Below the pieces are notes generated by a model. The model made no database searches, was not told where the DNA came from, and saw nothing but the letters and a program-made list of their open reading frames with translations. The position numbers were made by a program, and so were the translations under genes. Shown in pieces: positions 1 through 33,109 of a stretch of 33,109 nt of DNA. Numbering within the stretch: position 1 is the stretch's first letter; each line of letters starts with the position of its first letter. Location of the stretch: positions 1 to 33,109 of the forward strand of contig JAJRQV010000026.1 in NCBI GenBank assembly GCA_024280035.1. Direction: 5' to 3'. The stretch comes from Campylobacterales bacterium (lineage in GTDB: Bacteria > Campylobacterota > Campylobacteria > Campylobacterales > Sulfurimonadaceae).

Positions 1-2
1 TA

Positions 3-377
3 CACCGTTTTTCACTTTTGGAACTGCTTGATAGGGATGCCTTTAGTGCTCAAGAGTTAGAAATAGCCTCAAAGGCAAAAGAAATTATTATGCAAAACTA
101 TAAAACACCACCTAGCATAAAAGAGTTAGCACACCTCTGTTCTACTAATGACTTCAAACTCAAAAGTTATTTTAAAAAGGTACATAAGACTACAGTTTAT
201 ACTTATGTTCAAAAACTACGTTTACAAAAGGCAAACCTACTTTTACGAGAGAAGTTTTTATCTGTAGGTGAGATAGCTCTTGAAGTAGGTTATAAACATC
301 AGGGGCACTTTAGCTCCATCTTTTATAAGACCTATGGGGTTTACCCAAAAGACCTCAAAATATCCGTTCAAGGATAG
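3..377 (+). CDS. AraC/XylS-family transcriptional regulator, 3' part only
   Basis: This is the C-terminal DNA-binding half of an AraC-family regulator. The reading frame is open from base 3 with no stop, so the gene begins before the window; the TTG at 18 is only the first start-like codon inside the fragment. Two helix-turn-helix units are visible: the first around SIKELAHLCSTNDFKLKSYF, the second around VGEIALEVGYKHQGHFSSIF, followed by the usual YGVYPKDLK ending, which matches the family pattern GF.s.s.Fsr.FK..yG.sP..yr. The effector-binding N-terminal domain is missing, so the ligand cannot be guessed. It lies 89 bases upstream of a co-directional short-chain dehydrogenase gene, which is a possible target, but that link is inference. 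Confidence 0.9.
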   Translation, partial: HRFSLLELLDRDAFSAQELEIASKAKEIIMQNYKTPPSIKELAHLCSTNDFKLKSYFKKVHKTTVYTYVQKLRLQKANLLLREKFLSVGEIALEVGYKHQGHFSSIFYKTYGVYPKDLKISVQG

Positions 378-408
378 ATAAAAATCCCTTTAGTGATAAA
401 AGTACTAT

Positions 409-436
409 AATAATACTATTTATTCATGGTATTATT
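409..436 (+). terminator. Possible AT-rich terminator hairpin after the AraC-type gene
   Basis: An 8-base arm AATAATAC (409-416) is complementary to GTATTATT (429-436), with a 12-base loop, and is followed by TTCT. The stem has only one G-C pair and the T run is short, so this is a weak candidate terminator or simply a promoter-region palindrome for the next gene. Confidence 0.3.
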
Positions 437-466
437 TTCTCATAAAGATAGATAAAGGATATTATT

Positions 467-1282
467 ATGAGTAAGGTAGTTTTAATCACAGGGGCAAGTT
501 CAGGAATGGGAGAGGCAACAGCAAGACTCCTTAATGAGAATGGGTATAGAGTGTATGCGGGAACAAGAGATAAGGGACTTAATACGCCACAGATTGTAGG
601 GGTGAGTAATGTTTATTTAGATGTATGTGATACTGAGTCGATTAAAACGGCGGTAGATGTTATTTTAATGCAAGAAAAAAAGATTGATGTATTAGTCAAT
701 AATGCTGGTTTTGGTTTACTCTCAACTGCAGAACAGGTGAGCGATGAAGAGATGTTTAATCAGTTTGATGTGAATGTTTTTGGTTTAATGAAAATGACAA
801 GAGAGGTACTTCCTTTTATGAGAGAGGCTAAATCAGGTGTTATTATTAATATCTCTTCATTCTTAGGAAAAATGGGGCTTCCTCTGCTTTCACATTATAA
901 TGCAAGTAAATACGCAGTAGAAGGATTTACAGACTCAATACGTTTTGAAATGAATCCTTATTGCGTTCGTGTACATGCTATTGAAGCAGGGCTTTTTGGA
1001 ACTAATTTTGTGAAAAAAGGTTTAGTCGCCAATGCCGCAACTACGGCAGAAGATTCACCTTATAAAGAGTTAGTTGCTCACTTTGTACCTATTGTGGCGA
1101 AGGCAATCAATGAAGGACCAAGCCCAGAGCCTATTGCTGAGGCAGTAAAAAATATTATTGAAAATGAAGATGCTCCGATTGCTACGCCTGTTGGTAGTGA
1201 AGCGACTACCTTTGTTCCCCTGCGTAAAGAGTTAAGTGATGAGGCTTTTGAAGCTAAGGTTACGGAAACCTTCGGTCTATAG
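467..1282 (+). CDS. Short-chain dehydrogenase/reductase (SDR)
   Basis: A classical SDR oxidoreductase of 271 residues, the usual single-domain size. The Rossmann cofactor motif TGASSGMG is at residues 9-16, the NNAG motif at 78-81, and the catalytic set is Ser131, Tyr144 and Lys148 (YNASK). These features place it among NAD(P)-dependent alcohol, ketone or aldehyde oxidoreductases. The substrate cannot be told from sequence. No Arg directly follows the glycine motif, so cofactor preference is left open. The ATG is preceded by AAAGGA at a suitable distance. It follows the AraC-type regulator on the same strand, and a long inverted repeat separates it from the cytochrome c peroxidase gene. Family assignment is secure; physiological role is not. 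Confidence 0.93.
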   Translation: MSKVVLITGASSGMGEATARLLNENGYRVYAGTRDKGLNTPQIVGVSNVYLDVCDTESIKTAVDVILMQEKKIDVLVNNAGFGLLSTAEQVSDEEMFNQFDVNVFGLMKMTREVLPFMREAKSGVIINISSFLGKMGLPLLSHYNASKYAVEGFTDSIRFEMNPYCVRVHAIEAGLFGTNFVKKGLVANAATTAEDSPYKELVAHFVPIVAKAINEGPSPEPIAEAVKNIIENEDAPIATPVGSEATTFVPLRKELSDEAFEAKVTETFGL

Positions 1283-1285
1283 TTA

Positions 1286-1342
1286 TCCACAGATTTAGCA
1301 GATTAAACAGATTAACTCTGTTTAATCCGTTTATTCTGTGGA
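1286..1342. repeat. Nested inverted repeat, 57 bases, between SDR and peroxidase genes
   Basis: Outer arms TCCACAGA (1286-1293) and TCTGTGGA (1335-1342) are perfect complements. Inner arms GATTAAACAGA (1301-1311) and TCTGTTTAATC (1317-1327) are an 11-base perfect pair around a 5-base loop. The bases between outer and inner arms also partly pair. It starts 3 bases after the SDR stop codon and ends just before the ribosome binding site of the peroxidase gene. No T tract follows. It resembles short dispersed palindromic elements more than a simple terminator. The alternative is an mRNA-stabilising or attenuating hairpin. Confidence 0.6.
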
Positions 1343-1359
1343 CAAAAAAAGGAGAGGCT

Positions 1360-2421
1360 ATGAAAATTATAATGATAACCATGTTAATGTTTACTTCTAT
1401 GTATGCTTTAACTCCTTCAGAGCTAAGGAAAAAAGCCTTAGAAAAAGGTTTACGACCTATGCCTTATAGTTTAAGTCAACTTCGTGCTGAGGTTGATGAT
1501 GAACATAATCTTATGAGCTCAGAGAAGGTAGCCTTAGGCAAGGTTCTTTTTAATGATAAGAACTTTTCAAAAGATAGAACAATCTCATGTGCCTCGTGTC
1601 ATAAGCTTGATAAGGGTGGGCATGATGAAAAACCAACAGCCATTGGATATCATCAACTTAAAAATCCTTCTCACCTTAATACACCAACCGTGCTTAATAC
1701 GGCATATTCAAAACACTTTTTTTGGGATGGACGTGCTCACTCTTTAGAAGAACAAGCTAAGGGTCCAAGTCTTGCTCCTTTTGAGATGGCTTCTACACCT
1801 GAACTTATTAATGAAAGGATGAAGGAAAATCCTTACTATATACAAGCTTTTAAGAAGGTTTTTAATAAAGAACCAAATTTTAATTTGATGGCAAAAGCAA
1901 TTGAGGTATATGAAAAAACATTAATTACTCGAGGAAAGTTTGATGCTTTTTTAGAGGGTGATGATAAGGCAATGAGTGCTTCAGCACAAAATGGGCTTAA
2001 TCTTTTTATAGATCTTGGATGTAAGGGCTGTCATTTTGGTCCAGCAGTAGGCGGGCAGAAGATTCAGAAGTTTCCACTTAGAGCTTATAACACTATTATA
2101 ACATCTACCTTTAATTATAATGAAAAGACAAAACGACGAACCATTAAAGAGATGGCATTTAATTTTAAGAAACGTCATAATTATCCTTTTAGTAATGTGG
2201 GTGGTTTTATGGGGAAAGAGGGGACTCAGTATTTTAGAGTACCTATCTTACGTAATATTTCTAAGACAGGACCCTATTTTCATAATGGAGAGATTAAGAA
2301 ACTTCGTGATGCTATCTTTTTGATGGGACGTCATCAAATTGGAGCAGACTTAAATGAACAACAACTTGATGATATGGAAGCCTTTTTAAAATCTTTGGAA
2401 GGTGACTTAGTTGAGTACTAA
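1360..2421 (+). CDS. Di-haem cytochrome c peroxidase / MauG family protein
   Basis: A periplasmic di-haem c-type peroxidase expected to reduce H2O2 with electrons from small cytochromes. A Sec signal peptide (about residues 1-16) is followed by the first haem motif CASCH at 77-81 and the second CKGCH at 221-225, the spacing expected for the CcpA/MauG superfamily. Family landmarks include NTPTVLNTAY (107-116), FFWDGRA (120-126) and the C-terminal FRVPILRNISKTGPYFHNG. At 353 residues it is a normal length. The ATG is preceded by AAAGGAGAGG. Its stop overlaps the start of the next gene by 11 bases, so the two are probably translationally coupled. Whether it is a true peroxidase or a MauG-like oxidase cannot be decided from sequence alone. 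Confidence 0.92.
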   Translation: MKIIMITMLMFTSMYALTPSELRKKALEKGLRPMPYSLSQLRAEVDDEHNLMSSEKVALGKVLFNDKNFSKDRTISCASCHKLDKGGHDEKPTAIGYHQLKNPSHLNTPTVLNTAYSKHFFWDGRAHSLEEQAKGPSLAPFEMASTPELINERMKENPYYIQAFKKVFNKEPNFNLMAKAIEVYEKTLITRGKFDAFLEGDDKAMSASAQNGLNLFIDLGCKGCHFGPAVGGQKIQKFPLRAYNTIITSTFNYNEKTKRRTIKEMAFNFKKRHNYPFSNVGGFMGKEGTQYFRVPILRNISKTGPYFHNGEIKKLRDAIFLMGRHQIGADLNEQQLDDMEAFLKSLEGDLVEY

Positions 2422-2797
2422 AGTTTTTTTACTACTATTTTTTATGAGTATGACTCTAAATGCAGATTATGTAAGATGGTTTTATGCGTATGATAAAGCA
2501 CATCAAGAAGCATTAAGAACAGATAAAGATATTTTTATTTTACTGGTAGATAAGCTTGATAAGAATCTTTTAAAAGAGAGTTTTATGAATCAAAATTATA
2601 TTGAACATATTAATAAAAATTATGTTCCTGTTTTGATAAAAAAAGACCAAAAGAGTTCTTATCCTATTGAGATGCTTTTTACAACACACTACCCAAGTCT
2701 GTTTATTTTAGATAAATATGAGTTGTATGTATGTGAAGCCTTACGTGCAGAGGTGAGTGCAGATAGACTTAATGTTTATCTGCAAGAGTGTAATTAG
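2411..2797 (+). CDS. Exported thioredoxin-fold-like protein without CXXC
   Basis: A 128-residue protein with a signal peptide (about residues 1-18, ending TLNA) and a body that looks like the thioredoxin_7/DUF255-type fold: the pattern AYDKAHQEALRTDKDIFILLVD, a helical stretch, then YPSLFILDK. The CXXC redox pair expected after the first strand is absent (LVDKLDKN replaces it), so redox activity by that motif is unlikely. The start is TTG, chosen because it overlaps the peroxidase stop by 11 bases and follows GGAAGG. The overlap suggests a job with the cytochrome c peroxidase, perhaps assembly or binding, but that is inference. Only two Cys occur, both near the C-terminus. Confidence 0.6.
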   Translation: MSTKVFLLLFFMSMTLNADYVRWFYAYDKAHQEALRTDKDIFILLVDKLDKNLLKESFMNQNYIEHINKNYVPVLIKKDQKSSYPIEMLFTTHYPSLFILDKYELYVCEALRAEVSADRLNVYLQECN

Positions 2798-3138
2798 TGC
2801 TCACTTCCAGTAGAGCGAAGCTCTTCATAAATAGCATCTTCTAAATCACCATGGCTTGCTTCGCCCTCATAAGTAAGATGACCATTATGCACTTTAACGC
2901 TAATCATTTCACCTTCATCATTATTAAACTTTTCAGCTATGACTTCATTTTTCTTATATTCAGTCATTTTCCAACCTGCTTTTTCCCCACCATTCATAAT
3001 TGCTTCATGTATCTGCTTATTACTTAAGCTTTTGTAATCTTGTGAATGTGCTTCGTCTGTTGAACCGGTTGCTGTACAACCTGTAGTTAATACAATGGTA
3101 AGTGTAGAGATACATAGTACTGATAATAATTTTTTCAA
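2794..3138 (-). CDS. Small lipoprotein of unknown function
   Basis: A 114-residue lipoprotein with lipobox VLTTGC after a basic and hydrophobic leader (KKLLSVLCISTLTIV). The open frame extends further upstream, but the chosen start is the TTG at 3138: it has AAGGA 5 bases upstream (complement of 3144-3148) and places the signal peptide at the very N-terminus. The mature part is hydrophilic, with KAGWKMTEYKKNEVIAEKFNNDEGEMISVKV split over two beta-like stretches, reminiscent of small periplasmic PepSY-like or DUF folds, though I do not recognise a family. It converges with the preceding gene (4-base overlap of ends) and diverges from the small membrane protein at 3309. Confidence 0.7.
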   Translation of the reverse strand: MKKLLSVLCISTLTIVLTTGCTATGSTDEAHSQDYKSLSNKQIHEAIMNGGEKAGWKMTEYKKNEVIAEKFNNDEGEMISVKVHNGHLTYEGEASHGDLEDAIYEELRSTGSEH

Positions 3139-3214
3139 GGGTGTCCTTTGTCTGCGATTTATTGAACATTTTACCTTAAAAACTTCCCTAAAAGATAAAA
3201 CGTGCACATTATAC

Positions 3215-3229
3215 TACTATATTATAGTA
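3215..3229. promoter_or_regulatory. Perfect palindrome in a divergent promoter region
   Basis: TACTATA-T-TATAGTA is a perfect 7+1+7 palindrome between the divergent lipoprotein gene and the gene at 3309. It could be an operator or overlapping -10 elements read on both strands. No regulator is implied by the sequence. Confidence 0.3.
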
Positions 3230-3308
3230 AATAAAATACTGATATTGGTCATTATTTTGTAAATATTTATTAGATAAAATATCTAAAATTTTAGTAAAGT
3301 AGTTAAAT

Positions 3309-3518
3309 ATGAATGAAATAGTAATGATATTAGTAATGGCATTTCCAATGATTCTTTTTACCATTGCTCCAGGCTTATACTTAGCAGATTATCTTGAAAA
3401 AGGTGAGTATATTCAAGAAGAAAACAAACGTTATATTATGTGGATAGTCACGGTTATATTTGCCTTAGCCCTTTCAACAGCTTTAAATCTTATTGATGTT
3501 GGAGGGTTTTTTAAATGA
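3309..3518 (+). CDS. Small two-helix membrane protein, unknown
   Basis: A 69-residue protein with two hydrophobic segments, about residues 4-26 and 43-62, joined by a charged loop (YLEKGEYIQEENKRY). I do not recognise a family. The frame uses codons like its neighbours, and the 3' end is tightly packed: its stop codon TGA overlaps the ATG of an 18-codon frame (ATGA), which in turn overlaps the Sel1-repeat gene (TAATG). That arrangement suggests a small co-translated membrane-associated operon. The ribosome binding site upstream is weak (AAAGTAG), so start choice is moderately secure. Confidence 0.6.
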   Translation: MNEIVMILVMAFPMILFTIAPGLYLADYLEKGEYIQEENKRYIMWIVTVIFALALSTALNLIDVGGFFK

Positions 3519-3571
3519 AAAAAAGGATAAGACTTAAGGGCTTGTTTTCTACATCGCAGGGGCGTATCTAA
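3515..3571 (+). CDS. Candidate 18-residue coupled peptide
   Basis: An 18-codon frame from ATG 3515 to TAA 3569-3571 encodes a basic peptide, MKKRIRLKGLFSTSQGRI. GGAGGG lies 8 bases upstream of the ATG, inside the end of the 69-residue gene. It begins at an ATGA overlap and ends at a TAATG overlap with the Sel1-repeat gene, so it bridges the gap exactly. It may be a real small protein, or simply a way to carry ribosomes across to the next start. There is no similarity evidence either way. Confidence 0.35.
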   Translation: MKKRIRLKGLFSTSQGRI

Positions 3572-4284
3572 TGCAAGGTTTGATTAAAGTTATTAGATTC
3601 ATAATAAGTATAGTTTTATTAACTGTATCACTCTATGCTTCAGAAGGATTGGACGCGTTTAAGGCTAAAGATTATAAGAAGGCATTTGAAATTTGGACGA
3701 TTGAAGCCAATAATGGTGAGGCTAAGGCACAAAACTCCCTCTCGTATCTTTATTTTAATGCCTTAGGTACTAAACTGGATAATAAAAAGGCTCTTTATTG
3801 GTTAAATAAAGCCGCACTGCAAAATAATGTGAATGCTCAATATGACTTAGGTATGATGTATCTTATGGGGCAAAAAGTAAAACAAGATAAAAAAACAGCT
3901 GCTTTTTGGTTAGAACAAGCTGCTGAGGCTCATCACGCAGATGCTTCATATAATGTAGCATTAATGTATTATCAAGGTGATGGAGTAGATATTAATGTTA
4001 GTAAATCTGCAAAACTTTTAGAACAAGCAGCCAAACAAGGGCATATAAAAGCAGCACAAAGTATCTCGCGCGTGTACATGCAACTGCTTGAGTTTGATAA
4101 GGCTATTGACTGGTTAATTAAAGACTCTGCACGTGGTGATAGTGAAGCTGATTACCTTTTAGGTGAAATATATTGTGGATATGAACGTTATTCACAAGCA
4201 AAAAAGTGGACAGCGAGAGCGATAAAAGCTTCTTATCCTCAGGCACAAGAGTTATGGGACAGATACGAACTCGATAAATACTAA
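3571..4284 (+). CDS. Exported Sel1-like repeat (TPR-like) protein
   Basis: A 237-residue protein with a Sec signal peptide (about residues 1-23, ending LYAS) and a run of Sel1-like repeats of about 36 residues. Their hallmarks are A..SLSYLYFNALGTKLDNKKA, AQYDLGMMYLMGQ and ASYNVALMYYQGDGVDINVS, followed by degenerate repeats to the C-terminus. Sel1 repeats form alpha-alpha superhelices that bind proteins, and in Campylobacterota many are periplasmic; some Cys-containing relatives are the Helicobacter cysteine-rich proteins, but this one has only one Cys. The start overlaps the preceding tiny frame in a TAATG. A hairpin follows the gene. Its partner is unknown. Confidence 0.85.
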   Translation: MQGLIKVIRFIISIVLLTVSLYASEGLDAFKAKDYKKAFEIWTIEANNGEAKAQNSLSYLYFNALGTKLDNKKALYWLNKAALQNNVNAQYDLGMMYLMGQKVKQDKKTAAFWLEQAAEAHHADASYNVALMYYQGDGVDINVSKSAKLLEQAAKQGHIKAAQSISRVYMQLLEFDKAIDWLIKDSARGDSEADYLLGEIYCGYERYSQAKKWTARAIKASYPQAQELWDRYELDKY

Positions 4285-4298
4285 ATAATCTTATCTAT

Positions 4299-4327
4299 TT
4301 TCTAGTCTGTATAGGCTAGAAACTTTT
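4299..4327 (+). terminator. Probable terminator after the Sel1-repeat gene
   Basis: Arms TTTCTAG (4299-4305) and CTAGAAA (4316-4322) pair perfectly around a 10-base loop that can itself partly pair, followed by CTTTT. It lies 15 bases after the stop and separates this gene from the denitrification block. Confidence 0.5.
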
Positions 4328-4492
4328 ACAAAAAGCTTCTTAAAACAGGTATAATAAAAACATATAGTACTTAAAAGTTAGTTTAAGATAAGTGCTAAAA
4401 TTCATAAAAATTTCATTTTTATTATCATTTCTCTAAAAATAAACTTTCAGAAAAAAAACACATAAATCTCACAAAATGTTTAAAAAATATCC

Positions 4493-4512
4493 AATATTGT
4501 CAAATATTGTCA
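4493..4512. repeat. Tandem 10-base repeat upstream of nor genes
   Basis: AATATTGTCA occurs twice head to tail, a period of about one helical turn, within the 419-base gap before the nor genes. The unit carries the TGTCA/TTGTC core also seen in the CRP/FNR-type box at 4620-4633. It may be a set of phased half-sites for a regulator. The rest of the gap from 4323 to 4490 is A/T-rich with a possible TATAAT at 4350-4355 and no convincing coding frame. Confidence 0.45.
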
Positions 4513-4565
4513 AAAAAAAGCGTATATATTTTCTTTTTTGCATATAAAATAATCAAAAATAACGG

Positions 4566-4589
4566 ATACTTAAGTGCAGTCTTAAGTAT
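4566..4589. promoter_or_regulatory. Perfect inverted repeat, possible operator
   Basis: ATACTTAAG (4566-4574) and CTTAAGTAT (4581-4589) are perfect 9-base complements separated by the 6-base spacer TGCAGT. It lies 31 bases upstream of the CRP/FNR-type box. The form suits a dimeric regulator site. A similar geometry (7-base arms, 6-base spacer) occurs upstream of nirS at 7516-7535, but with different arm sequence. Confidence 0.4.
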
Positions 4590-4619
4590 AACTGAAAAAC
4601 TTTATATAAGTTATGTATA

Positions 4620-4659
4620 TTGACTGATGTCAAGTCTTTTTAATCTTAATGATTATAAA
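4620..4659 (+). promoter_or_regulatory. CRP/FNR-family box (TTGAC-N4-GTCAA) and -10 of the nor promoter
   Basis: TTGAC-TGAT-GTCAA at 4620-4633 is a perfect palindrome of the CRP/FNR superfamily type; the GTCAA half-site is the flavour associated with Dnr/Nnr- and FixK-like regulators rather than strict FNR (ATCAA). A TATAAA -10 element sits at 4654-4659. That puts the box centre about 40 bases before the expected start of transcription, the class II activator position. The downstream gene begins at 4704. The pattern predicts activation under low oxygen and/or NO by a Dnr/Nnr-like protein not encoded here. Confidence 0.7.
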
Positions 4660-4703
4660 CTAACGGTTGATTCTGAAATATTAGGACAAATAAGGAGAAC
4701 AAA

Positions 4704-5048
4704 ATGATTGATCCAGTTATCGTAGCGAGTACAGGAATTGCACTAGATGATTTCTTACCAATCTTTATCTATTCTACACTTGTTCTAGTATTTGGAGGAT
4801 TCTATGTTGGTATATATACAGCCGTAAAAGTAAAAGTGCTAAAAAACTGGACTATGCCTTTGGCATACGTGTTTTGGCTATTAACTTCTTTCTCTTTGTA
4901 TAAGATGGGAAGTTTGATGCACATCAATGAATTTACAGCAAAGGCTTTAGTGATAGCGATGATTGGGTATTTATTACTTCCTCACGCAATTTATTATATG
5001 CAAGACCACGTTCATGAAGAGAATGAGCATGAACCTGAGTCTATATAG
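4704..5048 (+). CDS. Small membrane protein heading the nor operon, unknown function
   Basis: A 114-residue integral membrane protein with three hydrophobic segments, about residues 16-39, 50-67 and 80-98, and an acidic, His-containing tail (HVHEENEHEPE). I recognise no family. It is first behind the nor promoter, with AAGGAGAAC before the ATG, and is followed after 29 bases by norC, so it is co-transcribed with the nitric oxide reductase. Likely roles are assembly or stability of NorCB, or supply of metal or haem b; the His/Glu tail is suggestive of metal handling, but this is inference. Confidence 0.7.
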   Translation: MIDPVIVASTGIALDDFLPIFIYSTLVLVFGGFYVGIYTAVKVKVLKNWTMPLAYVFWLLTSFSLYKMGSLMHINEFTAKALVIAMIGYLLLPHAIYYMQDHVHEENEHEPESI

Positions 5049-5077
5049 TTTTCAACTATAAAAAATAGGAGGATACA

Positions 5078-5731
5078 GTGGCAAAAAGATCTGTATGGAG
5101 TGACAACCGTTTCTGGCAACGTTCAGCGGCTTGGGTTACAGGATTTGCATCTATTTTACTAATTTGGTTAACGTTTGATACGATTCCACAAATTACTATG
5201 GGAACAGATGCTGATTTAAAAGGTGGAGTAACGAAGAGGGTTCCAGGACCAACAGTTATTAATTATAAGATTACATATGAAATGGATGCGAAACGTATGC
5301 ATGAAATTCCAGTAATCGGAGATAAAGAGTTGTTTTTTGGCCGTGACGATTGGTCTGAAGAAGAAGCTGGAGCCTTATTACACTTAGGTAAACTAGGTTC
5401 ACAAGCGAAGAACTGTATGGATTGTCATACATTACTTGGTAATGGTGCATATTATGCTCCAGACTTAACAAAAGCATGGTTAGATCCAGCATGGGGACCT
5501 GAAGGTTCAATGCAAGCAATGACAGGAAAAAGTACTAAAGAAGAAGCTATGGCTGAATTTTTACAACATCCGTCAACTTACCCAACTCACGCTCGTATGA
5601 TGCCAGATCTTGGTATTACTGCAGAAGAGGCTAAAGGTTTAGTTGCTTTCTTGAAACATATGTCATCAATTGATACAAATGGTTTCCCAAGAAACTTCGG
5701 AAGAATGCAAGGAGCAGTAAATGGCAAGTAG
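5078..5731 (+). CDS. norC: Nitric oxide reductase subunit C (monohaem cytochrome c)
   Basis: The membrane-anchored cytochrome c subunit of cytochrome c-dependent nitric oxide reductase; it passes electrons from periplasmic donors to NorB. One N-terminal anchor helix (about residues 17-35) precedes a periplasmic domain with haem motif CMDCH at 113-117 and a Met ligand candidate in RMMPDLG (Met174 or 175). CHTLLGNGAYYAPDL just after the haem site is a strong NorC signature. At 217 residues it is longer than many NorC proteins (about 150), with extra sequence between anchor and haem (residues 45-95). The start is GTG 5078, preceded by AGGAGGA. The end overlaps norB by 11 bases, giving translational coupling and equal dosage. 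Confidence 0.95.
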   Translation: MAKRSVWSDNRFWQRSAAWVTGFASILLIWLTFDTIPQITMGTDADLKGGVTKRVPGPTVINYKITYEMDAKRMHEIPVIGDKELFFGRDDWSEEEAGALLHLGKLGSQAKNCMDCHTLLGNGAYYAPDLTKAWLDPAWGPEGSMQAMTGKSTKEEAMAEFLQHPSTYPTHARMMPDLGITAEEAKGLVAFLKHMSSIDTNGFPRNFGRMQGAVNGK

Positions 5732-7142
5732 TCTAACATCAGAGTCTAAAAAATTAGCAACATGGTATTTTACTTTTGCTGCAATTATTTTTGGTGCTCA
5801 ATTATTATTTGGTTTAGTAGCTGCGATTCAATACGTAGTTCCAGGTTTCTTATTTGAACTATTAGACTTTTCAATCGCGAGAATCTTACACATTAATGCA
5901 CTTGTTGTATGGATGGTATTTGCAATGTTCGGTTCTGTTTATTGGTTATTACCTGATGAAACAGGTATTGAAACAGTTGGTATTGGTATTGCAAAACTTT
6001 TATATTGGATTTTTGTTGCAGCTATTGTAGTTGTAATTTTAGTATATTTATTTATTCAAGTTGGTCCAGCAGATCAAACAACTATCTGGTTTATCACAGA
6101 AGGTCGTGAGTATCTTGAAGCACCACGTTGGGCTGATATTGGTATCGTTGTTGTAGCACTTGGATTTGTATTTAATCTTTATGCAACAGGAATGAAAGGT
6201 AACCGTTCAGGTATTGTTACTGTACTTATGGCTGATATGCTTGCATTTGCGGGTCTTTATTTAGCAGGTATGGGTTACACAGATAATATCTCTATGGATC
6301 AGTACTGGTGGTGGTGGGTAATTCACCTATGGGTTGAAGCTACTTGGGAAGTATTCGTTGGTGCTATTGCTGCTTATGGTTTAATCACTATGATTGGTGC
6401 ACACCGTAAAGTTGTTGAAATGTGGTTATGGATTGAAGTAGCAATGCTATTTGGTTCAGGTATCTTAGGTATCGGTCACCACTACTTTTGGATTGGTACA
6501 CCTGAATACTGGTGGGAAATTGGAGCGTTATTCTCTGCTTTAGAACCATTACCATTAGTGGCTATGTTTATTCATGTTCTTTATGACTGGGGTAAAATGC
6601 AAGGTGAGCAAGAAGCTAAAGGCGAAGCTAAATCTGTTATTACAAATAAACCAGCGTTTACATGGTTTGTTCTTAATGCATTTGGTAACTTCTTAGGTGC
6701 TGGTATCTGGGGATTCTTCCACACATTACCACAGGTTAACCTTTATACACACGGTACACAGTTTACGTCGGCTCACGGTCACTTAGCGTTCTTTGGTGCT
6801 TATGCAACGATTCTTATCGGTATGTTCTACCTTGCAGTTCAAGGTAAAAATGGTATTAAAGTGATGCATGCAACTAAGAAATCTATCTGGGCAACGAGTA
6901 TGATTGTTGGCGGTGTTGTTGGTATGACAATCGCATTAACGGTAGCTGGTTATGTTCAAGTTCTTGTTTCACGTGCTCAAATGGGTGCTACATGGGCAGG
7001 TTTCTTTGACGGTCAATCGGGTATGTGGTTTGCACAAGGTATGGACTGGAGACTTGTTATGGGTGTTATTACATTCTTAGGTTTCTTAATCCTAGTAGTA
7101 GATTTATTAAGCATTGGAAAAAATGCTAAACACGAAAGATAG
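5721..7142 (+). CDS. norB: Nitric oxide reductase subunit B (cytochrome b, catalytic)
   Basis: The catalytic subunit of cNOR, reducing 2 NO to N2O and water at a haem b3/non-haem iron site in the inner membrane. It has about 12 hydrophobic segments in 473 residues, typical for cNOR and without the N-terminal extension of quinol-dependent qNOR. Expected ligands are visible: low-spin haem His57 (RILHINALVVW), FeB ligands His202 and Glu206 (HLWVEATWE) with His253/His254 (GHHYFWIG), Glu275 in SALEPLP, and the haem pair His352/His354 in AHGHLAF. The ATG overlaps the end of norC by 11 bases. A 51-codon membrane peptide gene follows after 9 bases. All catalytic positions look intact, so the enzyme should be functional. 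Confidence 0.97.
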   Translation: MASSLTSESKKLATWYFTFAAIIFGAQLLFGLVAAIQYVVPGFLFELLDFSIARILHINALVVWMVFAMFGSVYWLLPDETGIETVGIGIAKLLYWIFVAAIVVVILVYLFIQVGPADQTTIWFITEGREYLEAPRWADIGIVVVALGFVFNLYATGMKGNRSGIVTVLMADMLAFAGLYLAGMGYTDNISMDQYWWWWVIHLWVEATWEVFVGAIAAYGLITMIGAHRKVVEMWLWIEVAMLFGSGILGIGHHYFWIGTPEYWWEIGALFSALEPLPLVAMFIHVLYDWGKMQGEQEAKGEAKSVITNKPAFTWFVLNAFGNFLGAGIWGFFHTLPQVNLYTHGTQFTSAHGHLAFFGAYATILIGMFYLAVQGKNGIKVMHATKKSIWATSMIVGGVVGMTIALTVAGYVQVLVSRAQMGATWAGFFDGQSGMWFAQGMDWRLVMGVITFLGFLILVVDLLSIGKNAKHER

Positions 7143-7151
7143 GGAGATATT

Positions 7152-7307
7152 ATGTTTGAACCATTTGTAGACGTAGTACCGAGTTTCTTTGGTTGGTTAA
7201 ATCAAGGTCCATTGACAATGACGATTTTCCTTCATACGATTATCATCCTTCCAATGATCTGGATTTATAAACAAGAGAAAGCTCGTATCGAGAAAGAAGA
7301 CGCTTAG
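7152..7307 (+). CDS. 51-residue single-helix membrane peptide after norB
   Basis: A 51-residue peptide starting MFEPFVDVV and ending KARIEKEDA, with one hydrophobic segment (about residues 22-39, LTMTIFLHTIIILPMIWI) and a charged, cytoplasm-like tail. AGGGAG precedes the ATG at normal spacing, and the gene starts 9 bases after the norB stop, so it is very likely translated with norCB. Single-helix peptides of this kind are known as accessory subunits of haem-copper oxidases (for example the CcoQ and CydX types); by analogy it may be a fourth NOR-associated subunit. I do not recognise a named family. The 3' end of the gene is partly duplicated just downstream. Confidence 0.75.
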   Translation: MFEPFVDVVPSFFGWLNQGPLTMTIFLHTIIILPMIWIYKQEKARIEKEDA

Positions 7308-7440
7308 TAATTCTGGCACCTTGGTGTCAGAAAAAGCTTCGCAAAGAAGAAGACGCTTAGTAGTTTTAAAGCTTCGGCATAAAATAAGCTTCGCAGAGAA
7401 GATTTATAGAATCTTCTCACTTAGGCTTCCTGAGATGGGA
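7291..7440. repeat. Partial duplications and hairpins downstream of the 51-codon gene
   Basis: AGAAGACGCTTAGTA, which holds the last codons and stop of the 51-codon gene (7295-7309), recurs at 7348-7362. AAGCTTCGCA followed by AGAAG or GAGAAG recurs at about 7333-7348 and 7384-7401. A stem with a CTTG loop lies at 7314-7329 (CTGGCAC/GTGTCAG, one G-U pair), and a perfect hairpin GAGAAGATT/AATCTTCTC lies at 7396-7418. None is followed by a clean T tract. The block looks like slipped duplications that built hairpins, possibly protecting the norCB message 3' end. Confidence 0.5.
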
Positions 7441-7482
7441 GTCTTGTTTTAAATACATTTTAGGTATTGTATTTAAAGTAAA

Positions 7483-7535
7483 ACTTCAGAAATGAAGTGC
7501 TAAAATTTAACAAAGATCTTTATTACAGTAAAGAT
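7483..7535. promoter_or_regulatory. Two inverted repeats in the nirS leader
   Basis: ACTTCA-GAAA-TGAAGT (7483-7498) is a perfect 6-base stem with a GAAA tetraloop, and ATCTTTA-N6-TAAAGAT (7516-7535) is a perfect 7-base inverted repeat. The 13-mer AAGTGCTAAAATT spanning 7495-7507 also occurs at 4390-4402 upstream of the nor genes. No CRP/FNR box with normal 4-base spacing is visible before nirS. The remaining leader, 7536-7668, holds no coding frame that I can support, and ends with AAGGAGAAGAA before nirS. Confidence 0.4.
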
Positions 7536-7668
7536 TATGTTGAGCGGCCCAATTCAATGGCAGAAGAGGGCTATAGTAAAAATACTAGAGTTTAATAGTA
7601 TTAATAATGAAAATAATGGTTATTGTATGGCGTAGGGGTCAGCGGTAATTTTAATTCAAGGAGAAGAA

Positions 7669-9306
7669 ATGAAATTAAATAAAATTGTAACTTCAGTTGC
7701 TGCTATGGCAGTAGTTTCTACTGGTTTATTCGCGGGTACGTCTCATATGGATATTGAGAAGATGTTTGAGAAAGAGTGTCAGGGGTGTCATGGTCCAAAT
7801 CATGAGGGTGGTGTTGGTTCAGATTTACGTCCTAAAGTAACTGCGAAGAAAAATGCATATATGCTTGCTGAAACAATCTTAAATGGTCGTGCGGGTACGG
7901 CAATGCCACAGTTTAAAGAAAAATTCACTAAGGCTGATGCTGATAAAATGGTGGATTATATCCAACACTTTAAAGGTAAGAAAATTGAAGTTCTTACTAT
8001 GGATGCTGTAAAAAAAGGATGGAAAAAACTTAATAACCGTATGGATTTCTTAAAGAAATATCCACATGCAGTTGATGTTAAGAAAAACACTGATATCTGT
8101 TTCGTAACAGAACGTGATGCAGCAAAAGTTGTATTCGTAGATGGTACTTCAGGTAAGATTCTTTCACGTCACCCAGCAGGTTTCGCAGTTCACGTAACTG
8201 TAACTAATAAACGTCAGCCTCGTTATGCATACTCAATCTCTCGTTCAGGTTTAGTAACAATGTTCGACCTTAACACTCCGGGTCAACAAAAAATTGCTGA
8301 GGTTCAAGTGGGATCTGACTCACGTGGTCTAGCAGTTTCTCCAGATGGTAAATATCTAATGGCAGGTAACTACGTACCAGGTGGTGCAATTCTTATGGAT
8401 GCAATGACGCTTGAGCCATTAAAAGTTTATCCAACTTCATCTGTAATTAACATGGATGGTGATATCGGTTCATCTCGTGTAGCTGGTATTTATGATACTC
8501 CATATGGTCCATACATTGCATTTGCTCTTAAAGATGCGGGTCATGTATATATCGTAGATTATTCTAAAGAAGGTTTCCCAATTGTTGGAGATATTCCAAA
8601 TATTGGTAAAATCTTACATGATGGTTTTGAAAATGAAGGTAAAGAGATTGGTCGTTATCTAATGCAAGCTTCTCAAGGTTCTGATGTAATGGGTATTATT
8701 GATTTCAAAACGAAATCTTTAGTAGCTAAAGTTTACACAGGTCCAGGTAGTAAGCCACACCCAGGTCAAGGTTCTTCTTGGTATAATGAAAAATATGGTC
8801 AAGTTCATGCAACAAACAGTATGAATGTTGGTAATGTTGTCATCTGGGATAACAACTGGGATGTTGTTAAAGAAGTTAGAACTGCTGGTGGTGGACTCTT
8901 TGTTGGTACATCTGAGCATACACCATTTATCTGGTCAGATAATGTAATTGGTGGACCAGCTAACTGGAATAAAGTTCACTTAATTAATAAGCAAACTTTA
9001 GAAACAGATAGAATTCTTACTGTTGGTACTAAAAAAGGTACGATTACAGATCCTGTAACACATAAAGTACTTTACTCTTGGAGTGTTCCAACAGTTAAAA
9101 ATAAAAAAGGTAAAGCGGTAATTCCTCGTATCCTTCACGCTGAACCAGCAAACCATGGTCACTGGACTATGATTTCTGAGTGGAATACAGGTCGTATCGG
9201 TATTTATGAAGCAAAAACAGGTAAATTTGTTAAATACATTAAAGGTTTAACAACACCAACGTTTACGTACTCTATCGAGCACCGTCAAACTATCCCAGGA
9301 GCATAG
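7669..9306 (+). CDS. nirS: Cytochrome cd1 nitrite reductase
   Basis: The periplasmic dissimilatory nitrite reductase that reduces nitrite to NO at haem d1. A Sec signal peptide (about residues 1-22, ending LFA) is followed by a cytochrome c domain with CQGCH at 37-41 and Met79 (TAMPQF) as likely haem c ligand, then the d1-binding beta-propeller from about residue 110 to the end. His175 (FAVHVTV) matches the d1 iron ligand, and His317 (LHDGF) with His364 (KPHPGQG) are the likely active-site pair. At 545 residues it is normal for NirS. AAGGAG precedes the ATG, and a strong terminator follows. Between norCB and the haem d1 operon it forms the NO-generating step whose product NorCB removes. Confidence 0.97.
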   Translation: MKLNKIVTSVAAMAVVSTGLFAGTSHMDIEKMFEKECQGCHGPNHEGGVGSDLRPKVTAKKNAYMLAETILNGRAGTAMPQFKEKFTKADADKMVDYIQHFKGKKIEVLTMDAVKKGWKKLNNRMDFLKKYPHAVDVKKNTDICFVTERDAAKVVFVDGTSGKILSRHPAGFAVHVTVTNKRQPRYAYSISRSGLVTMFDLNTPGQQKIAEVQVGSDSRGLAVSPDGKYLMAGNYVPGGAILMDAMTLEPLKVYPTSSVINMDGDIGSSRVAGIYDTPYGPYIAFALKDAGHVYIVDYSKEGFPIVGDIPNIGKILHDGFENEGKEIGRYLMQASQGSDVMGIIDFKTKSLVAKVYTGPGSKPHPGQGSSWYNEKYGQVHATNSMNVGNVVIWDNNWDVVKEVRTAGGGLFVGTSEHTPFIWSDNVIGGPANWNKVHLINKQTLETDRILTVGTKKGTITDPVTHKVLYSWSVPTVKNKKGKAVIPRILHAEPANHGHWTMISEWNTGRIGIYEAKTGKFVKYIKGLTTPTFTYSIEHRQTIPGA

Positions 9307-9323
9307 GCACAGCCTTCGCCCTT

Positions 9324-9360
9324 TTTTCTCCTCTTCATTTGGGGAGAAAATTTTCTTTTT
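9324..9360 (+). terminator. Rho-independent terminator of nirS
   Basis: TTTTCTCC (9324-9331) pairs perfectly with GGAGAAAA (9343-9350) around an 11-base loop and is followed by TTTTCTTTTT. The distance of 18 bases from the nirS stop and the T-rich tail make this the clearest terminator in the window. It separates nirS from the following FNR-driven operon. Confidence 0.8.
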
Positions 9361-9434
9361 ACTCCTTAACCATACTCTCTTTAAACAAAGTAAAACTACC
9401 AAACTAAACACCCTAAAAACATAGTATATAACTA

Positions 9435-9476
9435 TTGATACTTATCAAGGATAATATGCCTTTTTTGTCCTATTCT
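9435..9476 (+). promoter_or_regulatory. FNR box (TTGAT-N4-ATCAA) and -10 of the nirCJFE promoter
   Basis: TTGAT-ACTT-ATCAA at 9435-9448 is a perfect FNR consensus palindrome. TATTCT at 9471-9476 is a plausible -10 element, placing the box centre near -41.5, the class II activation position. The first gene starts at 9522. This predicts oxygen-limited activation of the haem d1 genes by an FNR-like regulator, and differs in its half-site from the box of the nor promoter. Confidence 0.75.
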
Positions 9477-9521
9477 ATGTTATTCTTATATAAAATAAAT
9501 TATAATAAACAAGGAAAAAAG

Positions 9522-9830
9522 ATGAAGAAATTTTTAATATTACTAGCTTTTTTAGCGACTTCTCTTTTCTCTTCCGATGTAGATGGGAAAAAAGTCTTTG
9601 AGACTTATTGCTGGGGATGTCATCATCAGACAGCAATGGCATTTGGTCCTCCTTTTACACAAATTGCTGCCAAACGTACAAAAGATGAGATAGAAGCATA
9701 TATTATCTCTCCTAAGTCTATGTACAAAGCCTTTGGATACAAACGCACGGTAATGACTCAATTTAACTTAAGTGATAAAGAGAGAAGTCATATCGCAGAC
9801 TATATTCTCTCTTTTAAAGGAAAAAAATAA
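9522..9830 (+). CDS. nirC: Small periplasmic monohaem cytochrome c, NirC-like
   Basis: A 102-residue exported cytochrome c: signal peptide about residues 1-18 (MKKFLILLAFLATSLFSS), haem motif CWGCH at 29-33, and a C-terminal helix ADYILSFKG typical of class I cytochromes. VMTQF or nearby Met gives the sixth ligand. The frame is open further upstream, but the ATG at 9522 with AAGGA before it is chosen because the upstream TTG at 9435 is part of the FNR box. It overlaps nirJ by one base (TAATG). NirC proteins donate electrons to NirS or act in d1 maturation; the assignment rests on position and size rather than on a specific motif. Confidence 0.8.
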   Translation: MKKFLILLAFLATSLFSSDVDGKKVFETYCWGCHHQTAMAFGPPFTQIAAKRTKDEIEAYIISPKSMYKAFGYKRTVMTQFNLSDKERSHIADYILSFKGKK

Positions 9831-10951
9831 TGTTTAGATTATCTAATCTTATTGGTTCGGTTATAGAAGATAAACCCGAAAGAATTTTAGACGGAAGTAT
9901 TGCAATTTGGAACTTTACGAACCGTTGTAATCTTTCTTGTCTTCATTGTTACTCAAAATCAACCTTAGACGAAGTTGATACTTTAACAACACAACAGATT
10001 AAAAAAACCATCTTAGAGATGAAAGCTAATGGTGTTAAGTTTATTATCTTTTCTGGTGGCGAGCCGCTTACACGTAAAGACCTATTCGAAATCGCAGATT
10101 TTTGTAAAGATAATGGTATTGTTACTTATCTTTCATCTAATGGTCTGTATTTTACCAGTAAAAATATCCAACGCATTGTCGATACTTTTAATTATGTAGG
10201 TGTTTCTATTGATGGGGATGAACCTACTCATGATTATTTTCGCGGTCTTAAGGGTTCATTTAAAGAGACACTTAAAGCAGTACAAATGGCGAATGCTACA
10301 GGGGCTAAGGTAGGTATTCGTTATACCATAACGAAAGATACTTTAAACTCTTTAGAGTATATTTTTAAGCTAGCTGAAGATGAAAATATTCCTAAAATTT
10401 ATGTTTCGCACCTTGTTTACTCCGGACGTGGTTTAGATAATTTAAAAATGGATTTATCTAAGGCGCAGCGTCGTAAAGCTGTTGAGTTTATCTTAGATAA
10501 GGCATTTGAATATTACGAAACAGGCAGAGATATTGAGATTGTAACGGGAAATATGGAGATGGACGCAGTGATGTTTTTAAACAGGTTTTCTGAAAAATAT
10601 CCTGAGAAAAAAGAGGCAATGCGAAAACGTTTAGTGACTTGGGGTGGAAACTCGGCTGGGCGTAAACTACTGAATATTAACTCTGAAGGTGATGTCAGAC
10701 CTGATCCTTTTTTCCCATTAACAGTAGGAAATATTATTAAAGAAGATTTTGGTGATGTTTGGCAACAAGGTGAGCTTTTAAATCAGCTTAGAATTCATCC
10801 TAGAAAACAGATATCAGGTATTTGCGCAACCTGTAAACAGCTTGATATCTGTAATGGTGGTTCACGTGCAAGAGCGTATGCAATTACAGGTGACTTATGG
10901 AGTGAAGATCCATCATGTTATTTAACTCAAGAAGAAAGAGAGACTATTTAA
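9830..10951 (+). CDS. nirJ: Haem d1 biosynthesis radical SAM protein NirJ
   Basis: A radical S-adenosylmethionine enzyme that acts on the side chains of the didecarboxysiroheme intermediate during haem d1 synthesis in the cytoplasm. The [4Fe-4S] motif CNLSCLHC gives Cys33, Cys37 and Cys40; GGEP lies at 76-79. The C-terminal SPASM/twitch-like region holds Cys332, Cys335, Cys341 and Cys363 for a second cluster. The 373-residue length and the N-terminal sequence FRLSNLIGSVI fit NirJ. The ATG overlaps the nirC stop (TAATG) and its own stop overlaps the nirF start in the same way. The family also includes related tetrapyrrole enzymes such as AhbC, but the neighbours make NirJ the best call. Confidence 0.93.
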   Translation: MFRLSNLIGSVIEDKPERILDGSIAIWNFTNRCNLSCLHCYSKSTLDEVDTLTTQQIKKTILEMKANGVKFIIFSGGEPLTRKDLFEIADFCKDNGIVTYLSSNGLYFTSKNIQRIVDTFNYVGVSIDGDEPTHDYFRGLKGSFKETLKAVQMANATGAKVGIRYTITKDTLNSLEYIFKLAEDENIPKIYVSHLVYSGRGLDNLKMDLSKAQRRKAVEFILDKAFEYYETGRDIEIVTGNMEMDAVMFLNRFSEKYPEKKEAMRKRLVTWGGNSAGRKLLNINSEGDVRPDPFFPLTVGNIIKEDFGDVWQQGELLNQLRIHPRKQISGICATCKQLDICNGGSRARAYAITGDLWSEDPSCYLTQEERETI

Positions 10952-12057
10952 TGAATAAGTTATTTTTGGCGGCATTAACAGCACTACTGTTTTACTCAAT
11001 TGCAGAGGCTAAAGTAGAAGAAAAGTTTTTTATTGTTGAACGTGAAAACAGCTCTTTGGCTGTTGTTGAACATGGTTTACCACGAGCACACCTTGAAGGT
11101 ATGCATAATATGAATCATGGTGTAGTTAAATTTGATGGAAAAGATGGTTATGTTATCTCTCGTGATGGTTATATAATGAAGTTTGACCCTCTTAATGTTA
11201 AAAAAATCAAAGAGTTCAAAACCTCTGATTCTGCTATTGGTTTTACGATAAGTAAAAACTATATCGCGGTAGCTAATTATGCTAAGAAAAGTGTTGACAT
11301 CTTAGATAGAGACTTAAACCCATTACAATCTTTTGATACGGGTTCACGTAATGTAGGTATTAAAATTTATAAAAATTATCTTATTTTTGCACAAATGGAT
11401 AATGATAAATTGACGGTATTAAAAGATAAAAATGCTGGAAAAGGGAAACCTGATTTCGAAATTTATAAAGAGTTTAATGATGTAGGTATAATGCCTTTTG
11501 ATGCAATGATTACGGGAGATAAGTATATTGTAGGCTTTTTTACCTCTAAACATTTTGGTGTTATAGACTTAGATACAATGAAATATGAAAAAATTAAAAT
11601 TCTTTTAGGTGATAGACAACCTGTTATGAAAGTACCACATTTTGGTTTTTGGTCAATTTCAGGTGATAAGATTTTCATTCCTGCTGTAGGGGATAATAAG
11701 CTTTTAGTTTATGATAAAGATTTTAACTTTATTCAAAATATTGAGATTGAAGGTACACCTGTGTTTTCAGCACTTAGCCCTGATGAGAAATATGTAGCTG
11801 TTACTTTTTCAGGTAAGAAGTTTCCTGTTATTCAGATTGTAGATACACAAACTCTAAAAGTGATTCAACGTTTTGAATTTGATGGAAAAGTGCTGCATGT
11901 AAGATGGTCAAAACATACACCAAGTCTATATGTTTCTGTGAATGACAGTAATATGGTGGCGGTGATAGATACAAAAAAATGGTTCAAAAAACGAGATATC
12001 TTTCAAATTAAAAAACCATCAGGCATATTCCTTTACGAATATGAAGAAGAAAAATAG
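10951..12057 (+). CDS. nirF: Haem d1 biosynthesis protein NirF
   Basis: A periplasmic beta-propeller protein related to the d1 domain of NirS, needed for the last steps of haem d1 formation (dihydro-d1 dehydrogenation). A Sec signal peptide ending AEA (about residue 20) precedes the propeller; there is no haem c motif, which distinguishes it from NirS and NirN. SALSPDEKYVAVTFSG and GTPVFS are propeller-like blade segments. The frame is open 36 bases further upstream, but the ATG at 10951 is chosen for its one-base TAATG overlap with nirJ and its proper signal peptide. It has 368 residues, a normal size. No lipobox is seen, unlike some NirF proteins. Confidence 0.9.
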   Translation: MNKLFLAALTALLFYSIAEAKVEEKFFIVERENSSLAVVEHGLPRAHLEGMHNMNHGVVKFDGKDGYVISRDGYIMKFDPLNVKKIKEFKTSDSAIGFTISKNYIAVANYAKKSVDILDRDLNPLQSFDTGSRNVGIKIYKNYLIFAQMDNDKLTVLKDKNAGKGKPDFEIYKEFNDVGIMPFDAMITGDKYIVGFFTSKHFGVIDLDTMKYEKIKILLGDRQPVMKVPHFGFWSISGDKIFIPAVGDNKLLVYDKDFNFIQNIEIEGTPVFSALSPDEKYVAVTFSGKKFPVIQIVDTQTLKVIQRFEFDGKVLHVRWSKHTPSLYVSVNDSNMVAVIDTKKWFKKRDIFQIKKPSGIFLYEYEEEK

Positions 12058-12077
12058 ATAAGTAAATAGGGGAAATT

Positions 12078-12812
12078 ATGGGAAATGTATATTTAACGGG
12101 GGCTGGACCAGGAGATGTTGAGCTTTTAACACTGAAGGCTGCGCGTGTTATTAAAGAGGCAGATGTTGTTATTTATGATCGTCTTGCTAATCCAGAGATT
12201 TTAAAGATGGCAAAAGATGGATGCGAGTTTGTTTATGTAGGTAAAGAAGATGGACGTCATATTATGCCTCAAGAAGAGATAAATGAAGTAATTTATCAAA
12301 ACTCCTTAAAGTACGAGAATGTAGTTCGTCTTAAAGGGGGAGACCCTTTTGTTTTTGGTCGTGGTGGTGAAGAGGCTATTTATTTACAAGAACGCGGTAA
12401 AACATTTGAAATTATTCCAGGTATTACCTCTGCGGTTTCTGCTCCTGCTTATGCTGGGATTCCTGTAACACATAGGGGCGTTGCTGTCTCATTTAGAGTC
12501 GTGACAGGGCATGAATCTCCTAATAAAAAAGAGTCACAAATCCCATGGGATAACTTTAAAACAGATGATACCATTGTCTTTTTAATGGGTTTACATAATC
12601 TTCCTAAAATTTCTAAAAAACTTCAAGAGGTAGGTAAACCTGCTGATTATCCATGTGCAGTTATCTCAAGAGGAACAACAAAAGATCAAACAGTTGTTGT
12701 AGGTACCTTAGAAGATATTGTACAAAAATCACAAGGGGTTCCTACTCCAGCATTAATTATTGTTGGACATGTTGTAGAACTTCGTGAACAACTTAATTGG
12801 TTTGGACAATAG
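12078..12812 (+). CDS. nirE: Uroporphyrinogen-III C-methyltransferase (NirE/CobA type)
   Basis: The S-adenosylmethionine-dependent enzyme that methylates uroporphyrinogen III twice to give precorrin-2, the entry to sirohaem and haem d1. Motifs in order: GAGPGDVELLT (8-18), VIYDRL (near 40), VRLKGGDPFVFGRGGEE (about 83-98), PGITSA and GIPVTHRG. At 244 residues it is a stand-alone SUMT without the CysG Fe-chelatase/dehydrogenase domain. It is the last gene of the FNR-driven operon, 20 bases after nirF. It could also serve cobalamin or sirohaem supply, so cobA would be an equally legal name; the operon argues for nirE. Confidence 0.93.
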   Translation: MGNVYLTGAGPGDVELLTLKAARVIKEADVVIYDRLANPEILKMAKDGCEFVYVGKEDGRHIMPQEEINEVIYQNSLKYENVVRLKGGDPFVFGRGGEEAIYLQERGKTFEIIPGITSAVSAPAYAGIPVTHRGVAVSFRVVTGHESPNKKESQIPWDNFKTDDTIVFLMGLHNLPKISKKLQEVGKPADYPCAVISRGTTKDQTVVVGTLEDIVQKSQGVPTPALIIVGHVVELREQLNWFGQ

Positions 12813-12828
12813 TTAAAATTATGAGCCT

Positions 12829-12873
12829 TTAGAAAAAGAATAATCTATTTTCTAAGCCTTGAAAGTTTTTTTG
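12829..12873 (+). terminator. Possible terminator of the nirCJFE operon
   Basis: TTAGAAAA (12829-12836) pairs with TTTTCTAA (12848-12855); a T run (GTTTTTTTG) follows about 12 bases later. The stem is A/T-rich, so this is a moderate to weak candidate, but it lies in the right place between nirE and a convergent gene. Confidence 0.4.
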
Positions 12874-12902
12874 TAAAAGATGTTTAATCTAAATCCTATG
12901 TT

Positions 12903-13343
12903 CTAAATAAACACATTAAAACCTATACGTTCAGCTAGGCTTTGCCCCTCTAATGTAAGTTCAATCTCTTTATCTTCATTTAGCCTAAGAATTTTCTGTT
13001 TTGCCATTTTATTGATAAGGCTTTTAAATTCAGATTTTGGAAGTTTAGAAAGTTTATGTAGGTTTTTCACTTGAATGAAGTCTGTTTTCGCCAGAGCATA
13101 TAAGATAGACAATGCTTTATGATGACTAAAGGCATCAGTATATTTACTTAAAATATCTAATATTTTTATACTTCTTAATATATCACTTTCATCTAAGTCA
13201 TATTGAGCTAACTCAAATTCTTTTTCTATCTCATTAACAAGATGTTCTTCTAATGTGAGTGTATTAAGGGTATGTGACCTTTTTTTTGGTAGAGAGGAAT
13301 GTGCCGCGTCAAGGCGGGATTGAAGTTCTTGTTGATAACTCAT
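12903..13343 (-). CDS. Winged-helix-like protein of unknown function
   Basis: A 146-residue soluble protein with no signal peptide. The C-terminal half looks like a winged helix: ALSILYALAKTDFIQVKNL, KSEFKSLINKMAKQKIL as recognition-helix region, then the wing-like IELTLEGQSLAERIG, a pattern of MarR or restriction-repressor-like folds. The N-terminal half is acidic and helical. I do not recognise the family. It faces the haem d1 operon tail to tail. It was considered as a NirD/L/G/H protein, which also have winged helices, but the expected motifs are missing. Confidence 0.6.
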   Translation of the reverse strand: MSYQQELQSRLDAAHSSLPKKRSHTLNTLTLEEHLVNEIEKEFELAQYDLDESDILRSIKILDILSKYTDAFSHHKALSILYALAKTDFIQVKNLHKLSKLPKSEFKSLINKMAKQKILRLNEDKEIELTLEGQSLAERIGFNVFI

Positions 13344-13423
13344 AATATAATTATAGCAAATACTATACTTATTTAAGTTTTTAAAGATATACTATAAGAA
13401 TAAAGAATAAGACAGGAGATAAA

Positions 13424-13843
13424 ATGATCAAAAAATTACTATTAATAGGCTTACTTGGTATGACTAGTTTAAGTGCATATGACTTAAAAACAAATATGTT
13501 GCTTCTTAATGCAGAACTGTCTGAGGTACAACAAGGTTTTATCTCTAGTAATATGGAAGGTGTTAATTCTGCAATTCGACGTTTTAAAAAAGATGCAGAT
13601 GAACTGCTTGGAAATAAAGAAAAAATCAAAGCAATGTTACCTGCCAATAAACAGGCTAAAGCAAATGAAGCAACGGTCGCCGCTCAGATTATTGCAACCA
13701 ATACGCAAATTATTATAGATGCGATTGAAAACAAATATAATCATTCGGGTAAAAAACGTCGTGAAGATGCGCAACGTGCTTATACTTACATTGAACATGC
13801 TTGTTTTAGATGTCACAATATTGTAAGAGATGGTGTCGAATAA
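13424..13843 (+). CDS. Exported cytochrome c'-like protein
   Basis: A 139-residue exported protein, signal peptide about residues 1-18 (ending LSA), with an all-helical body and a single C-terminal haem motif CFRCH about 12 residues from the end. A C-terminal CXXCH after four helices is the class II (cytochrome c'/c556) layout. Cytochromes c' bind NO and are linked to NO tolerance in denitrifiers, which fits its position near nirS and norCB, though family members have other roles. CAGGAGAT precedes the ATG. The last 11 bases overlap a small lipoprotein gene. The link to NO is inference from family and context. Confidence 0.8.
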   Translation: MIKKLLLIGLLGMTSLSAYDLKTNMLLLNAELSEVQQGFISSNMEGVNSAIRRFKKDADELLGNKEKIKAMLPANKQAKANEATVAAQIIATNTQIIIDAIENKYNHSGKKRREDAQRAYTYIEHACFRCHNIVRDGVE

Positions 13844-13979
13844 ACGGCTACAAAGAGTGTTTTTTATTACTCTTATTACACTCGTTCTAAGTGCATGTAG
13901 TCACACAAGACTAGGTGCACATATTAAGGCACATGGCAGAACAAGTGGTCATCTTCAAGGGGATATCTTAAGGTTTTAA
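13833..13979 (+). CDS. 48-residue lipoprotein overlapping the cytochrome c' gene
   Basis: A short frame from GTG 13833 to TAA 13977-13979 encodes 48 residues with a textbook lipoprotein leader: basic start (SNKRLQR), hydrophobic VFFITLITLVL and lipobox LSAC at residues 19-22. The mature part is only about 27 residues, rich in His, Gly and Arg (HTRLGAHIKAHGRTSGH). It overlaps the end of the cytochrome gene by 11 bases and has AAGAGA upstream, so translational coupling is likely. The five His may bind metal or haem, which is inference. Its stop abuts the end of the convergent thioredoxin gene with no gap. Confidence 0.65.
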   Translation: MSNKRLQRVFFITLITLVLSACSHTRLGAHIKAHGRTSGHLQGDILRF

Positions 13980-14336
13980 CTATTTTCCAAACAATTTAGA
14001 AAAGAAACTCTTCCCTTGGGCTTTTTCTATCATTTTAATATACCTATTAATCCCTGCAACACCCATCTCAACTTCTTTTACCATCTTATCTTTAGCCCCT
14101 ATGCTTACACAAAAAGGGACAGAATTAATCTCATATTTTGCAGAGAGTTTAGGGTTTTTTGTGACATCCACCTTAGCAATAATCACCTCGTCTTTAAAAT
14201 AGTTATCTAAGTTTTCTAAAAGAGGAAGTACCTCTTGACAAGGTCCACACCTAGGTGAATAAAAGTCTATAAAGATTGCCTTATTTGTAGAACTTACTTT
14301 ATCACTATAATTTTTATCATTTAATTCAATTACCAC
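13980..14336 (-). CDS. Thioredoxin-family protein
   Basis: A 118-residue cytoplasmic thioredoxin-like protein with active site CGPC at residues 30-33 in the setting DFYSPRCGPCQ, and the cis-proline segment NSVPF. The normal WCGPC tryptophan is replaced by Arg (PRCGPC), which is unusual. A C-terminal extension (MIEKAQGKSFFSKLFGK) is longer than in plain TrxA. The start is GTG, with GGAG at a good distance. It probably reduces disulfides in the cytoplasm; it is likely an accessory thioredoxin rather than the main TrxA. Confidence 0.85.
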   Translation of the reverse strand: MVIELNDKNYSDKVSSTNKAIFIDFYSPRCGPCQEVLPLLENLDNYFKDEVIIAKVDVTKNPKLSAKYEINSVPFCVSIGAKDKMVKEVEMGVAGINRYIKMIEKAQGKSFFSKLFGK

Positions 14337-14393
14337 CGTTGCTCCAATATTGTAAATGTTATAATTCTACCAAGATTAGCAAAGAGAGAAATT

Positions 14394-14861
14394 ATGGAAG
14401 CTTATTTTGAAGAGATACAAGATGATATTTTACATTACAAAGAGAGGTTTGAGCTTAGGTATATCACGATTGATAAAACCAATGAGATGTTTAGAAATTT
14501 AAGTTTAGAGATTTTAGACTATTTAGCGAGAGGGGATGCAGAACTTTTTGATAGAGCCTTTGAATACAACATTAAAACAATGCATGAAGAGTTTGAAAGT
14601 GTTATTGCTAGAGGGGTGACAGATGAAAAAGCACAAGGTACATTATTGATGTTTTTTCTTCGTTGCGCCGAAGAGATGCTTATACGTGAGGGTGAAATTG
14701 AAAATGCCTCTTTAAACAGACTTCATTCTATTATGACGGCTAAGGGATATATCTATCCTGATTATATCTCTACACAAAAACATTTTGCTATTGACAAACT
14801 GCCTGATATAATAAAAAGAATGCAAATACTTGATGGTAGTTATAAACCTGTTACCTTGTAG
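14394..14861 (+). CDS. Conserved-looking helical protein of unknown function
   Basis: A 155-residue acidic, mostly helical, soluble protein with no signal peptide, no membrane segment and a single Cys. I do not recognise a family. AAAGAGAG precedes the ATG. It stands between a divergent thioredoxin gene and an ABC-F gene on the same strand (63-base gap). Nothing in the sequence gives a function. Confidence 0.6.
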   Translation: MEAYFEEIQDDILHYKERFELRYITIDKTNEMFRNLSLEILDYLARGDAELFDRAFEYNIKTMHEEFESVIARGVTDEKAQGTLLMFFLRCAEEMLIREGEIENASLNRLHSIMTAKGYIYPDYISTQKHFAIDKLPDIIKRMQILDGSYKPVTL

Positions 14862-14924
14862 TTAAAAGATAATCAAGAGTCATTTGTATCTCTAATATTA
14901 AAATTTTTTGGAAGGGGAAAATAA

Positions 14925-16757
14925 ATGATTCAACTATTGAATATCTCTAAAAGTTATGGGGAACAAGAACTTTTTTCTGATTTAAACTTTAAACTGAATG
15001 GGGGCATGAAAGTAGGTTTAGTTGGACGTAACGGTTCGGGTAAATCTACACTTTTTAAACTCATCTTAGGTGAAGAACATCAGGATGAGGGGGATGTGAT
15101 CATTCCTAAAAACTATAAGATAGGTACCTTAAAACAACACTTGAAATTTACTGAAAAGACGGTAAGACAAGAGGGTGCTTTAGCCTTAAGTGAAGAGCAT
15201 CAGTATGAGACTTATCGAGTTGAAAAGATTCTTTTTGGTTTAGGGTTTACGGCAGAAGATTTAGACAAAGACCCTCTTTCTTTTTCAGGGGGATATCAGA
15301 TTCGTATTAATCTAGCAAAACTGCTTGTAACTGAGCCAAATTTACTGCTTCTAGATGAACCTACGAATTATCTTGATATTCTCTCGCTTAGATGGTTAAA
15401 GTCTTTTTTACGAAGTTTTCAAGGTGAGGTGATCTTAATTACGCACGACAGAGACTTTATGGATGCAATTACAACACATACAATGGGTTTAGTACGAAAA
15501 AACTTAGAACTTATTCAGGGAAATACGCATAAGTTTTATGCTCAGTTAGCAGCTAATGATGAGCTGTATGCAAAGCAGAAAATTTCAAATGACAAAAAGC
15601 GTAAAGAGTTAGAAGAGTTTATTGCCAAAAACAAGGCAAGGGCATCAACAGCTGCTCAGGCTCAGTCAAAGCAAAAGTTATTAGACAAGATGGATTTAAT
15701 GGATGACCTAGGCTTTGATAACAACTTGAGTTTTGATTTTAACTTTAAAGATACCCCTACAAAGGTGATGCTTGATGTTAAAGATTTAAGTTTTGGGTAC
15801 ACAGCAGAAAAAATTTTGTTTAAAGACATCTCTTTTACTCTAGTGAAGGGAGAATGTCTTGCAATTATTGGAAAAAATGGAACAGGAAAATCAACCCTTC
15901 TTAATACTATTGCTAAAGAGTTAAAACAGATTAGTGGAACAGTAGAGTCTCATGCCAGTATTTCAACCTCACATTTTGGGCAGACAAATATCTCTCGCTT
16001 AGATGATAAAAACAGCGTTATGGATGAGATTTATTCGGCTGATCCTAAACTTGGGGAAGCGGTTATTCGTAGTATCTGTGGGGCGATGATGTTCTCAGGT
16101 GATAATGCAAAGAAAAAGATCTCTCTTCTTTCTGGAGGAGAAAAATCTAGAGTGATGTTAGGGCAGATTTTAGCGCGACCAACAAACCTCCTTTTTCTTG
16201 ATGAACCTACCCATCACTTGGATATAGATTCGATTGAGGCTTTAACGAAAGCTATTGAGAATTTTGAGGGGGCAAGCATCATTGTTTCTCACTCTGAAGA
16301 GCTTTTACGACGTGTGGCAGATAGACTTATTATCTTCTCTAAAGAGGGTGCTGAGTATTTTGATGGCGGTTATGACCTCTTTTTAGAAAAGATTGGTTGG
16401 GATGAAGATGATGTTGAAGAAGTAAAGCCAAAATCAAATTCAAGCTCAAAAAAAGAGAACAAAAAACTACGTTCAGCATTAATTCAAGAACGCTCTAAGG
16501 TAAGTTCTCCTTTGAAAAAAAAGGTTGAAAAATTAGAAGCTGAGATTATGAAAATAGAAGATAAACTTGAACAAGACCATAAGGCATTAGAAGAAGCTTC
16601 CCATAATGAGGATAATAATAAAATTATGGAACTCTCTTCTCTTATTGGTAAAGATGAACAGGAGGTTGAAGAGAAGTTTGAACAACTTGAAGTTGCTCAG
16701 ACAGAACTTGATGAGATTACTGCTGATTTTGAAAAAAGACTTGCTACCTTAGATTGA
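14925..16757 (+). CDS. ABC-F family ATPase (Uup/YheS-like)
   Basis: A soluble protein with two ABC ATPase domains and no membrane part, of the ABC-F class that acts on ribosomes. Domain 1: Walker A GRNGSGKS at 34-41, signature FSGGY at 120-124, Walker B LLLLDEP at 140-146. An inter-domain linker rich in Lys/Arg/Gln lies at about 215-255 (the P-site tRNA interaction motif region). Domain 2: GKNGTGKS at 316-323, LSGGE at 402-406, LDEPTHHLD at 425-433. A charged coiled coil fills residues 500-610, as in Uup. The 610-residue length fits Uup/YheS. It overlaps the end of the convergent HAD gene by 9 bases. The cellular role within ABC-F is not settled by sequence. Confidence 0.93.
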   Translation: MIQLLNISKSYGEQELFSDLNFKLNGGMKVGLVGRNGSGKSTLFKLILGEEHQDEGDVIIPKNYKIGTLKQHLKFTEKTVRQEGALALSEEHQYETYRVEKILFGLGFTAEDLDKDPLSFSGGYQIRINLAKLLVTEPNLLLLDEPTNYLDILSLRWLKSFLRSFQGEVILITHDRDFMDAITTHTMGLVRKNLELIQGNTHKFYAQLAANDELYAKQKISNDKKRKELEEFIAKNKARASTAAQAQSKQKLLDKMDLMDDLGFDNNLSFDFNFKDTPTKVMLDVKDLSFGYTAEKILFKDISFTLVKGECLAIIGKNGTGKSTLLNTIAKELKQISGTVESHASISTSHFGQTNISRLDDKNSVMDEIYSADPKLGEAVIRSICGAMMFSGDNAKKKISLLSGGEKSRVMLGQILARPTNLLFLDEPTHHLDIDSIEALTKAIENFEGASIIVSHSEELLRRVADRLIIFSKEGAEYFDGGYDLFLEKIGWDEDDVEEVKPKSNSSSKKENKKLRSALIQERSKVSSPLKKKVEKLEAEIMKIEDKLEQDHKALEEASHNEDNNKIMELSSLIGKDEQEVEEKFEQLEVAQTELDEITADFEKRLATLD

Positions 16758-17576
16758 GTTGAGGTAGTGGGCAACGCCATCTTCATCATTAGAGTGTTTT
16801 AAAATTATTGTGGCATGTTCTTTTGTCTCTTCTAAGGCATTTGAAACAGCTACAGAGACTCCTGCTAGTTGAAACATACCAATATCATTAATACTGTCGC
16901 CAAATACAGTAATATCTTCAAGAGGTTTATCTAGGTGTTGACTAAGGGTTTTAAGTCCATGTGCCTTATCTCCAAGAGGATGTAAGATAGTTAGGAAATA
17001 GCCTTGAGTATAGTTTTCAGGAGAGAGTGTAAATTCAAAAAATTGCCCATATAGATTTTTCAGATGTGCGGTTAAAGGAAGAAGTTCTTTTTCATCTCCC
17101 ATATAGACTACTTTGAAGGTCTGTTCTGTAGCCACTACTTTTTTAAGCTGTTTTAATCGTTTATCATTTTTGTAGTTTTTAAGCAGTATTTTTTGTACCC
17201 GAGTAAGTACAGTTGGAAAATCAAAAGACTCATTTAATGCCTTATCTTTAAGTGCAATAACAAAGGGATGAAGGTTATTAAAGGAGATGGCTTCACAAAT
17301 AAGTTCATTCGCCATTTCAGTATTTAAAAACTTGGTATCAATGATTTTTTTATCGGGTGAAACAATAAGTGATCCGTCAAGTAAAATCATAGGTGCATTG
17401 ATATGTAAGTCTTTTAAAAGCTCATTAGCAGAGTAGAAACTTCTTGCAGTAGCAACGCCCATAAGAGAATTTTTTGCTTTTTTATTCCAAGATTTTTTAG
17501 TAAAGTTACTTATTTTTGTGTTACTTCTTAAAAAGGTATGGTCAAGGTCAGTGATATAGATTTTACGTTTTGGCAT
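16749..17576 (-). CDS. HAD-superfamily phosphatase (Cof-type)
   Basis: A 275-residue HAD hydrolase. The nucleophile motif DLDHT has Asp10 and Asp12; motif II is GVATARS (near 40), and the Mg-binding motif GDSINDIGMF lies near residue 230. The middle holds a C2B-type cap, as in Cof proteins, which dephosphorylate sugar phosphates or flavin/pyridoxal phosphates. The substrate cannot be assigned. Its start overlaps the stop of the preceding gene on this strand by one base (TAATG), so the two are coupled. The end overlaps the ABC-F gene tail to tail. Confidence 0.88.
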   Translation of the reverse strand: MPKRKIYITDLDHTFLRSNTKISNFTKKSWNKKAKNSLMGVATARSFYSANELLKDLHINAPMILLDGSLIVSPDKKIIDTKFLNTEMANELICEAISFNNLHPFVIALKDKALNESFDFPTVLTRVQKILLKNYKNDKRLKQLKKVVATEQTFKVVYMGDEKELLPLTAHLKNLYGQFFEFTLSPENYTQGYFLTILHPLGDKAHGLKTLSQHLDKPLEDITVFGDSINDIGMFQLAGVSVAVSNALEETKEHATIILKHSNDEDGVAHYLNSI

Positions 17577-18190
17577 TAGTCTTTTTTAGGTTTTTTGTCA
17601 GCAGAGATTTTAATGACCTTAGACTTTTTCTTTGCTTTTCCCCAATCTTTTTTTTGATTATCAGAAGCCCCTTTTTTATCCCACTCTTTTTTTGCAGAGA
17701 AGGTCGTTTTATCAGAAAAGGTTTTATTGTCTCTTCCCACTCTACGCTGTTGAATTTTTTTATCTTTTTCATCTTTCAAGACTTTTTCAACAGATTCACC
17801 AAATCCTTGTATAGCTTCACGTGTAATCACCTTACCTAAAAGAAGTTCAATTTGATAAAGTGCAGTCTCCTCTTTTTCATCAACTAATAAAAGAGCCATC
17901 TCTTTTGCATAAGAGAGACGCTCTAGGTAATCAGAAGCATTAGAAGGAAGGTCAAAACTAATTAAGATATCAAAACTTTTCTGTTCTAACTCTTTTAGCC
18001 CTGCATCATCACATAAGGTAAGCTTTTTTTCTTCAATAATAGTTGTTTTTTTATTTGCAGAAGAGATGATAAGAATATTTTTACCTTCATGTAGGGTGGT
18101 TAAGTGTTTTAACAAATCTTGTTTTTGAGCAGTTTGACAGGTGTGAACACGATGATTATGACGTTTTATAAGAATTTTAGTTTCTGACAT
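17576..18190 (-). CDS. Solitary helicase C-terminal-like protein with a basic tail
   Basis: A 204-residue protein whose residues 1-125 look like the second RecA domain of a DEAD-box helicase without the first: NILIISSAN (like motif IV), SFDILISFDLPSNASDYLERL (like motif V and the segment into motif VI), then ALLLVDEKEETALYQIELLLGK. The HRIGRTGR motif VI, with its Arg fingers, is replaced by YLERLSYAKE, so ATPase action is not expected. Residues 130-204 are a Lys-rich, low-complexity tail that could bind RNA. It ends in a TAATG overlap with the HAD gene. Motif reading is by eye; a second protein of the same form is at 30854-31492. Confidence 0.6.
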   Translation of the reverse strand: MSETKILIKRHNHRVHTCQTAQKQDLLKHLTTLHEGKNILIISSANKKTTIIEEKKLTLCDDAGLKELEQKSFDILISFDLPSNASDYLERLSYAKEMALLLVDEKEETALYQIELLLGKVITREAIQGFGESVEKVLKDEKDKKIQQRRVGRDNKTFSDKTTFSAKKEWDKKGASDNQKKDWGKAKKKSKVIKISADKKPKKD

Positions 18191-18264
18191 TTAGGACTTC
18201 CTTTTATATAAACGGAATTATACACTAGATATACTTTCATTAAGAGTAATTAAGGAATCTAGTA

Positions 18265-18540
18265 ATGGAACTAATAAGCATTAAAAAATATGCTCAGATA
18301 AATAAAATGACGATTTATGCTGTTGTGAAAAAAACAAAAGATGGAAGCCTTCAAACTAAAAAAAGAGAGGGTGAAGTTTTTATCTATTTTAATGAAAATG
18401 AAAAACAAGAAAAAACTTCTCTCTCTCAACCTGAAGAGAAAATAGGTGATTATGAAAAAGCCTACTTTAAACTTAAACTAAAGCATGCACAGCTTCAAAA
18501 AAAGTATGATGCACTTATTTTAAAAACAATACCGAGGTAA
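18265..18540 (+). CDS. Small protein with HTH-like N-terminus and coiled coil
   Basis: A 91-residue protein. The N-terminus, ISIKKYAQINKMTIYAVVKK followed by a basic strand and VFIYF, resembles the small MerR/excisionase-type helix-turn-helix in which a short wing ends with a hydrophobic strand. Residues 58-85 (YEKAYFKLKLKHAQLQKKYD) look like a coiled coil for dimerisation. It is divergent from the helicase-C-like gene and is followed after 3 bases by the VF530-family gene. DNA binding is a plausible but unproven role. Confidence 0.6.
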   Translation: MELISIKKYAQINKMTIYAVVKKTKDGSLQTKKREGEVFIYFNENEKQEKTSLSQPEEKIGDYEKAYFKLKLKHAQLQKKYDALILKTIPR

Positions 18541-18543
18541 ATA

Positions 18544-18810
18544 ATGTCAGATGAACATAAAAACAACCCCTTACATGGGATAACATTAAAGATGATTTTA
18601 GAGGCTTTAGTTAAACATTATGGCTGGAAGGTTTTACGAACAAAGATAGAAATACGCTGTTTTTGGAATGATCCCTCTGTTAATTCTAGTCTAAAATTCT
18701 TAAGAAAAACACCTTGGGCAAGAAAAAAAGTTGAAGAGCTTTATTTGGAGATGTTAGACTCTGAAAAAGAGATAAATAAGATGAAAGATGTTTTTTTTCC
18801 TAAATCGTAA
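18544..18810 (+). CDS. VF530 (DUF2132) family protein
   Basis: An 88-residue protein matching the VF530/DUF2132 family almost from end to end: [22 protein letters not shown], then [19 protein letters not shown] and [13 protein letters not shown]. The family is small and helical, and the Vibrio fischeri member has been described as a DNA-binding fold; the cellular function is unclear. It follows the HTH/coiled-coil gene by 3 bases, so both are likely one transcript. The end overlaps the convergent thioredoxin-like gene by 11 bases. Confidence 0.92.
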
Positions 18811-19213
18811 AGTCATCTTTTTTTAAATCAACTTCATCTAAAACATCATACCAACCCTCAGGCTCACGACTCCCTTGGTCAGAATGAATAATCTCTTCTT
18901 TATAATTTATAAAATAGTGTCGCGGAGCTCCATATTTTTCATACTGCGCAGGAATTTTATGTTGATCTCTAGACATATATAAAAGCACATAATCTTTTTG
19001 CATTCTTTTAATGACCTCAGGTTTAGAAAGTGTCCACTCATAAAGACGTTTACAATACTTACACTGATCTGCTCCAATAAAAAGATAAACAATCTTATGT
19101 TCTTTTTTAGCTTGAATAAGCGCCTTGTTATAGTCATGATTCCAAGGAATATCTACAGCATGTAGCGTTGAAATAAGTAAAAATAGTGAGAGTAAAAATT
19201 TGAGTTTGTTCAT
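18800..19213 (-). CDS. Periplasmic thioredoxin-like protein (CXXC)
   Basis: A 137-residue exported protein: signal peptide about residues 1-19 (ending LHA), then the thioredoxin_7/SoxW-like pattern [24 protein letters not shown] with Cys51 and Cys54 (CKYC), and a cis-Pro-like APRHYF region. It is likely a periplasmic thiol reductase or haem/cysteine chaperone. The fold type resembles the non-CXXC protein at 2411. It stands alone, with GTTACAA direct repeats on its coding strand upstream (19239-19257). Confidence 0.8.
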
Positions 19214-19319
19214 TAATCATCCTAAATTAAAAACAACATTGTAACCAATCTTGTAACTATTAATAATGATTAGTATAAAGATTTATTGTGTATGAATTGT
19301 GGGAGAGTGTAAAAGCGGT

Positions 19320-19598
19320 TTAAAATCGCCTGTGGTGTTCGGTCATAATTTCAAACTCTTTATCTGAATAACAGTCGGCATAACCCTCATCCCAACCTTC
19401 ACGATATTGTGTATCAGTTTTGTAAGATGAGGTATCATTCTTTTTAAAGATAATACTGTTTCCTGCTCTATCTTCCCCATTTTCACAACCGTGTTTATAT
19501 CCATTTTGGTAGGAAAGGGGTTTTGTTTTCAGCCATTCTTGAGTAGATAAACAACCTGTGAAAACAAGAAAACAAGATAAAAACAGAAGTTTAAGCAT
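19320..19598 (-). CDS. Small lipoprotein, unknown
   Basis: A 92-residue lipoprotein with lipobox VFTGC at residues 12-16. The mature part has two similar halves, YQNGYKHGCENGEDRAGN and YREGWDEGYADCYSD, each pairing an aromatic-Gly repeat with one Cys, so an internal duplication or a disulfide-linked pair is likely. It starts 5 bases after the Cys-rich gene on the same strand and is probably co-transcribed with it. No named family is recognised. Confidence 0.7.
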   Translation of the reverse strand: MLKLLFLSCFLVFTGCLSTQEWLKTKPLSYQNGYKHGCENGEDRAGNSIIFKKNDTSSYKTDTQYREGWDEGYADCYSDKEFEIMTEHHRRF

Positions 19599-19603
19599 TC
19601 AGT

Positions 19604-19915
19604 TTATTTAGTGCCGTAGTTTGTTGCACCACATTTTGTTGATTTATTCTCTTTTTTACCACCACATTTACCCACACCACACTTCATTTTTTTACTGTCA
19701 TGTTTACAATCACATGCTTTTGAAGGGTCTTTTTTAGCAGCACAGTTTTTATTATCACAATTTACACAGGTACAGCCTTTGCCTTTAGCATCTTTGCTCA
19801 TAGCACTACCACATTTACCTGCACCACATTTCATATCACTTGCATTAAGTGAAACACTCATAAGCCCTAGACCAATTACCGCGATTATTATCATTAGAAT
19901 TTTTTTAGCAAACAT
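19604..19915 (-). CDS. Exported Cys-rich protein with CGxGKCG motifs (HvfA/bufferin-like)
   Basis: A 103-residue exported protein: signal peptide about residues 1-25 (ending LNA), then a mature part of about 78 residues with 11 Cys, many Lys and Gly and almost no hydrophobic residues. KCGAGKCG and KCGVGKCG form two copies of a CGxGKCG motif. This motif and layout resemble the HvfA-type precursors of copper-binding modified peptides, whose Cys are changed by MNIO (DUF692) enzymes. No MNIO or partner gene is visible in the window, so it may be an unmodified metal-binding protein. AAGGATC precedes the ATG. A lipoprotein gene follows after 5 bases. Confidence 0.65.
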   Translation of the reverse strand: MFAKKILMIIIAVIGLGLMSVSLNASDMKCGAGKCGSAMSKDAKGKGCTCVNCDNKNCAAKKDPSKACDCKHDSKKMKCGVGKCGGKKENKSTKCGATNYGTK

Positions 19916-20019
19916 TCTTAAGATCCTTTAAAATTTTATAATTGTAGCGAAATATTTTATCTTTAGCTTATATCTTTGTAACTATACTTGAAATAATCAT
20001 TAAAAAAATAAGGATTCAT

Positions 20020-20410
20020 ATGAGTGAACAGATTACTCCGATTTCTAAAAAGAACCGTATAGAGATTTTAGATGTTATTTGTGGATTTGCTATTTTGATG
20101 TGATTCCTTCGGGTCGTTCAACGAAGGTTTTAGCGCTGTTCTTATTGGCTACTCCCTTATGAGTATCTCCTGCGTCTTAACTATACTTAGATAAAATTTA
20201 TTTTTTTAATAGACTCTTTCATTATAGTTTTGTGTATGTAGGGAGGTTTATTTGGCACAATGGGTATTCTTGAAATTTCAATTTTAGCTGTTCTTCTTAT
20301 GGCGTTCAAATTATATTGAGTACATTATGGAAAAAATACTTTATTTTGGACCATTAGAGTGGTTTTGGAGATGTTTAAGCTATAAAAAGCTGTTTAAAAC
20401 TAGAAGATAG
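20020..20410 (+). pseudogene. Remnant of a DUF418 (YeiB-like) membrane protein gene
   Basis: Two ends of a DUF418-family gene survive. The 5' piece (20020-20103) encodes 27 residues ending RIEILDVICGFAILM, the family's N-terminal signature, then a stop. The 3' piece (about 20245-20410) reads LFGTMGILEISILAVLLM, then after a frameshift ILSTLWKKYF, then after another shift GPLEWFWRCLSYKK, which is the family's C-terminal signature, ending at a TAG at 20408. An intact DUF418 gene is about 1.1-1.2 kb, so about 800 bases are gone. A hairpin CCTTCG/CGAAGG (20105-20126) lies at the junction. The gene cannot be functional. Confidence 0.8.
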
Positions 20411-20423
20411 ATATAATTTCTTT

Positions 20424-20981
20424 ATGGAAAAAGAACTGTATTTTTTACGCTCAAGTGAGCAATATTTAGCAAAAGAACTTTTGGCATATGCTGTAGGTCT
20501 GAATGAAAAGAATGAAGGCTTAGAAAAGTATCCTTCTTTAGAACAGTATGAAAGAGTGTTTGGCTCTTTAAGTGGTGATATTGGTGTGTATATTGTTGCT
20601 GATAAAAAGATTGCAGGAGGGGCATGGGTTCGTCTGCTTGCAAATGGTTTTGGTTTTGTTGCGCATGATACTCCTGAATTAGTTATTGCGGTCAAACCTG
20701 ATTTTAGAAGAGTAGGAATTGCCACAGAAATTATGGAGCAACTTTTTATTGAAGTTTCTAAAGTTTTTTCTCAAATCTCCTTATCCGTAAGTACAACAAG
20801 CCCGGCTGTTGCTCTGTTTGAGAAACTTGGTTTTGTTAAGATAAAAGACTCAGATTATGATAATGGTGTGGGGGGAACTTCTTTTAAAATGTTAAAAAAA
20901 CTGGGTGATTTTGAAGAAGTTAAAGAAGAAAAACATCCTGAAGAAGAGTGTTTTAAAAAATCTTTCCGTGCGAAGATATGA
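20424..20981 (+). CDS. GNAT-family N-acetyltransferase
   Basis: A 185-residue acetyl-CoA-dependent acetyltransferase. The acetyl-CoA loop is in LVIAVKPDFRRVGIATEIMEQL (motif A, R-x-x-G-x-A), followed by SLSVSTTSPAVALFEKLGFVK (motif B). A charged C-terminal tail follows. The substrate is not predictable. Its stop overlaps the start of the next gene by 4 bases (ATGA), so the product may act with the oxygenase. It follows the DUF418 remnant by 13 bases and has only a weak ribosome binding site. Confidence 0.88.
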   Translation: MEKELYFLRSSEQYLAKELLAYAVGLNEKNEGLEKYPSLEQYERVFGSLSGDIGVYIVADKKIAGGAWVRLLANGFGFVAHDTPELVIAVKPDFRRVGIATEIMEQLFIEVSKVFSQISLSVSTTSPAVALFEKLGFVKIKDSDYDNGVGGTSFKMLKKLGDFEEVKEEKHPEEECFKKSFRAKI

Positions 20982-21565
20982 AACCAGAAATTTACCTTAA
21001 TATTGTGGATGCCTTAGTTCAAAAGGGTTACGTGATTTTAGAAGATGCCTTAGACCCTAAGCTTCCTTCAAAACTAAAAGATTTTGCCTTAGGTTCAGAA
21101 TTTAAATATGCGGGGATTTCAGGAGCTTCTGATTTACATCTGGACTTAAGCCGAAGACGTGACAAGATTCATTGGTTAGATGAAGACAAGGGCGTGCAAA
21201 GTGAGTTCTTAGATTTTACTCATAAACTCAGAAAAACTCTTAATCAAGAGTTGTACTTAGGTCTTTGTTATTATGAGAGCCATTTTGCGATATATGAAGA
21301 GGGTGATTTTTATGAAAAACATCTGGATGCTTTTAAAAACTCAAAAAATCGTGTGGTAACAACGGTTTATTATTTAAATGAAAATTGGAATGAAAATGAT
21401 GGAGGAGAATTAGTCATTTATGATGAAAATGATAAAATTATTAGGCAACTTTCTCCTCATAGTAATACCTTAGTCGTTTTTATGAGTGATAGATTTGCAC
21501 ATGAAGTGCTTCCTGCTAAACAACAACGCTTCTCTATTGCGGGATGGTTTCGAATAGACAAATAG
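20978..21565 (+). CDS. 2-oxoglutarate/Fe(II)-dependent oxygenase (prolyl hydroxylase-like)
   Basis: A 195-residue 2OG-Fe(II) dioxygenase. The iron facial triad is His115, Asp117 (EKHLDAF) and His175 (FAHEVLP), and Arg184 (QRFSIAGWF) is the 2-oxoglutarate anchor. The stretch TTVYYLNENWNENDGGELVIY is the family core of prolyl 4-hydroxylase-like proteins. It probably hydroxylates a protein (possibly a ribosomal or translation factor residue) or a small molecule. It is translationally coupled to the upstream acetyltransferase. Confidence 0.9.
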   Translation: MKPEIYLNIVDALVQKGYVILEDALDPKLPSKLKDFALGSEFKYAGISGASDLHLDLSRRRDKIHWLDEDKGVQSEFLDFTHKLRKTLNQELYLGLCYYESHFAIYEEGDFYEKHLDAFKNSKNRVVTTVYYLNENWNENDGGELVIYDENDKIIRQLSPHSNTLVVFMSDRFAHEVLPAKQQRFSIAGWFRIDK

Positions 21566-21680
21566 ATCTCTTTTTATACTACTGATAGCCTACTATAAAT
21601 ATCTCTTCTTCACAATGAGTACACAAATAATACGTTAGTATAATCAATAAGGGATGAAGATAGTGAAGAAGGATATTTAA

Positions 21681-22628
21681 ATGATACAACTGCTTATTAT
21701 TGTTTTAGGTGCTGCTCTTGGACTGCTTTATGGTTATGATGGAGATGGTTTTGTATTTAGCTCCAAGGTCTGTTTGTTTGCGGGTTTAACCCTTATTATG
21801 CCCACGTTATTTAATGTAAAGTTTCAAGATATTAAACTTCTCTTTCATTATAAGGTGCTAATTATTAAAGGGCTTTTTATTAATTACCTTATTTTACCTG
21901 CATTAGCGGTAGGGATAGGTTTATTGACGGGTAGTTTTGGTGTGGCAGCTGGGCTTTTTCTTTTGTCTGTTCTTAGTGGGGGAGGAATGGTAATGCATTG
22001 GATTAAAAAGTCAAATGCAGATACCTCTATGGGTTTTATCTTACTTTTTGTAAACCTTATGTTTGTCTCTTTATCTTTGTTAATGTTACATATATTTGGT
22101 ATGCATACAGCCACATATTTTGGTGAGCCATATATGGGGGCTGTTAATGTAAAAAGTGTAGCCTTTGCGGCGATGGTATTGCTAATTATAATTCCTTTTG
22201 TTAGCAGTCGAATTATCATACTGATTAAACCCCTTCGCAAACTGATAGAAGAGAAACGCTCTTATATTAGTCAAGTCAGTCTATTTCTTATTCTTTTTTA
22301 TCTTTTTGGGCTTCAGCGATCTCAATATATATTTGAGATTTATGATTTTGAACCTGAACTCTTTTATATCTCTTTATTAGCAGTGATTACATTTTATACC
22401 ACAAGTTTTTTTCTTTCTAAGTGGCTGTATAATCTTAACTCACCCCAAGAAAGAGCCGCTTTTTGGCATACTATAACACGATACATTACCTTAGCCTTAG
22501 TCTTGTCAACCTTAACAACAAACACTTTTGGCGTTTCGATAATTCTTCCGATTATGTTTGCTTATATCGTACAAATACCTTTTGCAATTTATGCAGATAA
22601 AAAGATGAGTATGTGGGTGAAGGGGTGA
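21681..22628 (+). CDS. BASS/ACR3-like membrane transporter
   Basis: A 315-residue protein with about 9-10 membrane segments from residue 1 to the end. LFLLSVLSGGGMVMHWIKKSNADTSMG in the first half and RYITLALVLSTLTTNTFGVSI in the second resemble the paired core motifs of the bile acid:sodium symporter (BASS) and ACR3 superfamily. It likely moves an organic anion or metalloid oxyanion with Na+ or H+. The absence of arsenic genes nearby makes an arsenite role uncertain. A tiny 25-codon frame overlaps its stop. Confidence 0.65.
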   Translation: MIQLLIIVLGAALGLLYGYDGDGFVFSSKVCLFAGLTLIMPTLFNVKFQDIKLLFHYKVLIIKGLFINYLILPALAVGIGLLTGSFGVAAGLFLLSVLSGGGMVMHWIKKSNADTSMGFILLFVNLMFVSLSLLMLHIFGMHTATYFGEPYMGAVNVKSVAFAAMVLLIIIPFVSSRIIILIKPLRKLIEEKRSYISQVSLFLILFYLFGLQRSQYIFEIYDFEPELFYISLLAVITFYTTSFFLSKWLYNLNSPQERAAFWHTITRYITLALVLSTLTTNTFGVSIILPIMFAYIVQIPFAIYADKKMSMWVKG

Positions 22629-22702
22629 TAAAAAAAGAGGTAAAGGGGATTAAAAAAGTTTTATTTACAATCCTCATTACCACTTTACTCTCAAGCACTT
22701 AG
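22625..22702 (+). pseudogene. Possible remnant of a signal-peptide gene start
   Basis: A 25-codon frame from GTG 22625 overlaps the transporter stop (GTGA) and reads like a signal peptide: KKVLFTILITTLLSS, then TAG. Nothing follows in frame to carry a mature protein. It may be a decayed exported protein truncated near its signal peptide, or chance. It is reported for its overlap geometry only. Confidence 0.25.
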
Positions 22703-22726
22703 CTTAACGCCATTAGAGAGTAGGTC

Positions 22727-23038
22727 TTATTTTAACTTACCATTTCCGTAGTGTTTAAAAAGATAATCAATAATAGTCTGCGTATCTTTTTTATCAATAG
22801 GTGCTTTAAAATGTACTACCATTTTAACAACTTTTCCTGCCCAAAAGTCTTTAGACTGAGGACCTTGGTTAATGATATAACCAAAAGAGTGACAGGTAAG
22901 ACAGTTGGCTTGAACTGCATTAAAACCTTTACCCATTTTAATAGGATAAGCGATGTACGGCACAGCAATCTCTTCACCTTTTTTTACCTGTGCAAAAAGT
23001 GCACTAACCATTAAGGCAATTAATAATAACGTCTTAAT
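22727..23038 (-). CDS. sorB: Sulfite dehydrogenase cytochrome c subunit (SorB-like)
   Basis: A monohaem cytochrome c that takes electrons from SorA. With the start set at the ATT at 23036-23038 it has 103 residues: signal peptide MKTLLLIALMVSALFAQ, haem motif CLTCH at 46-50, and C-terminal IDYLFKHYG. The first ATG (23011) would cut off the basic start of the signal peptide and has no ribosome binding site, while the ATT has GGAGGT 6 bases upstream and overlaps the sorA stop by one base (TAATT, where other couplings in this window are TAATG). So an ATT start is the best reading, an inference. The motif context is like SorB/SoeB-type monohaem cytochromes. Confidence 0.85.
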   Translation of the reverse strand: MKTLLLIALMVSALFAQVKKGEEIAVPYIAYPIKMGKGFNAVQANCLTCHSFGYIINQGPQSKDFWAGKVVKMVVHFKAPIDKKDTQTIIDYLFKHYGNGKLK

Positions 23039-24234
23039 TATATTACCTCCACTGTAACTTCATCTATGCCGTTATATTTATACCCGCCATGATTCCATTT
23101 AATATCTTTTGCAAAGGGTTGCTCTTCACCAGCACGGTTAACAGCTTTTGACATAATAGTTAACTTACCTTGGGTTTTTGGTTTAAAAGAGTATCTAAAT
23201 CCTCTAAAAGCATAACGTCCTGCTGAACCGCTATCGAGTTGTGCTTTTTCCCATGTTTTCCCGCCATCAATGGAAATAAGTACTGCTGTAATTCCTGTAC
23301 CATCATCAAATGCAACTCCTCGAGTGACAATGTGAGAACCGTTTTGAATGAGGGCACCATTTTCAGGATAACCAATCACTGATTTTACATTCATTTTTGT
23401 AATAGGTTTAGTAGTAGGGTACTTTTTATGAGGTTCTTCACACTTACATTCATTATCAGGCACACGGTAAGCAATATCCATAAAAAATAGTTTTTCATAA
23501 TCACTGGTGACACGGATTTCACTTAACATCTTAACCCATGAATCAGAATAGGTTCCAGGAATAACAAGACGAAGTGGAAAACCATTTAAATAAGGAAGGT
23601 CTTCATCATTCATCTGGTATGCCACAATAACATGGTCATCTAACTCTTCAAGCTGAAGCTCACGAATAAAGTTAGGTGTTTTATAATATGAGGCTGTTTC
23701 AAGCCCATTAAAACCTATCCATTTTGCCTCTTTTTTAAGCCCTGCACGATGAAGAAGATCTCGAAGACGAACGCCTTTCCATTTGGCACAACCCATAGCA
23801 CCAGAACCCCATTGGATTCCTCCTGCTGTTGGGGTAAAAGCAGAACGAGAATTTCCTCCACATTGAAGTACTGCCACAACTTCTACCTGTTCATATTGTG
23901 TTTTTAAATCATGAATACTAACTTCAAATTCTTTTTCTACTAAACCTGAAACCTTAATTCTAAAGGTTTTTAAATCAATGTAGGTAGGAATTTCTGGCAT
24001 GTACCAACGTACAAAAAAGTCATCATTTTCTGTAATAGGTCGTGCAAAAACATGACGAGGTGACTCTAAGAGAGGAGGTCTGTCTGAGTAGGTAATCATT
24101 GGTCGTTTTTCTGGAAAAGCCAAGGGTGATATTGCTCGTCCATCTTTGGGTTGATGGGCAGCTTCAAGTGTACTACTTAGGGATAAAGCTCCTGCTGCTG
24201 CAAGTGAAGTTTTAAAGAAATCTCTTCTTTTCAT
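23038..24234 (-). CDS. sorA: Sulfite dehydrogenase molybdopterin subunit (SorA-like)
   Basis: A periplasmic molybdenum enzyme of the sulfite oxidase family, oxidising sulfite to sulfate. The signal peptide holds a twin-arginine motif (KRRDFFK), so it is exported folded with its cofactor. The molybdenum ligand is Cys125 in AVLQCGGNSRS; GGIQWGSGAMGCAKWKGVRL is the cofactor-binding core, and the C-terminal dimerisation domain starts near residue 270. The frame opens at 24267, but the ATG at 24234 with AAAGG upstream is chosen because it puts the Tat signal at the N-terminus. It has 398 residues. It is followed by sorB in a one-base overlap. Confidence 0.93.
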   Translation of the reverse strand: MKRRDFFKTSLAAAGALSLSSTLEAAHQPKDGRAISPLAFPEKRPMITYSDRPPLLESPRHVFARPITENDDFFVRWYMPEIPTYIDLKTFRIKVSGLVEKEFEVSIHDLKTQYEQVEVVAVLQCGGNSRSAFTPTAGGIQWGSGAMGCAKWKGVRLRDLLHRAGLKKEAKWIGFNGLETASYYKTPNFIRELQLEELDDHVIVAYQMNDEDLPYLNGFPLRLVIPGTYSDSWVKMLSEIRVTSDYEKLFFMDIAYRVPDNECKCEEPHKKYPTTKPITKMNVKSVIGYPENGALIQNGSHIVTRGVAFDDGTGITAVLISIDGGKTWEKAQLDSGSAGRYAFRGFRYSFKPKTQGKLTIMSKAVNRAGEEQPFAKDIKWNHGGYKYNGIDEVTVEVI

Positions 24235-24449
24235 TAAATGCCTTTGTATTATTTGTAGTGATATCATAATCTTATTTTCTATATAAAACTATTAAGTGAA
24301 GCAATTAATATAGTAAGCTTTAATTTTCGTAAAGAATGAGTATAAGCAAGGCTTATTATATGAGAAAATTGCCTGTATAGTGGATTATAAATGTTTATAT
24401 ACAATCTTCATAAAAAGGTTTATAATGGTGTACTTAGAAAAGGAGAAGG

Positions 24450-25331
24450 GTGAAATACTTTTTATTAATTGCTGTTGGTTTTATTTGGGGCTCACAATAT
24501 GTTTTAAATGAGATTATTTTAGAATCTTTTACCCCTCTTGGGCTGACTGCCTTACGTCTATTTTTTGGTTTTTTAACCTTAAGTTTTTTTATTTTAGTGA
24601 TTCCGAGTGAACGTAAAAAACGATTAAACTTAAATCCTTCTCTTTTAAAGCTTCTGCTTATTGTAGGTGTTACTGAAGCTGTGCTTCCTTTTACTTTTAT
24701 TGCTTATGGGCAGACACAAATCAGCGCCTCTATGGCAGCTATTATTTTAGGAATTATTCCAATGATTACAATTCTTTTGCATAGCTTTTTTCTTAAAACA
24801 CATAAAATAAAAACAACAGAAGTCTTGGGAATGCTCTTGGCTTTTGTGGGTCTAATTGTTTTACTTAATCCGAGTTCGGATAGTTTTAATGGGACGCTTT
24901 TTGGTTATGGGGCACTTTTGATAGCAGCTGGCTCTTTTGCTCTGTCTTTTATTTTTATGGATAAAATTCCACGTGAACTCTCTGCCTTGCATGTTTCTCG
25001 TTTTATTTTAATGGTTTACTCTCTTCCTTTTGTCCTTTTTTGGTTACTCACTGATGTAAAAGATATTTCTACAGATCTTAGGGCTTGGACAAGTTTAGTT
25101 GTTTTAGGCATTTTTGCTTCGGGGCTTGTTTATGTTTTATATATCAAACTTGTACGTTTAGCCGGCCCAACTTTTACTTCTTTAAGTAATTATATTGTTC
25201 CTTTGATAGGGACTTTTTTAGCTGGGTTTATTTTAAATGAACCCTTAAGTCTAAATATAATTATTGCCTTAGTGCTTATTATCTTTAGCCTTTTTATTAT
25301 TAATTTAAAAAGTAAAAATAGTGAAAATTAA
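24450..25331 (+). CDS. EamA-family (DMT superfamily) transporter
   Basis: A 293-residue protein with ten hydrophobic segments and the two EamA repeats, the first starting IAVGFIWGSQYVLNEIIL and ending at VLLNPSSDSF, the second starting FGYGALLIAAGSFALSF and ending near the C-terminus. Such carriers export metabolites or amino acids. GTG start with AAGGAGA before it; a TATAAT at about 24420 may be the -10. Its end overlaps msrA by 11 bases, so the two are coupled. The substrate is unknown. Confidence 0.88.
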   Translation: MKYFLLIAVGFIWGSQYVLNEIILESFTPLGLTALRLFFGFLTLSFFILVIPSERKKRLNLNPSLLKLLLIVGVTEAVLPFTFIAYGQTQISASMAAIILGIIPMITILLHSFFLKTHKIKTTEVLGMLLAFVGLIVLLNPSSDSFNGTLFGYGALLIAAGSFALSFIFMDKIPRELSALHVSRFILMVYSLPFVLFWLLTDVKDISTDLRAWTSLVVLGIFASGLVYVLYIKLVRLAGPTFTSLSNYIVPLIGTFLAGFILNEPLSLNIIIALVLIIFSLFIINLKSKNSEN

Positions 25332-25767
25332 AAGAGCGACTTTTGCAGCAGGATGTTTTTGGAGAGTTGAAGAAGATTTTTTAAAAGTCGAAGGGGTTGT
25401 TGACACGACAGTAGGTTATATGGGTGGGCATCTTAAAAATCCTGAATATGAAGATGTGTTAACAGATAGCACAGGGCATGCTGAGGTGGTTCAAGTTGAT
25501 TATGATGAAGAGAGACTTTCGTATAAAGAGCTCTTAGTGGCTTTTTTTAGTTTGCATAACCCTTCTGTTATTCCTGGTTCAAAATATAAGTACAGAACAA
25601 CAATTTTTTACCATAGTACTAAGCAGAGAGAAATCGCAGAGTGTTTATTAAAGGCTTTAAAAGGGTCTAGTCCTTATGTCTACCCTGTTAAAACAATAGT
25701 AGTTAATGCAGATGTTTTTTACAGGGCAGAAGAGTACCATCAGCGTTATTATGAGAAAAATTCATAA
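25321..25767 (+). CDS. msrA: Peptide methionine-S-sulfoxide reductase MsrA
   Basis: A 148-residue MsrA that reduces methionine-S-sulfoxide in oxidised proteins. The catalytic Cys12 lies in GCFWRVEEDF (the usual GCFWGxE has Gly where this has Arg). VGYMGGHLKNPEYEDVL and GHAEVVQVDYD are family signatures, and the C-terminal YHQRYYEK is typical. Only one other Cys, near residue 105, could act as resolving Cys. The start is GTG 25321, 11 bases inside the transporter gene end. It is short for MsrA (usually 160-220), but complete in its core. Confidence 0.92.
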   Translation: MKIKRATFAAGCFWRVEEDFLKVEGVVDTTVGYMGGHLKNPEYEDVLTDSTGHAEVVQVDYDEERLSYKELLVAFFSLHNPSVIPGSKYKYRTTIFYHSTKQREIAECLLKALKGSSPYVYPVKTIVVNADVFYRAEEYHQRYYEKNS

Positions 25768-25770
25768 GAC

Positions 25771-26151
25771 TTATCCAAGCCCTAGGTTTCGCATAAAATT
25801 ACCCGCAATAATACTGCTTCTTTGTTTAAATAAGTCGGCTATTTGTGGCTCATAAATAGAGTCAAGTGTTTCATAAAAGAGCTTTAACCATTGGGCAAAT
25901 GACTCTCGTTTAAGACCACTAATGTCTAAATGAGGAGCAAAGGGATTACCTCTATAGTTCTGCTCACCTAAGGCAATTGAAGCCCAAAAATTTGTTAAGA
26001 GCTTTATATGTGCTGGCCATAAATTATTATTAAGTTTATCCCCTAATTTTTCAATAAAAAAAGGACCAACCGTCTCATCTTTTAAAACCTTAGCATAAAA
26101 GCTAAGAACCATCGTATTTAAATTTTCTTTTGTAATTTCATTATGTAACAT
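25771..26151 (-). CDS. Group III truncated haemoglobin
   Basis: A 126-residue globin of the truncated group III (trHbP) type. The signatures are FYAKVLKDETVGPFF, LWPAHIKLLTNFWASIALG and YRGNPFAPHLDI, the last holding the proximal His. Family members such as Campylobacter Ctb take part in oxygen handling and the response to NO, so this one fits the window's NO and oxidant theme. It has no signal peptide. It ends 3 bases after msrA, convergent. The upstream gap to 26390 has no clear regulator box. Confidence 0.92.
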   Translation of the reverse strand: MLHNEITKENLNTMVLSFYAKVLKDETVGPFFIEKLGDKLNNNLWPAHIKLLTNFWASIALGEQNYRGNPFAPHLDISGLKRESFAQWLKLFYETLDSIYEPQIADLFKQRSSIIAGNFMRNLGLG

Positions 26152-26390
26152 GTTTTCTCTTTATCCTTATATAAATGCAATGTTATCCAAAAAAAAGAGA
26201 AATAGGTTGATTTGGTTTTTAAGATAGAAATTACAGTACATAAGCAAAGAAGATATTGTTTTCATATTAAACTATAAAATATATTGATCCCTTAAATGTG
26301 GTAGTAAGTTTTATAATACCTAAGTAACAGAGCTTGGATACACTTTTATTAACGTTCAATGGTGAGCGTAATTTATGAAAAAGGAAAACT

Positions 26391-26552
26391 ATGTTTATGA
26401 TACTTAACCAATCTTATATTCAAAAGGTTGATGGTGTTAAAGCTCAACTTATTGACATCTGTGGAAATGATGCTATTGTAGTGTTAAATCAAGACCAAGT
26501 TCTAAAAATATCAACAGATATCTTCAAAACAGACTTCAGGTTAAACGTATAA
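26391..26552 (+). CDS. Orphan 53-residue protein
   Basis: A 53-codon frame with AAGGA 5 bases before its ATG. The peptide starts MFMILNQSYIQKVDGVKAQL, with a beta-like pattern (IDICGNDAIVVLNQDQVLKI). There is no signal peptide and no membrane segment. It stands alone between the globin gene and a convergent cytochrome, with a hairpin after its stop. The good ribosome binding site and own terminator support it as a real gene; no family is recognised. Confidence 0.5.
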   Translation: MFMILNQSYIQKVDGVKAQLIDICGNDAIVVLNQDQVLKISTDIFKTDFRLNV

Positions 26553-26569
26553 TCCCCTAGAGTTGCCAC

Positions 26570-26588
26570 AAAGGCAATAGCCTTTATT
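26570..26588. terminator. Possible bidirectional terminator
   Basis: AAAGGC-AATA-GCCTTT (26570-26585) is a perfect 6-base stem with a tetraloop, followed by ATT. It lies between two convergent genes, the 53-codon frame and the cytochrome/EF-hand gene, so it could end both. Confidence 0.55.
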
Positions 26589-26607
26589 CCTTATGTAAAC
26601 TTTTTTA

Positions 26608-27246
26608 TTATCTGTTCCAAAAAGAACTAAACTCTTCTTGTGTAATTTTACCATCAGAATTACTGTCAATACTCTCAAAAGAAGGTGCTTTTGCAGCATT
26701 TCTCATTGGCATACCTGCTACTTTCTTTTGTGCCTGTTTTTGTGTTCGTAACTGTAAAAACTCCTCTTTCGTTACTGCATTATCAGCGTTGGCGTCAAAT
26801 TCAGTAAAACTAGAATGGTTTTGACCCGCACAACTTGAGGAGATACCTTGTTGCATTCTTGAACTACGAAAACTTGCTGAAGGAAAATTATCAAACATCC
26901 ACTCCGAAACTACTCTTAATTCTGTAGGTGTAATGTTCTCTTTTTGTGAAGGCATAAGACCAAAACGAGATATCTTTTGTGCCTTACATACCGCCTTATC
27001 TTTGCTAGGGTATTGTACATAATCTACGATAAAGGCAACTGCTTCTTGTTTGTTAGGATAAACCATTTTAACATGTCTCATTACACCCATTAAAGCAGGG
27101 GCAATCATACTTGTCCTATCGGTTGGGATTGTTTTAATATGACACATAGCACATTTATTATCAAAAATTGTTTCTGCATTGCTTGAAGCAAGGATGGATG
27201 TGGCTAAGGCTAGTATAGTGACTATGGGTGTTAATATGGTTCTCAT
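26608..27246 (-). CDS. Exported cytochrome c fused to two EF-hands
   Basis: A 212-residue exported fusion. The signal peptide is about residues 1-20 (ending ILA), the haem motif CAMCH is at 32-36, and Met98 (GLMPS) is the likely sixth ligand, so residues 25-125 form a class I-like cytochrome. The tail has two canonical EF-hand loops, at 151-162 (D-A-N-A-D-N-A-V-T-K-E-E) and 194-205 (D-S-N-S-D-G-K-I-T-Q-E-E). Calcium binding is likely. The link of a monohaem cytochrome to EF-hands suggests calcium-tuned electron transfer or anchoring, but that is inference. It stands downstream of the two-component pair on the same strand (56-base gap). Confidence 0.85.
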   Translation of the reverse strand: MRTILTPIVTILALATSILASSNAETIFDNKCAMCHIKTIPTDRTSMIAPALMGVMRHVKMVYPNKQEAVAFIVDYVQYPSKDKAVCKAQKISRFGLMPSQKENITPTELRVVSEWMFDNFPSASFRSSRMQQGISSSCAGQNHSSFTEFDANADNAVTKEEFLQLRTQKQAQKKVAGMPMRNAAKAPSFESIDSNSDGKITQEEFSSFWNR

Positions 27247-27302
27247 TTTGTATCCCTTATGTTTTAATAGGGTTATTATGATAGGTCTAGGTTAATGCAG
27301 TG

Positions 27303-28427
27303 TTAAATAAAGTCTATTTTTGAAGATACCTTAGCATTTGAGGAAGAAATTGTGAATTTATAATTATAATTTTTACATATTTTTTGCACAATATAAAGAC
27401 CTAGTCCAAATCCACCTTCATTTATATTGTCACGTACAAATTTTTCAAGAACCTTGGCTTTATCTGCGATTTCTCCCTCATTAATAACTTCAAAGTATTG
27501 GTTTATCCTTATCTGTATAGTAGCATTCTCTGGGGAATACTTTATAGCATTAGAGAGCAGGTTGTCTATGAGTCGTATAGCATCTTCTTTATCTATAGTG
27601 AGTTTCAAAGGATGAATATTTCGATTAAGTGTTAGATTCTTATTTTTTATAAATGTCATAAAAAAATCAATTCTTTCATTGAGTAATTGATCTATAGGAA
27701 GTTCTTCTACTTTTTTTATTGCTTGATGTTCAAGCCTTAAAAAACTTAAATCTTTAAATATTTTAGAGATTCTAAAAGCCGAGTTTTCAATTTTTTTAAA
27801 CTCATCGGTATTACCACAGTTAGGATATAACTCTTTTAAAAGTTCAATATTAATTAAAATATTACTAATGGGAGTATTAATTTCATGTGTCGCATCAGCA
27901 ATAAAGTTTTCTAAAGATACTAAGGTGTCTTTCATTGGTTTTAGAAATATTTTTCCAAGAACAAAAGCAATAGCAATAATAAAAAGTGTACTGAAAAGAA
28001 AGAATATTATAATGTTTTGTATGAGGTCTTGAACATCATCTTTTATAGACTTATAGGTTATAAAATAAAGTTCAGCCCACTTCTTATGTTCTTTATGAAT
28101 ATAATAAAGGGTAGAGTCTTTTGTAATAACTTCTTTTTTAAAATCAATATCTTGCAATTGAAAGTTCCCCACCTTATACTCTTGATTAATATAAACTGAC
28201 ATTGGAATATCAAGGTAGTGTGGTTGAGTATTTGTTTTTAGAAAACGACTTTTTTTATTGTTCATTATGAAAATATCTATCTCTTTTTTCATTTGAGAAA
28301 CTTTATTATTTAAAATAAGCTGATAACTCATTTTATAATACATATAACTGCCTGCGCCTAAAAGAAAGAGTGATGAGATGATATAAACAGATAAGAAGCG
28401 TCGAAAAGACTTTTTTTCACCCAACAT
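27303..28427 (-). CDS. Sensor histidine kinase
   Basis: A 374-residue membrane kinase. Transmembrane segments lie at about 11-30 and 138-161, with an extracytoplasmic sensor domain of about 105 residues between them. The phosphoacceptor is His181 in DATHEINTP; the N box (LIDNLLSNAIKYSPE) has Asn293, and the G box GGFGLGL is at 338-344. The last residues are close to the end of the HATPase domain, so it is compact but complete. It overlaps the response regulator gene by 11 bases, forming one transcript. The signal is unknown; the nearby cytochrome/EF-hand gene could be a target. Confidence 0.93.
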   Translation of the reverse strand: MLGEKKSFRRFLSVYIISSLFLLGAGSYMYYKMSYQLILNNKVSQMKKEIDIFIMNNKKSRFLKTNTQPHYLDIPMSVYINQEYKVGNFQLQDIDFKKEVITKDSTLYYIHKEHKKWAELYFITYKSIKDDVQDLIQNIIIFFLFSTLFIIAIAFVLGKIFLKPMKDTLVSLENFIADATHEINTPISNILINIELLKELYPNCGNTDEFKKIENSAFRISKIFKDLSFLRLEHQAIKKVEELPIDQLLNERIDFFMTFIKNKNLTLNRNIHPLKLTIDKEDAIRLIDNLLSNAIKYSPENATIQIRINQYFEVINEGEIADKAKVLEKFVRDNINEGGFGLGLYIVQKICKNYNYKFTISSSNAKVSSKIDFI

Positions 28428-29073
28428 ATTTATAGCCTATATTTTTTACAGTCTCTATTTTTTCTTTACCTATAATTTTTCGCAGTGTATTTATAAACAC
28501 ACGTAAAGAGGCTTCACTTGGTTCTTGATTATAATCATATAAAAGTTCAAAAATGGTGCTTCTGTCAAAAGTTTTATTGGGATTTTGTAAAAAAAGCTCA
28601 AGTAAACGTAACTCTTTTGATGTTAAATGTACAGGTTCGTCATCTTTGATGAGTAATGATGTTTCCGTATTAAAGTGGATAGTATCACAGATGGAAATAA
28701 TACTTTCATTTTTATAAACTCTTCGTAAGATAGCATTAATTCTTAGGTAGAGCTCATTTAAAGAAAAGGGTTTACTAAGGTAATCATCACCGCCATGGGT
28801 AAAACCATTTTCTATATCTTTTTGACTCGATAAAGAGGTTAAAAAAATGATAGGAGTATGAGAGTTTTTACGTATCTCTTTTGCCACGTGTAAACCATTT
28901 AAAGAGGGGAGTTTAATATCTAAAAGAATGAGGTCATAATGATTTTCATAAACTTTGTAAAGCGCTACTTCACCATCATAAACAGCCTCACAAATAAAAT
29001 CTTTTAATTTTAAGAACTTGATGATTGTACTACTGAGGTCTTTGTCGTCCTCAATGACTAATATTTTTTTCAT
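28417..29073 (-). CDS. OmpR/PhoB-family response regulator
   Basis: A 218-residue two-domain regulator. The receiver domain has the phosphorylated Asp52 (LLDIKLPSLNG), the acidic pair Asp9/Asp10, Thr79 and Lys101 (LSKPF). The C-terminal winged helix (about 125-218) shows HLTSKELRLLELFLQNPN and the recognition-helix segment SEASLRVFINTLRKII, as in PhoB/OmpR. It is the partner of the adjacent kinase. It lies 46 bases downstream of the carbonic anhydrase gene on the same strand, so read-through from that gene is possible. Confidence 0.95.
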   Translation of the reverse strand: MKKILVIEDDKDLSSTIIKFLKLKDFICEAVYDGEVALYKVYENHYDLILLDIKLPSLNGLHVAKEIRKNSHTPIIFLTSLSSQKDIENGFTHGGDDYLSKPFSLNELYLRINAILRRVYKNESIISICDTIHFNTETSLLIKDDEPVHLTSKELRLLELFLQNPNKTFDRSTIFELLYDYNQEPSEASLRVFINTLRKIIGKEKIETVKNIGYKYVG

Positions 29074-29119
29074 TAAAAATCAGTATATAGTTTTTTTATG
29101 AAAAAAACAAATGTCAAAG

Positions 29120-29878
29120 TCATCTGTTTTTTAGAATTTTTCTAGCATTAATTGCTTGTACGGGTCTATGATTATGCCCTTTCATCATGACATTTACAAA
29201 TTTTTCTGTCTGTTTTTTATTGATTTGTAGATAGTTTGCAAGTACTATCCATCGGACACCTTCACTACAAGGTGGTGTTGTTAAAGAACCAGAAAAACGG
29301 TAATAATCTTTGTTCTTAGGCAAGAGTGCATTAATATCTTTTGCACTTAACTTACATTTATGTACCTCATGAAGATTTGAAAAGATAGTACGGCACACTT
29401 TTTTTAGAACCTTATTCTCTTTTCCTGATTCATACATCACCGCAACAACAGCTAACTGACCATCTTTACTTTGATGCACAAAGTGTGCTTCAAGAGGAAA
29501 ACTTCTTCCATCAATCTCATTTTCACTTGGTGAATGGAAATGAAACTGAATCAGTTCGAATTGGATTCCATCTAAGTTTAGGTAGCTTCCTTTAGCGACA
29601 TCTACCTTAATAGTATGCCCATTATTAACAGCCTCTTTAGCTCCAGTATTGTAAGCGAAATCGAGGTCTTTTAGGCTGTTTGTATGCACAAGTTTTGTGG
29701 TGTCAATATTGATTGGAGACTGGTTCTTACCATCTCTACACATAAAAAAATCTGGATTTAAATCTCCCCAATGGGCAGGATCAGATTCACCAGAATAACC
29801 CCATTCGCCATGAACACCTGCACTTAAAATACTGCTTAAACCCAATAAACACGCTACTAATAATAGTTTTAATGTCAT
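29120..29878 (-). CDS. Periplasmic alpha-type carbonic anhydrase
   Basis: A 252-residue exported carbonic anhydrase (signal peptide about residues 1-20). Zinc ligands are His113 and His115 (QFHFHSPSEN) and His132 (LEAHFVH), with Glu130 and the TTPPCSEGV motif that carries the active-site Thr. Cys47 and the Cys in TTPPC can form the conserved disulfide. It interconverts CO2 and bicarbonate in the periplasm. Helicobacter and relatives use such enzymes for pH homeostasis and carbon supply. GGGGAAATT precedes the ATG. It is complete and normal in length. Confidence 0.95.
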   Translation of the reverse strand: MTLKLLLVACLLGLSSILSAGVHGEWGYSGESDPAHWGDLNPDFFMCRDGKNQSPINIDTTKLVHTNSLKDLDFAYNTGAKEAVNNGHTIKVDVAKGSYLNLDGIQFELIQFHFHSPSENEIDGRSFPLEAHFVHQSKDGQLAVVAVMYESGKENKVLKKVCRTIFSNLHEVHKCKLSAKDINALLPKNKDYYRFSGSLTTPPCSEGVRWIVLANYLQINKKQTEKFVNVMMKGHNHRPVQAINARKILKNR

Positions 29879-30096
29879 AATTTCCCCTTTTTTATGAGAA
29901 ATATTATAAGTAAATACATATTAACAGAAATTGAAATGAATTGGATACCTTCAATACTTAAATAATGAGATAAAAACTTGATAAAAGCCAGTGCATTGCT
30001 TTAGAGCAACAAAGGCTTTATAAAACACGAGAACTTCTTTAAAAGTTATTTTTATTAAACAAGTTATAATCTCAATAATATTTAATAGGAAAACAG

Positions 30097-30696
30097 ATGG
30101 CAGTAGAGATTGTAGATAACTTAGACTGTTTCGCAGAAGCGTTTAAAGGTCTTAATTTTCATGGAAAAGAGATAAAAAAAGCAGAATTTGAAGATTGTAC
30201 CTTTAACTCTTGTGACTTTAGTGAAACTTTTTTTTCATCATGTAGGTTTATTGAATGTACTTTTATAAACTGCAACTTAAGTCTTATGAAACTTAACAGT
30301 ACTAAACTAAGTGCGCTTCGCTTCGATTCATGTAAAATGGTTGGTATAGACTGGACAATGGCTGATTGGAAAAGTCTACTTACAGCTGAACCACTAAGGT
30401 TTAATGCGTGTATCTTAAATGATAGTTGTTTTTTTGGTTTGGACCTAGAAGAACTTGTTATAAAAGCATGTCGTGCTACAGAGGTAGACTTTAGATAGTG
30501 CTCACTAAAAAAAGCCAATTTACAAGAAACAGATTTTAAAGGGGCACGCTTTGAAAATACTAATCTTGAAGAGGCAAATTTTACTGAAGCACAAAATACG
30601 CACATTGACATAAGAAAAAACAGACTTCAAGGAGCAATCTTTAGTCGATATGAAGCACTTTATTTGTTAGAAACGATGGAAATAAAGTTGGTTTAG
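30097..30696 (+). pseudogene. Pentapeptide-repeat protein interrupted by an in-frame TAG
   Basis: A pentapeptide-repeat protein (A(D/N)LXX units forming a right-handed quadrilateral beta helix). The first part, 133 residues, ends at TAG 30496-30498 (after EVDFR), yet the frame continues at once with repeats CSLKK, ANLQE, TDFKG, ARFEN, TNLEE, ANFTE and then a helical end, stopping at TAG 30694-30696. The repeat phase is kept exactly across the stop, so the codon was a sense codon until recently or is read through. Without it the protein is about 199 residues, a McbG/Qnr-like length. Function of such proteins ranges from gyrase protection to unknown; no more can be said. Confidence 0.8.
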
Positions 30697-30853
30697 CATA
30701 TATTAGCGAAAATTAATATTTAATATTTCGTTGTGAATTTTGAATATTTTACGATACCCAATCTAAGTCATAAGCAGTGCGTTTAATTAAGCTCCGCTAT
30801 AATTCTTTAAATAGACTTCTTGCATAAGCTTGTGTAGTCGAATAAGGAAACCC

Positions 30854-31492
30854 ATGCCTGAAGAGTTAGAAGAGACTGAAAAATTATATTATGACCCATT
30901 AAGTGTGGCAAGACGTACTTCGCAAAAGATTCATTTTGTACATGAACATGATAAAAATGCCATGATATCACATCTGATTATTAAAAACATGTATACCGAT
31001 GTTATTGTGGTAACAAAAACAAAACGTCAAGCCGATTAGCTTTCTAAATATTTGCAAAAAAATGAGATTAAAGCCCTAAGCATACATAGTAACAAGAATA
31101 AAGAAGAGACAGCAAAGTCAGTGGACGTATTTAATAAGAATTAAATAAGCGTTTTAATTATGACAGATATGAGTTTACAAGCTCAAAACTTTCCTGTTAT
31201 TAGGCATATGATAAGTTATAACATTCCCATTGAAGCCAGTTATTATTATGAACGATTAGCAATACTTGAAGAAAAAGGTGAGGCTATCAACCTTGTAAGC
31301 GAAGTAGAACATCCTTTAATGGACGTAATACAATGGGCAATTAAAGTAGAAATACTCGAAGTTGAACCTGAGGGTTTTAGCCCAACAAATATTCCCGAAA
31401 TAATTGAAAAAGAAAAAAAAGATAAAAGAAAAAAACCAAGACATAAAAGAAACAAAAATAAAAAAGAGAGCAAGAAACAAGAGAGTGAATAA
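30854..31492 (+). pseudogene. Helicase-C-like protein with two in-frame stops
   Basis: A single reading frame of 213 codons, ATG 30854 with AAGGA 5 bases upstream, interrupted by TAG 31037-31039 and TAA 31142-31144. Joined across both stops it reads as a DEAD-box helicase second RecA domain: SVARRTSQKIHFVHEHDKN, then DVIVVTKTKRQAD, LSKYLQKNEIKALSIHS, VLIMTDMSLQAQNFPV and ISYNIPIEASYYYERL. The motif VI Arg fingers are missing (YYYERLAILEEKG) and a Lys-rich tail ends it (about 30 residues), just as in the protein at 17576-18190. No first RecA domain precedes it. Expression as one chain needs read-through of two stops; otherwise it is decayed. Confidence 0.7.
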
Positions 31493-31664
31493 GGGTATTT
31501 TTATCCTGAGTTTTAAGCTCAAAGTTGTAAAAATAGTATAAGCTTTACTACAATTCTCTTCTTATATCTCTAAAAGCAATCATCAGTATTAATTATCTCT
31601 TTTGTCTTTTAGTGTTTTAACTTGGGAAGTTTAGGTTCAATAACCTTTCTGATTATAAAATAGC

Positions 31665-32981
31665 TTAATCAAACATATTACTATACATACTTTCAGCCCA
31701 AGCATAAGCAACACGAGCCTTACCTAAATCATTAGTTTTCCATGATTCATCTGTTATATTATTTTTAAAAACCATGCCCCCGTTTTCGTCATATCCATAC
31801 TCTGTATACAGTGAGATACATTTTTCTGGTTGTGTGGTAAGGATGGAAAAACATGTGGTTACAGGAGAATGCCAAGAGGCTGTTTTTCCTGCTATCTCAT
31901 CAGCAATCATCTTAGCAAGATTTAAACCTTCTGAATGTGCAGTATTTCCTGATTTTGAAAAACCCATTGGACGTACATCGCCACAGGCATAAATATTATC
32001 ACTTCCTTTAAACTTATAGCTATATTGATTAATATCTGCTTCTACTCTGTTATGTGCGGTTTCACGTGTCATGTTTAGCTTTTCTAAAAGATAAGGTGCT
32101 TTTACATTAGGATAAAAGCTTGCATCTGCAAAGGGTATATCATCAAATCCTGTATGAATCACTTTTTTATCCAGATCAATAGATTCAATTTCAACAGAAG
32201 CTTGATATTGAATACGATCTTTATAAAGTACATCAAATGCTGATTGAAAACCTTTTGCTTTAATTTTAATATCACTATTGGTATCTAAAATAATCACTTT
32301 TCCATTAATCTCATGTTTATTAAAATAATCTGCAATAAGGCAGGCACGTTCATAAGGTGCAGCTAAACATCTGTAGTTCCCATTGGGTACGGTTAAGACA
32401 AAATTACCCCCTTTGAAATTACGTATTTTTTCTTTCAGTGTAATATGTTCTGAACCGGGGATAAATGCCGCAGGATATTGTGTTTTTAAGCGTTGTTCTA
32501 AAACCTTGTCGCCATCTGTCCAATCTAAGTAGTCATATTCTATACCTACTGCAAAGACAAGATAATCGTACTCAAGTTCTCCGACAGAAGTTTTTAATAT
32601 ATTATGTTTTTTATCTAAACCCGTTACTTCTGCATGTAAATATGTATAATTATTATGTTTGGCTGCATCTAAATAACTGTGTGTTAAAAATTCTAAATCT
32701 ACTAAGTCAACTAACCATTCATTACTTATAGGGCAAGATACAAAATGCTCACGCCTTTCTATCATGGTTACCTCTGCCTGAGGTACACGTTGTTTAACAT
32801 TTTTTGCAAGTGCTAATCCAGACCAACCTCCACCAACAACAAGGATACGAGGATGCTCTGTTTTCTTTTTCTTTAAAGATTTTTGAAACTTATTTGATTT
32901 TTTTTCTTCATTTGAATACGCTATATCTGAGGACAAGAGTAATGCACTTGATGCATATTTTAAAAGGTCTCTTCTATTCAT
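31665..32981 (-). CDS. Flavocytochrome c sulfide dehydrogenase flavoprotein subunit (FccB/SoxF-like)
   Basis: A 438-residue FAD-dependent sulfide:cytochrome c oxidoreductase subunit of the periplasm. A Tat signal (NRRDLLK) precedes the FAD-binding VVGGGWSG (48-55). Cys83 in FVSCPISNEW matches the residue that carries covalent FAD in flavocytochrome c; Cys205 (NYRCLAAPYERAC) and Cys377 (TTCFS) match the redox-active disulfide. The second FAD motif is YACGDVR (331-337). It oxidises sulfide (or related sulfur compounds) and passes electrons to a cytochrome partner (FccA/SoxE), which is not in the window but could lie beyond the right edge. AGGAGATATAGT precedes the ATG. From 32982 to the end I see no feature. 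Confidence 0.92.
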   Translation of the reverse strand: MNRRDLLKYASSALLLSSDIAYSNEEKKSNKFQKSLKKKKTEHPRILVVGGGWSGLALAKNVKQRVPQAEVTMIERREHFVSCPISNEWLVDLVDLEFLTHSYLDAAKHNNYTYLHAEVTGLDKKHNILKTSVGELEYDYLVFAVGIEYDYLDWTDGDKVLEQRLKTQYPAAFIPGSEHITLKEKIRNFKGGNFVLTVPNGNYRCLAAPYERACLIADYFNKHEINGKVIILDTNSDIKIKAKGFQSAFDVLYKDRIQYQASVEIESIDLDKKVIHTGFDDIPFADASFYPNVKAPYLLEKLNMTRETAHNRVEADINQYSYKFKGSDNIYACGDVRPMGFSKSGNTAHSEGLNLAKMIADEIAGKTASWHSPVTTCFSILTTQPEKCISLYTEYGYDENGGMVFKNNITDESWKTNDLGKARVAYAWAESMYSNMFD

Positions 32982-33109
32982 TACTATATCTCCTAGTTAT
33001 TATAAAATTAAGGTGAAACTATATCAATAATGAGTAAATAGAGTGTTAGCAGGTAAAAACTAGATAGAATTTAATTTAGTAAATTAATAAAAAAAGAGAG
33101 ATAGCTTAA

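Follow-up and report, generated by a model that had tools for sequence, protein, structure and literature searches.

The window, the whole stretch of 33,109 nucleotides analysed here, is contig 29 of the 107 that make up a 2.51-Mb draft genome, which is rated 100% complete. The genome is placed in the Campylobacterota, in the family of Sulfurimonas and Sulfuricurvum. The related genomes come from uncultured Campylobacterota and are listed under Sulfurimonas, Sulfuricurvum or Arcobacter, with G001, G002 and G005 belonging to the same genus. Two adjacent genes of the window contain in-frame stop codons:

Upstream neighbours: response regulator, histidine kinase and carbonic anhydrase.
30097..30696, + strand: pentapeptide-repeat gene, 199 aa with the internal stop read as a residue (Pfam PF13599/PF00805).
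30496..30498, + strand: in-frame TAG, codon 134 of the pentapeptide-repeat gene; Asn in relatives, Gln or Glu in distant ones.
30854..31492, + strand: stand-alone Helicase_C-domain gene, 212 aa with both stops read as residues (Pfam PF00271).
31037..31039, + strand: in-frame TAG, codon 62 of the Helicase_C gene, at a variable site (Glu, Val, Ala, Lys, Ser or Thr in relatives).
31142..31144, + strand: in-frame TAA, codon 97 of the Helicase_C gene; Glu (GAA) in same-genus relatives.
Downstream neighbour: sulfide-dehydrogenase-like flavoprotein.

TAG 30496, TAG 31037 and TAA 31142 are present and in frame in the sequence given and break the two genes with the reading frame kept, as stated in a preliminary description of this DNA. 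Its further statement, that no frameshift is visible and that the domains continue past the stops, is borne out by end-to-end alignments of both genes with intact relatives, which contain no frameshift, and by Pfam. Pentapeptide repeats (PF13599/PF00805) occur both before and after TAG 30496, and a single Helicase_C domain (PF00271, residues 34-131, E 6.6e-12) spans both 31037 and 31142. Orthologues of the pentapeptide-repeat gene are intact in G001, G002, G005 and others at 79-62% identity (79-74% within the genus), and those of the Helicase_C gene are intact in G001 (66%), G005 (62%) and G002 (58%). At the site of TAG 30496, Asn (AAT/AAC), two bases away from TAG, is found in the nine closest relatives. 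The description also remarked that each stop is one base from Glu, Gln or Lys codons; this is true, but it holds for every TAG or TAA by construction and is no evidence.

The comparison with close relatives proposed there showed, besides the intact genes in the same-genus genomes, that the parts downstream of the stops are as constrained as those upstream. Calculated for each segment, pN and pS downstream of the stops match the values found between two intact relatives, dS being saturated. Relaxed constraint after the window stops was not detected by pN/pS, in which a very recent loss would not show. Given the undiminished constraint, the window stops must have arisen very recently if they are real at all.

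Whereas the preliminary description reported lesions in these two adjacent genes, both of which are indeed affected, the pattern extends across the genome. We compared 1.04 Mb of the source genome by homology with 1.06 Mb of G001, corresponding to approximately 94,000 aligned codons each way; the remainder of the source genome was searched by family, protein or pattern only. Of the 94,087 aligned codons of the source genome, 22 were clear in-frame stops (17 TAA, 5 TAG and no TGA). Four sites in 93,966 codons of G001 passed the same filter, all of which proved on inspection to be shadow ORFs or N-terminal extensions, giving 22 versus 0 (Fisher p ~5e-7). An independent codon-usage scan yielded 37 in-frame stops per megabase in the source genome versus 3 in G001. 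A first codon-usage scan had found 16 strong in-frame stops, all TAA, in ~412 kb of the source genome and 2 in 385 kb of G001, a few of the stops being gene junctions; its stops also fell within EF-Tu, trigger factor, FliI, FtsA, HolB and a DEAD-box helicase. Extrapolation suggests some 80 such stops across the whole genome. Frameshifts were likewise more numerous (~7 versus ~1 in G001), several of them inside A or T runs and with FtsA (twice), LeuRS and MurD among the genes affected, although this excess is weak by itself (p 0.07).

The affected genes include single-copy essential ones. The only full-length copy of EF-Tu in the genome is interrupted by one TAA but otherwise encodes a normal protein of 399 residues, and FtsA is hit three times within 1.1 kb, by two single-base frameshifts and by one TAA (L105 7173-8535). 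AccD contains one TAG, AccA and LspA one TAA each, and LeuRS and MurD are frameshifted; in-frame stops were further detected in HolB, PdxJ, FliI, trigger factor and Tex. Compared with solved structures, the stop in PdxJ replaces the invariant Glu of the motif HLREDRRHI and that in AccD an invariant Trp; compared with one solved structure, the stop in Tex replaces an invariant Gln. AccD, PdxJ and Tex were identified by matches to solved structures, and the other gene names given here and above were assigned from sequence and are presumptive. A cell without EF-Tu, FtsA, AccD, AccA, LspA, LeuRS or MurD is not viable, so that real inactivation is excluded for these indispensable genes. The FtsZ gene, just downstream of FtsA, is intact.

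Base-call error was one of three explanations offered in the preliminary description, next to gene loss and read-through, and in the form of consensus error it fits best; the other two fit worse. The same draft has stops and frameshifts in single-copy essential genes, and a draft of the same genus has essentially none. We consider it very probable, judging from assembled sequence, that the window stops are consensus errors in the draft assembly. The errors would most likely stem from low local read depth or quality. In the living cells both genes are probably ordinary and intact, one encoding a pentapeptide-repeat protein and the other a Helicase_C-only protein. Assembly errors have been shown to account for many bacterial pseudogenes that contain internal stops, with low-quality reads raising internal stops more than frameshifts and an excess of internal stops over close kin being a sign of poor assembly (Cooley and Wright 2024, PMC11017572). 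The source genome resembles the spurious pseudogenes of that study (PMC11017572) in having excess stops, fewer frameshifts and otherwise near-normal genes, far above its relative. It differs from them in the absence of TGA among the 22 stops. If the stops are errors, any claim of gene loss, read-through or pseudogenes from this genome needs the reads.

The distribution of the stops is consistent with this explanation. Mean local identity was 0.767 at stops and 0.757 over all codons (KS p ~1), whereas it was 0.648 at real amino-acid differences (p 0.004). The stops are therefore scattered irrespective of local conservation and have not been sieved by selection. Lesions cluster beyond chance, with 9 pairs within 1.5 kb where 3.3 are expected (p 0.012; p 0.046 with the window excluded), as expected if read depth is locally poor. 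We had also regarded scarce radical missense changes as an argument against base errors. This argument was withdrawn: according to a simulation over 93,478 codons, 22 stops should be accompanied by only ~20-30 radical missense errors where conservation is high, compared with 282 natural differences there, and the excess is swamped by natural divergence, leaving the comparison without power.

Some observations count against consensus error. The absence of TGA among the 22 stops is odd: TGA is expected at ~23% under uniform substitution (p 0.003) and at ~15%, as estimated from codon usage, under a G:C-to-A:T bias (p 0.03). In addition, three stops within 650 bases are dense for the mean rate, although clusters occur elsewhere too, such as the three lesions in FtsA. 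Among specific error types, a single damage type such as G-to-T accounts for Glu and Ser sites but not for Gln, Lys or Trp. Long-read style loss in long homopolymers was rejected on account of run lengths equal to those in the relative, and masked bases on account of N letters confined to two short contigs of the sampled genome.

Alternatively, both window genes were inactivated very recently in this lineage, with the other genomic stops being errors or unrelated. The same density of three lesions within 650 bases would agree with such a loss, which requires just two genes to be lost. Both genes are patchily distributed among relatives and look dispensable, the pentapeptide-repeat gene being found in 17 of 60 relatives and the Helicase_C-only form in roughly a dozen. 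The own branch of the Helicase_C gene is, moreover, somewhat longer (dN 0.12-0.15 versus 0.07-0.10). Against this stand the lack of any frameshift or deletion in the two genes and the normal constraint after their stops. Like lesions also occur in single-copy genes that the cell cannot do without, so that a separate cause is not needed for the window, and loss of these two genes alone leaves the genome-wide pattern unaccounted for. We therefore regard recent loss as unlikely.

Still less likely, and in our view improbable, is genome-wide read-through of genuine stops, mediated for instance by an ochre-suppressor tRNA or by weak termination. An ochre-suppressor tRNA, with anticodon UUA, decodes UAA and UAG but not UGA, and the composition of the stops (17 TAA, 5 TAG, 0 TGA) and their position within essential genes would agree with this. 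So would the mostly polar residues of G001 at the 22 stop sites (E 8, Q 3, S 3, T 2, K 2), although the G:C-to-A:T direction of mutation by itself yields mostly Glu, Gln, Ser and Trp codons. Frameshifts are present too, however, and a suppressor tRNA cannot mend these. Invariant Glu (PdxJ), Gln (Tex) and Trp (AccD) are all replaced, and no single re-decoding fits them. The search for suppressor tRNA genes suggested in the preliminary description came back empty: no TTA, CTA or TCA anticodon was detected among 33 genomic tRNA hits, by ARAGORN on 1.04 Mb, or by a suppressor-tRNA pattern search, a negative result that is not final since Ile and Asp tRNAs are absent among the 33 hits and the tRNA set is thus incomplete. 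Altered release factors were not found either, RF1 and RF2 being intact with the usual motifs, and terminal TAA usage on long ORFs is 0.635 in the source genome versus 0.640 in G001.

Recoded or nonsense-suppressed genomes in which UAA and UAG are read as sense, as in ciliates, likewise have UAA and UAG, and not UGA, inside conserved genes. The source genome differs from these in that no suppressor tRNA was found, release factors are normal, TAA is still the main terminator, frameshifts are present and no consistent residue occurs at the stops. That this bacterium tolerates TAA and TAG in many genes, essential ones included, by means of an undetected ochre suppressor while keeping TAA as its main stop is highly improbable. 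Were its internal stops genuine and translated, this bacterium would, to our knowledge, be the first with a working genome-wide UAA/UAG ambiguity. Selenocysteine and pyrrolysine can be dismissed, as the stops are TAG and TAA, a tRNA of that kind was not detected, and no one residue is conserved at the sites.

The Helicase_C gene resembles the C-terminal half of a DEAD-box helicase (PF00271), in that it likewise encodes a single Helicase_C domain with a Lys/Arg-rich tail behind it. A full DEAD-box helicase has an N-terminal DEAD domain, whereas the Helicase_C-only gene lacks one in all orthologues seen. The short form is therefore normal and not a truncation. In a relative (G015, C76:96093-97280), a Helicase_C-only gene lies directly after a full DEAD-box helicase, an arrangement that hints at partial duplication as the way in which it arose. 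In G001 (L086 7227-8920), the Helicase_C and pentapeptide-repeat genes are also neighbours on one strand, in reversed order and with a 147-aa gene between them. Elsewhere in the window, positions 5721-12057 contain a denitrification-like cluster with all frames open, comprising a COX1-family oxidase or nitric oxide reductase, cytochrome cd1 domain proteins, a small cytochrome c and a radical SAM/SPASM protein.
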